DNA from: Candidatus Bathyanammoxibius amoris
GTDB lineage: Bacteria > Planctomycetota > Brocadiia > Brocadiales > Bathyanammoxibiaceae
NCBI GenBank assembly: GCA_024451685.1
Contig: JAMXCW010000006.1
Span: forward strand, 69,218-133,217
Direction of reading: 5' to 3'
DNA length: 64,000 bases
The translations under genes and the position numbers were made by a program. This document shows positions 1 to 64,000 of this stretch, piece by piece. The notes under the pieces were generated by a model, which was not told where the DNA came from, searched no databases, and worked only from the letters and a program-made list of their open reading frames with translations. The number at the start of each line of letters is the position of its first letter. Within the stretch, counting starts at the first letter, position 1.

Positions 1-9
1 GTCGCATGA

Positions 10-117
10 TTACGCCAATACGCGGTTTTCTGCGTTATCCGGTATCTTTAGGTCAAAACCGTCCTGTATGTTATCGGCCAATCTCTTTACCGCCTCTGGT
101 TCGGGGGTCCGGCTTCA
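10..117 (-). other. In-frame open extension after the TGA of CNBD copy 1
   Basis: Reading on past the TGA at 115-117 in the same frame gives 34 sense codons to a TAA at 10-12. The inferred peptide includes PEPEAVKRLADNIQDGF and KIPDNAENRVLA, charged and amphipathic like real protein. It does not match the C-terminal tail of the two paralogues. It may be a nonsense-interrupted tail, a remnant of another fused sequence, or chance. No selenocysteine-type hairpin could be assessed by eye. Confidence 0.35.
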
Positions 118-486
118 GACCATCTCGTTTGTCTTTTGCAGTCTGATAGCCATGCTTGCCATCACCTTCTGGAGGAAGGGGGGAAGTTCGTCGTAGTACT
201 TCTTGCAGTGTTCCTTGTCTATTATTACCACCTCGCACTCCGTGCGTGCTTCGGCCGTCGCGGTGCGCGGGAGACCCTCGCCGAGTATGGCGCGTTCGCC
301 GAGGAATTCTCCGTCACTTACCTTGCCCAGCTTTACACGCTCTCCGTCAACCTCCTTGAATATGTCAAGCGTGCCGCTCTCTATGTAGAACATCTCGCTG
401 GCAATGCTACCCTCCTTAAAGAGGATCTCTTTCGGCTGGAGAATCTTTACTTTGGCGCCCTCGAAACTGATATCAGCAAACGTCAT
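115..486 (-). CDS. Cyclic nucleotide-binding domain protein, copy 1 (short)
   Basis: A stand-alone CNBD (cNMP-binding beta-roll, Crp/PKA-regulatory fold) of 123 aa with no DNA-binding helix-turn-helix. The roll runs from about residue 10 to 115. The phosphate-binding cassette region reads GEFLGERAILGEG then RTATAEA, close to the canonical GE...R(T/S)A pattern. A strong ribosome site (GAGGAG) precedes the ATG at 486. It is clearly paralogous to the genes at 725-1201 and 5519-6007 but ends early at a TGA right after the conserved QKTNEMV, so it lacks the ~35-residue C-terminal helix of the other two. The same frame stays open for 34 codons after that TGA (see 10-117). The ligand (cAMP, c-di-GMP or other) cannot be told from sequence. 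Probably a cytosolic nucleotide sensor. Confidence 0.85.
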   Translation of the reverse strand: MTFADISFEGAKVKILQPKEILFKEGSIASEMFYIESGTLDIFKEVDGERVKLGKVSDGEFLGERAILGEGLPRTATAEARTECEVVIIDKEHCKKYYDELPPFLQKVMASMAIRLQKTNEMV

Positions 487-559
487 CTTTACTTCTCCTC
501 TTTTTTCGAAATAGTGAATATATTATCCGGGTCTGGTTGAAGAAACAGTTGTGACCTGA

Positions 560-690
560 TGCCCCCTGTCACAATTTAGCGCTCAACACCGTTTCTGCTA
601 CACATGCCGAAGGACCCGAAGACATTATACAACGTAACATATTCCCAGGCAAGGGATACGAAGGCAAAGGGACCTGTCCGGGAACACAAG
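560..690 (-). pseudogene. Decayed 3' remnant of the membrane-protein gene, upstream of CNBD copy 1
   Basis: Translating the minus strand here gives LAWEYVTLYNV before a TAA at about 567. This matches the last part (FAWEYFVMYNF, residues 271-281) of the intact membrane protein at 6099-6980. It lies just upstream of CNBD copy 1, as the intact gene lies upstream of copy 3, so the two-gene unit was duplicated and its first gene then lost. Boundaries are approximate. Confidence 0.6.
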
Positions 691-724
691 ACGAGTGGGA
701 GACAGGAAACACGGTTTTCAATTG

Positions 725-1201
725 TTAAACCGTTCCATGGTGTTCTATACTCTGCATCATGGAACTTTCAAGCAGCTGCATCCGCATGACCAGATCCTTT
801 ATCATCCCCTGCGTACGGGCCATTTTCACAACAATGTCGTTCGTCTGTTGAAGCCTGGTGGCCATTCTCTCAAGCATCTTCTGGATGAAAGGCGGCAGTT
901 GTTCGTAGTACTTTTTGCAGAGCTTCTTGTCTATTACCACTAATTCACAATTTGTAAATGCCTCGGCCGTTGCAGAGCGCGGGAGTTCCTCGCCGAGCAG
1001 GGCGCGTTCACTAATAAACTCCCCGGCACCAACCTCTCCCAGTTTCACACTATTGTTGAGCACCCGCTTGGTTATCACGATGGTGCCACTCTCAACAAAA
1101 TACATCTCGTCGGCAGGGCTCCCCTCATAAAAAAGGATCTCTCCCTGCTTGAGGGTCCTTGACTTAGCACCCTCGAATCTAAAATCAGGAACAATTGCCA
1201 T
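725..1201 (-). CDS. Cyclic nucleotide-binding domain protein, copy 2
   Basis: A 158 aa single CNBD protein. The beta-roll spans about residues 10-118, with a cassette-like GEFISERALLGEE followed by RSATAEA, then a C-terminal amphipathic helix (residues ~120-155) rich in Met, Gln and Leu that may mediate dimerisation or partner contact. GGAGGATAAGAG gives a good ribosome site before ATG 1201. There is no DNA-binding or catalytic domain, so it is likely a regulatory subunit acting on another protein. A frameshifted remnant of the partner membrane-protein gene sits just upstream (1300-1545). Closest relatives in the window are the copies at 115-486 and 5519-6007. Confidence 0.88.
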   Translation of the reverse strand: MAIVPDFRFEGAKSRTLKQGEILFYEGSPADEMYFVESGTIVITKRVLNNSVKLGEVGAGEFISERALLGEELPRSATAEAFTNCELVVIDKKLCKKYYEQLPPFIQKMLERMATRLQQTNDIVVKMARTQGMIKDLVMRMQLLESSMMQSIEHHGTV

Positions 1202-1299
1202 CTCTTATCCTCCCACTTTTAGCAGTGAACATCTCGAGACAGGTCCAGGGTGACCGTTGTACCGAAAACGTTCGTATAATACCTTTGAAGACTAATGCG

Positions 1300-1545
1300 T
1301 GCTTGCGTTCAGCCTGGTGAACGACTTTCAGGGAATTATACATAACAAGATACTCCCAGGCAAGGGGCACAAGGCTAAAGAAACCTGCGGAGGGACCCTC
1401 AAAGGTGTTTACGGTCGGCGTGAAAGATGCGGGGCAGAACCGTCTTGCCGCGGCGCAACAGCACCCGGATTCCCACAGAAACGCGCAGACGGCCCGTCGA
1501 AAGCAGGCAGATAATTCTTTTCAGGACACTTCATTTCACACAGGT
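1300..1545 (-). pseudogene. Frameshifted 3' remnant of the membrane-protein gene, upstream of CNBD copy 2
   Basis: On the minus strand this stretch aligns nearly gap-free with the 3' part of the intact membrane-protein gene (about 6131-6340). It encodes pieces such as LKRIICLL, AFLWES and PLAWEYLVMYNS, equivalent to LERILCLF, GFLWEF and PFAWEYFVMYNF. A frame change near the FLWE segment and loss of everything 5' of it show the gene is dead. Together with 560-690 it shows that the pair was copied more than once. Confidence 0.8.
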
Positions 1546-1547
1546 AT

Positions 1548-1571
1548 GGGCAGACATGGGTTTGTCTGCCC
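1548..1571. repeat. Perfect 9-bp hairpin at the edge of the accessory stretch
   Basis: GGGCAGACA (1548-1556) and TGTCTGCCC (1563-1571) are perfect inverted repeats around a 6-nt loop. It is followed on the plus strand by CCGTTTAAC, a poor T-tract, so a terminator role is only possible. It sits where homology to the duplicated CNBD locus ends. Confidence 0.7.
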
Positions 1572-1605
1572 CGTTTAACGGCAATACAGCCCGGGCATCG
1601 GGGTC

Positions 1606-1632
1606 GGGGCCTTTCCTTTTATAAGGGGCCCC
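1606..1632. repeat. GC-rich hairpin upstream of the nuclease-like gene
   Basis: GGGGCC (1606-1611) pairs with GGCCCC (1627-1632), and CCTT with AAGG inside it, leaving a small TTT bulge and a TTAT loop. It lies just before the promoter at 1668-1696. A T-run occurs only about 30 nt downstream (1661-1666), so it is not a classic terminator. Confidence 0.55.
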
Positions 1633-1667
1633 AACGTTCTGCTGATGTTGCCTCCTACCCTTTTTTC

Positions 1668-1696
1668 TTGACTCCGCTTCCTGCTAGTAATACATT
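1668..1696 (+). promoter_or_regulatory. Sigma-70-type promoter of the nuclease-like gene
   Basis: TTGACT (1668-1673), a 17-nt spacer, then TACATT (1691-1696). The spacer contains CTTCCTGCTAGTA, which recurs in the promoter of the TPR gene (5006-5034, minus strand) at the same place between the same hexamers. This puts the start codon of the downstream gene after about 1703. Confidence 0.6.
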
Positions 1697-1769
1697 TGTC
1701 ACAAGAGGAGCCTACCAAAGAAGTACACTTGCAATAAGACGCTGGACTGGTCAGTATTACTTGAAACTT

Positions 1770-2501
1770 ATGAATACCAATCGAAATAAAAACCGAGGTT
1801 TAGAAGAATCTATCAAACGTGCTGAAAAAGGCGAATTTAGAGAATATTGGTTACAATTATATGTCAAAGCTAATTATAAGAAACTTGAATTCGATGATCT
1901 TGAAGGGCCGTTTGAACATGGCTATGATTTTAAAGGGATTTATAAAGGAAAAAGGGTAATCATTGAAGTAGAACGAAGCTCTAGAAATTTCGTTGGTCAT
2001 GGGCATAATCCAAAAGAAGTAGACATATTAATCATTCTTAATGATGACGATACAGATAGGTCCTTATTACCAAAGAAGATAATCAAAATAGATTCAAAGG
2101 ATTTTGTCCTGGCAACTCATGAACGGCGGAGAGACTATGCAATAGAAAAGCAAAAAGATATAGAAGTATTCTTCAAGATGCTTCCATTTAATCTTATAAA
2201 GAAGGCTCTTGCAACCCTATGGCATCTTTTAATTGAAGAAATTCCAAGTGAAGACACTCCTGAATCTGATATATTCGAAGAAGCCTTGAAGTCTACTACT
2301 TTCCAATACATCAAGTTTTATGATATTAACTTAGAAGATTTAAGAGAGCAGGGAGGAGGAAGGAGAGTTACCAGATTAGAATGTCTAGTAAATGACCTTA
2401 TGAAATCGAATAGAAAGATCGATTACTTAACAAGTGAAGAAAACGAATTCATTAGATTATGGATAGAGGCCCTACGTAAAGAATACAGTTCACGGATATA
2501 G
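1770..2501 (+). CDS. Putative PD-(D/E)XK-type nuclease or related protein of unknown function
   Basis: A 243 aa cytosolic protein, not assigned to a named family. I chose ATG 1770 because the promoter at 1668-1696 excludes the longer frame; its ribosome site is weak. Residues ~51-68 (GYDFKGIYKGKRVIIEVER) show an acidic residue (D53), a beta-hairpin-like stretch, then E66-x-E68, resembling the PD-(D/E)XK core but with Glu in place of the usual Lys. NPKEVDILIIL follows, a beta-strand typical of this fold. The C-terminal half is helical and charged. Codon use is distinctly AT-rich compared with most of the window, which suggests acquisition. No methylase or toxin/antitoxin partner is adjacent, so a restriction or defence role is only a guess. 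Confidence 0.65.
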   Translation: MNTNRNKNRGLEESIKRAEKGEFREYWLQLYVKANYKKLEFDDLEGPFEHGYDFKGIYKGKRVIIEVERSSRNFVGHGHNPKEVDILIILNDDDTDRSLLPKKIIKIDSKDFVLATHERRRDYAIEKQKDIEVFFKMLPFNLIKKALATLWHLLIEEIPSEDTPESDIFEEALKSTTFQYIKFYDINLEDLREQGGGRRVTRLECLVNDLMKSNRKIDYLTSEENEFIRLWIEALRKEYSSRI

Positions 2502-2540
2502 AGAAGCAATTGAAGAGAGTGACTCGTTTCATGCGCAGAC

Positions 2541-2597
2541 CACCTTCCCTTAGCTCATAACCTTAAAGAATAAGGATTAAACTATATATAACGTGCT
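2541..2597 (+). repeat. ~57 bp dispersed repeat, copy A
   Basis: First of three near-identical copies (others at 3787-3842 and 5368-5425). Each begins CACCTTCCCTTAGCTCATAA (first base variable), has a central CCTTA...TAAGG inverted repeat around a 5-nt A-rich loop, and ends near TATATATAACGT. All three are in the same orientation and in gaps between genes. Confidence 0.85.
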
Positions 2598-2665
2598 ATC
2601 CTTGTGCCGCCAGGCAGGGGATATAACACCTGGACTGGTGCTGAGCTTAAGTAACCTTCCCCTTT

Positions 2666-3541
2666 TTATTCACCCGCTTCCCACAAGATTTTTGGACGAA
2701 GCCGGCGAGCATTGTATTTCTTCTCCCATTCTCTCATTTGACCAGTACTTATAAGATAATCAATAGAGGTGTTTAAGAAATTTAAGAACTCTTGGTCATT
2801 CTGCTTAACTGCCCACCCAACCGGCATTATGTTGTAGGGACGGTCTGCGAACAAATCGGTCACTACTTCAGGATATTCTCTAGCAAACTGAAAGGTTGTC
2901 CATGAATCTGCAAGACCAACATCTGCTCGACCAGCGATAACTTCTGTCAGAGGTTCAGATAAGTCTGCAGTAGATACCACTATCAGTTCGGCTTTTCCAA
3001 GGTATGTTCTTGCATATTCATGGCTTGTTTCTCCTTGTGCTACTGCAATTTTAATTCCCTCCTTATTGAAATCTTCGATAGTAGTAAAACGACCATTGCC
3101 ATTTCTTATAATAGCACCATTTCCGATATAAATAATTGGCTTTGTGAAAGCAACCTCCATAGCACGAGGTATAGTTCTATATGTTGCTCCAATAGATAGC
3201 TCAAATTGGCCCGACTGCAATCCACTCATGAATGTGGCCCATGTAGTTTCTACAAATTCTACTCTTACCTCCGATACCTCTGCTATAAATCTGACGGCGT
3301 CAACAAAGTACCCGGAAAGTTCTCCTGTTTCTGGGTCTTTTATAATTGTAGGAGGATACACCACGTAGCCTACCTTTAGAACGCCTTCATTATAAATCTT
3401 CTGCAGGGTTCCTCCCGCCGACCTTGAGGAGTTGCCGCTCGGAGATTCCTGTTTGCACCCTGTTGTAGACATCAAATATGTTGTAAGCAGGATGATTAAC
3501 AAGTAGTTTAGTTTATTCACAATGTTTCGATGTGTCTGCAT
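2666..3541 (-). CDS. Extracytoplasmic solute-binding lipoprotein, family 3 (amino-acid type)
   Basis: A 291 aa type-3 periplasmic binding protein. The N-terminus has a basic start, a hydrophobic segment (residues ~12-25) and a lipobox STTGC with Cys29 as the probable lipidated residue. Typical motifs follow: GVLKVGYVVYPPTII, PETGELSGYFVDAVRFIAE, and GADVGLADSWT-like sequence in the second lobe. The ribosome site AAGGAAG precedes the ATG at 3541. No permease or ATPase gene is nearby, so this is an orphan receptor that may deliver ligand to a distant ABC transporter or serve a sensor. It sits in the AT-rich accessory stretch between repeat copies A and B. The ligand cannot be told. Confidence 0.85.
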   Translation of the reverse strand: MQTHRNIVNKLNYLLIILLTTYLMSTTGCKQESPSGNSSRSAGGTLQKIYNEGVLKVGYVVYPPTIIKDPETGELSGYFVDAVRFIAEVSEVRVEFVETTWATFMSGLQSGQFELSIGATYRTIPRAMEVAFTKPIIYIGNGAIIRNGNGRFTTIEDFNKEGIKIAVAQGETSHEYARTYLGKAELIVVSTADLSEPLTEVIAGRADVGLADSWTTFQFAREYPEVVTDLFADRPYNIMPVGWAVKQNDQEFLNFLNTSIDYLISTGQMREWEKKYNARRLRPKILWEAGE

Positions 3542-3680
3542 TTCATTTTTTCTTCCTTAAAGTTACTTATTTGTAATACGAGGCGTTCTTTTAGAACGGT
3601 GTAATAATACCAAAAGGGCTTCTAAAGTTTAAGGGAAAATAGGCGACTTCAGATCAAACGCCAAGCGCTTGATTCTATTA

Positions 3681-3713
3681 GGGGTTGTGGGGAGTGGCTC
3701 TCTCCATGACCCC
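3681..3713. repeat. Long hairpin element, copy 1
   Basis: GGGGTTGTGGGGAG (3681-3694) can pair along its full 14 nt with CTCTCCATGACCCC (3700-3713) if three G-U wobbles are allowed; the loop is TGGCT. The flanks (TTA before, GCTTAT after) match those of the second copy at 4042-4073. Wobbles replacing Watson-Crick pairs suggest function as plus-strand RNA. Confidence 0.65.
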
Positions 3714-3786
3714 CGCTTATTTGAGGATATTTTAGTGTGTTTACTTGACAGTTACTTGCCAGTCATGATGAAGGGGGCGGCAGGCT

Positions 3787-3842
3787 ACCTTCCCTTAGCT
3801 CATAATCTTAAAGAATAAGGATTAAACTATATATAACGTTCT
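3787..3842 (+). repeat. ~57 bp dispersed repeat, copy B
   Basis: Same element as 2541-2597, differing at a few positions (for example AATCTTA for AACCTTA and ACGTT for ACGTG at its end). It lies between the lipoprotein and TPR genes. Confidence 0.85.
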
Positions 3843-4041
3843 GATGGTGTACCGTCCATTCCCTATCCTGAACGTATCTACGTAGCTCTGAGAGTTGCAG
3901 GCCGGGGTCTTGCTCTTGGGTAGATACCCTTGCGTAAATCGCTACTTTGGTGGGTTTCATTGTACTTGCCTTTTCTGCGGAGCAGCTTTATATTAAGAAT
4001 CAGGCAGTTACGGGTTGCTCTGCGATTACCGTACCTGCTTA

Positions 4042-4073
4042 GGGGTGTTGGGTATCTAGCTACCTAACGCCCC
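4042..4073. repeat. Long hairpin element, copy 2
   Basis: GGGGTGTTGGGTA (4042-4054) pairs over 13 positions with TACCTAACGCCCC (4061-4073), two of them G-U wobbles; the loop is TCTAGC. The stem sequence differs from copy 1 (3681-3713) but the outer GGGG/CCCC, the upstream TTA and the downstream GCTTTAT are shared, so the two look homologous with the fold preserved. Confidence 0.65.
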
Positions 4074-4172
4074 GCTTTATTAACTCTCAAGGAGTATACC
4101 ACACGTCTTTAATTATGCAAGCGTACTTCTAGCGTGTCTCCGTCTATTACCCTGCTGAAAAGCCCTTCACTT

Positions 4173-4982
4173 TCAATATCCACGCTTCCTCCGATAGAGC
4201 ACATCCAGAAGTTCACTTGCCGGTTTGTTGTTTGGGTCTAGCAACAGAGCTTGCTCGGTATGCCTTATCGCAAGGCCATTCTGGCCCTTCAGACTGTACA
4301 TCACGCCCAGGTAATAGTGTGCATCCGCATAATCGGGCTTGAGGAGTATGAACTCCTTGTACTGCCTTATTGCCAGGTCATACAGGCCCTTCTTGCCGTA
4401 GACCATGCCCAGGCTATAGTATGCCTCTGCATAATCCGGCTTTGTGCGTATGGCCTCCTTGTACTGCCTTATTGCCAGGTCGTACAGGCCCTTCCGGCCG
4501 TACGCGAAACCCAGGGTAAAGTGTGCCCCTGCTAAATCTGGCTCTAGGCGTATTACCTCCTTGAACTGCCTTATAGTCAGGTCGTACAGGCCCTTCTGGG
4601 TGTACACCAAGCCCAGGTTATAGTGTGCCCCTGCATAATCTGGCTTTATGCGTATTGCCTCCTCGTACTCTTTTATTGCTAAGTCGTACTTCTTCTCGTT
4701 ATAATACGAGTTACCCAGCACATAATGCTCTTCAGCGCTACTCAATGATTCTGGCGTTTCTGAATCTGCTGTAGATAACTTACCGTTTTTATCGAAGGCC
4801 GCTATTAACACCACTGTATCTCCGTACTCCTTTGCTATCTCTTCTGGGGATTTCTCACTGCTAAGCCAGCCAGCTTGGCTAACAGACGGCAGAAATTGGT
4901 AGGATACAAGATTAGTGAAGAGAACATAGAATAGAACCGTGTGGAAAGTTGACAGGAGATTTTTTGGGCTTGTACTGCTCAT
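4173..4982 (-). CDS. Secreted or membrane-anchored TPR protein with a protease-like N-terminal relic
   Basis: A 269 aa protein. A hydrophobic N-terminal segment (residues ~13-32) ending near SVSQAGW suggests a signal peptide or anchor. Residues ~82-253 are five tandem 34-residue tetratricopeptide repeats of the AxAHYxLGxxYxxKGxYDxAIRQYKEAIRxxPDY type, a protein-interaction scaffold. Between them, IAKEYGDTVVLIAAFDKNGK (44-68 region) looks like the first strands of an HtrA-like trypsin domain, but the catalytic part is absent and the TPRs follow almost at once. It has its own promoter (5006-5034) and ribosome site GAGGGTG. Repeats are highly similar at DNA level, so repeat number may vary among strains. 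The partner is unknown. Confidence 0.82.
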   Translation of the reverse strand: MSSTSPKNLLSTFHTVLFYVLFTNLVSYQFLPSVSQAGWLSSEKSPEEIAKEYGDTVVLIAAFDKNGKLSTADSETPESLSSAEEHYVLGNSYYNEKKYDLAIKEYEEAIRIKPDYAGAHYNLGLVYTQKGLYDLTIRQFKEVIRLEPDLAGAHFTLGFAYGRKGLYDLAIRQYKEAIRTKPDYAEAYYSLGMVYGKKGLYDLAIRQYKEFILLKPDYADAHYYLGVMYSLKGQNGLAIRHTEQALLLDPNNKPASELLDVLYRRKRGY

Positions 4983-5005
4983 TGTTTTGCACCCTCTAAT
5001 GTGGG

Positions 5006-5034
5006 AAGGTACTACTAGCAGGAAGGGTTGTCAA
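5006..5034 (-). promoter_or_regulatory. Sigma-70-type promoter of the TPR gene
   Basis: On the minus strand TTGACA (5034-5029), a 17-nt spacer containing CTTCCTGCTAGTA, then TACCTT (5011-5006). The expected transcript start gives a leader of less than 20 nt that still contains the GAGGGTG ribosome site. The spacer core is shared with the promoter at 1668-1696. Confidence 0.55.
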
Positions 5035-5367
5035 GCCTACATTCTGTGGGCTTTTGTAGACCTCCTACACCCCAAAAACTGCTTTTTTTGGGAAGAAACT
5101 CTGCCCTACCCGACCAATACCACCCTAAACCAATCCAATGTCCTTGAAACCTAAGACTCTCTTAGGCAAAACAGCCTTAAAATCGATTCTGGCGGGTGGG
5201 TGTCTGTTAAATTTCGGGGCCTCTCGTGCTGCTTATCAAATCCTCCGGTCACCTTTAGATTGACTTATTCCCGCCTCAAAGAGTAATATCTGCATATAGC
5301 CGAACGGAACCGTACGGCAGCCACTGCAGTACTAACTTAAATACTGATACTTTGAGTGGGGGTAAGT

Positions 5368-5425
5368 CACCTTCCCTTAGCTCATAACCTTAAAAAATAA
5401 GGGGTTAAACCATATATAACGTGCT
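5368..5425 (+). repeat. ~57 bp dispersed repeat, copy C
   Basis: Third copy of the element at 2541-2597. Its central stem has changed to AACCTTA...TAAGGGGTT, keeping an inverted repeat. It lies about 90 bp from the 3' end of CNBD copy 3 and so marks the other edge of the accessory stretch. Confidence 0.85.
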
Positions 5426-5518
5426 CAGGGTTAATACCCGCCACAAAATTAGTGCGGGAAGGGGGACAGGGGGTATCGGTCAGTGAAATCGCGCATTGTC
5501 AACCCGTCTCGTGACGTT

Positions 5519-6007
5519 CTATACCCTCCGATGTTTTATGCCGTGATGTTCCAGGCTCTCCAGCATGGAGCCCTCAAGCTCCTGCATCTTTACGGCCATT
5601 TCCTTCACCATCTCTTGTGTGTAAATCAGCTTCACAACCAGCTCGTTCGCCTGTGTGAGCCTTCTGGCCATCCTCGTTATCATCTTCTGGATGAAGGGGG
5701 GAAGGTCATCGAAGCACTTCTTGCACTGCTTCTTGCCTATCACCACTACCTCGCATTCGGTGTTTGCCTCGGCCGTTGTGACGCGTGCCGCCCCTTCACC
5801 AAGTATGGCCCGCTCGCTGAGGAACTCTCCTTCATTTGCCTCCCCGATTTTTATGATCTTGTCCTGAACCTCCCTCGTTAGCGAAAGCGAGCCGCTCTCG
5901 ATGTAGAACATCTTGTCAGCAATACTTCCCTCTTTATAGAGGATGTCTCCCGGATTGAGAACTTTTACCGTCGCACCTTCGAAGCTAATATCGATAACGT
6001 TAGCCAT
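5519..6007 (-). CDS. Cyclic nucleotide-binding domain protein, copy 3
   Basis: A 162 aa single-CNBD protein, the only copy with an intact partner gene. The beta-roll spans residues ~10-118 with GEFLSERAILGEG and RVTTAEA in the cassette region; here the residue before TTAEA is Val where the paralogues have Thr or Ser, a possible change in ligand preference. A C-terminal amphipathic helix (120-160) carries KMQELEGSMLESLEHHG, similar to copy 2. Strong ribosome site AGGAGGAG before ATG 6007. It lies 91 bp downstream of the membrane-protein gene (6099-6980) on the same strand. Likely a regulatory subunit that binds a nucleotide and acts on the membrane protein; this link is inferred from conserved adjacency only. 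Confidence 0.88.
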   Translation of the reverse strand: MANVIDISFEGATVKVLNPGDILYKEGSIADKMFYIESGSLSLTREVQDKIIKIGEANEGEFLSERAILGEGAARVTTAEANTECEVVVIGKKQCKKCFDDLPPFIQKMITRMARRLTQANELVVKLIYTQEMVKEMAVKMQELEGSMLESLEHHGIKHRRV

Positions 6008-6098
6008 CTCTTACTCCTCCTATTTAGATGGTAAACACCCCTGTACAGGCCAAAGGCGGCCTTGTACCTGGATATTCTTTGTAACGCCCTCAAAGATT

Positions 6099-6980
6099 TT
6101 AGCACGGACCGGTATTACGCCTGATGAAAAGCCTTACAAAATTATACATCACAAAGTACTCCCAGGCAAACGGGCCAAAACCAAAAAAACCCGCCAGGGG
6201 CATCTCAAATATCTTTACACCCGCCGTAAAGGGTGCGATATATACCCACTTCGCGGCGGCCCAGTAGTTCCAGAATTCCCACAAGAAGCCGCAGATATAG
6301 CCCGCCACAAAAAGACAGAGAATCCTTTCCAGGAACCCTTCCTCCAGGTTCTTGAGCAGTGAGTTGCCACCGCTTGAATACACTACAGGGTCCAGCAATA
6401 TCACAAAGCCCGTCCACACAAACGCAAACAGATAACGGGCGTGATGCTGGCTGACCAGGAGCGGTATTATCAGGAAAAGGAAACCAAGCACCATGCCGCC
6501 GTAAACGATCCTGTTTGTTACCCGGAGCGGAGACGTTTTAAACCCCTGGAAGACCTTGAGGGTCGCCAGCAGTTCTGCCGTCTGGAATATTCCCGGCATT
6601 ATGGTCGCAAAGGACAGGGCCAGTCCAAGATTGCGTATTACGAGGTTCTCCGGCAGGCCATGATACTCCCAGTTCTGGAGGTGCAGGTTGTATATCTCAA
6701 AGATCAGCCAGAACCCTATTGAAAGCGGCAGTTGCAGGAAGAATTCGCCCGTCCTCGTACTTATGAGCGAGCTGCCCTTGAGTCTGAAGATTACGGCGTC
6801 CACGAAGAGTATGTAGCCCCACCAGCAGATGGGAGTCGTCCATACGCTGATTGTTCTGGCGATGGGGTATTCGTTCTGCAGTATAAGCGCTGACTCGGCT
6901 GCCAGTATAAGGCCGAGCCCAATCCACCCATAGCCTTTGAAGCGGCCCCCGCCGGCGATGGAGTGTGCGGACTCTCTCAC
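6099..6980 (-). CDS. Polytopic membrane protein with an internal duplication, function unknown
   Basis: A 293 aa integral membrane protein with about eight hydrophobic segments, starting at GTG 6980 (ribosome site AGGGAA). I do not recognise the family. Two halves resemble each other: residues ~54-131 (DAVIFRLKGSSL, then GFWLIFEIYN and NWEY) and ~189-270 (DPVVYSSGGNSLL, then GFLWEFWNYW and KWVY). Shared positions include Asp61/Asp197, SSL/NSLL, the GF-W pairs and the W-x-Y after them; the conserved polar and aromatic residues inside membrane segments suggest a binding site or channel. It starts 24 bp after the M16 pair ends and is followed by CNBD copy 3, so co-transcription is likely. Remnants of its 3' end occur at 560-690 and 1300-1545. 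Confidence 0.82.
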   Translation of the reverse strand: MRESAHSIAGGGRFKGYGWIGLGLILAAESALILQNEYPIARTISVWTTPICWWGYILFVDAVIFRLKGSSLISTRTGEFFLQLPLSIGFWLIFEIYNLHLQNWEYHGLPENLVIRNLGLALSFATIMPGIFQTAELLATLKVFQGFKTSPLRVTNRIVYGGMVLGFLFLIIPLLVSQHHARYLFAFVWTGFVILLDPVVYSSGGNSLLKNLEEGFLERILCLFVAGYICGFLWEFWNYWAAAKWVYIAPFTAGVKIFEMPLAGFFGFGPFAWEYFVMYNFVRLFIRRNTGPC

Positions 6981-7004
6981 TTTGTTTCCCTGAAGAGAAA
7001 GTGT

Positions 7005-8495
7005 CTATTGTGCCGGTTCCAGTTCCAGCACGTTGACCTTCCCAAAGTCGTTGAGGGGACGGTCAAACTTGTCCTCGTCTCCCACTACAAGGATGATTAT
7101 TTTATCGGGATGGAGGTATTTCTTTGCCACTTTCATCAAGTCTTCTCTGGTAACGGCCTTTATGTTGTCCACATAGGTGTCCAGGTAATCAAGGGGCAGG
7201 CCCTTATATTCTATATCCACCATGTGGCTTACTATGGCGCCGCTGGTAGTGAAGAGGAAGATAAACTGATTTATGAAGGTGTCCTTTGCACCGTTGAGCT
7301 CGTCATCGCTCACGGGCCTTTGTTTTATCCTCCGAATCTCTTCCAGTATAAGTTCTATGGCCCTTGAGGTGGACTCGACCTTGGTCTGACACGAGACAAA
7401 GAAGAACCCTAGATCCCTCGGGGTATGGAACGCGCTGTAGACGGAGTAGGCAAGCCCCTCCTCGTCTCTTACCTTTTTGGGTATCCTGGCCGTGAAACTG
7501 CCCTCCCCCAGGATAAAGCTCATCAGCTTAACGGCGAAGTAGTCCGGGTTTGTCCTCTCAATCGCGATGTTACCGAGGAGGATGGTGGACTGGTTCAAGT
7601 CTTTGTCGACGTAGTTCACGGAGAGTTCCGTTTCTTTGTCGACCTTTGGCACATGTGGAAAGTCTATCTTCTCCTTTTCCCATCCACTGAAGACCTTTTC
7701 GAGCTTCCGTAACATCTCCGCCGTGTCAAAGTCGCCAGAGATGCCCATAATCATGTTGTTGGGATGGAAGAATTTGTTATGGAAGGCTATCATGTCTTCT
7801 CTGGTAATCCTTGGAATCGTATCGGCGTAGCCGTTGACCTTCCGGTTGTAAGGATGTGGTTCGTACAGGAGCTTGCGGAACTCCCTGAAGGCTATCTGGG
7901 TAGGGTCGTCGTTTTCTCTTCTTATGGATTCAAGGACCTCTTCCTTTCTCTGCTCAATCTTGTCTTCGGGGAACGCGGGGTGCCTCAGTATGTCAGCAAA
8001 GATTTCCAGTGTCTTGTCCAGGTCCTTTGTCATTACGGAGAGCCCGATGGAGCCTTCCTCCCTGCCGATACTCGTCTCAACCGAGGCGGCCATGTATTCA
8101 AGTTCCCTGTTAATCTCTTCGGCGCTCATGTTCGTCGTCCCGCCCGAACGCATCACGTACCCGGTGAGGGACGCCAGACCGGCCTTGTCCGCGGGTTCGT
8201 AAATGGAGCCCGTTCTCACTGCCGCCGTTATGTTCACCAGGGGGAGTTCGTGGTCCTCCAGCATAAACAGTATCATCCCGTTGGGGAGCACCCTGCGTTC
8301 CACCCTAGGGGGCGACCACACAAGCGGCTCATATTTGAACTTTGACACAATCTTCGCGCCCTTTGACTGGGGCTCCGTAAGGGCCGCGCCCTTTCCGGGC
8401 ATCGCGTGCTGCGCGTGCGCGTAGCCGCCGAGCAACACGGACACGACCAGGGCAAGGGCTATAATCACGACGTTCCGGAATCCGTTTCTCCTCAT
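7005..8495 (-). CDS. M16 peptidase family, non-catalytic subunit
   Basis: A 496 aa secreted protein of the pitrilysin/insulinase-like M16B family with a signal peptide (residues ~8-28, ending near AHAQH). It has the M16 fold (PNGMILFMLEDHELPLVNITAAVRTGSIYEP) but at the place of the zinc motif HxxEH it reads SLTGYVM, so it cannot bind the catalytic zinc. C-terminal features such as LGNIAIERTNPDYFAVKLMSFILGEG and the EEGLAYSVYS segment fit the substrate-binding R/Y subunit of heterodimeric M16B enzymes. It begins 2 bp after the catalytic subunit gene (8498-9988), so the two are surely co-translated. Acts outside the cytoplasmic membrane; substrates unknown. Confidence 0.92.
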   Translation of the reverse strand: MRRNGFRNVVIIALALVVSVLLGGYAHAQHAMPGKGAALTEPQSKGAKIVSKFKYEPLVWSPPRVERRVLPNGMILFMLEDHELPLVNITAAVRTGSIYEPADKAGLASLTGYVMRSGGTTNMSAEEINRELEYMAASVETSIGREEGSIGLSVMTKDLDKTLEIFADILRHPAFPEDKIEQRKEEVLESIRRENDDPTQIAFREFRKLLYEPHPYNRKVNGYADTIPRITREDMIAFHNKFFHPNNMIMGISGDFDTAEMLRKLEKVFSGWEKEKIDFPHVPKVDKETELSVNYVDKDLNQSTILLGNIAIERTNPDYFAVKLMSFILGEGSFTARIPKKVRDEEGLAYSVYSAFHTPRDLGFFFVSCQTKVESTSRAIELILEEIRRIKQRPVSDDELNGAKDTFINQFIFLFTTSGAIVSHMVDIEYKGLPLDYLDTYVDNIKAVTREDLMKVAKKYLHPDKIIILVVGDEDKFDRPLNDFGKVNVLELEPAQ

Positions 8496-8497
8496 CC

Positions 8498-9988
8498 CTA
8501 AGCCCCTTTCTTCTTCTGAATTAACGTGCCCACGTTGCGGTTTGTTTTAATGAAATATTTCTTCGCCACCCTCATGACGTCTTCTCCGGTGACGGCTTTT
8601 ATCCTTTCTACAGCCGTGTTTATGTAGCTCCAGCCACCGGCAACGGCCTCGTAATAGCCTATCTCGTCGGCCAGGCCGGAGTTGGACTCTAAACCTCGAA
8701 TGAAATTGGCCTCGAGCTGGTTCTTTATCTTCTGGAGTTCCCAGTCCGAGGGCGGCTCGGTCTTGAGCCTCTCCAGCTCTTCATATACCGCCTTTTCCAC
8801 TTCCCCGGTGGTGTGCGGGTGGCGGGGACTCGCGAAGACAAAAAACAGGTCCGGGTACTTCGAACCCCCGGCATAGCTCCTCACCATTACCGCGATCCTC
8901 TCGTCTTCTATCAGCCTCTTGTAGAGGCGGGACGTCCTGCCGCTGGTAAGAAGGCTCTCTATCACGTCGAAGACGTACTGGTCGGGGTGCGTGATATTCG
9001 GCTTGTGGTAGCCGACGGCCACCATCGGGTTCGCGTCGTACTCCACTTCTATCCTGCGTTCGCCCTTCTGCTCCGGCTCCAGGGTGGTTACCCCGGGGAT
9101 GGGCGGCTGGGCGGGGATGTCGCCAAAATATTCCTCTACAAGGTCGATTACCTGTTGCGGGTTTATGTCTCCGACCACGACGATTACCGCGTTATTGGGC
9201 GCGTAATACCGGGTAAAATATTTCTCCGTCTCTTCTTTCGTAATGTTTTCTATGTCCGACATCCAGCCTATGGTGGGCCAACCGTAGGGATGGGCGGTGA
9301 AGGCCGCTGCGTTTAACTGCTCAAACAGGAGGCCGAACGGACTTGTCTCCGTGCGCATCCTCCTCTCCTCCATTACCACGTCCTTTTCGGAATAGAATTC
9401 GCGGAGCACCAGGTTCTTCATCCTGTCCGACTCCAGAAAGGCCCATAGTTTCAGTTTATTGGCCGGCAGGTTACAGTAGTAGCGGGTGATGTCATCACTT
9501 GTTGAGGCGTTTATACCCGTGGCCCCGTTTCTCATGTATATGGCCCAGAACTCCTCGGTGTTCGTAATCTCCTGGAGCCTCTTTCTTACCCCCGCAAGCT
9601 CGTTCTCCAGTGCAACCCTCTCTGCCTCATCGTCCGTGGCTTCGATGGCCAGCACCAGCTCGTCTTCTTTTTCAAGAAGGGGTTTCTCTTCTTCCCAGTC
9701 CTTTGTGCCGAAAAGCTGTGTGCCTTTGAACATCATGTGCTCGAAGAGATGGGAGGCGCCGGTGATGCCCGGACGCTCGTTTACCGAACCGACCTTAAAG
9801 ACTATTCTTACAGAGACCGTGGGGCTCTGGTGTTTTTCGAGCATCAGCAGCGTCATACCGTTCTTCAGGACGTGCTCCTTGGCGTCCAGCCTCAGCTCCT
9901 GGGCGTTGAGGGTGGCTGCGTGCAGAAAGAAAGTCAACAGGACAGTGAAAATTATCATGCAGTTCCTGTGGTTTTTCATGATCTTCAT
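8498..9988 (-). CDS. M16 zinc peptidase, catalytic subunit
   Basis: A 496 aa secreted zinc metallopeptidase of family M16. I chose ATG 9988 (upstream AGAAAGAA) because it starts a clean signal peptide (residues ~10-29, ending LNAQE); a longer frame would add an unlikely 28 aa. The inverted zinc motif HLFEH lies at residues 80-84 (H80, E83 catalytic, H84) with the downstream EERRMRTE glutamate region completing the site. An insertion of about 60 acidic residues (DWEEEKPLLEKEDELVLAIEATDDEAER) follows the zinc motif, a coiled-coil-like addition seen in some M16B members. Its partner at 7005-8495 lacks the zinc motif. Together they likely form a periplasmic peptidase heterodimer. Confidence 0.94.
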   Translation of the reverse strand: MKIMKNHRNCMIIFTVLLTFFLHAATLNAQELRLDAKEHVLKNGMTLLMLEKHQSPTVSVRIVFKVGSVNERPGITGASHLFEHMMFKGTQLFGTKDWEEEKPLLEKEDELVLAIEATDDEAERVALENELAGVRKRLQEITNTEEFWAIYMRNGATGINASTSDDITRYYCNLPANKLKLWAFLESDRMKNLVLREFYSEKDVVMEERRMRTETSPFGLLFEQLNAAAFTAHPYGWPTIGWMSDIENITKEETEKYFTRYYAPNNAVIVVVGDINPQQVIDLVEEYFGDIPAQPPIPGVTTLEPEQKGERRIEVEYDANPMVAVGYHKPNITHPDQYVFDVIESLLTSGRTSRLYKRLIEDERIAVMVRSYAGGSKYPDLFFVFASPRHPHTTGEVEKAVYEELERLKTEPPSDWELQKIKNQLEANFIRGLESNSGLADEIGYYEAVAGGWSYINTAVERIKAVTGEDVMRVAKKYFIKTNRNVGTLIQKKKGA

Positions 9989-10131
9989 TTTCTTTCTATC
10001 TTGTATTTTGCGTATAATTGATAACAGTCTCAAGGATTCTGCAAAATTTTGCAAATACCAACCATACGTCATGTCATTCTTCGGTCAAAAAACTCAGAAT
10101 GACAATTATACAGGTCTTTCGAGATGTCGTT

Positions 10132-11337
10132 TTATGTATGGTATTTGGCGTTTATGGTGACGTATTCGTGGGAGAGGTCGCAGGTCCAGAACTCGATCTT
10201 TGATTTGCCCAGACCCAGATGGAGGTGTATATGCACCTCTTTTTTCTTCATCTCCTCCAGGAGTTTCTCCTGCTCGAAGGCAACAGGACCTCCCCCTTCA
10301 AATACAAGGACATTTCCAATATATAGGTTGAGTCTTTGCTCGTCAAGGGGAATGCCCGTCGCGCCGGCCGCCGAGATGATCCTTCCCCAGTTAGGGTCTT
10401 CACCGTTTACGGCGGTCTTGACCAGCGGGGAATCCGCTATGGCGCGGGCTATCCGCAGTGCGTAGGCATCAGTGGGGGCGCCGCTGACGGCTATTCCCAC
10501 AAGTTTGGTCGCCCCTTCGCCGTCTTTAACGATTGCCCTTGCGAGGTGGTGTGTGACGTGGTCCAGGGCCTCCTGAAAGACAGGGAGCACCATTGTGGCG
10601 TCGTCTATTACCGGTTCGCCCGCAGCACCGTTTGCAAGAATAACGACCGTGTCATTGGTGCTCATGTGCCCATCCACGCTTATCCGGTTGAAAGAGTTGG
10701 TTACTGATTTATTCAGGCACCTGCCCAATATATTGCTTGGGACTGCGGAGTCCGTGGTAATGAAGCATAGCATGGTGGCCATATTGGGGGCTATCATGCC
10801 GGCACCCTTGGCAGCCCCGCCGATGGTGATTAGATGTTCACCCGCCTTTATCTTCACGGCAACCTCTTTTGTACGGGTGTCGGTGGTCATAATCGATTCC
10901 GCAAAGGCGTGCCCATTTTCCCTCTCGGGTCCCAGGTTTCTTACGGCCTCTTTTATCCCTGAGGTGACCTTATCGACCGGCAGTCGTTCACCGATTATTC
11001 CGGTGGAGGCCACGAACACGTCATCCGGTGGAATACCCAGGGAGCTTGCGGTGGACGCCACCATCGCCCTTACGTCTTCATGGCCCTGTTTGCCGGTGCA
11101 GGCGTTGGCGTTGCCGCTGTTGACGGCCACGGCGCGCACCTGGCCCTTCTTTATCGCCTCACGGCTGTAGACCACCGGTGCGGCCACTATCTGATTGGTG
11201 GTGAACATCGCTGCCGCCTGTGCCGGACGTTCGGACAGTATGATACCCACGTCATAACCTTCCTTCTTCAGGCCGCCGTGGGCCGCCCCCGCAAGGAAGC
11301 CCTTTGGCACAGTTACGCCTCCCTGTATCTCTTCCAT
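10132..11337 (-). CDS. argJ: Glutamate N-acetyltransferase / amino-acid acetyltransferase (ArgJ)
   Basis: A 401 aa ArgJ-family enzyme of the cyclic arginine pathway. It moves the acetyl group from N-acetylornithine to glutamate and may also use acetyl-CoA. The self-cleavage site is intact: MIAPNMATML with Ala187-Thr188, Thr188 becoming the N-terminal nucleophile of the beta chain. Other hallmarks are NSGNANACTG (73-82) and GEDPNWGRI near the C-terminus. It is the last gene of a minus-strand operon, 3 bp after agmatinase, which links arginine synthesis to arginine-derived polyamines. The C-terminal tail (SKIEFWTCDLSHEYVTINAKYHT) is the expected family ending, so the gene is full length. Confidence 0.97.
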   Translation of the reverse strand: MEEIQGGVTVPKGFLAGAAHGGLKKEGYDVGIILSERPAQAAAMFTTNQIVAAPVVYSREAIKKGQVRAVAVNSGNANACTGKQGHEDVRAMVASTASSLGIPPDDVFVASTGIIGERLPVDKVTSGIKEAVRNLGPERENGHAFAESIMTTDTRTKEVAVKIKAGEHLITIGGAAKGAGMIAPNMATMLCFITTDSAVPSNILGRCLNKSVTNSFNRISVDGHMSTNDTVVILANGAAGEPVIDDATMVLPVFQEALDHVTHHLARAIVKDGEGATKLVGIAVSGAPTDAYALRIARAIADSPLVKTAVNGEDPNWGRIISAAGATGIPLDEQRLNLYIGNVLVFEGGGPVAFEQEKLLEEMKKKEVHIHLHLGLGKSKIEFWTCDLSHEYVTINAKYHT

Positions 11338-11340
11338 ATC

Positions 11341-12228
11341 CTATTTCCCTTTTTTAGAAGTTAGTGTGTAAGTGGCTAGTTTGTAAACAAGTCTGGCGGC
11401 GAGGAAGTCGGGGGCCGTATTATCAGCCTCTGGGCAGAGTTCCGTAACGTCGAAGCCGACTATCCTGCTCTTTTCCGATATCTTTCTCAGGAGCCTCAGG
11501 ACCTCATACCACCCCAGCCCCCCCGGCTCAGGAGTCCCCGTAGAAGGCATGATAGAGGGGTCGAGTCCGTCAAGGTCAACGGTAACGTAGACCTCATCCG
11601 AAACTCTCTCTACCACCTCGTCGGGCCAGTTTTCCGTTTTATTGATGTCACGCTGGTAAAAGGGTTTAAGGTTGTTTTTCTTAACAAAATCATACTCTTC
11701 TTCGCAAAAACTCCTGATGCCCACCTGGGTGATACCGGTGAGTTCATACACGCGGCGCATGACGCTTGCGTGGCTGTATATAGAGCCTGCGTAGGAATCC
11801 CTGAGGTCCAGATGGGCGTCTATCTGAAGTACCGACAGTTTCGGGAAGATTTTCTTATGGGCACGGACCGCCCCAAGCGTGATGCTGTGTTCACCACCCA
11901 GCGTTACCAGTAACTTTCCCTGCTTAAGGATCTTTTCAGCGGCCTCCTCGACCCTCTTTATCATGTGTTCGGGGCCCCTGTGGTCCGGCATGAGTTCAGG
12001 GAGCGTGTGTATGCCCTGTGAGGTGACGTCGCATAGGAGTTCCTCGTCGAATGTCTCCAGGTTTCTTGACGCGTTTATGATGGCCCGTGGGCCTTCTTTC
12101 GTGCCCGTGCGGTAGCTTGCGGTGGAGTCGTACGGCACGGGGAGTATCACTAACCGGCTTTTTTCGAGTTGGGAGTCCTCTTCGGGCAGCGCGCCAAAAT
12201 TATATGGAACGTATTCGGGTTCGGACAT
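11341..12228 (-). CDS. speB: Agmatinase / ureohydrolase family (SpeB)
   Basis: A 295 aa Mn-dependent ureohydrolase, probably agmatinase (agmatine to putrescine and urea). Start taken at ATG 12228 (MSEPEYVPYNF); an in-frame TTG at 12246 is the alternative. Metal-binding motifs are all present: GGEHS (His114), DAHLDLRD (Asp137, His139, Asp141) and VDLDGLDPS. The DLDGLDP motif and the context favour agmatinase over arginase. It lies between the DHS-like gene (ends 12256) and argJ (starts 11337), and the operon starts with an arginine decarboxylase that would supply agmatine. Confidence 0.93.
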   Translation of the reverse strand: MSEPEYVPYNFGALPEEDSQLEKSRLVILPVPYDSTASYRTGTKEGPRAIINASRNLETFDEELLCDVTSQGIHTLPELMPDHRGPEHMIKRVEEAAEKILKQGKLLVTLGGEHSITLGAVRAHKKIFPKLSVLQIDAHLDLRDSYAGSIYSHASVMRRVYELTGITQVGIRSFCEEEYDFVKKNNLKPFYQRDINKTENWPDEVVERVSDEVYVTVDLDGLDPSIMPSTGTPEPGGLGWYEVLRLLRKISEKSRIVGFDVTELCPEADNTAPDFLAARLVYKLATYTLTSKKGK

Positions 12229-12255
12229 GAAACCACATGTACCCAAAAAGTGATT

Positions 12256-13341
12256 TTAGAGAGGTTTTGAGTCCTGCTTGAGGGCGGCAACCATCTCCGG
12301 AAGTTTCTCGTACAACCTTTTCTGAGGTCTCTTCGCCGCCTTTGCAAGGCCGTATGTCATCAGTATAGGCGCCGCTATAGTGGCGTCGCAGTATACGACG
12401 ACGTGGTTCTTGACCTCTTCCTCTTTAACCTTTCCCCAGGATATAGCCTCCTGTGGCGTAGCCCCGGAGAGACCGCCCCACTGGGGTGAATCGGTAGTTA
12501 TCTGTATATAGTAATCGTGCCCCTTGCAGGGCCTGCCAAAGACCATTTCAAGCATGGGCTGTGTCTGCAAATAGAAATTCTTGGGTGACCCGCCTCCCAG
12601 GATGATAACGCCGTTCTGCTTACTGGCGTGGATTACAGCCGCCGTCTGGAGGACGTCCAGGTTGGAGTCCACAGCGGCCTTGCCCCCGTGAAGCCTTAAA
12701 AGGGCAAGCATCAAGCCTATTGCCGAATCTCCGGGAGAGGAAGTAAATATTGGTATGCCGAGTTTTGCGGCCTGGGCCACAAAACTTCGTTCCGGGTAAG
12801 GCGCCTTTTCCAGGGTAACCTTCCCGATGATGTGGTGCAGGTGCGCGCTTGATATGCCATTATAATCCGTGTCATGGTTCAGAATGTCTTGCAGGAAATT
12901 GTCGGTTTCCACCAGCACCTCGTCAGTGACAAACGTGTCGTATATGCGATAGACCTTTGCCTGGCGGAGTTCGGAATCGTCGGCGCGGAAGTCGCCGCGG
13001 TGCATGGGCAGGTCAAGAGCGAAATGAAGGTCGTGATAGGCATTCGCGCCGGTAGAGATAACAAAGTCTACCAGCCCTGCCTCCATGAGTTCTATCACGA
13101 TGCCGCCCATACCCGTTGGGGTCAATGCCCCTGAGAGGGTGAGACATATGGTGGTATCTCCCCCGGCCATCTTCAGAAAAAGCTTTGATGCCTCTGCCAG
13201 CCTGCCCGCATTAAAGGCCCCTGAGGCGGCGAAACCCTCCACCAGGTCTACCACACGCATGTCTTCTCTTGTCTGGAAGGCCTGGATGGTGCCCCCACGA
13301 AGGTATTTGTCTCTCAGCGTCTGTTGGCGGCAGTTTTTCAT
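12256..13341 (-). CDS. Deoxyhypusine-synthase-like protein, probable homospermidine synthase
   Basis: A 361 aa member of the deoxyhypusine synthase (DHS) family. ATG 13341 overlaps the TGA of the upstream gene by 4 bp (ATGA). NAD-binding and active-site features are present: [31 protein letters not shown] with Lys254 at the place of the imine-forming lysine of DHS, and [11 protein letters not shown]. Bacteria lack eIF5A, so true DHS activity is unlikely. A DHS homologue in the cyanobacterium Anabaena is known to be needed for homospermidine synthesis, and here the neighbours make agmatine and putrescine, so transfer of aminobutyl groups between polyamines is the best guess. Confidence 0.9.
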
Positions 13342-13889
13342 GGCAGAAAGACCGCGGTAGCAATGACGGTAGTCCACAGCCCGTCCTTATCGCCGCGGGC
13401 CGTTTGTGTGATATTCCTGGTCTTTACTATCTTACCGCTCATGCGGAAGATTTGTTTCCTCTCGTCGTAATTCTTTTCCGGGTCGAACTCTATTCCCAGT
13501 GTAGTCGCAAGCATGGTAGCGGCGAGGTCTTCGGCATAATCGCCCGCCTTTTCCTCATTCTCTCCGAACCCGTGGTGTTCGCTCAGATAGCCGTAGTGCT
13601 CGGCCTCGGCCGGCACCGCAAGCCCGATGGAAGCGCTTATCATTCGATGGGGTTCATTGGTGGAGTTTTCGCTGAGTACGCAGTGGACCACCTGCCCGGG
13701 TTTGATATGGGGGTTGCCTATATTCTTGGTTACGATCCTGCACTTCGGAGGAAAAATACTTGAGACCTTGACCAGGTTGTATTTCTCGATGCCGGCCTTT
13801 CTGAGCGCAAGCTCAAACGACTGGAGTTTTTCTTTGTGCTTTCCCACGCCCTTTGTAAAAAATACCCGGTTTGGGACCAGTCCCTGCAT
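13338..13889 (-). CDS. Pyruvoyl-dependent arginine decarboxylase
   Basis: A 183 aa PvlArgDC that converts arginine to agmatine. ATG 13889 fits family starts ([16 protein letters not shown]); an earlier ATG at 13922 would add 11 residues. The self-cleavage site KVSSIFPP has Ser43-Ser44; Ser44 should become the pyruvoyl group. Other marks are the [19 protein letters not shown] segment and the Glu-rich ending typical of the archaeal-type family. First gene of the polyamine operon: decarboxylase, DHS-like, agmatinase, argJ. A 14-bp palindrome (13906-13919) lies just upstream of the start codon and may be an operator. Confidence 0.94.
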
Positions 13890-13905
13890 CGTCGTCTTTC
13901 TTAAA

Positions 13906-13919
13906 ATAAGAGCTCTTAT
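13906..13919. promoter_or_regulatory. 14-bp palindrome upstream of the polyamine operon
   Basis: ATAAGAGCTCTTAT is a perfect palindrome 17 bp before the ATG of the arginine decarboxylase gene. Its place suits a repressor site. No matching regulator gene is adjacent. Confidence 0.4.
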
Positions 13920-14264
13920 CAAAAAACATGTGAATCTTTACTAATTAGAATAAAGCCCTCTAAAAATCAACAGAAAATAAAAAATTAATTGCCTGAACAA
14001 ATACGACTCACACGTGGAGTTTCCCCTTCGCGTAGCTATGTTATGTGAAACCGGGGCCGTGCAGAGGTAGATTCGCTTCCGGTGAATTGCTGTGCCGTGA
14101 TACGGCATGTAACGTATGTCAAGATACACCATGTTGCGGGCAGGTCTCCGCGAGTCTCTCAGGCAAGACAATTACAGGCGGGCATTAAATGTATCGTAAT
14201 CATGAAATAAATTGAGGCCGGGGGGGAATATATTAAATAAGAAACATCTTTTACGAGGGGGAGT
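13920..14264. other. Divergent intergenic region between the polyamine operon and the DUF255 gene
   Basis: No supported ORF. The part from about 13995 to 14175 has a base composition like coding or structured RNA and several short inverted repeats (for example CCGT/ACGG around 14093-14104), flanked by AT-rich sequence on both sides. It could hold leaders or a small RNA; I cannot match it to a known riboswitch. Confidence 0.4.
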
Positions 14265-16433
14265 ATGTCGACATTACACAGTGTAATCCTCTTAAGTGTT
14301 GTTATCGCAGGTGGTTTGAACGGCGTTACGCCTCTTTGTGCCGGGGAGCAAGGTCGTCCGGCACCGGTACAACAAGAGGAGAATAGACTCGCCGAATCCG
14401 CCAGCCCCTACCTCAGGAGCGCCCGGTTCCAGGCAATAGACTGGCACGAATACGGCGAAGAGGCCTTCGCACTGGCGAAGAAACTGGACCTGCCCATACT
14501 GCTTGACATAGGTGCCATATGGTGCCACTGGTGCCACGTGATGGACGAGGAGACGTATGAGGACCCGGAGGTGGCCGGGCTGATCAACAAATACTTTGTG
14601 GCAATCAAGGTTGATATGGATGAGCGGCCGGACATAGACCGCTGGTATCAGACCGCCGTGAGTACCATCACCGGACAGGGCGGCTGGCCGCTTACCGCGT
14701 TTCTTACCCCTGACGGCAAGGTCTTTTTCGCCGGCACGTACTTTCCCGCGGATGACCAGTTGGGGCTTACGGGCCTAAAATCCCTGCTCCCCAGGATTGC
14801 GAATTATTACAGGGAACATAAAGGTGAGGTTCTGGCGCAGGCGGAACAACACCATCAGTTCGCCCTTGTGCAAAAGGACGCCGGGTTAAGGACCGGCGAA
14901 CCATCTCCCGGGCTCCTGGATGCCATTGCGGGAAGGATTACCGGGGAATTTGACGGCGATTTCGGCGGGTTTGGTACGGGCGCGAAGTTTCCGAGCGAGA
15001 CAGGGGTGGAGTTTGCCCTCTGGAGGGCCTTTGTTAACGGTGATGCGGGGCTACAAGGGCTGACCCTGAAGACACTCGATGCCATGACGGAAGGAGGTAT
15101 CAGAGACCACATCAGGGGCGGCTTCTTCCGATACACAATGGACAGGGAGTGGCGCGTGCCGCACTTTGAAAAGATGTCCTACGTGAACTCCGGTATGCTA
15201 AGAAATCTCGTCCATGCCTATGCCGCCACGGGCAGTGAAGCCTACAAAGAGGCCGCGGAAGAGACGCTGGACTACATAAACCGTGAGGCGTCTGACAGCA
15301 GGTTCGGCGGGTTTTATGCCTCTCAGGATGCGGACGCCGGCAGGGGGGATGACGGTGATTATTACACGTGGACGGCCGCAGAGGTGGACGCCGCGCTGAC
15401 CTCTCTGGAGGCCGGGGCGATTAAGTATTACTACGGGATAGAGGCGCAGGGAGAGATGCGGCACAACCCCGCCAGGAACGTACTGCGGATATCTGCCACG
15501 CCGGAGGACGTGGCAGGTGAGCTGAACATACCGGTCAAAGAGGTGTATTCTGTCATAGACAATGGCCGCAGGAAATTGTTTGAATCAAGGAATGCCTCCC
15601 CCACGCCGTTTGTTGACAGGAACAAGTACAGTTCTCAGAACGGGATGATGATTTCGGCATATCTGGAGGCATATAAGTTTCTCGGCCGTAAAGATATAAT
15701 GGACGACGCGCTGAAGGCACTGGATTTCTTATTAATGAACTCCTACAGGAGGGGGAGAGGGGTCTTTCACACGTACTATCAGACAGAGGCGCGTGCACCG
15801 GGTTTTCTGGATGATAATATACAGATGTCTATGGCCTGTCTTAACGCCTATGAGGTCACGGGCTACAGGTTCTATCTTGGGGTGGCAGAGGATATCATGG
15901 AATTTTGTCTCGACAATTTCTGGGATAATGAAGGCGGGGGTTTCTTTGACACGGCCCGTGCCCGGGATAATCTCGCGCGTAAGTCGTATGAAGACGTGCC
16001 GACGCCTGCGGCAAATGCGGTGGCTGTAATGGTGTTGGACAGGCTGTATTACATGACGCGCGAGGAGGAATACCGTGAGAGTTCGGAGCGCACACTCAGG
16101 GCCTTCGCCGGGTCTGCCGAGGCATCCGGCCATTTTGCCTCTACCTACGCTCTGGCCCTTGCCTACCACATAAACCCTCCGCCCCACGCGGTTATAATTG
16201 GGAAGATGGACGCCCCGGACACGTTACTGCTTCTGGGATCTGCTCTAGCGGCTTACCGGCCGGGGAAGATAGTCACCCTGCACGACCCCACAGACGTATC
16301 TGAACTGCCCTACCCGGCGAGCAGCGACGGCACGGCGGTGGCCTATGTCTGTATACCGCTCAGTTACTGCGCACCCCCCACGCATGAAGAGGCGCGGGTG
16401 GCGGAGTTATTAAAGACCCTGGGGGTGGAGTAG
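14265..16433 (+). CDS. Secreted DUF255 thioredoxin-domain protein (YyaL/SSP411 family)
   Basis: A 722 aa protein with an N-terminal signal peptide (residues ~1-26), followed by the DUF255 thioredoxin-like domain (about 40-200). The active-site-like motif W-C87-H-W-C90-H is clear, followed by MDEETYEDPEV and DMDERPDIDR, all hallmarks of the family. The rest (220-640) is an (alpha/alpha)6-barrel related to N-acylglucosamine epimerase folds, with GGIRDHIRGGFFRY and HFEKMSY motifs. Biochemical role is unsettled for the family; the signal peptide suggests an extracytoplasmic redox or sugar-related role here. Ribosome site GAGGGGGAG before ATG 14265. Monocistronic by position. Confidence 0.94.
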   Translation: MSTLHSVILLSVVIAGGLNGVTPLCAGEQGRPAPVQQEENRLAESASPYLRSARFQAIDWHEYGEEAFALAKKLDLPILLDIGAIWCHWCHVMDEETYEDPEVAGLINKYFVAIKVDMDERPDIDRWYQTAVSTITGQGGWPLTAFLTPDGKVFFAGTYFPADDQLGLTGLKSLLPRIANYYREHKGEVLAQAEQHHQFALVQKDAGLRTGEPSPGLLDAIAGRITGEFDGDFGGFGTGAKFPSETGVEFALWRAFVNGDAGLQGLTLKTLDAMTEGGIRDHIRGGFFRYTMDREWRVPHFEKMSYVNSGMLRNLVHAYAATGSEAYKEAAEETLDYINREASDSRFGGFYASQDADAGRGDDGDYYTWTAAEVDAALTSLEAGAIKYYYGIEAQGEMRHNPARNVLRISATPEDVAGELNIPVKEVYSVIDNGRRKLFESRNASPTPFVDRNKYSSQNGMMISAYLEAYKFLGRKDIMDDALKALDFLLMNSYRRGRGVFHTYYQTEARAPGFLDDNIQMSMACLNAYEVTGYRFYLGVAEDIMEFCLDNFWDNEGGGFFDTARARDNLARKSYEDVPTPAANAVAVMVLDRLYYMTREEEYRESSERTLRAFAGSAEASGHFASTYALALAYHINPPPHAVIIGKMDAPDTLLLLGSALAAYRPGKIVTLHDPTDVSELPYPASSDGTAVAYVCIPLSYCAPPTHEEARVAELLKTLGVE

Positions 16434-16472
16434 TCTGCCAGCGGCTTGCAATACACCCCGCACGGCTGTAGT

Positions 16473-18833
16473 TTACGCTATATCCACCGTCTTATTTAAC
16501 TGCGGGATGTGGATGCGTCTGGTGCTGGCGATGAATTTTTCCACCATCCGGATAAACGGTTCTATAAGGTCGGGGTCAAACTGCGTCCCCGCCCCCTTGC
16601 GCAGTTCCTCAAAGGCATGTTTAGAGGACAGGCGCTTACGATAGGGCCTCTTGGAGGTCATCGCTGCATATGCATCACAGACGGCCAGCAGCCTTGCGCC
16701 CAGCGGGATAGCCGCCAACTTTAATCCATGAGGATAACCCTCTCCGTTGAACCACTCCTGGTGGTGGAGGATTATGGGCAGTTCTTTTTGCAGGAAGCCT
16801 GTGTCCTTTAGCATCCTCACGCTTTCTTCGGCATGTATCTTTAATCTACCGTATTCTTCTTCCGTGAGCTTGTCTTTCTTTACCAAGATAAAAGACGGCA
16901 TGGCGATTTTGCCTATGTCATGGAGGATGGCGCTGTTTTTTATAACTTCCGTGTCTTCTTTAGAAAGTCCCAGTTCTTCCGCAAACTCTACCACGTAGGC
17001 GGCCACCAGGTATGAGTGTGTAGCGGAGAAACCGTCTTTTGCCTCCAGGGTCTTTATCAGCCCGGTGGCGGCCTCCATGTACGACCTCTTGGCGGTATCG
17101 GCAGTTGACAAGAACCTCTTCCGGTAGTGTTCCGTGGATTTCGCCTCTTCTTTAGAAATGAGCCTTTCCAGGATTATACTTTCACTCCAGGAGACAACCG
17201 TATTCTTCCCCTTTAATTTCCCCTCGTACATGGCCTTGTCAGCATGTTTTATCATATCTTTGCCGGTTTTTATGCTTTCGCCTTCCAGGGACGATATACC
17301 CACGGTCAGTGTAAGCCTGGTGACCAAACCACTTTTCTTGAAGACGTGGCCGGCTGCTTCCTCCCTCAGCTTCTCCGCCACCGCGTAGCCGCCGTCAAGG
17401 CCGGTGCTGGGGAGGATGACGGCAAACTCCTCACCACCGTATCTGTACGCAATATCGGTATCTCTTATAGAGTTTCTTATTAAGTGAGCAAGTTCTTTCA
17501 GGACAAAATCACCAAAGGGATGGCCGTGGGTGTCGTTTATCAGTTTAAAATTGTCAATATCCACCATTAACAGGCACAGGGGAAGGTTGTAACGCCCGGC
17601 CCGCCGGTGCTCTGCGTCTATCATCTCCATAAAGCGCTGATGGTTGTAGAGTCCGGTAAGGCTGTCTATTGCCAGGGCCGCGGCAAGTTTCTTGTTGGCA
17701 TCTTCAAGCGCGGCATGTTCTCTCCGCAAAGATTCGACCATGGTGTTGAGGCTTTCCGACAGCTCGCCGAGCTCATCCTGCGATTTTACCGAGGTGCGTT
17801 CTTCCAGGTCGCCCGCGGCTATTTTCTTTGCCGTTTCTGTCAGAGAGAGTACGGGCTCCGAGACCTTGCGGCCTATAAATACCGATACCACGATTACACC
17901 CAGAGTAATTACCAGCAGGAGGGGCCACAGCCTTCTCTTGACCATTGAGGCCGCTCCATATATCTCCTGCGCGCTCAACTCCAGTATTACCCCCGCGTCC
18001 AGTTCCGGCAGCCATCCCCACGCACCCATTACGTCTTCCCCTTCATTGTTGGCGTAAGGCTGCAGGGAAAAACCCGTCCGGCCGGAGACGCAGGCGCTTA
18101 CTGCCAGCGTGGGTTTCCCCGTCCGGGGGTCAACCGGTTTGTTGCCCACACTTTTAAGGTATGAACCGGCAGGGTCTAGTATGAGGCAGGTTAGTATATT
18201 GCCTTCTTTGTCGATAAGGTAACTGCAACCTTCCCTTTTACCGACTATGTTCGCCAACACCCCTCTTAACTCGCAGAGATCGAGGTGTACGACCACGGTC
18301 CCCACGGCATCCGACCCTGCGAGTACGGGAGTCGTCAAAAAAGGGGCTAGATGCTTGTTGTTCACATTTCCCGGCTTATGCAGGTCCGCCCATCTTACAG
18401 ACGTGCCTTCCCGGACGTCTTCGAGGAGCCGTTTTACGTCTTCCGGTGGACCGGTATCTCCGCCTTTTCCCTCTGAGGCCACGAGCTCGCCCTCTCTGTC
18501 AAAGACATAAATCCCCGATAAACCGAGCTCTTTCAGGTTAAAATGCAGGAACCCGGAGAGTCCTTCCCGGCCCTGTTGCGGTTCCTTAAGGGCCGTGAGG
18601 ACCTGGCGGGAAAGGGCGATGCGCTCCGCATCCTGTGTCTTTTCCTTAATCCACAGGGAGATGACACTGCGGTGACCACTGCCCAGGGTATGGAGGTCCT
18701 GGATGCCCCTGACGTTCAAATCCCTTATAACCCCGGGGCTGTAGATGGCAAAGATTATTGCGACCGGGGCCAGAGACAGCAGGGCGAAAAGCAGCGCAAA
18801 GTGTGTCCTTATGGATTTCTTCATGAAATTCAT
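16473..18833 (-). CDS. Membrane receptor with HAMP, GGDEF and HD-GYP domains
   Basis: A 786 aa c-di-GMP enzyme. Order: TM helix (13-32), periplasmic double-Cache-like sensor (~35-300), TM helix (~303-325), HAMP (~326-378), coiled coil, GGDEF (~390-560; RYGGEEFAV active site, so diguanylate cyclase activity is plausible) and HD-GYP (~590-780; HDIGK metal ligands and HHQEWFNGEGYPHGL, the GYP loop intact). Both halves look catalytically competent, so it may make or degrade c-di-GMP depending on signal. It ends 40 bp from the convergent DUF255 gene. Start at ATG 18833, with an in-frame ATG three codons later. No partner gene in an operon. Confidence 0.94.
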   Translation of the reverse strand: MNFMKKSIRTHFALLFALLSLAPVAIIFAIYSPGVIRDLNVRGIQDLHTLGSGHRSVISLWIKEKTQDAERIALSRQVLTALKEPQQGREGLSGFLHFNLKELGLSGIYVFDREGELVASEGKGGDTGPPEDVKRLLEDVREGTSVRWADLHKPGNVNNKHLAPFLTTPVLAGSDAVGTVVVHLDLCELRGVLANIVGKREGCSYLIDKEGNILTCLILDPAGSYLKSVGNKPVDPRTGKPTLAVSACVSGRTGFSLQPYANNEGEDVMGAWGWLPELDAGVILELSAQEIYGAASMVKRRLWPLLLVITLGVIVVSVFIGRKVSEPVLSLTETAKKIAAGDLEERTSVKSQDELGELSESLNTMVESLRREHAALEDANKKLAAALAIDSLTGLYNHQRFMEMIDAEHRRAGRYNLPLCLLMVDIDNFKLINDTHGHPFGDFVLKELAHLIRNSIRDTDIAYRYGGEEFAVILPSTGLDGGYAVAEKLREEAAGHVFKKSGLVTRLTLTVGISSLEGESIKTGKDMIKHADKAMYEGKLKGKNTVVSWSESIILERLISKEEAKSTEHYRKRFLSTADTAKRSYMEAATGLIKTLEAKDGFSATHSYLVAAYVVEFAEELGLSKEDTEVIKNSAILHDIGKIAMPSFILVKKDKLTEEEYGRLKIHAEESVRMLKDTGFLQKELPIILHHQEWFNGEGYPHGLKLAAIPLGARLLAVCDAYAAMTSKRPYRKRLSSKHAFEELRKGAGTQFDPDLIEPFIRMVEKFIASTRRIHIPQLNKTVDIA

Positions 18834-19114
18834 TATACTACGTATTCTGTTTCAGCACACTCTGTTAAAATTGTGGCGGAGGCGGCGCTTATACTTCTGG
18901 CGTCCAGGCTCGGGCCTTTCGTAAGGTCGGGGCCGCAGGAATAAGTCCCCGTTGAGGACTCAGGCCGCCATGTTGACCCGGCAAAAAAGGTGTCGTTGGG
19001 AACCGGGTTTCACGTAGAATTGCGGGGCCGTGTGATATATAATACCGTACATTCATTTGTGAGACGTTCCGGCGTGACGTATGGTAAACTGCCTGAGGGG
19101 GAAAGGTAATCGTT

Positions 19115-19669
19115 ATGCACTCGGACATTAACGAGCCAGGCGCAAAGATTGAAGAAAATCCCAGCCTCAAGGCCATTGTGGACCTGGTGGCATACAAGAT
19201 ATCCAAAAGCAAGGGGAGTAAGGGCCGGGAGGCCAATTTCCAGGAGGCCGAAGCCGCTTTAAAGGAATATATAGCAGACCATTTCAAAAATCCGGAGGAT
19301 TTTCTGGCCAAGGTCTCCCGGCTTTCTGGAGACACAAAAGGGCTCCAGGAGATTGCGGAGGCAACCTACAGATACCATTACCGGATGAAAGAACTTACAT
19401 TTGAGACGGTAAGAGGTAAAATAGAAAAGGACGAGGACATTGCGCTGAAGACTATTGCGGATTTGATAGCCTATAAAATATATCAGAGCCCGGACGACAA
19501 AGGCCCTGAGGTAAATTTGATAACGGCAGAGACCTTTGTGGCGGAATATGTCTCTGAGAATTTCATCAGTATTGATGATTTCGACAGGAGGCTTAAGGAG
19601 CTGGGCCATGACGTCAGTGCGTTAAGGTCTTTTGCTGACGATATTTACGAGCATTTCCATAAACACTAA
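19115..19669 (+). CDS. Tandem-repeat helical protein of unknown function
   Basis: A 184 aa soluble, acidic, helical protein I do not recognise. Two copies of a ~75-residue unit follow each other: LKAIVDLVAYKISKSKGS...AEAALKEYIADHF...FLAKVSRL...LQEIAEATYRYHY (residues ~15-90) and LKTIADLIAYKIYQSPDD...AETFVAEYVSENF...FDRRLKEL...LRSFADDIYEHFH (~108-182). No signal peptide or membrane segment. Good ribosome site (GGGGGAAAGG). It ends 33 bp before the FHA-protease gene, so it is likely co-transcribed and may be a partner, adaptor or substrate of that protease; this is inference. Confidence 0.8.
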   Translation: MHSDINEPGAKIEENPSLKAIVDLVAYKISKSKGSKGREANFQEAEAALKEYIADHFKNPEDFLAKVSRLSGDTKGLQEIAEATYRYHYRMKELTFETVRGKIEKDEDIALKTIADLIAYKIYQSPDDKGPEVNLITAETFVAEYVSENFISIDDFDRRLKELGHDVSALRSFADDIYEHFHKH

Positions 19670-19702
19670 CCCCGTTGATGCGTTTTCTGATGGGGGTATA
19701 CA

Positions 19703-21151
19703 ATGAAGATAGTGTTTGTTCATCTCTCAGGCAGTAAGAGAGGCAGTACAGAGGTCTTCACCGAAGCTAGGCTGAATGTCGGCACAGACCCCGGAAACGA
19801 GCTGTGCTTCGACCCCTCCATTGACCGACACGCCGCACCCTTCCACGCCGAAATAGTAGAGCAGAAAGACGGTAAGTACCTGTTGAGGAGCAGGGCAGCC
19901 GGCATCTCCATAAACAATCAGCGGGTGGAGGAGGTTATACTCCACGACGGCGATATGATTGAATTTGGTGAGGGGGGCCCTAAGGTGTGCTTCAGGGCAA
20001 AAAGCGAAGAGGGGCCGGTGGGCAAGCCCTTCCGGGAAATGCTGGAGGACTCCGTCGCCATGGCCAGAGAGGAGCATCAGGGAGGACTCATTACTACCGG
20101 GTCCTTCTTAAGAGAACTACTGTGGGAGGCGTTTACGCAGTCTTCCCTGCGCTTCCGCATGGCGCTTGGATTTGGAGTACTGGTCGCCCTTGTACTATGG
20201 TCGATTATATTTTACAGCTCACTCTCACAGCGAAAGCTTGAGAAAGAGGTAACACACCGCCTGGAGAAAACCGCCGAGAGGATAGAGACACTGGAGGCCA
20301 GAGACGCTGTCGCCGAGATGATAATAAGGAACTTCAGCGGCGGCGTGTGTCTGATACAGGGCGTCTACGGTTTTCAAACAGATAAGTCCGTAGGCCCGTT
20401 AAACGTCCCCTACGAGTATACCGGCTCAGGTTTCTTGATTGGTATGGACGGTAAGATTCTGACCAATAAGCATATAGCCATACCCTGGTGGAGACGGCCC
20501 GGGCGGTACGGACCGGTGGAGATGGGTTTCACGCCAGAGTTCAAGGAGTTCAGGGCGTTTTTCCCGGGCATTGAGAAATCATTCCCCATTAAGGTGGAAA
20601 GGGTTTCAGAAAGAATGGACCTGGCTATAGTCAGTATCGACCACGGCGATAAAAAACTCCCAATACTGGAGCTGGACACCAACAGGGACATCGTTGTGGG
20701 CGAACCGGTAGTCGTTATAGGTTACCCTGCCGGGATAAGCGCCATTCTTGCCAGAGTCGAGAAGTCCGTAATGGATGAATTGGTTTATACCCTGGGGCTC
20801 GATTTCCTGGAGCTGGCCGATGAACTCTCAAGACGCCATCTGGTAAGGCCACTTGCCACGCAGGGACACATAACAGGCGTGCTGGAGGACAAGGTTGTGT
20901 TTGACGCCCAGACGACTATCGGTGGAAGTGGAGGGCCGGTTATTGACCGTAACGGCAAGGTGATAGCCATTACCTACGGCATCTTCACCGGCTTTACCGG
21001 CTCAAACCTTGCCATCCCTGCCAAACACGTAGCGGAACTCTTTGAAACTCCCGCGCAGACAGAGACAAAAGAGCGACCGGAGATGAAAGAACAGACAGAA
21101 GTAAACACAAAGGCTGAACTTGAAAGGCAGACAAAGATAACGGGCAGGTAA
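19703..21151 (+). CDS. FHA domain - transmembrane - trypsin-like serine protease fusion
   Basis: A 482 aa single-pass protein. Residues 1-100 are a forkhead-associated (FHA) domain (LNVGTDPGNELCFD, then a histidine in the HAEI strand, NNQRVEEVILHDGD), a phosphothreonine-peptide reader in the cytosol. A TM helix lies at 151-172, then a short coiled coil, then an S1C-type trypsin-like domain (210-450) with catalytic His257 (LTNKHIA), Asp306 (RMDLAIV) and Ser409 (IGGSGGPV). A PDZ domain, usual in HtrA, is missing; the C-terminus is a Lys/Glu/Thr-rich tail. It would couple cytosolic phosphoprotein binding to proteolysis across the membrane. The upstream gene at 19115 is probably in the same operon. 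Confidence 0.92.
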   Translation: MKIVFVHLSGSKRGSTEVFTEARLNVGTDPGNELCFDPSIDRHAAPFHAEIVEQKDGKYLLRSRAAGISINNQRVEEVILHDGDMIEFGEGGPKVCFRAKSEEGPVGKPFREMLEDSVAMAREEHQGGLITTGSFLRELLWEAFTQSSLRFRMALGFGVLVALVLWSIIFYSSLSQRKLEKEVTHRLEKTAERIETLEARDAVAEMIIRNFSGGVCLIQGVYGFQTDKSVGPLNVPYEYTGSGFLIGMDGKILTNKHIAIPWWRRPGRYGPVEMGFTPEFKEFRAFFPGIEKSFPIKVERVSERMDLAIVSIDHGDKKLPILELDTNRDIVVGEPVVVIGYPAGISAILARVEKSVMDELVYTLGLDFLELADELSRRHLVRPLATQGHITGVLEDKVVFDAQTTIGGSGGPVIDRNGKVIAITYGIFTGFTGSNLAIPAKHVAELFETPAQTETKERPEMKEQTEVNTKAELERQTKITGR

Positions 21152-21167
21152 ATCATCCTGACACAGT

Positions 21168-21203
21168 CCCGCGGGAACGTCCCCTCAGGGCCCTCAGGGC
21201 CCT
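21168..21203. terminator. GC-rich palindromes between convergent genes
   Basis: CCCGCGGG (21168-21175) and a tandem CAGGGCCCT (about 21186-21203) form self-complementary stems in the 85-bp gap between two convergent genes. There is no T-run, so a bidirectional terminator role is only likely by position. Confidence 0.35.
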
Positions 21204-21236
21204 CCGCCACCGTCACCTGAGGCACTCACTCCCCGG

Positions 21237-21707
21237 CTATCTGGGAGGCGGCAGTTCGGGAACATCTTGAATGATTATAGTAACCTCACCTTGCCAGGCA
21301 CACGTCTCACAGTTTAATTCATGCCCGGAGTACGTCCCTACCAGTCTACCCTCGCCCGCAATCTGTACGGTTATGTCCGTGAGGACACGACAATTTTCAT
21401 TGTAAAATCCGTACACCGCCGCGCTGACGATGGAGCCACTGACCCTGCCGGTAAACATGTTAGTGGCCCTGCCGTCTGTCCACGTGCCAGAGAGTGTGTC
21501 TCCCTGTTGCAATACATTGAAGACAAATTCCCCCTCCTTCGGCCCGTTCTCGGCCTCGTCCTGGCAGCCGGCCTCAACACCCTTAAAGTGCATCTTCCAC
21601 AACCCTGAGAGGTCTTGATTCTTCTGGACCTGCTGAGCCTGTGAGATGTGCACAACAAACATCAGGAACACACAGATAAACGGCACCGTCCTTTTTAGAA
21701 ATCTCAT
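21237..21707 (-). CDS. Small secreted protein of unknown function
   Basis: A 156 aa protein with a signal peptide (residues ~1-24, ending QAQQ). The mature part is predicted beta-rich, with repeated GTWTDGR, GRVSGS, GTYSGHEL patterns like a small beta-barrel, and four cysteines (in EAGCQDE, NENCRV and NCETC) that may form disulfides. Ribosome site GAGAGGG. It starts 28 bp after the metal ATPase gene and on the same strand, so it may belong to the arsR-type regulated unit and bind or sense metal, but nothing in its sequence proves that. Confidence 0.75.
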   Translation of the reverse strand: MRFLKRTVPFICVFLMFVVHISQAQQVQKNQDLSGLWKMHFKGVEAGCQDEAENGPKEGEFVFNVLQQGDTLSGTWTDGRATNMFTGRVSGSIVSAAVYGFYNENCRVLTDITVQIAGEGRLVGTYSGHELNCETCAWQGEVTIIIQDVPELPPPR

Positions 21708-21735
21708 ATTAATCCCTCTCCTAAAACGTCTGCCT

Positions 21736-23868
21736 TCACCGATAATTATACCTCAACAGCCTGAGGCCGTTAAATATTACCAGGAGCGAGGCGCCCATGT
21801 CGGCCCCCACCGCCATCCACAGCGTTGTCCAGCCGGGGATTATAAGGCCGAGGAACACGGCCTTTATTATGAGGGCGAAGGCGATGTTTTCCTTAATGAC
21901 CCCCAGCGTGCGGCGGCTCAGACCGAAGGCGAACGGCAGCTTCGAGAGGTCGTCAGACATAAGCGCGATGTCCGCCGTCTCCAGGGCGGTGTCGGTTCCT
22001 GCCGTGCCCATTGCAATACCCAGTGTTGCCGCCGCCATGGCCGGCGCGTCATTCACCCCGTCTCCCACCATGGCCGTCTTGCCGTATTTCTTTATACACT
22101 CCCTTACCGCCGTTACCTTGTCCTCCGGCATGAGTTCCGCAAAGTATTCATCAACGGCGAGTCTCCCGGCGATAACCTTCGCCGTGCCGTTGTTATCTCC
22201 GGTAAGCATCAGAATCTTATTTATGCCGTTTTGTTTCAGCTCCGGCAGCGCCTTTATGCCGGACTTACGCACCTCGTCCGCTACCGTGATTATACCCAGC
22301 AGGCCGCCGGCCTCTCCTACGAGCATAACCGTCTTACCCTGTGTCTGGAGTCCTGAGAGCTTGGATTCTACGTGCGATATGGGCGTTCCCAGGTCCCTGA
22401 AGAGTTTCATGTTTCCTATGTAATACCTCTTTCCTTCTATGTCTGCGAAGGCGCCCTTTCCGGGGATGGCCTGAAAGACGGTCGGCTCCATGAGTTTTAT
22501 GTCACCCCTCCTCGCCGTCCGGACTATGGCGCTGCCGAGGTGGTGTTCACTCCTTAATTCAATCGATGCGGCTATACTGAGGAGCCTGTCCCGGGATATT
22601 GAGTCTGCTGCCAGAGGGAGCACGTCGATTACCTCCGGGATACCCCTTGTGAGCGTACCCGTCTTGTCAAAGGCGATTGCCTTTATTTGGCCCGCTTCTT
22701 CCAGATGCATGCCTCCCTTTATGAGGACACCGTTTCTTGCCGCGCAGGTAATCCCTGAGAGCAGGCTCACGGGCGTGGCTATGACGAGCGCGCAGGGACA
22801 GGATATAACCAACAGCACCAGCCCCTTATAGACCCAGGGTGAAAAGGCGGTCCCCATAACGAGGGGCGGAACGGTTGCCACCAGTATCGCGAGGGTTATT
22901 ACCGTCGGGGTGTATACACGCACAAATTTCTCCACAAAACTCTGGAACGGCGCCCTCTGTGACTGGCACTCCTCAACCAGGTGGGCTATGTGGGCAAGTG
23001 TCGTATCCTTCGCGAGGTGGTTTACACGGAACTCCAGGGCGCCGTCTTTGTTGATCGTGCCGGCAAAGACTTCCTGCCCCAGATACTTCTTTACGGGCGT
23101 TGACTCACCGGTGATAGGGGCCTGGTTCACGTAGGAATAGCCATCCGTGACTATACCGTCTAGCGGAATCCTTTCCGAGGGCTTTACCAGCACGATGTCC
23201 CCCAGCCATACATCCTCCACGGGCAGGACGACCTCCTCTCCGTTCCTCTTCACCAGCGCCTCACGCGGGGACAGGTCCATAAGTGAATGGATGGCGTTTC
23301 TTGCCCTGTCGAGGCTGCGCGATTCGAGTAACTGGGCCAGCGAGAACAGGAAGACCACCATCGCGCCCTCGCTCCACTCACCTATGGCCGCGGCGCCAAT
23401 GACCGCGACGGTCATGAGAAAGTTGATGTCGAGGTCAAGCTCCCGGGCCGCCCTTAACCCCTTTATTGCTATACGCGGCCCGCCGGTGAGCATGGCGCAC
23501 ATATATAACGGTATGGTTATGTTTGCGGTAAAGCCCTCAAGAGACAGTACCAGCCCCGATACCACAAAGAGCCCGGAGAGTCCCGTGAGCGCCAGTTGCC
23601 GCCTCTTGTCGCGGTCGCTTGCTTTTTTCTGGTCAGCCTGGTCAGCGGGCGCGCCGACCGGGCTGGCACTCATACCGGTCTCTTTTATCGCATTTATGAT
23701 GTCGTCCCTGCTCAGGTGCCGTTCGTCGTAACTGACCCTCAATTCCTTGGACAGCAGGAAGGTGTCAAGACTGCTCACCCCCTTCAGGCCCCCGAACTTC
23801 TTCTTCAGCAGCTTGGCCTCTTCGGGACAGTCCATTTCAGGGATTTTCAGTGAAAGCGTTTTTTCCAT
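21736..23868 (-). CDS. zntA: Heavy-metal P-type ATPase (Zn/Cd/Pb exporter type)
   Basis: A 710 aa P1B-ATPase. An N-terminal HMA-like domain (residues 1-75) has MDCPEEAKLL, a single-Cys variant of the usual CxxC. The transport motif SCPCALV lies in a TM helix, the typical mark of the Cu/Zn group; phosphorylation site DKTGTLT, the HP-motif region (ELRSEHHLGSAI) and the hinge VGDGVNDAPAM are intact. The DxG-like MAVGADMGASL near the C-terminus (MWMAVGAD) and the association with an SmtB/ArsR regulator point to the Zn2+/Cd2+/Pb2+ group (P1B-2) rather than copper. Exports metal across the inner membrane. The operon: regulator (23993-24379), this gene, a small secreted protein. Confidence 0.92.
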   Translation of the reverse strand: MEKTLSLKIPEMDCPEEAKLLKKKFGGLKGVSSLDTFLLSKELRVSYDERHLSRDDIINAIKETGMSASPVGAPADQADQKKASDRDKRRQLALTGLSGLFVVSGLVLSLEGFTANITIPLYMCAMLTGGPRIAIKGLRAARELDLDINFLMTVAVIGAAAIGEWSEGAMVVFLFSLAQLLESRSLDRARNAIHSLMDLSPREALVKRNGEEVVLPVEDVWLGDIVLVKPSERIPLDGIVTDGYSYVNQAPITGESTPVKKYLGQEVFAGTINKDGALEFRVNHLAKDTTLAHIAHLVEECQSQRAPFQSFVEKFVRVYTPTVITLAILVATVPPLVMGTAFSPWVYKGLVLLVISCPCALVIATPVSLLSGITCAARNGVLIKGGMHLEEAGQIKAIAFDKTGTLTRGIPEVIDVLPLAADSISRDRLLSIAASIELRSEHHLGSAIVRTARRGDIKLMEPTVFQAIPGKGAFADIEGKRYYIGNMKLFRDLGTPISHVESKLSGLQTQGKTVMLVGEAGGLLGIITVADEVRKSGIKALPELKQNGINKILMLTGDNNGTAKVIAGRLAVDEYFAELMPEDKVTAVRECIKKYGKTAMVGDGVNDAPAMAAATLGIAMGTAGTDTALETADIALMSDDLSKLPFAFGLSRRTLGVIKENIAFALIIKAVFLGLIIPGWTTLWMAVGADMGASLLVIFNGLRLLRYNYR

Positions 23869-23992
23869 ATAACCCTTCTACTCGTTGAACGCGGCAGTCC
23901 GCCGGAGGTGGATCTGACCTTCGGCACGACCCGCCGGTTTGTTTGGAGGGAAATCTGCCTTTGGCGAACTTTAACCCTGCGATACTACTTTC

Positions 23993-24379
23993 TCACGATT
24001 CCTTAACGTGTCTGAGGCCCTCGTCAAAGAGCCTGCTGATGTGCGAGTCGTCCAGGGAATAGTACGCGACACGGCCTTCCTTCCGGTATTTTACCAGCCT
24101 CATATTCCTGAGCACCCTGAGCTGGTGAGAGACGGCGGAACTCGACAGGCGCAACAGGCCCGCCAGGTCGCAGACGCAGAGTTCCTTCTGTGACAGCGCG
24201 AAGATTATCTTTATCCGGGTGGGGTCTCCCAGCACCTGGAAGGTCTCGGCCAGCCTGACCACCACGCCGTCGGCCTGCATCCGCTTCTCTACGTACTGCA
24301 CCCTCTCGCGGTTGATGTAGTGCGTGTCGCAGATGTCTTCCTTTATCTTCGTTCGCTTTTGCAGTATTTGTTTGGGCAT
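23993..24379 (-). CDS. ArsR/SmtB-family metal-responsive repressor
   Basis: A 128 aa winged-helix repressor. I chose ATG 24379 because the promoter and operator (24419-24464) overlap the longer frame's ATG at 24433. The N-terminus has CDTHYIN, a possible metal-binding arm as in CadC/ZiaR; the helix-turn-helix carries the ELCVCDLA motif seen in the CadC/ArsR alpha-3 (N) site, followed by SSSAVSHQLRVLRNMRLV; the C-terminal helix has DDSHISRLFDEGLRHVKE, matching the D-x-H...H-x(2)-E pattern of the SmtB alpha-5 zinc site. It should release its operator when Zn, Cd or Pb is bound, inducing itself and the downstream ATPase. Confidence 0.93.
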   Translation of the reverse strand: MPKQILQKRTKIKEDICDTHYINRERVQYVEKRMQADGVVVRLAETFQVLGDPTRIKIIFALSQKELCVCDLAGLLRLSSSAVSHQLRVLRNMRLVKYRKEGRVAYYSLDDSHISRLFDEGLRHVKES

Positions 24380-24418
24380 ATTTTTATTAATTAATTTTGA
24401 TATCCACGGAACTATTAT

Positions 24419-24432
24419 TGAACAATTGTTCA
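24419..24432. promoter_or_regulatory. SmtB/ArsR-type operator
   Basis: TGAACAATTGTTCA is a perfect 14-bp palindrome. With its flanks it matches the 12-2-12 consensus of SmtB/ZiaR/CzrA sites (ATAnnTGAACAnnT-TTCAnAT). It starts just after the -10 box of the regulator's promoter, where bound repressor would block initiation. Confidence 0.9.
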
Positions 24433-24435
24433 CAT

Positions 24436-24464
24436 ATGATAGTTAATGAGACCGTGTAAGTCAA
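24436..24464 (-). promoter_or_regulatory. Promoter of the metal-efflux operon
   Basis: Minus strand: TTGACT (24464-24459), 17-nt spacer, TATCAT (24441-24436). The operator at 24419-24432 covers the expected start site; the leader to ATG 24379 would be about 50 nt. Confidence 0.75.
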
Positions 24465-24584
24465 GGTCGTCATATGGGGGGGTAAACTTATTATAAAGAT
24501 GTTTTTGTTGGATAGTTCAGACTCCTTGTATTAGAATCTGGCCAGTTGCGGGAACGGTTACATTATATATAAGGGAGTACAGCG

Positions 24585-25112
24585 ATGGAACCACTCAGGG
24601 GCAAGAAGATCCTTATCCTGGTGGAGGACCTGTATGAAGACCTGGAGGGATGGTATCCCAAACTGAGGCTGCTGGAGGCGGGGGCGGAGGTGGTGGTCGC
24701 GGGTCCTGAGAAGAAGACATACCGCGGCAAGAACGGTAATTATCCCATGCCGGCAGACTGCCGCGTGGATGAGGTGAACTGGGAAGAATTTGACGCGGTA
24801 ATCATCCCCGGAGGGTATGCCCCCGACAGGCTCAGGTGTTACGACAGCGTGCTCAAGGTGGTAAGGGCCATGGGCGAGGCGGGCAGGGTGATTGCGCCCA
24901 TATGCCACGGCGCCTGGGTGCCGATATCGGCAGGCGTGGTAAAGGGCAAGAGGATGACGTGTTACCGCACCATTAAAGATGACGTCATAAACGCCGGCGC
25001 CGTCTATGAGGACAAGCCGGTGGTCGTCGACGGCAATATGATAAGCTCCCGTTTTCCGGCCGACCTTCCGGATTTTTTGAAGGCGATTATATCCAAGCTC
25101 AAGGAATCATAA
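24585..25112 (+). CDS. DJ-1/PfpI family protein
   Basis: A 175 aa protein of the glutamine-amidotransferase-like DJ-1/PfpI superfamily. It has the nucleophile elbow APICHGAWVPISAG with the reactive Cys and the following His, an N-terminal KKILILVEDLYEDLE with the acidic residue that activates the Cys, and the ending SRFPADLPDFLKAI typical of PfpI-like members. Family members are proteases, glyoxalase/deglycases or chaperones; which applies here is not clear. Ribosome site AAGGGAG before ATG 24585. It is the first gene of a plus-strand run with an ADP-forming acyl-CoA synthetase starting 13 bp after it. Confidence 0.92.
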   Translation: MEPLRGKKILILVEDLYEDLEGWYPKLRLLEAGAEVVVAGPEKKTYRGKNGNYPMPADCRVDEVNWEEFDAVIIPGGYAPDRLRCYDSVLKVVRAMGEAGRVIAPICHGAWVPISAGVVKGKRMTCYRTIKDDVINAGAVYEDKPVVVDGNMISSRFPADLPDFLKAIISKLKES

Positions 25113-25125
25113 CATCTACCCCGGT

Positions 25126-27225
25126 ATGCTAGAACATTTCTTCCAACCTAAATCCATAGCAGTCATCGGCGCCGCACGGGAAGAACATAAGATCGGCCAT
25201 AGTATTCTCAAGAACATCATTGATTTCAATTTCCCCGGGAGGATTTTTCCCATCAATCCCAATACCGATTCCATCCTCGGTCACAAGGCCTACCCCAGCG
25301 TAAGGGCGGTTAAAGAAGAGATAGAATTGGCCGTTATAGTTGTTCCCGCAGGTGTTATCTTACAGGTCGTAGATGAGTGCGCGGAAAAGGGCATCGACTC
25401 GGCAGTGATTATCACGGCGGGTTTCAAGGAGAGCGGCAGTGAGGGTGCGGCCAGAGAGAGGGAACTCCTTGAGAGGGTACGCAGGCACAATATAAGGGTA
25501 ATCGGCCCCAACTGTTTCGGTGTCATAAATCCGCATCACGGGCTTAACACGACCTTTTCGGCGGGCAACCCTCCCGGCGGCAACATCGCCTTTTTTTCCC
25601 AGTCGGGGGCGGTCTGTGCCGCCATACTTGACTGGGCCTTGACTGAGCACATCGGGTTCTCTAAATTCGTCAGCATGGGCAACAACATGGACATAGACGA
25701 GGTGGACCTGCTGAATGCCCTTGAGGACGACCCGGATACGCGCGTCATCCTGGGCTACATCGAGGGGATAAAGGACGGGCGAGCCTTCATGGAGGCCGCG
25801 TCCCGTGTGACAAAGAAGAAGCCTATCATACTTATAAAGTCCGGCAGTTCCGAGGCCGGGGCAAGGGCCGTATCATCGCACACGGGGAGCCTGGCGGGTT
25901 CTGAGAATGCCTTTAACGCGGCCTTTCGCCAGTCGGGCGTACTGAAGGCGGACACCCTGGAGGAGCTCTTCATCCTGGCTGAGGCCTTTAGCCTGAGGGA
26001 CACACCGCGCGGGCCGTCGATCGCCCTGTTTACCAACGCCGGGGGGCCGGGCATCCTGGCCTCTGACACGGTAGAACGTTCGGGCCTTAAGATGGCCTCA
26101 TTTTCAAAGAACACTATCGAGGCACTGAGGGCGAGCCTGCCTCCAATGGCCGGCATATATAACCCGGTCGACACTATTGCCGATACGGGCCCCAAACGTT
26201 ATCGCACCGCGCTTGAGATAGTCTTAAAGGACGACAACGTGGACTCGGTAATCACCATACTTGCCCCCATCGCGGTCTTGGACGAAAGGGAGATCGCAAG
26301 GGTGGTGGGCGAGCTTGGGGATAAGTATAAAGAGAAGACGGTGGTGGCCTCGTTCCTGGGGGGTCCCACGATGAAACCCGCCGTGGACGTGCTGGCCGGG
26401 TACGGCATCCCCAATTACCGCTTTCCCGAGAACGCGGTGCGCGCGGTTGACATGATGTATAAACAAAGGCAGTGGGTGGAAAAGGTGGTGGAGAAACCCG
26501 CTGTCTTTGAAATAGACGGCGGGGCCGTTGGCGCCGTCTTCAAAAGGGCCAGGGAGAAGGGCCGCTACACGCTGGCCGAGGGTGATGCTAGAGACGTGGT
26601 CACTGCGTGCGGGTTCCGGGTGCCCGGGAGTATACTGGCCGACACAAAAGATTCTGCGGTGAGCGCCGCCGGGGAGATTGGTTACCCGGTGGTCCTCAAA
26701 GTGGCCTCGCCCGACATACTGCACAAGTCTGACGTCAGGGGCATCAGGCTGGGGCTTGAGGGCCCGGACGACGTGGGCCGCGCATTTGAGTCAATCGTCG
26801 CGGGCGTGAGGCGGAGGATACCGGGCGTCCACATCGACGGCGTATTTGTGCAGGAGATGGTCAAGGGCGGCCGGGAGGTGATTCTGGGCGTCAGTTACGA
26901 CGAGCAATTCGGTCATCTTATTATGTTCGGGCTTGGGGGTATATACGTGGAGATGCTTAAGGACGTCTCGTTCCGCATAGCCCCCGTAACGCGGGCAGAT
27001 GCCTCTGAGATGGTAAAAGAGATAAGGTCGTATCCACTGCTCAGGGGCGTGAGGGGGGAAGGCGCTTTGGACATAGACGCGGCCGTCGAAGGCATCCAGC
27101 GCATCTCACAGCTGGTTACGGATTTCCCTGAGATACTGGAGCTGGACATAAACCCCCTGGTGGTACTGCCGCACGGGAGCGGCGTGGTCGCCCTGGACGC
27201 GCGCGCCGCCATAACGCCCGGATGA
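25126..27225 (+). CDS. ADP-forming acyl-CoA (acetyl-CoA) synthetase, fused alpha-beta
   Basis: A 699 aa NDP-forming acyl-CoA synthetase (ACD family). Order: CoA-binding Rossmann domain (1-130, PKSIAVIGAA), ligase-CoA domains with the phospho-histidine motif SSHTGSLAG (His252), and an ATP-grasp beta part (~470-699, YPVVLKVASPDILHKSDVRG, ending ELDINPLVVLP). It interconverts acyl-CoA, ADP and Pi with acid, CoA and ATP, giving ATP by substrate-level phosphorylation, or working in reverse to activate acids. Full length and intact. It is followed 16 bp later by a P-loop/DRTGG protein and then pyruvate kinase, which suggests a central-carbon unit. Confidence 0.95.
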   Translation: MLEHFFQPKSIAVIGAAREEHKIGHSILKNIIDFNFPGRIFPINPNTDSILGHKAYPSVRAVKEEIELAVIVVPAGVILQVVDECAEKGIDSAVIITAGFKESGSEGAARERELLERVRRHNIRVIGPNCFGVINPHHGLNTTFSAGNPPGGNIAFFSQSGAVCAAILDWALTEHIGFSKFVSMGNNMDIDEVDLLNALEDDPDTRVILGYIEGIKDGRAFMEAASRVTKKKPIILIKSGSSEAGARAVSSHTGSLAGSENAFNAAFRQSGVLKADTLEELFILAEAFSLRDTPRGPSIALFTNAGGPGILASDTVERSGLKMASFSKNTIEALRASLPPMAGIYNPVDTIADTGPKRYRTALEIVLKDDNVDSVITILAPIAVLDEREIARVVGELGDKYKEKTVVASFLGGPTMKPAVDVLAGYGIPNYRFPENAVRAVDMMYKQRQWVEKVVEKPAVFEIDGGAVGAVFKRAREKGRYTLAEGDARDVVTACGFRVPGSILADTKDSAVSAAGEIGYPVVLKVASPDILHKSDVRGIRLGLEGPDDVGRAFESIVAGVRRRIPGVHIDGVFVQEMVKGGREVILGVSYDEQFGHLIMFGLGGIYVEMLKDVSFRIAPVTRADASEMVKEIRSYPLLRGVRGEGALDIDAAVEGIQRISQLVTDFPEILELDINPLVVLPHGSGVVALDARAAITPG

Positions 27226-27241
27226 TGGAGGTTATCTGGTC

Positions 27242-28330
27242 ATGATACCTGTTATGATAGGTTCTGTGACGGAATTTTCGGGGAAGAGCCTGGTGTGGCT
27301 GGGTATGGGGCTCAGGTTAAAGGCCGACGGCTTTAAGGTCGGTTTTTTCAAGCCCCTGGGTGCGCTGCCCACCAGGGTAAACGATACCGTTGTAGATGAA
27401 GACGCACTGTCGTTACAGAGGGTCCTGGGTGAAGACGTACCGCTTGAATCCGTATGCCCCGTGGTGTTGACAGACGAGGTGTTGACCTCCGCCCTGAGGG
27501 GTGAGTTGAAGACGTCGCAGGTGAGGGACAAGGTGTTTAAGACCTTTGCAAAATTGTCAAAGGGCAGGGACATTATGCTTGTGCACGGATTGGGGAAGCT
27601 CTCGAACGGGTCGCTGGTGGGTCTCTCGGGGCTTGACTTTGTGGATGAGACTAAGGCGAAGGTGGTCTTCGTGGACAAGTACGAAAACCTCCTTGAGGCC
27701 CTGGACGGCTTCATGTACGCCCGTAACGTCCTTGGCGACAGTCTTATCGGTGTAATATTTAATCTGGTGCCGCAGGACAGGCTGGAATATGTAAAAGACG
27801 TGGTGTCGCCGTATCTTAAGTCGCACGGCATTGACACGCTTGCGGTTATACAGAACGACCCCTTGATGGGTTCATTACCGGTGAGGGAAATGGTCAAGGC
27901 GCTGAAGGGTGAGGTAATCTCTGGCGAGGAGGGACTGGACGAACTGGTAGAACACTTCATGGTGGGGGCGATGAACATGGAGAGTGCGCTCAAATACTTC
28001 CGTCGTGTGGCAAACAAAGCGGTTGTCACGGGGGGTGACAGGAGCGACATACAGCTCGCCGCCCTTGAGACACCGACGAAGTGTCTTATACTTACGGGTG
28101 GTTTCCATCCCAGCGCCGCCATTCTGGCCCGGGCGAAGGAGACGGGCACGGCGGTTGTGGTGGTGAAGAAGGACACGGCCTGGGCGGTAGAGACGTGTGA
28201 GAGCCTGGCCACTCACCTGCAGAGGTGGAGCGAGCTTAAATTGCCAAGACTTAGAGACATAACAGAACGTGAGATCGATTTCCCCCTGTTTTATAAAAAG
28301 CTTGGGCTGTCGCCGAAGGCCGCCAGATGA
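27242..28330 (+). CDS. P-loop/DRTGG-domain protein (phosphotransacetylase N-terminal-like)
   Basis: A 362 aa cytosolic protein like the N-terminal, non-catalytic part of long phosphotransacetylases: a BioD-like P-loop domain (1-200, IGSVTEFSGKSLVWLGMGLRLKADG, with a GKS ATP-binding motif) and a DRTGG domain (~210-330, VVTGGDRSDIQLAALE and LILTGGFHPSAAILARA). It has no catalytic Pta domain. Such stand-alone proteins may act as regulators or NTP-dependent sensors of acetyl metabolism. Ribosome site GGAGG. It starts 16 bp after the ADP-forming synthetase gene, so it probably serves that enzyme; a role in acetyl-CoA control is inferred. Confidence 0.85.
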   Translation: MIPVMIGSVTEFSGKSLVWLGMGLRLKADGFKVGFFKPLGALPTRVNDTVVDEDALSLQRVLGEDVPLESVCPVVLTDEVLTSALRGELKTSQVRDKVFKTFAKLSKGRDIMLVHGLGKLSNGSLVGLSGLDFVDETKAKVVFVDKYENLLEALDGFMYARNVLGDSLIGVIFNLVPQDRLEYVKDVVSPYLKSHGIDTLAVIQNDPLMGSLPVREMVKALKGEVISGEEGLDELVEHFMVGAMNMESALKYFRRVANKAVVTGGDRSDIQLAALETPTKCLILTGGFHPSAAILARAKETGTAVVVVKKDTAWAVETCESLATHLQRWSELKLPRLRDITEREIDFPLFYKKLGLSPKAAR

Positions 28331-28352
28331 ACTTGTGATGAGGTAACCCGGT

Positions 28353-29786
28353 ATGCCGCCGACTAATAAAATGCTGAGAAAAACGAAGATAGTGTGCACG
28401 ATCGGGCCCGCCAGTTCCAGCCCAAAGGTACTCAGGGACATGGCGCTTGCGGGGATGAACGTGGCACGACTGAATTTCTCCCACGGCAGTTATGAAGACC
28501 ACGCGAAGGCAATAGCCCGCATCCGCCGGATATCGGCGTCACTGAAAAGGCCCATAGCCGTAATGCAGGACCTGCCCGGCCCAAAGATACGAACGGGCAG
28601 GATGGAGTCGGAATCTGTCACGATACGGAAGGGTGGGAGGCTTGTTATCACGGGTAAGGACGTAGAGGGATGCAGCGAAAGGGTAAGTGTAAACTTCCCC
28701 GGCTTCATCAAGAAAATCCGCCCGGGCGCTGCCATATTAATTGACGACGGGAAGATAAGGCTGAAAGTCACGGGCGTCCGCAGGGACAAGAAAGAAATTA
28801 GTTGCAGCGTCCTGGAAGGCGGGCTGCTAGGGGAACATAAAGGGGTCAACCTGCCGGATACGGATTTAGACATCGACGCCCTGACCGGAGCTGACAGGAA
28901 GTGCGTCACCTTCGGGCTTTCTCAGGGGGTGGACCTGATTGCGCTGTCGTTTGTGGGGAGCGCCAGGGACATACATATTGCCAGAAGATTTATAGCGTCG
29001 AAGGGTGGCGGGGACATCCCCGTAATAGCCAAGATAGAGCGGCGGCAGGCGCTGGACAATCTGGATGAGATACTTGAGGCGGCGGACGGCGTGATGGTGG
29101 CCAGGGGAGACCTGGGCGTGGAGACGGAGCTGGAGGATGTGCCGCTCGTGCAGAAGAGGATAATCCGCTCCTGCGTTACTATGGGCAAGCCCGTGATAAC
29201 CGCCACGCAGATGCTGGAGTCCATGGTAGAAAGGTCCTCCCCCACCAGGGCGGAGGTGGCGGACGTAGCCAACGCCGTGCTGGACGGTACAGACGCCCTT
29301 ATGCTGAGCGAGGAGACGGCCGTGGGCAGGTTCCCGGTGAGGTGTGTCAGGATGATGGACAAGGTCGCGCGTAAGGCCGAATCTACCATAGACCATGAGA
29401 AGCTACTCGCCGAGGAGCAGATTAGCGAGGACACGATAGAAGACGCCATTACACACGGTGCGAACATGGCCGCTATGGATGTAAGGGCGCGGGCTATAAT
29501 TGCATGTACAAACACAGGTAAGACGGCCAGATTGGTGTCCCGCTACCGGTCGGAATACCAGATCATAGGCGCCAGCCCGTACCCGGACGTGGTTAACCGG
29601 TTGTGCGTTACCTGGGGTGTTTACCCGGTAAGGATGAAAAAAGTCCGAAGTGCGGATGAGATGATGAAAGAGGCGGAAAAGGCCGCCCTGAAGACGGGGC
29701 TGGTAAAACGCGGGGATACAATCGTAATAACCGCCGGCTATCCCAACACCAACATGCTGAAGACCTACAGGATAGGGCACCCATAA
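28353..29786 (+). CDS. pyk: Pyruvate kinase
   Basis: A 477 aa pyruvate kinase catalysing PEP + ADP to pyruvate + ATP. KTKIVCTIGPASS (substrate loop), MNVARLNFSHGSYEDH, and the catalytic VIAKIERRQALDNLDEI and VMVARGDLGVE motifs are all intact. The A and B domains and the C domain are complete; the length is typical of the bacterial enzyme. Ribosome site GAGGTAA sits 8 bp before ATG 28353; a second ATG seven codons later is less likely. It lies 22 bp after the DRTGG gene, and links glycolytic ATP formation with the ADP-forming synthetase unit. Confidence 0.97.
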   Translation: MPPTNKMLRKTKIVCTIGPASSSPKVLRDMALAGMNVARLNFSHGSYEDHAKAIARIRRISASLKRPIAVMQDLPGPKIRTGRMESESVTIRKGGRLVITGKDVEGCSERVSVNFPGFIKKIRPGAAILIDDGKIRLKVTGVRRDKKEISCSVLEGGLLGEHKGVNLPDTDLDIDALTGADRKCVTFGLSQGVDLIALSFVGSARDIHIARRFIASKGGGDIPVIAKIERRQALDNLDEILEAADGVMVARGDLGVETELEDVPLVQKRIIRSCVTMGKPVITATQMLESMVERSSPTRAEVADVANAVLDGTDALMLSEETAVGRFPVRCVRMMDKVARKAESTIDHEKLLAEEQISEDTIEDAITHGANMAAMDVRARAIIACTNTGKTARLVSRYRSEYQIIGASPYPDVVNRLCVTWGVYPVRMKKVRSADEMMKEAEKAALKTGLVKRGDTIVITAGYPNTNMLKTYRIGHP

Positions 29787-29906
29787 CAATACGTCAGCCC
29801 CCGGTGAAAACGACGCAAAGAATACGCCCACCCGGGAATTTGGGATGGTCTCAGTAATGCGCGGTGCGCCGGAACCCCGTCTTTATGAAACAGTGGGGAG
29901 AGCCTT

Positions 29907-30656
29907 ATTACAGAGAAATTATTTGAGGTAGACCTGTCATTTACGCCGTCTGAACTATGCCGCGTGGAGCAGGCGGGCCGGACAGCGGTGGTCATTGACG
30001 TGCTCAGGGCATGCACTACTATAATATACGCCCTCTCCCAGGGGTGTAGTGTCGTCTATCCCTGCGCTACCGTAAGTGCCGCGAGGGAATTGTATAAGCG
30101 GCAGGTTAAAAGACTTGGGAAGAACGGAGTGCTCCTGGGCGGTGAGAGGGACGGTATAAAGGTCAAGGGTTTTCACCTCGGTAATTCACCCAGTGAATAT
30201 TCCGCCAAAATGGTCCGCGGCAAGACCCTCATCTTTACGACCACGAACTGTACGAAAAATCTGACGGCGCTCAACGGCCCGAAAGAGGTGATAATATGTT
30301 CTTTTATAAACCTTCCGGCGGTGGCGGAATATCTCTCTGCGGGAGACAGAGACGTGCTGCTGGCCCTCTCGGGTACTGACGGACAGATGTCCGCCGAGGA
30401 CACCGTGTGCGGCGGAATGATTATCCATGAACTCCTGAAAGGGCGTGAGGTGGCTTTAAGTGCTTCCGCTCGCGCCGCTTACACCCTCTATCTCCACCAC
30501 CGTGACAGCCTCCCACAGGCCGTCATCGGTTCAAACCACGGCATACGCCTTCTCGAACTCGGTTTCAAGGATGATATAGATTTTTGCGCACGGGTGGGCG
30601 AATACGAGATAATACCACGGTATATTCGAGGTAAAGTATCCTTGCAGAGTGGCTGA
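29907..30656 (+). CDS. 2-phosphosulfolactate phosphatase (ComB) family
   Basis: A protein of about 249 aa in the ComB family (Mg-dependent phosphatase of 2-phosphosulfolactate; in many bacteria the true substrate is unknown). Motifs: TAVVIDVLRACTTI, GGERDGIKVKGFHLGNSP and TTTNCTKNL with the family's Cys. The frame has no ATG near its start. Family members begin with a short VDLSFTPSE-like stretch, found here upstream of the first GTG (29964); the only good ribosome site, GGGGAG, leads to ATT 29907, so I chose that, with GTG 29964 as the alternative. Coenzyme M synthesis is not indicated by neighbours. Confidence 0.8.
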   Translation: MTEKLFEVDLSFTPSELCRVEQAGRTAVVIDVLRACTTIIYALSQGCSVVYPCATVSAARELYKRQVKRLGKNGVLLGGERDGIKVKGFHLGNSPSEYSAKMVRGKTLIFTTTNCTKNLTALNGPKEVIICSFINLPAVAEYLSAGDRDVLLALSGTDGQMSAEDTVCGGMIIHELLKGREVALSASARAAYTLYLHHRDSLPQAVIGSNHGIRLLELGFKDDIDFCARVGEYEIIPRYIRGKVSLQSG

Positions 30657-30880
30657 ACCCTGCACACCCGGTCGCGCACGACGGGCAGAGGGACACACAG
30701 CCACACACACACACCCCGCCACCGCACCGCCATCCCCAACACACTAACATTTAAACTGCTATGTGCTTAGTACATAGGGCTTTGCTCTGCATGATGAAAC
30801 AAGAAATCGTTTGACATTGATAATATTTTTTGTAAACTTAGTGGCCTTCGTAATTCTGAGAGGAGAGGAGGGGTGGTGGC
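30657..30880. other. nuo operon upstream region
   Basis: No gene. It holds an AC-rich simple repeat (CACACAGCC then CACACACACACAC, about 30692-30716), an inverted repeat CTATGT/ACATAG (30759-30777) that may be an operator or hairpin, and the nuo promoter (30811-30838). Confidence 0.7.
30811..30838 (+). promoter_or_regulatory. Promoter of the nuo operon
   Basis: Perfect -35 TTGACA (30811-30816), 16-nt spacer, -10-like TAAACT (30833-30838), about 40 bp before the GTG of nuoA. The only good promoter seen in this gap. Confidence 0.65.
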
Positions 30881-31237
30881 GTGCAGGGCAACGAGTTAGC
30901 CTTAATTCTCACCTTTATAGTAGCGGCCCTTATTCCCGGGCTTCTCATATTTCTCACCTCGGTGCTTGGCCCAAAGAGGATGAACCCCGTAAAGGCATTG
31001 CCGTTTGAGTGTGGAATGCCTCCCTCCGGTCCCGCCAGGGATAGATTTCCCATAAAATTTTATCTATTAGGCGTATTGTTTCTTGTCTTCGACGTAGAGG
31101 TGGTCTTTTTTTACCCCTGGGCGGTGCTCTACGATGAACTCGCTATTTTTGGCCTTATGGAAATGATGGTGTTCATTTTGATAGTGGCGATTGCGCTTAT
31201 ATATGCATGGAAAGAGGAGGCACTGGAATGGCGCTAG
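30881..31237 (+). CDS. nuoA: NADH-quinone oxidoreductase subunit A
   Basis: A 118 aa three-TM membrane subunit of complex I. GTG 30881 follows AGGAGAGGAGG. It carries the family loop FECGMPPSGPARDRFPIKFYLLG (CGM and the following Pro region near the quinone site) and the DVEVVFFYPWAV helix with its conserved acidic residue. First gene of the 14-gene nuo operon; its end overlaps nuoB. Confidence 0.95.
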   Translation: MQGNELALILTFIVAALIPGLLIFLTSVLGPKRMNPVKALPFECGMPPSGPARDRFPIKFYLLGVLFLVFDVEVVFFYPWAVLYDELAIFGLMEMMVFILIVAIALIYAWKEEALEWR

Positions 31238-31701
31238 AGGACGCCCTGGGTGGCAGCGTAGTCCTTTCAAGGACTGATAAGGTCTTGGGCTGGGCCAGAA
31301 AGTACTCCCTGTTTCTATACCCCTTTGTAACCGCATGCTGCGGGATGGAATATATGGCCACGGCCGCTAGCCACTATGACATAGACCGCTTTGGCGCGGG
31401 ACTTCCGCGCTTTTCTCCCAGGCAGTCTGACGTGCTGTTTGTGGTGGGAACCATCAGCCATAAACAGGCTCCCGTACTGAAGAGGGTCTGGGAACAGATG
31501 TGTGAGCCGAAGTGGGTGGTGGCCTTCGGAGGCTGCACCTGCTCAGGCGGCCCATACGATAACTACGCCACAGTGCAGGGGATAGACACCATCGTCCCCG
31601 TCGACGTATACATACCCGGATGTCCCCCCAGACCCGAAACGGTGTTGGAGGGTATCATGAAACTGCAGGAAAAGATTCAGAACCAGAAGCAGGAGGTCTG
31701 A
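31228..31701 (+). CDS. nuoB: NADH-quinone oxidoreductase subunit B
   Basis: A 157 aa peripheral-arm subunit that holds the terminal N2 [4Fe-4S] cluster. ATG 31228 overlaps the nuoA stop; ribosome site GAGGAGG. The adjacent cysteines TACCGMEYMA and the later GGCTCSGGPYDNY and PGCPPRPE cysteines give the four N2 ligands. Hands electrons to quinone. Confidence 0.97.
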   Translation: MALEDALGGSVVLSRTDKVLGWARKYSLFLYPFVTACCGMEYMATAASHYDIDRFGAGLPRFSPRQSDVLFVVGTISHKQAPVLKRVWEQMCEPKWVVAFGGCTCSGGPYDNYATVQGIDTIVPVDVYIPGCPPRPETVLEGIMKLQEKIQNQKQEV

Positions 31702-32186
31702 TGGCCGAGAGCGTTACCCTGAAGAAGCTGAAGGAAAGATTCCACGGCTCTATCGTGGCGACTCACTCTCACAGGGGAGATGACACGGCAGTAGTCAAGA
31801 GGGTGGATATCGTGGAGATATGCCGCTATCTTAAGGAGGACGCAGACCTATCGTTCAATTTCCTTATGGACCTGACGGCGGTTGATTATCTTGGCAAGAA
31901 AGACCCCCGTTTCGAGGTTGTTTATCACTTTTATTCGCTGAAAAATAATCAACGGCTGCGCGTTAAGACCCCTGTACCGGAATCGGACCCCACTATTGAC
32001 TCCGTAAGCTCCCTGTGGTCGGTGGCAGACTGGCTGGAGCGGGAATGCTGGGACATGTTTGGCATAAAGTTTAACGGCCATCCGGACCTCAGGAGAATCC
32101 TGCTCTACGAAGAGTTTGAGGGCCATCCCCTCAGGAAGGACTACCCTGTCGACAAACGCCAGCCGCTCGTACTTCCGGAGAGTTAG
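31701..32186 (+). CDS. nuoC: NADH-quinone oxidoreductase subunit C
   Basis: A 161 aa 30-kDa-type subunit of the connecting arm. It overlaps the nuoB stop (TGATG). It has the family signature ERECWDMFGIKFNGHPDLRRILLYEEFEGHPLRKDYP. It is separate from nuoD, unlike the fused nuoCD of E. coli. Confidence 0.97.
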   Translation: MAESVTLKKLKERFHGSIVATHSHRGDDTAVVKRVDIVEICRYLKEDADLSFNFLMDLTAVDYLGKKDPRFEVVYHFYSLKNNQRLRVKTPVPESDPTIDSVSSLWSVADWLERECWDMFGIKFNGHPDLRRILLYEEFEGHPLRKDYPVDKRQPLVLPES

Positions 32187-32196
32187 TCAGATATAA

Positions 32197-33405
32197 ATGG
32201 AAAATGTAAGCACACTAGCCAGGGAAATCCACACCAAAGAGATGGTCCTCCAGATGGGCCCGTCTCACCCCGCCATGCACGGTACGGTAAGGATGCTCCT
32301 CACGCTGGACGGGGAGACGGTGGTAGACACTGACATCAACATCGGTTACCTGCACAGGGGCTTTGAGAAGATGTGCGAGAACCGCACCTATCATCAGGCC
32401 ATAATATACACGGACAGGTTAAACTACGTCTCGCCCATTATCAACAACTTCGGCTACGCCATGACGGTGGAGAAGCTTTTTGGCATCGACATACCCGTGC
32501 GGGGTAAATACATACGCACCATAATGAGCGAGATATCCCGAATAACCGACCATCTCACCTGTGTAGCCGCCACGGCGATGGAGCTGGGCGCACTCACTGC
32601 GTTCCTTTATATGCTAAAGGCCAGGGAGGAGTTGTGGAAGCTGATAGAAGATGTGTCTGGAGGCAGGGGTGTTACCCCAAGCTACGGGAGGATAGGCGGT
32701 GTAAAGGCCGACCTCTCCGAGGATTTCCATGACAAGACGATAAACGCCATCAAAATTACCAGAGACGTACTGAAGGAGATACACGGACTGCTCACGAAGA
32801 ACCGGATATTCGTGGACAGGGTGAAGGGCGTGGGCGTCATAACCGCCGACGAGGCCATATCACACGGGTTTACGGGACCCTGTCTACGCTCGACCGGCGT
32901 GCCCTATGACGTAAGAAAAGCCCAGCCCTATATGATGTATGCGCAGATGGATTTCGACGTGCCCGTGGGTTCCAACGGAGACAACTACGACCGCTACCTG
33001 TGCCGCATGGAGGAGATGCAGCAGAGCATGGGAATTATCGAACAGGCACTGGCCCAAATACCCTCCGGCCCGGTTAATGTGGAGGATAAAAGGATTACCT
33101 TCCCTTCGAAGAAAGAGGTCTACAGCAATATGGAGTCCCTCATAAACCATTTCAAGCTGTTCATGGAGGGGCACGGTATCTGCCCGCCTGAGGGCGAGGC
33201 CTACCAGGCCGTCGAGGGGGCAAACGGCGAACTGGGTTTTTACATCGTAAGCGACGGCACGGGTAAGCCTTACAGAATGAGATGCAGGGCCCCGTCCTTC
33301 TGTAATATGACAGGTGTCAAAAAGATGGTCGTGGGGGGCATGATAGCCGACATCGTGCCCAGCTTTGGTTCGGTGAACATGATCGGCGGCGAGTGTGACA
33401 GATAA
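32197..33405 (+). CDS. nuoD: NADH-quinone oxidoreductase subunit D
   Basis: A 402 aa 49-kDa subunit that forms the quinone pocket with NuoB. The N-terminal MGPSHPAMHGTVR loop and the GYLHRGFEKMCENRTY segment hold the quinone-binding His and nearby residues; the protein ends GECDR, the usual C-terminus. Complete. Confidence 0.97.
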   Translation: MENVSTLAREIHTKEMVLQMGPSHPAMHGTVRMLLTLDGETVVDTDINIGYLHRGFEKMCENRTYHQAIIYTDRLNYVSPIINNFGYAMTVEKLFGIDIPVRGKYIRTIMSEISRITDHLTCVAATAMELGALTAFLYMLKAREELWKLIEDVSGGRGVTPSYGRIGGVKADLSEDFHDKTINAIKITRDVLKEIHGLLTKNRIFVDRVKGVGVITADEAISHGFTGPCLRSTGVPYDVRKAQPYMMYAQMDFDVPVGSNGDNYDRYLCRMEEMQQSMGIIEQALAQIPSGPVNVEDKRITFPSKKEVYSNMESLINHFKLFMEGHGICPPEGEAYQAVEGANGELGFYIVSDGTGKPYRMRCRAPSFCNMTGVKKMVVGGMIADIVPSFGSVNMIGGECDR

Positions 33406-33425
33406 GGGATAGCCGGGAAATAACT

Positions 33426-33896
33426 ATGCCAGAATTCTCTGCCAAAACAATGGACAAATTTAAGTCGGTGGTAAACAAGTACCCGGAGAAGGGTGCGGCC
33501 CTGCTACCGACTTTATGGCTGGCGCAGCAGGAGTTCTCCGCTATTACTCCAGAGGTAGAGGAGTATGTCGCCGGACTTGTCGGCGTCTCCCCGGTGAGGG
33601 TGCAAGAGGTACGCAGCTTTTACACCATGTACACCCCGAAACCCCTGGGTAAGTATCACCTTCAGCTATGTACCAACATAAGCTGCTCGCTCCTCGGCGC
33701 GGAGGACATCCTGGGGCATTTGAAAAATAAGCTGGGGATCAACGTGGGTGAGACCACAGCGGACGGGAAGTTTACACTGTCTACCGTGGAATGCCTGGGG
33801 CACTGCGGCACCGCCCCCGTAATACAGATAAACGACGATTTTCATGAGAATCTTACCGGCGAATCTTTAGACAAAATACTGGGTTCACTCAAGTAA
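33426..33896 (+). CDS. nuoE: NADH-quinone oxidoreductase subunit E
   Basis: A 156 aa 24-kDa subunit with the N1a [2Fe-2S] site. Four Cys ligands: CTNISC and, about 40 residues on, ECLGHC. The start ATG 33426 is 20 bp after nuoD; it ends 1 bp before nuoF. Confidence 0.96.
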   Translation: MPEFSAKTMDKFKSVVNKYPEKGAALLPTLWLAQQEFSAITPEVEEYVAGLVGVSPVRVQEVRSFYTMYTPKPLGKYHLQLCTNISCSLLGAEDILGHLKNKLGINVGETTADGKFTLSTVECLGHCGTAPVIQINDDFHENLTGESLDKILGSLK

Positions 33897-33897
33897 C

Positions 33898-35172
33898 ATG
33901 ACCAATAAGGCCCCTACACCTATCCTGACAAGGAACTTCGGAAAGAGGGATTCACACGTAATCGGAGTGTACGAGAGCGGAGGCGGCTATACGGCGCTGA
34001 AGAAGGCCATTACCTTGATGACGCGAGAGAAAATTGTGGAAGAGGTAATGAAGTCGAACCTTCGGGGCAGGGGCGGTGCCGGTTTTCCAACGGGTAAGAA
34101 GTGGAGCTTCATCCCAAAGGATTCCCCAAAGCCCAAGTACCTTACGGTAAACGCCGATGAAGGCGAACCGGGCACCTTTAAGGACCGGCCGCTCATGGAA
34201 CAAGACCCGCACGCGGTCATAGAGGGTTCCATCATTACCAGCTACGCCGTTGACATCCACACCGCGTTTATCTACGTCCGGGGAGAATACGCAAAGAGTA
34301 TCCGGAAACTGCGGGATGCGATAAACGAGGCCTACGCCAAGGGGTATCTGGGCAAGAATATCCTGAATTCAGGTTTTGACCTGGAGATGGTTGTACATCG
34401 AGGCGCCGGGGCATACATATGTGGCGAGGAGACCGGCCTGCTAGAGTCTCTGGAGGGCAAAAAGGGCCAGCCCAGGATGAAACCACCGTTTCCGGCCATA
34501 GTCGGCGCGTTTCAGGGTCCGACCGTCATAAATAACGTCGAGACCATGGCCGCCATACCCTGCATAATAAATAAAGGCGGCGAATGGTTTAACAACCTTG
34601 GCGCACCTGACGTGGGCGGAGGGGTAAAGCTCTATTCAATCAGCGGGCACGTGAAGAAACCCGGTGTCTATGAGCTCCCCCTGGGGACGGTGCTCCGAGA
34701 GATTATATACGAGCACGCCGGCGGCATAAGAGGAGACAAGAAGCTAAAGGCCGTAATACCCGGCGGGTCCTCGGCGCCGGTGCTGACCGCGGACGAGATA
34801 GACGTCAAAATGGATTTCAATTCACTCGCGGCCATAAAGACCATGCTCGGTTCAGGCGCCATTATCGTAATGGATGAAGACACTAACATGGTAAAGACCC
34901 TGAATATCCTTATGAGGTTCTACGCCCATGAATCCTGCGGTAAATGCACACCGTGCCGGGAAGGCACGGGCTGGATGGTCAGGATATTGACCCGTATAGA
35001 AAAGGGCGAAGGAGAGATAGCGGACCTTGACACCATACTGAGCATCTCCGAGACCATAAACATGAAGACCCTGTGTCCGTTGGGCCAGGCTGCTATTGGC
35101 CCGTCGGTAAGTTTCATAACAAAGTTCCGGGGTGAATTTGAAGATTACATACGAAATGGAGGGGTTAACTAG
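33898..35172 (+). CDS. nuoF: NADH-quinone oxidoreductase subunit F
   Basis: A 424 aa 51-kDa NADH-binding subunit. FMN site RGRGGAGFPTGKKWSF, NADH site AYICGEETGLLESLEG, and N3 cluster ligands ESCGKCTPCREGT plus a later Cys in TLCPLGQAA. It takes the hydride from NADH. Confidence 0.98.
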   Translation: MTNKAPTPILTRNFGKRDSHVIGVYESGGGYTALKKAITLMTREKIVEEVMKSNLRGRGGAGFPTGKKWSFIPKDSPKPKYLTVNADEGEPGTFKDRPLMEQDPHAVIEGSIITSYAVDIHTAFIYVRGEYAKSIRKLRDAINEAYAKGYLGKNILNSGFDLEMVVHRGAGAYICGEETGLLESLEGKKGQPRMKPPFPAIVGAFQGPTVINNVETMAAIPCIINKGGEWFNNLGAPDVGGGVKLYSISGHVKKPGVYELPLGTVLREIIYEHAGGIRGDKKLKAVIPGGSSAPVLTADEIDVKMDFNSLAAIKTMLGSGAIIVMDEDTNMVKTLNILMRFYAHESCGKCTPCREGTGWMVRILTRIEKGEGEIADLDTILSISETINMKTLCPLGQAAIGPSVSFITKFRGEFEDYIRNGGVN

Positions 35173-35175
35173 AAA

Positions 35176-36795
35176 ATGCCCGTCGTTACCATAAACGACC
35201 GAAAGATAGACGTCCCTCCGAAGACGTCAATCATGAACGCGGCGAAGGAGTTGGGGATTGAGATACCCCACTTCTGTTACCACCCGAGCCTAACCGTCGT
35301 GGACGCCTGCAGGATGTGTCTGGTGGAGGTCAAAGACGCGCCGAAACTAATAACTTCCTGCTCCAATCCGGTCAGAGACGACATGGTCGTGTTCACAGAC
35401 ACACCGAAGGTACAGGAGGCGAGAAAAGGCGTACTAGAGCTGCTCCTGCTGAACCATCCCATGGATTGCCCCGTATGTGACAAGGCCGGGGAGTGCAAAC
35501 TTCAGGACAACTATTTCAAGTTCAGCCTGCACAGCAGCCGTCTTAACCCCAAAGACGGCAAGTTGCATAAGCCCAAGGTGGTAGACCTTGGTCCGAGGAT
35601 AGTCCTTGACATCGAAAGGTGTATCGTCTGCACCAGGTGTGTAAGGTTCTGCCAGGAGGTAGTTGGCAAGGAGGAGTTGGGCATATTCAACCGGGGCGAC
35701 CACTCACAGATAGGCAGCTACAACGGCAGACCACTGGAGAATAACTACCAGGGTAATCTTACAGACATTTGCCCGGTTGGCGCGCTTACGGCCAAGGATT
35801 TCCGCTTTAAGTCCAGGACCTGGTTCCTTTCCAGAACAGAGTCCATCTGTCCGGGATGCTCAAGGGGTTGTAACGTGGAAGTTCATTCCAATCACAGGTC
35901 CGTTGACAAGACGAGGCACAGGGTATACCGGCTTAAGCCGCGGCAGAATGATGACGTGAATAAGCTCTGGCTATGCGACGAAGGCCGGTATGGCTATCAT
36001 TTTGTAGATTCCTTCGACAGGCTGGGGAAACCCACCATAAAAAAGGGGGAGGATTTCATACTGGCCGACTGGGATACCGCGCTCGACATGGTGGCCCGGG
36101 AGTTGAGGAATATATATGAAAGATACGGGCCGTCGTCTGTCGGGGTTATCCCCTCGGCCCAGCTCAGTAATGAGGACCTGTACGTGGTGAAAAAGCTCTT
36201 CCACGAGAAACTCGGCATCTCCAACATTGATTTTAAGGTGCCGGGGTGGAATGAAGGCGAGAAAGACGACGTGCTGTTAATGTCAGACAGAAATCCTAAC
36301 TCAAAGGGTGCCGAGCTGCTGGGTCTCAGTGGTCTGGGGACGACGGCGGAAGAAATACTAGATAAGGCGGCCAAGGGCGAAATCAGGGCGCTGTACATAG
36401 TAGGCGGCAATATGGCAAAACACCTCGGTGAAGACAGGGTAAGAGACGCCCTCTCCGGTGTCGAGTTTGTGGTATACCAGGGGAGCAATTACAGCCCCGT
36501 GTGTCAGTTCGCCCATGCCATCCTTCCCGGCGCCACATTTGTGGAGAAGGACGGCACCTTCACCAACTTCGAGCCGCGGGTCCAGAGGATAAAAAGGGCC
36601 GTCGAGCCACTTGACGAATCTCTCCCGGACTGGGAAATAACGACAAGGCTCTCACATGCCATGGGTCACCCGTTACCTTATGAAAAGGCCGAGGACATAT
36701 TTAACGAGATATCCAGAGAGGTGTCCAGTTACTACGGCCTGAGTTATCAGAAGGTGGGCGACAAGGGCGTAAAGCTGGCAACATCAGGAGAATAG
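35176..36795 (+). CDS. nuoG: NADH-quinone oxidoreductase subunit G (short form)
   Basis: A 539 aa 75-kDa subunit. N-terminal 2Fe-2S Cys set (CYHPSLTVVDACRMCLVE), the His/Cys 4Fe-4S (CPVCDKAGECKLQ), CIVCTRCVRFC and ICPVGA, and a CPGCSRGCN set that would hold an extra cluster. The molybdopterin-like C-terminal part is shorter than in the 700-900 aa versions, as in compact complex I forms. The chain of clusters appears complete. Confidence 0.95.
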   Translation: MPVVTINDRKIDVPPKTSIMNAAKELGIEIPHFCYHPSLTVVDACRMCLVEVKDAPKLITSCSNPVRDDMVVFTDTPKVQEARKGVLELLLLNHPMDCPVCDKAGECKLQDNYFKFSLHSSRLNPKDGKLHKPKVVDLGPRIVLDIERCIVCTRCVRFCQEVVGKEELGIFNRGDHSQIGSYNGRPLENNYQGNLTDICPVGALTAKDFRFKSRTWFLSRTESICPGCSRGCNVEVHSNHRSVDKTRHRVYRLKPRQNDDVNKLWLCDEGRYGYHFVDSFDRLGKPTIKKGEDFILADWDTALDMVARELRNIYERYGPSSVGVIPSAQLSNEDLYVVKKLFHEKLGISNIDFKVPGWNEGEKDDVLLMSDRNPNSKGAELLGLSGLGTTAEEILDKAAKGEIRALYIVGGNMAKHLGEDRVRDALSGVEFVVYQGSNYSPVCQFAHAILPGATFVEKDGTFTNFEPRVQRIKRAVEPLDESLPDWEITTRLSHAMGHPLPYEKAEDIFNEISREVSSYYGLSYQKVGDKGVKLATSGE

Positions 36796-36801
36796 CGACA
36801 G

Positions 36802-37881
36802 GTGTTCCTGGAAGTGACAATCATACTGTTAAAGATAGCCATCGTCTTCGGGTTTGTGCTGAACGTGGCGGCGATAATGAGCTGGGCCGAAAGGAAGCAG
36901 AGCGCCGTGATGCAGGACCGCGTGGGCGCGAATCGTGCAGACGTCCTCGGGTTCAGGATAATAGGGTTGTTCCACCCCATCGCCGACACCATAAAGATGA
37001 TGACAAAGGAGGACTGGATACCCCCGAAAGGCAATCCACTCCTCCACACCCTGGCGCCTTTTCTCTCCCTTTTCACGGCGCTTATCGTCTTTGCCGTTAT
37101 CCCCTTCGGGGACACCCTCCACGTCGGGGGCTTGAACATAAAACTTCAGATAGCCGACCTGAACGTGGGGCTGCTTTTCGTCCTGGCCTTCGGGTCGCTG
37201 GGCATATACAGCGTGGTCCTGGCCGGGTGGGCGTCCGGAAATAAATACTCAATGCTGGGCGGCATAAGGGCTGCGGCCCAGGTAATCTCCTATGAGCTGG
37301 CCCTGGCCCTCTCCGTAGTAGGCGTCATAATGGTATACGGGTCTATCGAGCTGGACGACATCGCAAGGGCGCAGGGTCAGTATATATTTGGCTTTATTCC
37401 GTACTGGGGTGTGGTGGCCCAGCCCCTGGGGTTCCTGATATTTTTTGCGGCGGGCGTGGCGGAGACCAAACGCACACCCTTCGACCTGCCTGAGAGTGAG
37501 TCGGAGATAATCGGCTATTTTACAGAATACAGCGGCATGAAGTTTGGAGCCTTCTGGATGGCCGAGTTTATAGAGATAATCGCCGTGGCAGGGGTCATGA
37601 CGGCACTCTACTTCGGCGGGTGGCAGATTCCCTTATTGGACGATAAGGGGCTGTTTATACCGGGCCTGCTGACCATACCGCTGCCCCACGTGCTGGTGGT
37701 GCTGTTGCAGGTAGCCGCGTTCGGCGCCAAGGTAATATTCTTCTGCTGGCTGATGTTGTTAATCAGATGGACCCTGCCCAGGTTCAGGTATGACCAGCTC
37801 ATGGACTTCGGCTGGAAGTTCTTGCTCCCTCTGGCCCTGTTAAACGTTGTATTAACCGGTTTTATGCTGATTATTATCTAG
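36802..37881 (+). CDS. nuoH: NADH-quinone oxidoreductase subunit H
   Basis: A 359 aa eight-TM subunit that connects the peripheral arm with the membrane arm. GTG start 36802 after a GACAGG. The AERKQSAVMQDRVGANRADVLG and AETKRTPFDLPESESEIIGYFTEYSGMKF loops are the family marks and hold the charged quinone-channel residues. Confidence 0.97.
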   Translation: MFLEVTIILLKIAIVFGFVLNVAAIMSWAERKQSAVMQDRVGANRADVLGFRIIGLFHPIADTIKMMTKEDWIPPKGNPLLHTLAPFLSLFTALIVFAVIPFGDTLHVGGLNIKLQIADLNVGLLFVLAFGSLGIYSVVLAGWASGNKYSMLGGIRAAAQVISYELALALSVVGVIMVYGSIELDDIARAQGQYIFGFIPYWGVVAQPLGFLIFFAAGVAETKRTPFDLPESESEIIGYFTEYSGMKFGAFWMAEFIEIIAVAGVMTALYFGGWQIPLLDDKGLFIPGLLTIPLPHVLVVLLQVAAFGAKVIFFCWLMLLIRWTLPRFRYDQLMDFGWKFLLPLALLNVVLTGFMLIII

Positions 37882-37891
37882 AGGACAAAAG

Positions 37892-38473
37892 GTGAAGATA
37901 GTAAGTGAAAAGCTAAGCTTCCTGGAAAGCCTGTATCTGTTTGAGATACTCAGGGGGCTGAAGATAACGGCGGGCCATTTTGCGTATAACATGGTTTATC
38001 ACATAGCCCACCTCTTCGGCCTTCAAACGGACGTGCCCGCCGCGGTAACCATACAGTATCCCGAGCAGAGAATCCCCATGTCAAAGAGCTGGCGGGGAAG
38101 GCACCGGTTAAACACAAGGCCGGACGGCTCAACCAGGTGTGTGGCATGCATGCTCTGCGAGACGGCGTGCCCGGTGCAATGCATAAGCATAGTCGCCACG
38201 GAGCACGAGGACCCGGAGATTGAGAAATGTCCGGAGAGTTTTGAGATAGACATAACCAGGTGCTGCTGGTGCGGGATGTGTGAAGAGGCCTGTCCGGTGG
38301 ACGCTATGTATATGGATACCGGGGAGCTTCCGGAGGCCGGCTACAGCCGTGAAGACCTGAAGTACAATAAAGAGGTGTTGATCGAGCAAAAACCCCTTCC
38401 GGGCCACCAGCGGAGCCTGAACTCGCCCGGTGAAGGGGCGCCAAAGGTAAACCCGTTGGGGCTTTATAAATAG
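37892..38473 (+). CDS. nuoI: NADH-quinone oxidoreductase subunit I
   Basis: A 193 aa TYKY-type ferredoxin subunit with two [4Fe-4S] clusters (N6a, N6b): CVACMLCETACPVQC and CCWCGMCEEACPVDA. GTG start with AGAGGAC upstream. The N-terminus carries the usual amphipathic anchor segment. Confidence 0.97.
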   Translation: MKIVSEKLSFLESLYLFEILRGLKITAGHFAYNMVYHIAHLFGLQTDVPAAVTIQYPEQRIPMSKSWRGRHRLNTRPDGSTRCVACMLCETACPVQCISIVATEHEDPEIEKCPESFEIDITRCCWCGMCEEACPVDAMYMDTGELPEAGYSREDLKYNKEVLIEQKPLPGHQRSLNSPGEGAPKVNPLGLYK

Positions 38474-38477
38474 ACTA

Positions 38478-38966
38478 ATGGAACAGATACTTTTTTACGT
38501 AGCGTTTACCATAGCAATCATCTCTGCGGCGTCGGTAGTCCTGCAGACCAGGGTAATATACAGCGTGCTGTCTCTGATAATCACGCTCTTGACCGTTGCC
38601 TGGGTGTACGCCATGTTGAGCGCGCCGTTTCTGGCGATTGTGCAGGTAATACTGTACGCGGGCGCTATTGTGGTCTTACTGCTGTTTGCCGTTATGATGC
38701 TCAGGTTTGACGAAACGGTGCAGAAGCGGCTCCGCCCCGACCTCCTTGGGGTGCTTGGAGTGCTTGTGGCGTTGACGTTCGGAGGGGTGTTCATCTCGCT
38801 GGTCTCCTCCGGTTGTTTTGAGTGCGCGTCCATTCCGGCAGACTTTGGCAGTATTAAGTCCATAGGGAGCGTGTTGTATACGCAATATCTGATCCCGCTC
38901 GAGCTGGCGTCGATTCTGTTGCTGGTTGCAGTGGTGGGTGCGGTAATGCTTGCCGGCAAGCGTTAG
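38478..38966 (+). CDS. nuoJ: NADH-quinone oxidoreductase subunit J
   Basis: A 162 aa five-TM membrane-arm subunit; VIQVILYAGAIVVLLLFAVMML-type helix (here IVQVILYAGAIVVLLLFAVM) is the family mark. Ends 5 bp before the nuoK frame. Confidence 0.95.
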   Translation: MEQILFYVAFTIAIISAASVVLQTRVIYSVLSLIITLLTVAWVYAMLSAPFLAIVQVILYAGAIVVLLLFAVMMLRFDETVQKRLRPDLLGVLGVLVALTFGGVFISLVSSGCFECASIPADFGSIKSIGSVLYTQYLIPLELASILLLVAVVGAVMLAGKR

Positions 38967-38989
38967 ACCTTTTGGAGGAGAAGACAGTC

Positions 38990-39322
38990 TTGGAGCCTGA
39001 GGTTATTCAGCATCTTTTAGCGGTGGAACCGTCTCACTTTCTCGTACTGGGCGCGGCTTTATTCAGCCTGGGCGTGCTGGGCTTTCTTGTGAGGACCAAC
39101 ATCATTGTGCTTCTTATGTGCATCGAACTCATGATAAACGGCGCCGGTGTCACTTTCATCGCCTTTTGCAGGCAGATGGGCTCGCTTGACGGACAGATCT
39201 TTGTGCTATTCGCAATGGTCGTTGCCGCGGTGGAGATAGCCGTGGGCCTGTCTATTGTAATGCTTGTGTTCAAGAACAGGGGCTCACTGGACACGGACGA
39301 TATGGAGGTGCTCAAGTGGTAG
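38990..39322 (+). CDS. nuoK: NADH-quinone oxidoreductase subunit K
   Basis: A 110 aa three-TM subunit with the conserved membrane glutamates (CIELMINGAGV and the EIAVGLSI helix). I chose TTG 38990 because GGAGGAG (38974-38980) sits 9 nt before it; an in-frame TTG at 38972 lies inside that ribosome site. Its stop overlaps nuoL. Confidence 0.92.
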   Translation: MEPEVIQHLLAVEPSHFLVLGAALFSLGVLGFLVRTNIIVLLMCIELMINGAGVTFIAFCRQMGSLDGQIFVLFAMVVAAVEIAVGLSIVMLVFKNRGSLDTDDMEVLKW

Positions 39323-41289
39323 AAGGCAAGGAAGTCTTTAACCTCCTGTGGCTCGTGCCTGCTATACCCCTCTTCGGGGCACTCTTCAATTGCCTCCTGG
39401 GCTACAGGGTGGGCAACCTCATAGTCAGCATAGTCGGATGCGGCAGTATCGGGCTTTCGTTTCTGCTGTCACTGTGTATCTTCAGGATATTCTACGCCCT
39501 GCCGGTAGAGGAAAGACATTTTGAGCAATGTCTGTTTCAGTGGATAAGCTCCGGCAACTTCCAGGTCCCTGTAGACCTGCTGTTAGACCCGCTTTCGATG
39601 GCCATGATTATCATGGTCTCCGGAGTGAGCTTCCTTATACACGTCTACTCCGTCGGCTACATGGAGGGCGATAAGTGCTTTGCCCGGTACTTCTTCTATT
39701 TGAATCTCTTTGTGTTCTTCATGCTTACGCTGGTGCTTGCGGGCAATTTTCTTGTGCTCTATATTGGCTGGGAAGGTGTCGGTCTTTGTTCGTATCTCTT
39801 GATCAGCTTCTGGTATGAGAGGCGGAGCGCGGCGTCGGCGAGTCTGAAGGCGTTTGTGGTCACTCGCTTCGGCGACTTTTTCTTTGCAGTGGGGATAATA
39901 CTGATTTTCTTGCAGTTCGGTACTCTCCACTTCGCCAGCGTCTTTGAGAATCCGGGAGAGGTTCTTTGTGCGTGTATGGCCACGTGTATTGCCCTGCTTA
40001 TCTTTGCGGGGGCGGTGGGGAAGTCCGCGCAGGTGCCGTTGCATACGTGGCTTCCGGATGCCATGGAGGCGCCCACACCGGTCAGCGCACTAATACACGC
40101 CGCCACCATGGTAACGGCGGGTGTCTATCTGGTGGCCAGGTGTTATCCCTTATTTCAGGTGGCTCCGGGCGCCCTGCAGGTGGTCGCGATAATCGGCCTG
40201 CTGACCGCCTTCATCTCCGCCACGGTGGCGCTGGTGCACACGGATATAAAGAAGATATTGGCCTATTCCACAGTGAGTCAGCTGGGGCACATGTTCCTGG
40301 CCCTGGGGATAGGCGCTCCGACTGCGGCCATATTCCACCTGCTTACACATGCCTTTGCAAAGGCCCTCCTGTTTTTGGGTTCCGGGGCCGTTATACATGC
40401 CATGCACGATGAGATGGATATAAGGAAGATGGGCGGGTTGAGGCGGTATATACCTGCCACCTTCCTCACGTTTACCATCGGCGCGCTGGCCATGTCCGGT
40501 GTACCGGGGCTTGCGGGTTTCTTCAGCAAGGACGCCATTCTCCACGCCACCTTTGTCAACGGCGGGTTCTTGATGTGGGCCCTTATAGCCGTTACGGCGA
40601 GCATGACGGGCTTCTATACGTTCAGGATAATATTCGTGGTCTTTTTCGGTGAAAAAAGATGGGACCTGCACCTCCACCTTCCCGGGAAGGTAATGATTCT
40701 GCCCCTGGTGCTGCTTGCATTGCTTGCGGCCACGGGCGGGTATATGGGGGTCCCGCACGTCCTTGGAGGAGTCGACCGTATAGGTGAGTTCTTTTCGCCG
40801 GTTTTCGATGGTGCCGGGGCGCATGGCGCTATTGAATCTGTAGACGAGATTACGGCCGAAGCGGCTGAAGGAGCTGCCGGAGCGGTGGAAGGACACGCCC
40901 CCGCGTTGTCACTGGAGATGCTCCTTATGCTGGTGTCGGCCGTCATGGCCTTTAGCGGTATCGGGCTGGCCTATTACTTCTACGTAATGCCCGGCGGTAG
41001 AGACGTACCCGCTGCGATAAGCAAAAGGTTTGCCGTGGTCTATAGTCTCCTCACAAACGCCTGGTTCTTTGACGCGGTCTATCAGGCCGTCTTTGTAGAC
41101 CCATATATGAAACTCTCCACCTTCTTCTGGAAGGCTTTAGACAGGGCCGTGATAGACAATATTGTCGGAGGGATGGCGGGTTTAATTACGGGTCTTGGCC
41201 GCATTGTGCCCAGCCTGCAGCTGGGGATGGTGCGCTGGTACGCGACGGTTACGGTGCTGGGAGCGATAATACTAATCCTTTATATCTAG
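39316..41289 (+). CDS. nuoL: NADH-quinone oxidoreductase subunit L
   Basis: A 657 aa antiporter-like subunit that ends in the long lateral helix. GTG 39316 overlaps the nuoK stop. GWEGVGLCSYLLISFWYERRSAA (key Glu), KSAQVPLHTWLPDAMEAPTPVSALIHAATMV (Lys) and the TDIKKILAYSTVSQLG helix are intact. Confidence 0.97.
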   Translation: MVEGKEVFNLLWLVPAIPLFGALFNCLLGYRVGNLIVSIVGCGSIGLSFLLSLCIFRIFYALPVEERHFEQCLFQWISSGNFQVPVDLLLDPLSMAMIIMVSGVSFLIHVYSVGYMEGDKCFARYFFYLNLFVFFMLTLVLAGNFLVLYIGWEGVGLCSYLLISFWYERRSAASASLKAFVVTRFGDFFFAVGIILIFLQFGTLHFASVFENPGEVLCACMATCIALLIFAGAVGKSAQVPLHTWLPDAMEAPTPVSALIHAATMVTAGVYLVARCYPLFQVAPGALQVVAIIGLLTAFISATVALVHTDIKKILAYSTVSQLGHMFLALGIGAPTAAIFHLLTHAFAKALLFLGSGAVIHAMHDEMDIRKMGGLRRYIPATFLTFTIGALAMSGVPGLAGFFSKDAILHATFVNGGFLMWALIAVTASMTGFYTFRIIFVVFFGEKRWDLHLHLPGKVMILPLVLLALLAATGGYMGVPHVLGGVDRIGEFFSPVFDGAGAHGAIESVDEITAEAAEGAAGAVEGHAPALSLEMLLMLVSAVMAFSGIGLAYYFYVMPGGRDVPAAISKRFAVVYSLLTNAWFFDAVYQAVFVDPYMKLSTFFWKALDRAVIDNIVGGMAGLITGLGRIVPSLQLGMVRWYATVTVLGAIILILYI

Positions 41290-41301
41290 GTTGATATCAC
41301 A

Positions 41302-42864
41302 ATGGACGCATCTAGCTGGCCAATTCTATCGTTACTAATATTGTTGCCTGCGGCAGGGGCAATGGTCATTTTCCTTGGACTCTGGCAGAATGAATTCCTG
41401 TCAAAGCTCCTGGCCATCCTGTTAGGCATCGAGAATCTGGTATTGGCTATATTTCTTTTTATGCGATTTGACCCTGCATGCGCCGATATGCAGTTTGTGG
41501 AGAAGCACAACTGGATACCCGAGCTGGGCGCCAGCTACAGCCTGGGCGTGGACGGGATAAGCCTTTTCATGGTGCTTATATCCACGTTTATGGTTGCCCT
41601 GGCCATGCTTGCCTCATGGAACCAGGAGGGAAAACGGCAGGGCCTTTTTTACGGATTCTTGCTGTTTCTGGAAGCGGGGCTTATCGGTTTATTCCTTGCG
41701 CAGGACCTTCTGCTGTTTTACGTCTTCTGGGAAATCATGTTGATACCGATGTACTTCCTTATCGGCGTGTGGGGAGGTGAGAACAGGCGCTATGCCACGC
41801 TGAAGCTCATAATATACACGATGAGCACCAGCCTGCTCATGCTGGTGGCCATACTTGCCCTTTACTTCTTCCATCACGGCCAGACGGGGGAGTACACCTT
41901 TGACATAACGAGGCTCTATGACACGCCGATTCCGCCACATGCCTTGCTGCCGATGGCGCTTGCGTTTTTTGTGGCGTTTGCGGTAAAGTCACCCCTGTTC
42001 CCCTTCCATACCTGGCTTACAGACGCGCATGCCGAGGCCCCGGTCTCGGGTGCCGTGGATATCACCGGCTTACTTATAAAGACGGGGGCTTACGCGTTCC
42101 TGCGGTTCCTGTTGCCCCTGTTCCCGGAATTTTCTACAAGCTTTGCCCCTATTGTGGTGGTACTTGCGCTCATCGCCAACCTGTACGGCGCTACGTTGGC
42201 GGCGGCACAGGATGACATGAAGAGGCTTATTGCCTACGCCAGTATTAGCCACGTCGGACTGGTTATACTCGGGATATTTGTGTTTAACGTCCAGGGTATT
42301 GAGGGTGCGCTGTTTATGATGGTCTCAATCGCCCTCTGCAGCGGTGGACTGTTTCTGGTTGTAGGTATGATTCACCAGAGGAGCGGGAGCAAAAAGATTT
42401 CTCAACTGGGCGGGCTGTGGAAGGATATGCCGGTTCTGGCAGGTTTCTTCCTGTTTTTTGTAGTTGCTTCGGTGGGCCTGCCGGGATTGAGCAACTTCGT
42501 CGGTGAGTTCCTGATCTTCATTGGCGCGTTCAAAGTCAGTGTGATTTACGGCGTGCTGGCCGCCTTTGTGGTGGTGCTTACCGCCGTCTATCTGCTGTGG
42601 ATGTTCTGGAGGATTATGCTGGAGAAGCCGCCCGAAGGCGCCAGGTCCTGGCAGGACCTTTCTCTGGCAGAAACGGTTACTCTTACTATACCCGCGGTCA
42701 TAGTGGTCGTCATTGGCGTATATCCTAATCTGTTGCTCGACAGGATTGAACCCTCCGCCTTAAAACTTATAGGACAGGTGAAGAAAGAAACGGCACAATT
42801 GGACGATACCGGGAGAGAAAACGGTGTCCGTCTGGTCAAGACTGAAAGAGATGGGTCTGAATAA
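41302..42864 (+). CDS. nuoM: NADH-quinone oxidoreductase subunit M
   Basis: A 520 aa antiporter-like proton-pumping subunit: FYVFWEIMLIPMYFLIGVWGG (key Glu), KSPLFPFHTWLTDAHAEAPVSGAVD and DDMKRLIAYASISHVG. Ends 3 bp before nuoN. Confidence 0.97.
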   Translation: MDASSWPILSLLILLPAAGAMVIFLGLWQNEFLSKLLAILLGIENLVLAIFLFMRFDPACADMQFVEKHNWIPELGASYSLGVDGISLFMVLISTFMVALAMLASWNQEGKRQGLFYGFLLFLEAGLIGLFLAQDLLLFYVFWEIMLIPMYFLIGVWGGENRRYATLKLIIYTMSTSLLMLVAILALYFFHHGQTGEYTFDITRLYDTPIPPHALLPMALAFFVAFAVKSPLFPFHTWLTDAHAEAPVSGAVDITGLLIKTGAYAFLRFLLPLFPEFSTSFAPIVVVLALIANLYGATLAAAQDDMKRLIAYASISHVGLVILGIFVFNVQGIEGALFMMVSIALCSGGLFLVVGMIHQRSGSKKISQLGGLWKDMPVLAGFFLFFVVASVGLPGLSNFVGEFLIFIGAFKVSVIYGVLAAFVVVLTAVYLLWMFWRIMLEKPPEGARSWQDLSLAETVTLTIPAVIVVVIGVYPNLLLDRIEPSALKLIGQVKKETAQLDDTGRENGVRLVKTERDGSE

Positions 42865-42867
42865 ACT

Positions 42868-44322
42868 ATGGAGATAACGCTTCCTTTTGTCAATCTGAGT
42901 ACGATAATGCCGCTGCTCATCGTGGCCTTCTTTGCGATGGCGGCGTTGTTGGTAGACGCGTTCTATCGCAATAAGCTGTACGTGTTTATAACGAGCCTTC
43001 TGGGGCTGGGCCTCGCCCTCTTTGCAGTGTATTCACAATGGGGGGCCGTTGTTCCACCTGAGGAATCCATGGTGGCCATCAACAGCTACACGGTATTCTT
43101 CGATACTATATTTATATTGGTCGCGGCCGCGACAATGTTCATATCCTTGGGTTACGTGGAATTTACGGGTATTGACGGCGGGAAATATTATCCGCTCCTT
43201 TTGCTGGCTGTTCTGGGGATGATGCTTCTTGTGTCGTGCAGGGACCTGCTCGTGATGTTCCTGGCCATAGAGCTTTTATCCATATCATCCTACGTTCTGG
43301 TCGCCTCCCAGAGGGAAAGGTGGGTATCCAATGAGGCCGCCATTAAATACATGCTTACGGGTGCTTTTGCCAGCGCGTTTTTACTTTTTGGTATAGCCCT
43401 TGTCTTCGGTGGCACGGGGACGATTGATTTCATAAAGATAAAGCAGGCACTTTCGCAGGGTACGGTACCGTTCCACGCCCAGATAGGTCTGGCAATGATG
43501 CTGGTAGGGCTGGGCTTTAAGATTTCGATGGTCCCTTTCCACATGTGGGCGCCTGACGTCTATGAAGGGGCACCGACGCCCATCAGCGGTTTCCTGTCCG
43601 CGGGGAGCAAGATAGCCGTCTTCGCCCTCTTACTGAGGCTCTTTGCAGGGCCGTTCGCCGTACCGCACGTTGACTGGGTGGCCACGCTCTGGTGGATTTC
43701 GGTCTTGACCATGTTTGTGGGTAACATCTCCGCACTGCTTCAGAACAGCGTTAAGAGAATGCTTGCCTACTCCAGTATTGCCCAAGTAGGTTATATGCTT
43801 GTCGCCCTGGTCGTACTTGATACGAGGGCGATGGAGGCCGCCGTTCTGTATATGGCCGTGTACGCGATGACCGGGCTGGCGGCATTCGGTTGTATAGCCT
43901 ATCTATCCAAGGGGCCCGAGGAGAGACTCAACGTACAGGATTATGCGGGGGTGGCCTACAATTACCCGATACAGTCTGCCGTCCTGTCCGTATGCCTCCT
44001 CTCTCTGGCGGGGATTCCTCTTACGGCAGGATTTATAGGAAAGTTGTATCTATTTGGCGCGGCGGTTAACGCGGGCTTCGTAGGCCTGGCCGTGATCGGC
44101 GTACTTAATTCGGCTGTCTCCTTATATTACTACCTGGGACTCCTGCTGAGGATGTACACAATGCCTGAGGGGGCGGGCGAGCCGGTGGTAACTCATCCAA
44201 TGGCGGGGAGGTTGGTCCTGGCCATATTGGGTGTTGCCATCCTGGTCCTGGGGGTTTATCCCTCTCCTGTGTTGGGGTTAATTAAAGAGGCTGTTGCCGC
44301 GATAGCGTCTCCCGTGATGTAA
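42868..44322 (+). CDS. nuoN: NADH-quinone oxidoreductase subunit N
   Basis: A 484 aa antiporter-like subunit: FLAIELLSISSYVLVA, KISMVPFHMWAPDVYEGAPTPI and NSVKRMLAYSSIAQVGYMLV. Completes the set of 14 genes, so a whole NADH-coupled proton pump is encoded. Confidence 0.97.
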   Translation: MEITLPFVNLSTIMPLLIVAFFAMAALLVDAFYRNKLYVFITSLLGLGLALFAVYSQWGAVVPPEESMVAINSYTVFFDTIFILVAAATMFISLGYVEFTGIDGGKYYPLLLLAVLGMMLLVSCRDLLVMFLAIELLSISSYVLVASQRERWVSNEAAIKYMLTGAFASAFLLFGIALVFGGTGTIDFIKIKQALSQGTVPFHAQIGLAMMLVGLGFKISMVPFHMWAPDVYEGAPTPISGFLSAGSKIAVFALLLRLFAGPFAVPHVDWVATLWWISVLTMFVGNISALLQNSVKRMLAYSSIAQVGYMLVALVVLDTRAMEAAVLYMAVYAMTGLAAFGCIAYLSKGPEERLNVQDYAGVAYNYPIQSAVLSVCLLSLAGIPLTAGFIGKLYLFGAAVNAGFVGLAVIGVLNSAVSLYYYLGLLLRMYTMPEGAGEPVVTHPMAGRLVLAILGVAILVLGVYPSPVLGLIKEAVAAIASPVM

Positions 44323-44339
44323 TTCCTTCCACATAATAT

Positions 44340-45605
44340 ATGCCCTCGCTAAAGACCTTCGACTGCATAGTAGTAGGCGGTGGGCCCGCAGGCTCTATGG
44401 CAGCCTATACGCTTGCCGGCAATGGGATAAGTGTTGCCATATTAGAGGCAAAAGACCCTTCCACAGCCTCCGTATCCAAGGTGTGCGGGGGTGGACTGCA
44501 GCTAAAGGCCGTTCGTATACTACCGTTCGACGTTAAAGAGGTGGTGGAACGGGAGGTCTTCGGCATGGTCTTCCAGCGGGGGCTGAGGGAGAGGTTTACG
44601 AGGAGGTGCAGCCTGCCCATCTCTTACACCGTGAACCGCGCCAGGTTTGATGACTTTCTGCTCAGACATGCCCTGGGGGTTGGGGCAAAGCTCTTCCATG
44701 GGGAAAAGGCACTGTCACTCGAACCTACCACCGGCCGCACAGGCATTACCAGGGTCTTTACCGGCGGAGACGTCTTTGAGGCCCGTGTGGTGGTCGGCGC
44801 GGATGGGGCACACAGCATGGTAAGGAAGGTCTTAAAAGACCCCGGCGGTACTGCCTTGGTTCAGCTGGGTCTTGTCTGTGAGGTAGAAAAAGAGAGAAGC
44901 AATGCCCGGATACCGGAAAACCTCTTTATAATTGACTGGGGCAGCGTTCCGGGTGGATACGCGTGGATATTCCCCAAGGAGACCACCCTTACAGTAGGCG
45001 CCATGGTTCCCCGTGAATTGGCCGGGATTTTGAGGCCATACCTGCATAAATTTCTTGAAAAAGAGGGCCTGAAGATACCTGATGACGGACGTCTTTCCAC
45101 GCATCCTATACCTACCCGGAGGCCGGGAGAACGTATTGCCGCGGGCTGGGGGGTGCTGGTGGGTGATGCCGCGGGGCTTGTAGACCCGTTTATGGGCGAG
45201 GGGCTGTATTATGCCCTGAGGAGCGGGCAGATTGCCGCATGTCATATCCAGAAGTATCTCGCCGGAGGAGGCGACAGTCTCCTGGACTACGAGAGGGAAA
45301 TCGACGTGGGGCTGATGCAGGAGATAATCGCCGCGGGAAAGATGCGGAGTTTCTTCAATACCTTCCCCCGCTACATCCACAACCTGTACCGCAGGAACGA
45401 CCGGCTGTGGTATGCCTACTGCGAGGTGCTGCGCGGAGACAGGACTCTGGAGGGGCTGCAGAGGGTCAGGGCCAGGCCGCCCGGGCCGATACTGAGGTAT
45501 CTGGAAAAATTTACCGCCTGGTATGAGGCGCGGCAAATAAGCAGATTCAATGGGTCCCCAATGTATAAATTTTTAGTCTCGAAGGGGGACAGTTCGAAGA
45601 GTTAA
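44340..45605 (+). CDS. Geranylgeranyl reductase family flavoprotein
   Basis: A 421 aa FAD-dependent oxidoreductase. Rossmann start DCIVVGGGPAGSMAAYTLAGNG (FAD ADP part), KVCGGGLQLKA (the C-G-G motif of the family), VVGADGAHSMVRK and the second FAD motif GDAAGLVDPFMGEGLYYALRSG. Family members reduce isoprenoid double bonds (chlorophyll, archaeal lipids, menaquinone side chains) or serve unknown roles. It lies 17 bp after nuoN on the same strand, so it belongs to the nuo transcript; a role in modifying the quinone used by complex I is plausible but inferred. Confidence 0.9.
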   Translation: MPSLKTFDCIVVGGGPAGSMAAYTLAGNGISVAILEAKDPSTASVSKVCGGGLQLKAVRILPFDVKEVVEREVFGMVFQRGLRERFTRRCSLPISYTVNRARFDDFLLRHALGVGAKLFHGEKALSLEPTTGRTGITRVFTGGDVFEARVVVGADGAHSMVRKVLKDPGGTALVQLGLVCEVEKERSNARIPENLFIIDWGSVPGGYAWIFPKETTLTVGAMVPRELAGILRPYLHKFLEKEGLKIPDDGRLSTHPIPTRRPGERIAAGWGVLVGDAAGLVDPFMGEGLYYALRSGQIAACHIQKYLAGGGDSLLDYEREIDVGLMQEIIAAGKMRSFFNTFPRYIHNLYRRNDRLWYAYCEVLRGDRTLEGLQRVRARPPGPILRYLEKFTAWYEARQISRFNGSPMYKFLVSKGDSSKS

Positions 45606-45667
45606 AGGGTTGAGGCTGCAAAATAATTCAATGATGACTATTTTTCAAACCGGCTGGTTCGGACGGG

Positions 45668-46228
45668 TTAAAACTTCAATATTTCTTCGGTCTTCTTCTC
45701 AATGGTCTGGGTAACCTTTTTTTCGTAAGAGTGTGTCAGGTCCAGCACCTTATTCCTGGTCTTGTGGGCATCGTCCTCGGTGAGTATGGAGTCCTTTTCC
45801 TCTTTGTCTATACGCTTGTTGGCCTCCCTGCGTATGTTTCTTATAGAGACCTTGGTACCCTCAGAGAGTTCTTTGACCTGGGATGCCAGTTTCTTCCTGC
45901 GTTCTTCGCTTAAGGGAGGGAGGTTGATGCGGATACACTTCCCGTCGTTCTGGGGGTTAAGCCCCAGATCAGACTGCAGGATGGCTTTTTCTATCTCTTT
46001 CAGTACAGAGGGGTCGTATGGTTTTATTACGATGGCCTGTGGTTCGGGTATGGCTACCGTGGCAAGTTGTTTCAGTGGCGTGCCCGTGCCGTAGTAGTCA
46101 ACCTTTACATGATCGACGAGACCGGGGCTGGCACGTCCGGCGCGTATGCCTTTCAACTCCTCGTCCAGTACGTGCAACATTTTTTCCATCTTCTTTTCCG
46201 CCCCCTGTAGAATCTCTTCGGCGCTCAT
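45668..46228 (-). CDS. frr: Ribosome recycling factor
   Basis: A 186 aa RRF with the GIRAGRASPGLVDHVKVDYYGTGTPLKQLA and IRINLPPLSEERRK signatures. It frees ribosomes from mRNA after termination, with EF-G. It overlaps the pyrH stop by 4 bp and is the last gene of the rpsB-tsf-pyrH-frr unit. Confidence 0.98.
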   Translation of the reverse strand: MSAEEILQGAEKKMEKMLHVLDEELKGIRAGRASPGLVDHVKVDYYGTGTPLKQLATVAIPEPQAIVIKPYDPSVLKEIEKAILQSDLGLNPQNDGKCIRINLPPLSEERRKKLASQVKELSEGTKVSIRNIRREANKRIDKEEKDSILTEDDAHKTRNKVLDLTHSYEKKVTQTIEKKTEEILKF

Positions 46229-46947
46229 CTCTTTTCGCCCTTACTGCTGATGAACGTGCCTATAGGCTCTCCCTCAAGGACCTTCCTGATATTTTGCCGC
46301 GTCTTTAGTTTGAATATGATTATGGGCAGGCCATTGTCCCTGCAGAGGATAAGCGCGGCAGGGTCAAAGATGGTTTTGAAGCCACCTTCGAGTATCTGGT
46401 TATAGTCCAGCCTGTCGAACAACTCCGCGTCGGGTTCTTTAAACGGGTCGGCTGAATATACGCCTTCGACCTTGGTCGCCTTTAACAGTATGTCTGCCTC
46501 AAGTTCCAGCGCTTTTATGGCGGCGGCGCTGTCTGTGGTAAGGTACGGGTTTCCAGTTCCGCCTGCCAGTATAACGACCCGTCCTTCGTCCATGTATTTC
46601 TTGCAGTTTCGTCTGTTATATGGTTCGATCAGTTCATATATCTCAAGCACACTCTGGGCAGCGGTCTTAATCCCTATCTTCTCCAAGATGTCCTGAAGCA
46701 CCAGGGCGTTTATGATGGTGGCTACCATACCCGCGCTGTCTGCCTGTGCGCGGCTGAGACCTAACTTAGAAAGCTCTACCCCCCTGACCATATTGCCCCC
46801 GCCCACCACCAGGGCTAGCTTCGCACCGGTGGCGACGGCATCCTCTATCTCGCGGGCTATAAAATTTACGCTGTCCGGGTCGATGCCCGCCCCAAATTCT
46901 TCTCCACTTATCTTTACTACCACCGTGTTGTATTTGGCGTTTACCAT
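46225..46947 (-). CDS. pyrH: Uridylate kinase
   Basis: A 240 aa bacterial UMP kinase of the amino-acid-kinase fold: VVVKISGEEFGAG, LALVVGGGNMVRGVEL and LAGGTGNPYLTTDSAAA are family marks. UMP + ATP to UDP. It lies between tsf and frr in the classic order. Confidence 0.98.
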   Translation of the reverse strand: MVNAKYNTVVVKISGEEFGAGIDPDSVNFIAREIEDAVATGAKLALVVGGGNMVRGVELSKLGLSRAQADSAGMVATIINALVLQDILEKIGIKTAAQSVLEIYELIEPYNRRNCKKYMDEGRVVILAGGTGNPYLTTDSAAAIKALELEADILLKATKVEGVYSADPFKEPDAELFDRLDYNQILEGGFKTIFDPAALILCRDNGLPIIIFKLKTRQNIRKVLEGEPIGTFISSKGEKR

Positions 46948-46981
46948 GAGAAGACCCGCCGGTTAGGTTGTTAGTCGTTCT

Positions 46982-47569
46982 TCACTTACCAACTTCAAAC
47001 CTCGCAAACCTGTTTACTTTAATGTTCTCTCCCAGCTTGGCAATACACGCGGTGAGGACGTTTCCTATAGTCTGACTGTCATCCTTTATGAACGGCTGCT
47101 CAAGGAGGCATTTCCCCTTATAAAAGGCCTCAAGCTTGCCGCTGATTACTTTTTCTATTATCTCCGCAGGCTTGTCAGAAACTCCGCGCTGAAACTCCGC
47201 CTTTTTTTCTTCCACGACCTGGGGGTCTACGTCTTCCTTGCAGACGGCCATGGGATTGGTAGCCGCAACCTGCATGCACAGGTCCTTCAGGAGCTGTTCA
47301 ACCAGATCGTTTTTTGCGACGAAGTCCGTCTCACAGTTGACTTCGACCATGACACCTACCTTGCCGTTAAAATGTATGTAAGAACCTATCCGGCCTTCTT
47401 TTGTGGTGCGGGAGCTCTTTTTCTCGGCGATACGGTGACCCTTCTTTCTGAGTATCTCTGCGGCCCTGTCGAAATCGCCGCCCGTCTCCTCCAGGGCATT
47501 CTTACAGTCTAACACCCCTGCACTGGTCTTCTCCCTCAGTGCTTTTACGTTCTCCTTGTCAACAGGCAT
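46982..47569 (-). CDS. tsf: Elongation factor Ts (short form)
   Basis: A 195 aa EF-Ts, shorter than the ~280 aa E. coli form, like the Thermus and cyanobacterial type. LREKTSAGVLDCKNALEETGGD (N-terminal) and GVMVEVNCETDFVAKND (TDF core motif) are intact. Nucleotide exchange on EF-Tu. Confidence 0.97.
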   Translation of the reverse strand: MPVDKENVKALREKTSAGVLDCKNALEETGGDFDRAAEILRKKGHRIAEKKSSRTTKEGRIGSYIHFNGKVGVMVEVNCETDFVAKNDLVEQLLKDLCMQVAATNPMAVCKEDVDPQVVEEKKAEFQRGVSDKPAEIIEKVISGKLEAFYKGKCLLEQPFIKDDSQTIGNVLTACIAKLGENIKVNRFARFEVGK

Positions 47570-47608
47570 TTGCCGATTTCCTTCTGTTTCTTACGTCGTT
47601 CGTGGATT

Positions 47609-48328
47609 CTAAGGCTGGCCGACTTCTTGATGACTGACTACCGGCTCACTGGGCTTACCGTTCAGTACGGCGTCGGTCATTTTGGTGAGAAAGACTTCGA
47701 TTGATCTCATGGCGTCATCGTTTCCTGGAATACATATGTCTACCAGGTCAGGGTCACAGTCCGTATCTGTAAGACAAATAGTGGGGATACCAAGCTTGTT
47801 GGCCTCTTTTACAGCCGTTATTTCTCTGTTCGGGTCAACAATAATGACGGCTCCCGGCAGTTCTGTCATATTCCTCATGCCGTCCAGGTTCTTTTTAAGT
47901 TTTCTTGCCTCTCTATTCAAGGAGGATATGATTTTTTTGCTGTACTGGTTTGCGTCTTCACCGGCGAGAAGTTCTTCAAGCTCCTTAAGGTGCTTAATTC
48001 TCAGGCTTATGGTGTTGAAGTTGGTTAGCGTACCACCCAGCCACCTTTCAGTCACAAAGTGCATCCCGGCCCGCCTGGCTTCACGGGTGACTGTATTACG
48101 CGCCTGCCATTTGGTGCCCACAAAGAGGACGTCTTTGCCCGAGCCGGACAGCTTTGTTAGAAATTTATGGGCCGTTATGAGACCCCTTAAAGTTTCTCTT
48201 AAATTGATAATGTGTATAAGGTTATGTCTACCGAAAATATACGGTTTCATCTTTGGATTCCACCTCGAAGTCCTGTGTCCAAAGTGAAATCCGGCTCTTA
48301 TCAATTCTTCGAGCGTAATTACCGGCAA
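47609..48328 (-). CDS. rpsB: Ribosomal protein S2
   Basis: A 239 aa S2: AGFHFGHRTSRWNPKMKPYIFG, WLGGTLTNF and PGNDDAMRSI are family marks. Ribosome site GGAGGG before ATG. First gene of the unit, with its own promoter (48379-48406). Confidence 0.98.
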   Translation of the reverse strand: MPVITLEELIRAGFHFGHRTSRWNPKMKPYIFGRHNLIHIINLRETLRGLITAHKFLTKLSGSGKDVLFVGTKWQARNTVTREARRAGMHFVTERWLGGTLTNFNTISLRIKHLKELEELLAGEDANQYSKKIISSLNREARKLKKNLDGMRNMTELPGAVIIVDPNREITAVKEANKLGIPTICLTDTDCDPDLVDICIPGNDDAMRSIEVFLTKMTDAVLNGKPSEPVVSHQEVGQP

Positions 48329-48378
48329 AAAATTCCCTCCTGTTAATACGTCTGGCTACCGGAGTTAAAAGAAGCTAA

Positions 48379-48406
48379 AATGTAGCACAAATATCGAAAA
48401 TGTCAA
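48379..48406 (-). promoter_or_regulatory. Promoter of rpsB-tsf-pyrH-frr
   Basis: Minus strand: perfect TTGACA (48406-48401), 16-nt spacer, TACATT (48384-48379). The -35 box contains the TGA stop codon (48403-48405) of the upstream radical SAM gene. It lets the translation unit be expressed apart from the upstream block. Confidence 0.75.
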
Positions 48407-49641
48407 GATAACACGCCAACCTTATCTGTGCTTGCGACGGGAACATCATCGGGAATGGATTCGATGGGTATAGGGAGCTTGGGATTCGGTGGGAGGGGAT
48501 CAATATACTTCCTCCGGTACGCCTTGCTTTGCATCCTGCAGCTTGAGAATTTCCGGTTAAAGTCAGGATGTGTTACCATCTTCTTCCATATTGATTGTAT
48601 AGGCATATCCCTTACGTTTCCAAAGTTTATCGGATTAAAGTCACAGGGGTTTATATCACCGTACGCCGTCATGTAGAACTGAGAACTGGCGCCATAGCAA
48701 CCCACACCCATCGGCGAATTTATGAGCGCCATGGCGTTTATTCCCATGGGTGTAGTCTCATAATACTTCCTGGCCAGTGCGATAACCGCCTTGCGCTCGG
48801 CGGGGCCAAGAATCTTGGATGTGTCTTTCAAAAACCTTCCCGACGGGATACAGTCAAAGATAGTGACCTCTGCAAAGCCCTCTTTATTCGCTATCCGGAG
48901 TAGTCGTTCCAAATGGCCGTCTCTCAGGTTTTCGTGTGTGGCATAGGTTGAGATGCCGGTGAGTATACCTGCCTCTCTGGCCCGGCTTGCGCCCTCAAAG
49001 GCCTTTTCGTAGCAGCCCGTCACCTTACGGAATTCATCGTGCAGAACCGACTCGCTGTGGTCTATTGATATATTTAACGAAAACAGCCCGGCATCCTTCA
49101 GCCTTTTGACGTTTTCTTCTGTGAGAAGGAGTCCGTTGGTAAATATCATAACCACCGCTTTCGACTTGTCCACATGCTCAATCAGTTCGTACAGGTCTTC
49201 TCTCAGCATGGGCTCCCCGCCCACGTATATAATGAGAGTCGCCCCAAGATCCAGGGCCCCGTCAACCACCTTCTTTATCTCGTCAACACTCAGCTCTTCT
49301 TTGGAAGAGTCCTTGAAGGGGTCCGCGCTGCAGTGGATGCACTGGCACTGGCACTTATGGGTGATGGCAAGATTGGCGGTAACGGGAAAGGCCATTTTCT
49401 CCAGCATCATTCTCACTTTTCTGGACAAAAAGCGCATTCCGGCAGGTGACGGGTGCGGGGGGTTGTACAGATTATAGACGTTTTTGCCGTCTACCTTCGC
49501 GATGACCTTAAAGGTGTTGAGTTTATGGAAAAACTGTTGTACGAACGGCTGCAACATGTCGCCCATATAGCCCTGGGCCCTCCCATAAACCTTGCCGTTA
49601 ATCATCTCTGCTTCTATGTTGAAAAAATCAAACGTCTCCAT
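48403..49641 (-). CDS. Radical SAM protein with a SPASM-like C-terminus, function unknown
   Basis: A 412 aa radical SAM enzyme. The cluster motif is Cys97-x3-Cys101-x2-Cys104 with an extra Cys99 (HKCQCQCIHC), followed by the GGEPMLR SAM-binding motif. The C-terminal part has a SPASM-like set: GVGCYGASSQFYMTAYGDINPCDF and later SSCRMQ, so at least one auxiliary [4Fe-4S] cluster is likely. The substrate is not known; SPASM members often modify peptides or proteins. It lies between a Gfo/Idh oxidoreductase (4 bp upstream) and rpsB, in a run of envelope genes. The N-terminal 90 residues (FFNIEAEMINGKVYGRAQGYMG) are not a known domain to me. Confidence 0.88.
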   Translation of the reverse strand: METFDFFNIEAEMINGKVYGRAQGYMGDMLQPFVQQFFHKLNTFKVIAKVDGKNVYNLYNPPHPSPAGMRFLSRKVRMMLEKMAFPVTANLAITHKCQCQCIHCSADPFKDSSKEELSVDEIKKVVDGALDLGATLIIYVGGEPMLREDLYELIEHVDKSKAVVMIFTNGLLLTEENVKRLKDAGLFSLNISIDHSESVLHDEFRKVTGCYEKAFEGASRAREAGILTGISTYATHENLRDGHLERLLRIANKEGFAEVTIFDCIPSGRFLKDTSKILGPAERKAVIALARKYYETTPMGINAMALINSPMGVGCYGASSQFYMTAYGDINPCDFNPINFGNVRDMPIQSIWKKMVTHPDFNRKFSSCRMQSKAYRRKYIDPLPPNPKLPIPIESIPDDVPVASTDKVGVLS

Positions 49642-49645
49642 CCTC

Positions 49646-50671
49646 TTACACTCCCTGCATTGACTTCCAGCTTTCTTCCGCCTTCTTCAGCACCTCGGTA
49701 GCCACCTTCAAGGCATTCAGGCCATCCTCGCCGGAAACTCTTGGCTTACCATGAGTTAGAACACAGTCCACAAAGCTCTCCAACTCCTTTTTCAGGGGCT
49801 CTTGTTCGTTCTCCATCTTTATGTGTTTAACCTCAAGCTGGTCTCCGAAGTTGTAATCTTTCAGGTCGATAAGGCTTTTTGCGTTCAATCCTTGCATGTT
49901 TATCGAGTCAAGGGTTAGATTCGGAGACTTCTTGTAAATTATAGCTTCTTGCTTTTCGTAATCCAGTGAAATATATACATTTTCTGAGAACAGGCGTATC
50001 TTCCTCATGGGCCTGAAGGAGACACGGCTTGCCGTAACATTTGCCACGCAACCGTTCTCAAACGTTAACCTGGCGTTGGCTACGTCTTCTTTGGAAGAGA
50101 TGATCCTTGCACCCACCGCCTCTACCTTCTTTACGGGGGATTGTGCCAGGTGAAGTATTATATCTATATCGTGCACCATTAAGTCGAGTATTACACCGGT
50201 ATCCTTCGCGCGGAAATTGAAGTTAGAAAGCCTGTGGCACTCTATAAACCGCGGTGTCATGGGGTACTCTTCAACCGCCTTGATGACGGGATTGAAACGT
50301 TCTATGTAGCCTACCTGCAGGAGGGTGTCGGTTTTCATGCCAAGGTCCACCAGGGCCATGGCCTCATCTATGTTTCCTGCCATGGGTTTCTCCAACAGTA
50401 CCGGTATGCCCCTGTTTAGGAAGTGAGAGGCGACTTCAAAATGGGCGGAGGTCGGCACGACTACACTGACCGCCGCGGCCTTGTCGTCCAGCACGTCCAG
50501 GTTGGGAAAATACTGCGTACCCAGTCGCTGCGCGACCGCTTTCCCCTGTTGTTCGTCAATGTCTACTACCCCGACAAGCTCTGTGTTAGGAAGCTGGGAA
50601 TAAACCCTGGCATGCTCCTTACCCAGATGGCCGACACCGACGACTGCTATCTTGAGCTTCTTTTTCACCAT
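49646..50671 (-). CDS. Gfo/Idh/MocA-family oxidoreductase next to lpxA
   Basis: A 341 aa NAD(P)-dependent dehydrogenase of the Gfo/Idh/MocA family. The Rossmann start KIAVVGVGHLGKEHARVY, the VLLEKPMAGNIDEA catalytic-lysine motif and the DLMVHDIDIILHLA segment are clear. It lies right after lpxA in the same direction. In Acidithiobacillus and Leptospira a dehydrogenase of this family (GnnA) oxidises UDP-GlcNAc at C3, a step to amide-linked lipid A. No GnnB-like transaminase is nearby, so GnnA is only one possibility. Confidence 0.9.
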   Translation of the reverse strand: MVKKKLKIAVVGVGHLGKEHARVYSQLPNTELVGVVDIDEQQGKAVAQRLGTQYFPNLDVLDDKAAAVSVVVPTSAHFEVASHFLNRGIPVLLEKPMAGNIDEAMALVDLGMKTDTLLQVGYIERFNPVIKAVEEYPMTPRFIECHRLSNFNFRAKDTGVILDLMVHDIDIILHLAQSPVKKVEAVGARIISSKEDVANARLTFENGCVANVTASRVSFRPMRKIRLFSENVYISLDYEKQEAIIYKKSPNLTLDSINMQGLNAKSLIDLKDYNFGDQLEVKHIKMENEQEPLKKELESFVDCVLTHGKPRVSGEDGLNALKVATEVLKKAEESWKSMQGV

Positions 50672-50682
50672 CTTTCAGATTC

Positions 50683-51489
50683 TCAGGCGTTCCTTAATAT
50701 CTCCAGGTACCGGCCGAACTTGCCCTTCATCGTATTTCTCATAAAACCGACCAGCACCTTTACCTCTGGAGAGAGGCCCCCCTGTCCTTCAAGCTCGTCA
50801 AGGACCATGCTCTGGTCCAGGGCCTCCGTCTGACGAAAGATCTTTTGAAAGGCCTCTTTTATGGATTTTATCTGCTCCTGGGAGAAATTCACCCTCTCAA
50901 GACCGACTATGTTGATCTGGCGTACACGTGAAGGGTTCCCCTCTACAAGCGTGAAAGGAGGTACGTCCTGCACGATCCTCGTAAGGCCGCCTACGTAGGC
51001 ATGCTGGCCTATCGTGGCAAAAGGCTGTACCCCTACCAGACCCATAAGCTTCGCGTTACTTTCCACCTTCACATGACCGCCTAAAAGGACATTGTTTGCC
51101 AGGAGCACGCCGTTTTCAATCTCACAGTCGTGCGCGATATGCGCACAGGCCATAAACAGGTTGTCGTTACCTATCCTGGTTATGCCGCCGCCTACCGCTG
51201 TACCTGTATTTATAGTTACACACTCTCTTATAACGTTGCGGTCGCCTATCTCAAGTCTTGTGTCTTCACCCCCGTGCTTTAGGTCCTGAGGTTCCGTGCC
51301 CAGGGCCGTCCCGGGAAATACAGTGTTATCCTTACCGATAGACGTGTGTCCGGTTACAGTAACATTGTTTTTTATGACGGTTCCATTGTCAATCTTTACA
51401 TGCTCGTCAATTAGGGAAAATGCTCCTACTTCAACGCTTCCGTCCAACTCTGCTTTGAGATGTACCTGGGCCGCCGGGTGTATATTCAT
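50683..51489 (-). CDS. lpxA: UDP-N-acetylglucosamine O-acyltransferase (LpxA)
   Basis: A 268 aa left-handed beta-helix acyltransferase, the first step of lipid A synthesis. Hexapeptide repeats fill residues ~1-185 (HPAAQVHLKAELDGSVEVGAFSLID); the catalytic His lies in the NLFMACAHIAHDCEIENG segment, and the C-terminal helices are full length. It overlaps lpxC by 4 bp. Confidence 0.95.
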   Translation of the reverse strand: MNIHPAAQVHLKAELDGSVEVGAFSLIDEHVKIDNGTVIKNNVTVTGHTSIGKDNTVFPGTALGTEPQDLKHGGEDTRLEIGDRNVIRECVTINTGTAVGGGITRIGNDNLFMACAHIAHDCEIENGVLLANNVLLGGHVKVESNAKLMGLVGVQPFATIGQHAYVGGLTRIVQDVPPFTLVEGNPSRVRQINIVGLERVNFSQEQIKSIKEAFQKIFRQTEALDQSMVLDELEGQGGLSPEVKVLVGFMRNTMKGKFGRYLEILRNA

Positions 51490-52391
51490 GCCTTTACGTC
51501 TGCGGTTTTAGAGAAAGAACTCTCGGCCTGAGCAAGTTCGACTATTTTCCTGGCCAGGAGGACATTGAGGGAATGTCCGGAACGAGTACAAGTGATTCGT
51601 GCCCTGATGTCCAGACCTGTCAGATAGAGGTCCCCAACCAGGTCAAGGAGCTTATGCCTGACGCTCTCTTCGGCAAAGCGAAGGGTCGCCTGTTTTCTTT
51701 CTATCGGCGTCGAGGCCGTACCGTCTTCGTTTATCAGAAAACTGTTTTCTTCTGTAACGCCCCTTCCAAGTCCCAGTCTGATGAATTCTTCCACGCCGCT
51801 TGACAGGCAAAACGTCCTGGCCGGAGCGATCTGCCGGGAAAAAGCGTCTTCTGTAACGGAGAAGGCGTACGATTGCCTGAGCACCGACTTGTCTCCAAAA
51901 TCCAGGTGATAGGAAAGCTCCAGACCCTTGTCGTGTGGGATGGCAATAATCCTTGCCTCCTTGTCTTCAAGGGTGATCGTGCGGTAAAGCGTAAAAACCT
52001 GCCTCGGGGCATTATGGTTGACAATACCGGCTTCCCTGATCAGCCGTACAAAGACGAGGGAGCTGCCGTCACCGGCTGGCATCTCCCTTCCCGTCATCTC
52101 TACCAGTATATTATCAACGCCCAGGCCATAGACTGACGCCATGAAATGCTCGACACCCTCTACCTCAACCCCGTCCTTGGCGAGCAGGATGCGCCTCTTG
52201 TGGTCCTTAACACTCTCCACACTGGCGGGTACGGAAGGTGAATCCGGAAGGTCTACCCTTCTGAACCGTATTCCCGTATTGGGTGGCTGGGGTACCAGCC
52301 TGATGGTGACCTCTTGGCCGTGAAATAGACCACAACCACGGTATTCCACCTCACGCTTGATCGTTTTTTGCTCTTGACGGGATTCTGTCAC
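51486..52391 (-). CDS. lpxC: UDP-3-O-acyl-GlcNAc deacetylase (LpxC)
   Basis: A 301 aa zinc deacetylase, the committed step of lipid A synthesis. Zinc ligands: His82 (VEHFMAS), His246 and Asp250 (HKLLDLVGD); catalytic His273 (SGHSLN). The EMPAGDGSS segment holds the Glu/Asp near the zinc. A stand-alone enzyme, not the LpxC-FabZ fusion of some phyla. Confidence 0.97.
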   Translation of the reverse strand: MTESRQEQKTIKREVEYRGCGLFHGQEVTIRLVPQPPNTGIRFRRVDLPDSPSVPASVESVKDHKRRILLAKDGVEVEGVEHFMASVYGLGVDNILVEMTGREMPAGDGSSLVFVRLIREAGIVNHNAPRQVFTLYRTITLEDKEARIIAIPHDKGLELSYHLDFGDKSVLRQSYAFSVTEDAFSRQIAPARTFCLSSGVEEFIRLGLGRGVTEENSFLINEDGTASTPIERKQATLRFAEESVRHKLLDLVGDLYLTGLDIRARITCTRSGHSLNVLLARKIVELAQAESSFSKTADVKA

Positions 52392-52394
52392 ACC

Positions 52395-52958
52395 TTATAA
52401 CCTCTCGTTCAAGTACTCAACAACCATGTCGGTGATGTCCAGGCTCTCGGAAAAGTATAGAACCGCTGCCATCCCTATCTTGAGCCTCAGTTCCATGAGG
52501 TCCCCACTCTTCGGATTAATTTCTTCTTTCTTTAATATGAGGTCAAAGCCTTCTTCCTTACCTACCTCATCTATTGCATCAGTTATATCCTGAAAGAGTT
52601 CTTCGTAGTACTCCCTCTCCTTTTCTCCGAGGTTCTTCCTGGCAACATCTTCTTCCAATTGAAGGTAGAGGGCCTTCTTTTCCATCTCAACCCCCAGCTC
52701 CTTCCTGGCCTCACTGCCTCTTTCGAGGAGCTGCATCTCCTCCCTCAGGGCCATCAGATCGTCCTGTTTCTCCATGAGGAGTTCTTCCTCACGGGCCTTC
52801 AACTCCTTGAAGCTCTCCTCCATTTCCGTCCGCTTTTCATATCGCTCGAAGACGTCATTGAGCTTCACAACGCCTATGGTAAGCCCCTCTGCAGATACGA
52901 TAACGGGAAAAACGATAACTGCTGCAAAAAGCACAAGTACGTATTTGCAAAGCTTCAT
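52395..52958 (-). CDS. OmpH/Skp-family periplasmic chaperone
   Basis: A 187 aa protein with a signal peptide (residues ~1-23, VIVSAEG), then the Skp/OmpH pattern: GVVKLNDVFERYEKRTE, a long charged coiled coil (45-120), and FDLILKKEE...LYFSESLDITDMVVEYLNERL at the end. It guards outer-membrane proteins on their way to BamA. It starts 30 bp after bamA, the usual order. Confidence 0.92.
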   Translation of the reverse strand: MKLCKYVLVLFAAVIVFPVIVSAEGLTIGVVKLNDVFERYEKRTEMEESFKELKAREEELLMEKQDDLMALREEMQLLERGSEARKELGVEMEKKALYLQLEEDVARKNLGEKEREYYEELFQDITDAIDEVGKEEGFDLILKKEEINPKSGDLMELRLKIGMAAVLYFSESLDITDMVVEYLNERL

Positions 52959-52988
52959 GCGCCTTTTTCCTTTCTAAAAAAGTTTCTA

Positions 52989-55340
52989 CTAGTCAGCTCC
53001 ACCAATGTTAATGTTTACAAACTTGGTAGTGTCTGTCGGCTGCTTCTTAACGACGAAGCCAAAGTCGACACCAAGGCTCATACGCCCGAACAGGGGCAGT
53101 GTAAACCGCAGGCCGGGACCTACGGATACCCGCATGTCATCAAAACCAATGTCCGTGGTACCCACCGCGGCCTTTCCCACATCTACGAAAAATACCCCTT
53201 TAAGCATATTCTTGTAAAGGGGAAAAGAGTCTTCAATACTATAAATTATCAGCGAGTCTCCACCCACCGTCTCACCCGTTGCCTTGTCGACCGGTCCTGC
53301 ACCACGATATGTAAAACCCCTGATAGACCCTGTGCCTCCTGCAAAGAACCGCTCAAAAATGGGGACTTCCTCTTTCGAAAGCGACGTTACCATGCCAAGG
53401 GTGAACTTCAAACCCAGGACATGGCTCCCCAACAGTTCGGAGTCCCATATCTTATAATATTTTTTTGCAGAAAGTACAAATCTTGTCACGTCAACGTCCA
53501 AGCCCGACACCCCGACGTCGCCATCCAATATGTGGCCCTTAACGGGAGACCTTATGGGGCTTCGCGTGTCCCAGATGGACCTTACGTTTATCCCCAGCTT
53601 CTTCCTTGACCCCTTTGATTCTAATATTACTTTGGCCGCGGTTGGTTTTACATTCCGTATCTCAATGTCCTCGAATTCAGGAGAAACGGAAATGCTGAGG
53701 TTGTGCTTAATCATCCTTCCCAGTGTAAAACGAGTTCCCTGTCTGGACTCGTCATAGTGCTGCCAACTCCTTGTATAGAAAAAGACGCTTCCCCCGGCGG
53801 AATAAACCGAATCGAAGACAGAGGGATTGGTTAGAGAAATAATTGCCTCGGTCCTCTTCAACCCCGGGCTCAACTTCATGTTAAATATTTGACCCGCGCC
53901 CCGGAAGGCGTCACCCGACAAAAAGTCGTGCAGGTTCTTGGGGAAATCGAGGGCGTTAAAGTTGTTATCGGTATAAGAAATATCTCCGAATAAACCCGAA
54001 TTCACTCCAAACCCGCCGCCGAACCTTAATACGCCCGTCCGTCCCTCCGTCACGTCTACGATGATGTTTGCACGGTCGGGTTGCGAACCCTGTTCGCTCA
54101 ACATGTTTACCGGCATTGGCGCCTGCCTGTCAAAGTATCCGGTCGCCATCAATTTCTCGTGGCTGTCGCGGATCTTTACCGTGTCAAACCTGTCGCCGGG
54201 AAAGAACGTCAACTCCCTCCTTATAACATGGTCCTCTGTCTTTTCGTTGCCCCTTATCTTGATTTCTTCTATGTAATGCCGCTGTCCTTCTTTTATTTCA
54301 TATACCAAGTCCAGGTTTGCCCCGACTGAGCTGAAGAGCTTTTTGGGAATCACCCTGGCGTTAACGAACCCTTGTTCACCGTACTGTGTTCTTAGGCTTC
54401 TAGTGTCTTCCTCCATAACCGGCGGCAGAAAGGGTCCGCCGGCATAAAGTATCATATCGTCAAGAAGCGCCTCGGTAGAGTAGAGCCTGTTGCCCTTAAC
54501 CTCTATCTTATTTACGTAGTATCTTTCTCCTTCATCTATGATAAAGGTGACGATGGCCTGTTCCTTGCCTTTATCATAGGTTAACTTTCCGCCAACACTT
54601 ACGTCCAACCACCCTTTATCAATATAATAATCTTTCAGCCTCTCCTTGTCCTCGTTGAATTTTTCTTTGTCGAAAATGCCTTTGAACAGGAAACTGGGGA
54701 AGCGCCTCCTGCGCGTCTTTATTTGTTTATTGAGCTTTTTGCCAGTGATAGATCTGTTGCCTTCGAACGCCACCTTTCTTACGGTTACCCTGGGGCCCTC
54801 ACTTATGTCATAGATTACCTCTACGTCGCGATCGACTTTCTTGACCGTGCTGCTGACTTTTACAAACTGGAATCCTTTGTCTAGATAAAGCTCCTTTATT
54901 CTGTCCTCGCCAAGTTTTACGAGGTAACGTTTCAGGTAGTCTCTTTCTCTAAACTCAAGGACGTTCTCCAGCTTGCCGGTCTTCATCTCGTCATTGCCGT
55001 CAAATATAATGGCTTTAATTACCGGCCGTTCCGTTACCAAAAAAGTGAGTTTGACGCCCTCCGGCACATCTTCTAAAATTACTTCGACATCGTCGAAGTA
55101 GCCCATTGCCCATATACTGGAGACGTCCTGTGATACTACCTCCGGGCTGTACAGGTCTCCTTCCCTGAGTTGTATCGACCCTTTTATAGCGGCCGTGCCT
55201 ATTCGCTTGTTGCCTCTTATGTCTATCTGCCGTATAATTCTTCCTTTTTCCGCCTCCTGGGCCTGAACCAGTCCCCCGTAGATGAGGCAAAAGACAAATA
55301 TAGAAGCAACGGCAAGGTTTCTAACCCCGGGATAAGCCAT
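52989..55340 (-). CDS. bamA: Outer-membrane assembly factor BamA
   Basis: A 783 aa Omp85 protein with a signal peptide (ending VQAQE at ~28), five POTRA domains (~30-430: IDIRGNKRIGTAAIKGSI, IIFDGNDEMKTGKLENVL, VAFEGNRSITGKKLNK, IEVKGNRLYSTEALLDD, IKIRGNEKTEDHVIRRE) and a C-terminal beta-barrel with the RGF signature (GTGSIRGFTYRGAGP). It inserts beta-barrel proteins in the outer membrane, so this organism has a true one. Confidence 0.97.
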   Translation of the reverse strand: MAYPGVRNLAVASIFVFCLIYGGLVQAQEAEKGRIIRQIDIRGNKRIGTAAIKGSIQLREGDLYSPEVVSQDVSSIWAMGYFDDVEVILEDVPEGVKLTFLVTERPVIKAIIFDGNDEMKTGKLENVLEFRERDYLKRYLVKLGEDRIKELYLDKGFQFVKVSSTVKKVDRDVEVIYDISEGPRVTVRKVAFEGNRSITGKKLNKQIKTRRRRFPSFLFKGIFDKEKFNEDKERLKDYYIDKGWLDVSVGGKLTYDKGKEQAIVTFIIDEGERYYVNKIEVKGNRLYSTEALLDDMILYAGGPFLPPVMEEDTRSLRTQYGEQGFVNARVIPKKLFSSVGANLDLVYEIKEGQRHYIEEIKIRGNEKTEDHVIRRELTFFPGDRFDTVKIRDSHEKLMATGYFDRQAPMPVNMLSEQGSQPDRANIIVDVTEGRTGVLRFGGGFGVNSGLFGDISYTDNNFNALDFPKNLHDFLSGDAFRGAGQIFNMKLSPGLKRTEAIISLTNPSVFDSVYSAGGSVFFYTRSWQHYDESRQGTRFTLGRMIKHNLSISVSPEFEDIEIRNVKPTAAKVILESKGSRKKLGINVRSIWDTRSPIRSPVKGHILDGDVGVSGLDVDVTRFVLSAKKYYKIWDSELLGSHVLGLKFTLGMVTSLSKEEVPIFERFFAGGTGSIRGFTYRGAGPVDKATGETVGGDSLIIYSIEDSFPLYKNMLKGVFFVDVGKAAVGTTDIGFDDMRVSVGPGLRFTLPLFGRMSLGVDFGFVVKKQPTDTTKFVNINIGGAD

Positions 55341-55352
55341 CCCATGCCTTTT

Positions 55353-56699
55353 TCAATAATCATCTTCTTGTGAAATAGCGGCGCTCTCAAAACGCATGCA
55401 CTCCGTGAGAAAAGTAAGGCGCACGGCACCCGTAGGGCCGTTCCTCTGCTTGGCTATGATTAGCTCCGCATCTTTCGGGTTCTTTTTATCCGGAAAATAG
55501 TGCCCCTCACGGTGAAGCAGCAGGACAATGTCTGCGTCCTGCTCGATGGAGCCGGATTCTCTCAGGTCGGACATCCGCGGCCTGCGGTCCTCACGCATCT
55601 CGACGGCACGGTTGAGCTGGGAGACGGCAATGACCGGTATCTTCAGCTCCATGGCGAGTGTCTTCAGCCCCCTGGAGATTACAGATATCTCCTGCTGGCG
55701 GTTCTCCGCGCCCCGGGACTCCATCAGCTGGAGATAATCCACCACCAACAATTTTATGTCGTGTTGGACCTTCATGCGGCGGGCCTTCGCCCTCAGGGCC
55801 ATTATTGAGAGCCCTCCCTGGGCGTCGTCGATAAACATCTTTGCCGGTGAGAGTTTCTCGGCGGCCGCAGTAAGTTTACCCCACTCCTCATTCTGTAAAC
55901 CGCCTTTGCGCATTTTGTGGGTGTTCAACCGCGCGTACGAACACAGCATGTTTTGTGCTATCTGCTCCGCAGACATCTCAAGGGTGAACAACGCCACAGG
56001 CAGCTTCTCCACCGTGCCCACGTGTTGCATTATGTTTAAAACAAGACTTGACTTGCCCATACTCGGCCTACCTGCTACAACCAGCAATTGTGAGGGCTGG
56101 AGTCCGCAGGTCAGGTCGTCCAGGTCATAAAAACCGGTGCCCACTCCCGTAAGCCTGCCCTTTCTGTCATTTATCTTTTCCAGCCTGTCAAAGGTGTCAC
56201 GCAGCAGGTCTGCGATGTGGACGGTGGTGGAGGCATGTTTCTTTTCCGCAACGTTAAATATCAGCCTTTCTGATTTATCAAGCAGCGTATCGACGTCATC
56301 TCTATTCTTATACGTCTCTTTCTGTATCTCAACGGCGGCTTCAACAAGGCCCCTCTTTATGGCATTATCCCGTATGATGTGGGCATAGTACTCCGCGTTG
56401 GCAACAGCAGGTACCGATTCCTCCAGTTCCATCAGGTAGTCGCGTCCGCCCACAACCTCGAGTTTTCCGCGTCTTTCAAGCTCGTCTTTCAGGAGGACCA
56501 GGTCTACGGCCTGGTTCCTGTCATAAAGGTCCACAACGGTCTGAAAGATTTCCCTGTGGGGGGTTTTACAAAAGCTCTCCGCCGTAAGACATTCAAGCGC
56601 GGTGTCTACAACCGTATTGTCAATGAGCATAGCCCCCAGGAGGCTGACCTCGGCCTCAATACTCTGAGGAGGCTTTCCTTCCAGAGTTTGCACTGCCAC
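55353..56699 (-). CDS. dnaB: Replicative DNA helicase
   Basis: A 448 aa DnaB. The N-terminal domain (PPQSIEAEVSLLGAMLID) and the RecA-like motor with Walker A GRPSMGKSSLV, Walker B LLVVDYLQLM and the DLRESGSIEQDADIVLLLHRE motif are complete. It follows rplI, as in the common rpsF-ssb-rpsR-rplI-dnaB order. No intein. Confidence 0.98.
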   Translation of the reverse strand: MAVQTLEGKPPQSIEAEVSLLGAMLIDNTVVDTALECLTAESFCKTPHREIFQTVVDLYDRNQAVDLVLLKDELERRGKLEVVGGRDYLMELEESVPAVANAEYYAHIIRDNAIKRGLVEAAVEIQKETYKNRDDVDTLLDKSERLIFNVAEKKHASTTVHIADLLRDTFDRLEKINDRKGRLTGVGTGFYDLDDLTCGLQPSQLLVVAGRPSMGKSSLVLNIMQHVGTVEKLPVALFTLEMSAEQIAQNMLCSYARLNTHKMRKGGLQNEEWGKLTAAAEKLSPAKMFIDDAQGGLSIMALRAKARRMKVQHDIKLLVVDYLQLMESRGAENRQQEISVISRGLKTLAMELKIPVIAVSQLNRAVEMREDRRPRMSDLRESGSIEQDADIVLLLHREGHYFPDKKNPKDAELIIAKQRNGPTGAVRLTFLTECMRFESAAISQEDDY

Positions 56700-56750
56700 A
56701 ATTCTCCCCCCTTCACGTACAACAAGCTTACCGTTAAATATACAACGCTA

Positions 56751-57200
56751 TTATTCTTCTTCTTTCACTACAAAGAGCTTAACCTGCGTCTTTATCCCCG
56801 GGTAAAGGTCAAGGGTTACGTCGTAAGTGCCACATTCCTTTATGTGCTCTTCCAGGCGTACAAAGTCTTCTTCCACGGAGTAGCCCCTGCGAACAAGCTC
56901 TTCGGCGATACCGGCAGGGGTAACGGAACCAAAGAGACGGCCCTCTTCATGGGCCTTGGCGGCGATACTGAATTCAAACCCGGCCAGCTCTTTTGCAAGT
57001 TTACCCAACCCCTCTTTGGCGAGTTTTGTATTCAGCGCCTCTTTCCTTTTCCGTATCTCCACTTCTTTGGCGTTGGCGGAGGTTGCCGTAGTGGCAAATC
57101 CCTTGGGGAAGAGGAAATTGCGGGCATATCCGTCTGCAACGGCTACCACGTCACCCATGCTTCCCAATTTCTCTATGTTCTTTCTCAGTAGTACTTTCAT
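56751..57200 (-). CDS. rplI: Ribosomal protein L9
   Basis: A 149 aa L9: MKVLLRKNIEKLGSMGDVVAVADGYARNFLFP (N-terminal rRNA-binding part), long central helix and C-terminal domain. Follows rpsR by 19 bp. Confidence 0.97.
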   Translation of the reverse strand: MKVLLRKNIEKLGSMGDVVAVADGYARNFLFPKGFATTATSANAKEVEIRKRKEALNTKLAKEGLGKLAKELAGFEFSIAAKAHEEGRLFGSVTPAGIAEELVRRGYSVEEDFVRLEEHIKECGTYDVTLDLYPGIKTQVKLFVVKEEE

Positions 57201-57219
57201 GCATAATACTCCAAAAAAG

Positions 57220-57471
57220 CTAGGCCGTGTACGGCAGCAGGGCCATAAAACGCGCCCTCTTTATGGCGCTCTTGGCGGCACGCTGGTGCGTGGCACAGTT
57301 GCCCGTACGTTTACGGGAAAACAGCTTCCCCTGTGTGGCGACAAGCTTCTGGATGTTGGTCAGGTCTTTGTAGTCTATTTCCTCCATATGCATCCTGCAG
57401 AATCGGCACTTTTTTGCATAAACGTACCTTCTCTTTTGCGGTCTGGACTTGGTTTTCCGTCTCATCTTCAT
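57220..57471 (-). CDS. rpsR: Ribosomal protein S18
   Basis: An 83 aa S18 with CRFCRMHMEEIDYKD and LVATQGKLFSRKRTGNCATHQRA. It keeps the Cys set (CxxC and a later Cys) of the zinc-binding form. Starts 3 bp after ssb. Confidence 0.97.
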   Translation of the reverse strand: MKMRRKTKSRPQKRRYVYAKKCRFCRMHMEEIDYKDLTNIQKLVATQGKLFSRKRTGNCATHQRAAKSAIKRARFMALLPYTA

Positions 57472-57474
57472 CGT

Positions 57475-57894
57475 TTAAAAAGGTATCTCCTCTTCACTAA
57501 TGTCGTCTTTTGGAGCGGAACCGCCCTCCGGCTGGGTTGCGCCGGCTGGGCTGCCGCGCTTCTTGGTCTGCCCGATAAACTGAAAGTCTTCGGCCACGAC
57601 TCTCAAGGCGCTTCGCTTCTGGCCGTCTTTGGACTCCCACTGGCTGAACTGAAGACGGCCTTCTACAAAAATAGGGCTGCCTTTAGAAAAGTATTCGCTG
57701 ATTATCTCGGCCCTTTTTCCGAACATGGTTATGTCTACAAAACACACGTCCTCTTTTTTCTCTCCATCCTGCGAGGTCCAGTTTCTTGAAACAGCAACGC
57801 CGAAACTCGCCAGCGCCGTGCCGCTCTGTGTATAACGAAGTTCAGGGTCTCTGGTCAAATTGCCCATCAGAAATACCTTGTTGAGATTGGCCAT
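57475..57894 (-). CDS. ssb: Single-stranded DNA-binding protein
   Basis: A 139 aa SSB: OB fold (1-105, NKVFLMGNLTRDPELRYTQSG) and the acidic tail ending DDISEEEIPF, the partner-binding tip. Lies between rpsF and rpsR. Confidence 0.97.
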   Translation of the reverse strand: MANLNKVFLMGNLTRDPELRYTQSGTALASFGVAVSRNWTSQDGEKKEDVCFVDITMFGKRAEIISEYFSKGSPIFVEGRLQFSQWESKDGQKRSALRVVAEDFQFIGQTKKRGSPAGATQPEGGSAPKDDISEEEIPF

Positions 57895-57912
57895 AACTTG
57901 TCCCCCCTGAAA

Positions 57913-58320
57913 TTATTCTTTAATCCCGGACTCTGCGGAGGTCTTTTTCTCTTCGGTCTCACTGTCACTGGCGGGTTCGCGGGCTTCATCCGCAGATGAC
58001 GATTCCACCACGGGCTTCTGCTCGCCAAGCTCCGGTCTTTTACCGGCCTTAAGGATGAGATTTCTGAGGACGACGTCGGAGAGTTGACAATCACGTCTTA
58101 CCTCCGTAATCGCGCCGACGGGGGCGTCGAAGTAGATTTGCATGTAAGTGCCTCTCCTGTGCCCTTTTATACGGTACGCAAGCTTGCGCTCTCCCCACTT
58201 CTCCGTGCTGATTACCTGGCTGCCCCTCTTTTTTAATATGCCGTGTACATGCTCGACTACACTGTCCCAGTCGCCGGCCTTTGCGTTGTCAATCAAAAAC
58301 ATCGCTTCATAGGTTTTCAA
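57913..58320 (-). CDS. rpsF: Ribosomal protein S6
   Basis: A 135 aa S6: KTYEAMFLIDN, KLAYRIKGHRRGTYMQIYFDAP, then an acidic Glu/Ser-rich C-terminal extension (100-135). In E. coli such a tail is post-translationally glutamylated; here this is only an analogy. Confidence 0.97.
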   Translation of the reverse strand: MKTYEAMFLIDNAKAGDWDSVVEHVHGILKKRGSQVISTEKWGERKLAYRIKGHRRGTYMQIYFDAPVGAITEVRRDCQLSDVVLRNLILKAGKRPELGEQKPVVESSSADEAREPASDSETEEKKTSAESGIKE

Positions 58321-58424
58321 CCCCTAAGTACCTCCTTGCGTAAATAAGATCGTTAATCAACGCTACTATCACGCATGCGCGGTGAGTACCGCACATGGTA
58401 TAAAAACCCGGCATAATCGAAAAA

Positions 58425-58979
58425 CTACCCGCATCTCTTTGTACACTGGTCTATTCCGCCGCGTACCCACTCAATAACGGCTTCACAGGCAGTTTCCACG
58501 GCCTCCTCGGCAACGGCCTCTTCTTTCTTTGGGAATGGTGCCAGTACGTATTCACTCGCTTCGCCCTGGGGAGGAAGCCCGACGCCAATCCTCAGCCGGG
58601 GAAACCCGGTACCGCCCAGGCTCGCAATAATAGACTCCAAGCCCTTGTGTCCTCCGCCGGAGCCTTTGCTCCTTACTCTAAGCTTACCCAGAGGCAGATT
58701 TATATCGTCACAGATTACCATTAAACTCTCTGTACTGCAAGCGTAATGGTCAAGCACTCTTTTGACCGACTGGCCACTCCGGTTCATGTACGTCAGCGGT
58801 TTTACCAGGAGGAGCCTGTCGGTATCAAGCGGTGTTTCCCCGACAAGGGACCTGAACCGCCGCCTGCTTACCTTTATGCCGAAATGCCCGGCCAACCTGT
58901 CGACAACCGCAAACCCCAGGTTGTGCCTCGTTTCAGTATACTTCTCCCCTGGATTTCCCAAACCTACGAGAATTTTCAT
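58425..58979 (-). CDS. pth: Peptidyl-tRNA hydrolase
   Basis: A 184 aa Pth: GLGNPGEKYTETRHNLGF (catalytic His), PLTYMNRSGQSV and CDDINLPLGKLRVRSKGSGGGHKGLESI (catalytic Asp and substrate loop). Frees tRNA from dropped-off peptidyl-tRNA. It lies 10 bp after rplY. Confidence 0.97.
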   Translation of the reverse strand: MKILVGLGNPGEKYTETRHNLGFAVVDRLAGHFGIKVSRRRFRSLVGETPLDTDRLLLVKPLTYMNRSGQSVKRVLDHYACSTESLMVICDDINLPLGKLRVRSKGSGGGHKGLESIIASLGGTGFPRLRIGVGLPPQGEASEYVLAPFPKKEEAVAEEAVETACEAVIEWVRGGIDQCTKRCG

Positions 58980-58989
58980 TAAGAGGGCC

Positions 58990-59652
58990 TTATGACTTTT
59001 TTTCCTCTTTCTCCCCCTCCTCTTCCTTGGCCTTCTTCACAATCACCTCCGGCTCTTTACCCGACACCACTTCTTCTTCCACCACAGGCGCCTCCTCTTC
59101 CTTTACTACGACCATCTTAACTTGAGCCACAGTTATGTTCAGGTCGTCATGGACTATCTTTACGCCGGAAGGAAGCTCCGTATCCTTTAACGCCAGGTTG
59201 TCCCCGATTTCAAGCTTTGATACGTCCAGGGTCAGCTTCTCAGGTATTGCCGCGGGCAGGCACTTCACCTCGACCGTCCTCAGTATCTGGTCCAGTACGC
59301 CGCCCTGTGTGACGCCGACCGGGGTGCCGCGCAGCTCTATGGCAACCTCTACGGTGACCTCTTCATCCATGGCGACACGAATAAAATCGGCATGGAGTAC
59401 ATTGTCACCAAAGGTGTCATACTGCGTCTCCTTTAAGAGCGCGTTTTGCTCTTTATCGTCACAACGGATGAGAAACATCTTGGCGCCTGTTTGCATGGCT
59501 TCCCTAAAATCCTTCTCAGGGACAGAGATGGCCAGGGTCTCCTCTTTGTGTCCGTATATGACTGCCGGCATCTTACCCTCTTTTCTCAATTTGTGAACGG
59601 CGCGCGTCCCGACTTGAGTCCTTATTTCCACCTGCAGAACAGGATTTGCCAT
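58990..59652 (-). CDS. rplY: Ribosomal protein L25 (CTC form)
   Basis: A 220 aa L25 of the long CTC type: N-terminal 5S-rRNA-binding part (QVEIRTQVGTRAVHKLRKEGKMPAVIYGHK), beta-rich C-terminal domain, and a Glu/Lys tail (185-220). Between prs and pth as in many bacteria. Confidence 0.97.
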   Translation of the reverse strand: MANPVLQVEIRTQVGTRAVHKLRKEGKMPAVIYGHKEETLAISVPEKDFREAMQTGAKMFLIRCDDKEQNALLKETQYDTFGDNVLHADFIRVAMDEEVTVEVAIELRGTPVGVTQGGVLDQILRTVEVKCLPAAIPEKLTLDVSKLEIGDNLALKDTELPSGVKIVHDDLNITVAQVKMVVVKEEEAPVVEEEVVSGKEPEVIVKKAKEEEGEKEEKKS

Positions 59653-59674
59653 TTACCGCTACCTCCTTCTAAAA

Positions 59675-60643
59675 CTAAACAAACAACGCGCTAACGGATT
59701 CGTTGGTGTGTATCCTCCTGATGGCCTCGCCCAGGATTCCGGATATAGTCAGCACGATGAGCTTCTTTCCCAGGGGTTTTGCCCTTCCATCGAGTGGAAT
59801 GGTATCTGTAACCGCCAGTTCCTTGATTGGCGCCTTGTTAAGTTTTTCGGCCGCTCTGCCGCACAGCAGGGCATGGGTCGTACCGACGTATATGTCTTTC
59901 GCGCCTTTTTCCTTAAGTACGTTTGCCGCCTGCACTATTGAGCCGCCGGTAGCTATCAGGTCGTCAATCATGATGACGTTTTTCCCCGCTACGTCACCTA
60001 TCACGAAGCCCACCTCTGTTTCTTCCGGGCCTACGCGGCGTTTGTCCACCACGGCCATCTTTATATTGAGCTTCCTTGAGTACGCCCTTGCTATCTTTAT
60101 TCCCCCTACGTCCGGGGACACTACTATGGCATTGGGCAGATTGAGCGACTTGTAGTGTCCGCACAACACGGGGAATGCGTAGAGATGGTCCATCGGTATG
60201 TCGAAGAAGCCCTGGATCTGCGCGGCGTGTAGGTCCATGGCCAGCACCCTGTCCACACCAGCTTTACATATGATGTTTGCCACCAGCTTGGACGTTATGG
60301 GTACGCGTCCCTCGTCCTTCCTGTCCTTTCTGGCATAGCCGTAATAGGGTATTACCGCCGTGATCCTGGCCGCTGAGGCCCTTCTGATACAGTCTATAAA
60401 TATCAGGAGTTCCATCAGGTTTTCGTTAACCGGGGGACTCCCGGACTGTACTACAAAAACGTCGGCCCCCCTTATGTCCTCATTTATCTTCAGGTCTATC
60501 TCTCCATCGGGGAAACGTCCTACATATGCGTCACCAAGCGGAATCTTCAGGTGGTCACATATCTTGTGAGCTAAATCCGGATTGGCGTTACCGGTAAAAA
60601 CCTTCAGATTGTTCAGACCTTCAATCAGTGCCTTTTGGTCCAT
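59675..60643 (-). CDS. prs: Ribose-phosphate pyrophosphokinase
   Basis: A 322 aa PRPP synthetase: RFPDGEIDLKINEDIRGADVFVVQS, RKDRKDEGRVPITSKLVANI (flexible loop), the AMDLHAAQIQGFFD motif and VIMIDDLIATGGSI (PRPP site). It supplies PRPP for nucleotides, His and Trp. Confidence 0.98.
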   Translation of the reverse strand: MDQKALIEGLNNLKVFTGNANPDLAHKICDHLKIPLGDAYVGRFPDGEIDLKINEDIRGADVFVVQSGSPPVNENLMELLIFIDCIRRASAARITAVIPYYGYARKDRKDEGRVPITSKLVANIICKAGVDRVLAMDLHAAQIQGFFDIPMDHLYAFPVLCGHYKSLNLPNAIVVSPDVGGIKIARAYSRKLNIKMAVVDKRRVGPEETEVGFVIGDVAGKNVIMIDDLIATGGSIVQAANVLKEKGAKDIYVGTTHALLCGRAAEKLNKAPIKELAVTDTIPLDGRAKPLGKKLIVLTISGILGEAIRRIHTNESVSALFV

Positions 60644-60722
60644 CCAGTATTCCCCTCAATTCTTGGTAGAACTGTTTTTTTAGTTACCTGTGACCAAACA
60701 CCTTGAATACACGAACAAATAC

Positions 60723-61490
60723 TTACATACCACCGAGGCCCCCTGCGACTATCCCGGAGACCTTTTCAAGGTCTTCCTGAGAATTCACCCCTAACACCTC
60801 GCTGGGGTCGGATGCGATAAGGGTATTTACCCTCTTGCCCATGCCGCCGCTAAGCACCTCTATCACCTGTGTCAGGTAATATTCCCCTTTCCTGTTGTCC
60901 GGGGTGAGCCTTTCCAGGGCCTCCAAGAGCGGACCCGTTCTGAAACAATAAATGCCTGAGTTTACCTCTTTTATTCCTGTCTCTTCCTCGGAGGCATCCA
61001 GTTCTTCGACAATCCTAGTCACCCGGTCCTGCCCGTTCCTCACCACGCGGCCGTAACCCTTTGGGTCATCAAGATACGCCGTAAGCAGGGTCGCGTCCGA
61101 ACGGGTCTCCTGATGCACCTTTCTAAGGGTCTTTACCGTGTCGGGTTTTACAAGGGGGCTGTCTCCGGGAAGCACTACTATGTTTTCAGGCATGTCCTCA
61201 GCCCGGTCCCCTAAGAAGGTGGTTGCGGCCCTAAGGGCATCCCCGGTGCCCAACTGACGGGGCTGCTCCACCCAATCCACTCCGAGCCCTTCCAGTACCC
61301 TGGCAACTTCCTCTTTCTTGTGTCCAACTACCACCAATACCCTTGAAACGCCCGCCTTCCTTGCCGCGTCAATTACCCACTTTATCATAGGTGTGCCGCA
61401 CAGCTCGGCGAGCACCTTAGGGCCCGTATAACTCATTCTGGTACCCTTACCGGCAGCAAGGATAACGGCCACTTCACTGCATAAGTTCAT
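60723..61490 (-). CDS. GlmU-like UTP-sugar uridylyltransferase, N-terminal domain only
   Basis: A 255 aa nucleotidyltransferase. AVILAAGKGTRMSYTGPKVL (UTP loop), EQPRQLGTGDALRAA, VVLPGDSPLV (metal Asp) and GKGEYYLTQVIE (here RKGEYYLTQVIEVL) match GlmU's pyrophosphorylase domain, which makes UDP-GlcNAc. The left-handed beta-helix acetyltransferase domain of full GlmU (~200 aa more) is absent; the gene stops cleanly and a tRNA gene lies upstream. The acetyltransferase step must be encoded elsewhere. UDP-GlcNAc would feed LpxA. Confidence 0.9.
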   Translation of the reverse strand: MNLCSEVAVILAAGKGTRMSYTGPKVLAELCGTPMIKWVIDAARKAGVSRVLVVVGHKKEEVARVLEGLGVDWVEQPRQLGTGDALRAATTFLGDRAEDMPENIVVLPGDSPLVKPDTVKTLRKVHQETRSDATLLTAYLDDPKGYGRVVRNGQDRVTRIVEELDASEEETGIKEVNSGIYCFRTGPLLEALERLTPDNRKGEYYLTQVIEVLSGGMGKRVNTLIASDPSEVLGVNSQEDLEKVSGIVAGGLGGM

Positions 61491-61508
61491 CTTGTGTCTT
61501 TATAAAAG

Positions 61509-61579
61509 CTACCCGGGGAGGATTCGAACCTCCACCGAGAGATCCAAAATCTCTAGTGCTACCATTACACTACCGGGTA
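61509..61579 (-). tRNA. tRNA-Gln (anticodon TTG)
   Basis: A 71-nt cloverleaf on the minus strand. Acceptor TACCCGG/CCGGGTA with discriminator G, D arm GTGTAATGGTAGCAC, anticodon stem AGAGA/TCTCT with loop TTTTGGA (anticodon TTG), T arm GGAGG-TTCGAAT-CCTCC. The 3' CCA is not encoded. It lies between glmU-N and ilvD. Confidence 0.95.
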
Positions 61580-61584
61580 ATAAA

Positions 61585-63237
61585 TCAGCCTACCAGTACT
61601 GCACCCTTACTGGCGGAGCTCACCAGCCGGGCGTATTTGGCGAGATAGCCACTCACTTGGGGTGTGATGGGTCTCCACTTCTTCCTGCGCTCTTCCAGCA
61701 CGTCTTCCGGTATATGCAAATCCAGGCGACGTCCCGGTATATCTACGGATATCTCATCGCCGTCTTCAACCAGCGCTATGGGACCCCCCACTATGGCCTC
61801 CGGGCTGACATGTCCGATACATGGTCCCCGGGTGCCGCCGGAAAAGCGCCCGTCTGTAATAAGTGCCACTGAGGTGTCGAGCCCCATCCCCGCCAGTGCC
61901 GCAGTGGGTGAGAGCATCTCCCTCATGCCGGGGCCGCCCTTAGGCCCCTCATACCTGATTACCACCACGCAGCCGGGGCCAATCTCATCATTCATTATGG
62001 CCTTCATGGCCTGTTCTTCCCTGTTAAAAACCCTGGCACGACCCTTGATACACCGGGCCTCCGCAGCTACCGCACTCTGCTTTACAACAGAACCTTCGGG
62101 GGCAAGATTGCCGTAAAGAACAGCTATGCCCCCTTCCTCGCCCGCAACCTCTTTTTCGCCTTTTATTACCTTTGTGTCAGGTGATTCTGCCTCCGCGGCA
62201 ATTTCTGATATCTTCTTTCCACTTACGGTCATATAATCCTTGAGCTCCTTTCCCAGCCTCTTCAAAACGGCCGGGATACCTCCCGCATAGTGGAGGTCCT
62301 CAAGGAAGTATTCCCCACCCGGCGCAAGGTTTACCATGTGGGGTATCCGCTTACTGATTTCGTCAAAGTGGTCTAATGTAACCTCCACCCCGGCCTCTCT
62401 TGCTATAGCAGGCAGATGAAGACACGTATTGGTAGACCCTCCCAGGGCCATGTCCATAACTATCGCATTCTCAAAGGCATCGGGCGTCATTATGCTTCGC
62501 GGGGTCACATCCTCTTTAGCCAGTCTGACGGCGACCTGTCCGCTCCTGTAGGCTATCCGGCCCTTTTCCGCGGACACTGCCAGGGCCGTAGCACAACCGG
62601 GCAGCGACATGCCCATGGTCTCGGTCAAGCAGGCCATGGTATTGGCCGTGTAAAGGCCCTGACAAGAACCTGCGCCGGGGCAGGCCTCCATCTCCAGCCG
62701 GTCCATCTCCTCCTGGGTGATTTCTCCTCTCCGTCTCTTCCCTACCGCCTCAAACGTGTCGCTTACGAGGGAGAGTTTTTTCCCCTTCAGATTGCCACAG
62801 AGCATAGGTCCGGCCGTTACCACTAAGCCGGGTATGTCAAGCCTGGCCAGGGCCATCAACATCCCCGGCGTAATCTTATCACAATTCGTGAGCAACACCA
62901 AGCCGTCCAGGCTGTGTGCGCTGGCCACGCATTCAATGGCGTCCGCGATAACCTCCCTTATGGCCAGGGAGTAACGCATGCCCGGATGCCCCATCGCTAT
63001 ACCGTCACATATACCGGGGATACCAAAGATAAAGCTAACCCCGCCACCTGCATGCACTCCCTTCTCTATGGCAGTCTCCAGGCGTCTCATATGTATATGC
63101 CCTGGAATAAGCTCGGTGAAGCTGCTGGCTACCCCGATGAAGGGTTTATTCAGGTCATCCTTGTCCAGACCTGTAGCAAAGAGAAGAGACCTTGCAGGAG
63201 CACGTTCAAGCCCTACTTTTATGACATCACTGCGCAA
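61585..63237 (-). CDS. ilvD: Dihydroxy-acid dehydratase
   Basis: A 550 aa iron-sulfur dehydratase of the Ile/Val/Leu pathway. Cluster Cys residues lie in [13 protein letters not shown] and [17 protein letters not shown]; the [19 protein letters not shown] motif near the C-terminus is the family mark. Length is typical. A sigma-70-type promoter and an 88-nt leader lie upstream (63332-63360). Confidence 0.98.
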
Positions 63238-63277
63238 GAGGTACCTTTAGCTTATTATCTCATGGCCGAAGTGTGTA

Positions 63278-63289
63278 AGTGTAAACACT
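63278..63289. promoter_or_regulatory. Inverted repeat in the ilvD leader
   Basis: AGTGTAAACACT is an inverted repeat (AGTG/CACT around TAAA) between the ilvD promoter and the start codon; a possible operator or small hairpin. Confidence 0.35.
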
Positions 63290-63331
63290 GCAATGGATTA
63301 AAACAACTTACACGCCCCCGGCAAAAGAAAA

Positions 63332-63360
63332 ATGCTAACACAGCTAATTGGTCAAGTCAA
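63332..63360 (-). promoter_or_regulatory. Promoter of ilvD
   Basis: Minus strand: TTGACT (63360-63355), 17-nt spacer, TAGCAT (63337-63332). Leader of about 88 nt before ATG 63237, without a recognisable attenuator or T-box. Confidence 0.6.
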
Positions 63361-63511
63361 GCAAAATCCACTATCTGGAATTCCCTTGACTTTAGTTTTC
63401 AAACTTGTTTAACTTGTGGTTTTATAATATCTTCTGATTAACTTCACCCTGTGTCCACCCGGCCCCACACAAGGGCCCTACAACTATAGAGGACTCCTTG
63501 AAGAGGCGCTA

Positions 63512-63937
63512 ATGGTATTAGTGAGCGGATGCCTTGTAGGTCTGGAGTGCAGGTATGACGGCAGTTCCGAAAGGAATGATCATCTGCTGGCGCTGCTGCA
63601 AGGCACGAGCTTCCTGCCCTTCTGCCCCGAACAGATGGGCGGCCTTCCGACCCCAAGACCCAGGGCGGAGATAGTGGGCGGTGATGGACACGACGTCCTG
63701 GCCCACAAGGCCAGGGTCGTTGACAAATGTGGCAAAGACGTTACAGGGGCTTTTGTCCGCGGGGCGATGGAGTCGGTGAAGCTTGTCAGGCTTTTTAACA
63801 TAACCAGGGCCCATCTGAAGAGCAAGAGCCCGTCTTGCGGTCTTGGCTTGATCTACAGAGAAGGCCGGCAGGTCGAGGGCGATGGGGTATCCGCCGCGCT
63901 GCTTGTCCAGAACGGCGTAAAGATTACCTGCGTCTGA
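63512..63937 (+). CDS. DUF523 family protein
   Basis: A 141 aa protein of the DUF523 family: VSGCLVGLECRYDGSSE at the N-terminus, LPFCPEQMGGLPTPRPRAEI, and KSKSPSCGLGLIY with the conserved Cys. The spread of cysteines suggests metal or Fe-S binding; function unknown. In some proteins this domain is fused with a DUF1722 domain; here it stands alone. Confidence 0.93.
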   Translation: MVLVSGCLVGLECRYDGSSERNDHLLALLQGTSFLPFCPEQMGGLPTPRPRAEIVGGDGHDVLAHKARVVDKCGKDVTGAFVRGAMESVKLVRLFNITRAHLKSKSPSCGLGLIYREGRQVEGDGVSAALLVQNGVKITCV

Positions 63938-63942
63938 GGCGA

Positions 63943-64000
63943 TGGCAAACTTACTTCCAGGACGAAGAAGATACGGAGAGCCTTACACTGTTTAAAAAAC
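63943..64000 (+). CDS. Possible beginning of a further gene, cut by the window edge
   Basis: The frame from 63943 reads WQTYFQDEEDTESLTLFKK and is open to the window end, with protein-like composition. No start codon or ribosome site was identified for it; the ATG at 63942 is in another frame and stops after 17 codons. Only weak support. Confidence 0.25.

Follow-up and report, generated by a model that had tools for sequence, protein, structure and literature searches.

Tandem duplication and decay of a membrane protein gene beside CNBD sensor genes in Candidatus Bathyanammoxibius amoris

Introduction

The window is a 64,000 nucleotide stretch of a Candidatus Bathyanammoxibius amoris contig. 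It contains three genes for proteins with a cNMP-binding domain (CNBD), each downstream of either an intact gene for a membrane protein (termed Mem) or a decayed 3′ piece of that gene. The earlier note read this arrangement as a two-gene module, copied three times, in which the CNBD protein regulates Mem. The locus raises the question of whether CNBD and Mem are functional partners, or whether they are neighbors that were duplicated together and have since had separate fates.

Results and Discussion

Layout of the locus

All three CNBD paralogues are on the minus strand and their open reading frame coordinates are confirmed, as is the intact Mem open reading frame (Table 1).

Table 1. Features of the Mem-CNBD locus, in positions of the window
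Feature	Position	Strand	Description and evidence
CNBD1	115–486	−	truncated, 123 aa, without the C-terminal helical tail; PF00027 E-value = 1.6e-19
Mem remnant upstream of CNBD1	~624–676	−	short, decayed (SLAWEYVTLYN); weak protein score and DNA matches
CNBD2	725–1201	−	intact, 158 aa; PF00027 E-value = 9.6e-19; 78% identity with the Mem-adjacent CNBD of G008
Mem remnant upstream of CNBD2	1202–1535	−	3′ piece (from nt 637, residue ~213) and adjoining spacer; protein score and DNA similarity
Insertion between CNBD2 and Mem-CNBD3	1633–5470 (boundaries approximate)	.	lineage-specific; SBP_bac_3 and TPR open reading frames, recombinase-like fragment, three 63-nt repeats
CNBD3	5519–6007	−	intact, 162 aa, adjoins intact Mem; PF00027 E-value = 8.6e-16; dN/dS 0.20 against G008 copy B
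Mem	6099–6980	−	intact 293 aa open reading frame; 8 TM; two homologous 4-TM repeats, residues ~10–146 and 147–293
M16 peptidase 2	7005–8495	−	conserved neighbor; PF05193 E-value = 2.4e-43; synteny
M16 peptidase 1	8498–10072	−	conserved neighbor; PF05193/PF00675; synteny

No stretch comparable to the insertion is present in the syntenic loci L011, L012 and L014. The 63-nt direct repeats within it (2535–2597, 3780–3842 and 5362–5424) separate single-gene blocks in a cassette-like manner and have no further copies elsewhere in the 2.07-Mb assembly. They were considered as integron attC sites, but folding gave no support for this and showed no attC-like fold. A short open reading frame at 3808–3960 looks by eye like a serine recombinase N-terminus (YARVSTQEQ) and is probably a mobile-element fragment. 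Inverted repeats of 30 nt, 83% complementary, are found near both sides of the insertion at 1667–1696 and 5006–5035.

The CNBD proteins

The CNBD proteins score 58–70 bits against the PF00027 profile (gathering score 27.5). This is the sole significant match in Pfam and NCBIfam scans, and neither an HTH nor any further domain was detected. The NCBIfam CRP/FNR models match the N-terminal half only, and far below the cut-off. The best PDB matches are PKA-R, PKG and CRP; the sensor half aligns with CRP residues 28–135, and the CRP-like helix is lengthened by ~30 residues. E65 and R75, which supply the cassette Glu and Arg for phosphate binding, do not vary among 12 paralogues and orthologues and by alignment are equivalent to E72 and R82 of CRP.

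As judged from these alignments, the CNBD protein is a sensor of CRP-like type that lacks a DNA-binding domain. Most likely it senses cyclic nucleotides as a dimer, where both nucleotide binding and dimerization are predicted properties. It shares with stand-alone PF00027 proteins of the CRP/PKA-R type the domain, the invariant cassette Glu and Arg, and the CRP-like helix that follows the barrel. It differs in that it lacks any HTH, kinase, channel or enzyme domain and in that the CNBDs here are tandem paralogues in a peptidase cluster. The sensor half is also like that of CRP/FNR transcription factors, however the C-terminal DNA-binding domain of these is absent.

One class III cyclase was detected in the genome of Ca. 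B. amoris, and none in G003, G005, G006, G007 and G008, several of which are incomplete genomes. Because of these absences the ligand, and even nucleotide dependence, is uncertain. The single cyclase gene detected (G000:C5:37659-40256) is ~2 kb from another CNBD gene.

Relationships among the CNBD paralogues

The genome has four close CNBDs, the three in the window and one on contig C25. The latter has 65% identity with CNBD2, and neither Mem nor a detectable Mem remnant is found beside it. In a tree, CNBD2 adjoins the Mem-adjacent copy A of the related genome G008, and copy B of that genome forms a group with CNBD1 and CNBD3; thus the duplications are older than the split from G008. The CNBD that is beside intact Mem differs between the two genomes, i.e. 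CNBD3 in Ca. B. amoris and the CNBD2 orthologue in G008, which is consistent with later rearrangement or with reciprocal loss of Mem.

CNBD1 ends with a stop codon at TNEMV-TGA, and remnants of the tail are found downstream. The same stop recurs in a decayed third copy in G008, whose tail remnants lie in a different frame, thus the truncation of CNBD1 looks to be shared. Pairwise dN/dS values of the CNBDs are 0.06–0.27. The values of truncated CNBD1 (0.23–0.27) may include constraint that dates from before the truncation, and the value of 0.06 for G005 against G009 comes with a dS above 1.

Duplication and decay of Mem

The remnants of Mem that the earlier note described upstream of CNBD1 and CNBD2 differ in clarity. 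The one before CNBD2 is clear: it scores 136 against Mem, where the maximum in 200 dinucleotide shuffles is 65. At the DNA level it corresponds, together with the spacer, to Mem from nt 637 to the 3′ end, and it has 69.7% identity over 340 nt with the Mem-CNBD stretch of G008. The remnant before CNBD1 is short and near noise by score, at 51 against a shuffle maximum of 47 and an opposite-strand control of 42. It is nevertheless upheld by its DNA matches, which are 53 nt at 75% to G008 Mem nt 788–840 and 54 nt at 78% to the Mem remnant of CNBD2.

The Mem-CNBD segment has thus undergone tandem duplication, after which the extra Mem copies decayed. In the window only 3′ parts of the extra copies survive. 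In G008, however, the gap that precedes CNBD copy B retains not only the 3′ end of the gene but also Mem nt 460–489 (30 nt, a weak match), thus the original duplicates probably extended beyond the 3′ end. From these partial copies we infer full-length duplication, i.e. a full triplication of Mem. The proposal of a segment copied three times therefore stands as a tandem duplication, and so does the statement that the CNBD genes have outlived their Mem partners, given that Mem copies were lost and CNBDs retained. Its other part, a regulatory module of two genes, does not fare as well when other genomes are compared.

Mem and CNBD in other genomes

Relatives of Mem are encoded in 310 genome stretches. 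The best 80 of the 310 have 42–83% identity and come from Planctomycetes, Deltaproteobacteria, Acidobacteria, Chloroflexi, KSB1, Zixibacteria and other phyla. An automated scan found a small CNBD beside Mem in L011, L012 and L014 only. To these is added G007, which is apparently the same contig as L013 and where a longer overlapping open reading frame hid the CNBD from the scan. In L037 and L065, larger CNBD-containing proteins are encoded near Mem on the opposite strand.

Within the order, 42 of 62 genomes have a Mem match. Six of these matches are in the GTDB family of Ca. B. amoris: five genomes have intact Mem and in all five CNBD adjoins it, and the sixth is a remnant in G009. In the 36 Mem-matching genomes of the order that are outside the family, no CNBD match (E-value 1e-12) was found near Mem, and this CNBD was not beside Mem at the loci examined in other phyla. 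The conserved neighborhood across genomes that a CNBD-Mem module would call for is therefore confined to one family, and the literature has yielded nothing relevant on such a pairing. A related small CNBD gene is located between nuoI and nuoJ of a complex I operon in another genome of the order (G025, L127 789-1190); this match contains one TAG.

Three members of the family, G005, G006 and G009 (93%–96% complete), have kept CNBD while Mem is missing from the locus and was not detected intact in the genome. The G009 remnant, residues 250–288 with one in-frame stop, is directly upstream of its CNBD. Since CNBD is under purifying selection in these genomes, it serves a function independent of Mem, and control of Mem is not its main purpose. 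Loss of Mem with retention of CNBD, together with an adjacency limited to one family, shows that the two are not a dedicated pair.

These results bear on the model in which CNBD is a regulatory subunit of Mem, the two forming a ligand-controlled membrane protein of two polypeptides, with the extra CNBDs acting in trans on the single Mem. That Mem, where intact in the family, adjoins CNBD in five of five genomes is in its favor, as is the co-duplicated DNA, which covers parts of both genes. However, CNBD is constrained where intact Mem is undetected, which action in trans on a remaining Mem cannot explain, and Mem elsewhere in the order and in other phyla lacks this neighbor; the model is thus unlikely. 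A CNBD encoded near a membrane protein is also seen with cyclic-nucleotide-gated channels of the MloK1 and HCN type, however Mem is a separate protein, is mostly without a CNBD, and shows neither a Pfam ion-channel match above cut-off nor a Foldseek match in PDB for a pore or voltage-sensor fold.

The peptidase cluster

In contrast to Mem, the peptidases are constant neighbors. The gene order M16-M16-Mem-CNBD-C11 is found in L011, L012 and L014, and the same order without Mem in G005, G006 and G009 (one M16 was seen in G006). At all of the syntenic family loci that were examined, M16 and C11 (clostripain) peptidases lie on either side of the module, and the order is kept across several genera of the family. 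In G010, 4 bp separate the CNBD stop from the C11 start, an operon-like spacing. Outside of the family Mem has no generally conserved neighbors, and these differ from lineage to lineage.

The reading we favor, although tentatively, is a family-specific cluster of five genes in which the Mem-CNBD segment was duplicated in tandem and surplus Mem copies decayed. CNBD would be a dimeric sensor composed of a CRP-type beta-barrel with the Glu/Arg cassette and a long C-terminal helix. It would act by protein contact, most plausibly on the adjacent envelope peptidases, with C11 as the first candidate and M16 as the second, and would not be a regulator dedicated to Mem. Mem is an independent, widespread integral membrane protein of two 4-TM repeats. 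The proposed link of CNBD to the peptidases comes from gene order alone, and no account of control of M16 or C11 peptidases by CNBD proteins was found in the literature. The five of five adjacency could, in addition, still reflect a functional link to Mem.

A further possibility, which we hold with some doubt, is that CNBD and Mem are neighbors by descent in the peptidase cluster with no functional link. The duplication would then have copied a part of the cluster, with selection on CNBD dosage or divergence alone. The narrow phylogenetic range of the pairing, the differing Mem neighbors in other lineages, the decay of extra Mem copies and the lone paralogue on C25 all fit neutral hitch-hiking of this kind, but the persistence of gene order across genera and the operon-like CNBD-C11 spacing argue against it and for the favored cluster model.

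The Mem protein

The earlier note had called Mem unrecognized, and profile searches bear this out: Mem and 57 homologues give only sub-threshold noise in Pfam and NCBIfam, and a PDB sequence search with Mem gave no match. The AF2 model is confident (mean pLDDT 93.5) and displays 8 TM. Foldseek found no match for the full model in PDB and viral libraries or for the C-terminal half in PDB, the best E-values being above 1.

The two halves of Mem match each other (hhalign probability 96.4, E-value = 1.4e-9), which reveals an internal duplication of 2 × 4 TM. There are 33 invariant columns in 57 Mem sequences. The residue pairs W53/W189, S71/S207, E95/E235, N98/N238, W104/W245, Y106/Y247 and P110/P250 are fully or almost fully conserved across 57 homologues, and D61 pairs with D/E197. 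Mem is probably an enzyme or transporter in which the paired E, N, W and Y residues would form a pseudo-symmetric site. It is scattered in the phylum, being present in 23 of the 199 genomes sampled, thus its function is accessory. It was not found in a plasmid collection.

A small multi-TM unit in tandem duplicate is also characteristic of the heterodimeric or fused lycopene cyclases (CarR/CrtYcd), whose tandem repeats have a WxY/WxF-loop-P motif. Membership of Mem in this superfamily is suggested by a motif likeness seen by eye, the repeated architecture and a weak hhalign match in the same register. However, profile similarity to Mem is not significant: hhalign probabilities are 0.1%–0.4% (E-values 0.15–0.69) against 17 cyclases, while the cyclase repeats match one another at 96.5%, and there is no NCBIfam match to TIGR03462 in 57 Mem members. 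Such kinship is therefore highly improbable. A CruF-type carotenoid hydratase (PF04240) was also considered and rejected, as 57 Mem proteins show no Pfam match to it up to E 1; PF04240 was likewise not found in 12 Mem-bearing genomes.

In its broadest form, Mem would represent a cross-phylum 8-TM family with a fold unseen among solved structures and the pattern W...D/E...S...E-x2-N...W-x-Y...P duplicated in its 4-TM repeats, which in one bacterial family came under a soluble CNBD sensor together with the neighboring peptidases. Taken as a whole this is an unlikely proposition.

Significance

An apparent two-gene signalling module is here replaced by a testable evolutionary picture of duplication, decay and a sensor outliving its neighbor. 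The part worth following is the unnamed Mem family and not CNBD-Mem regulation. Neither Pfam nor NCBIfam has a model for this family despite its high conservation in many phyla, and its internal repeat provides a handle on the active residues.
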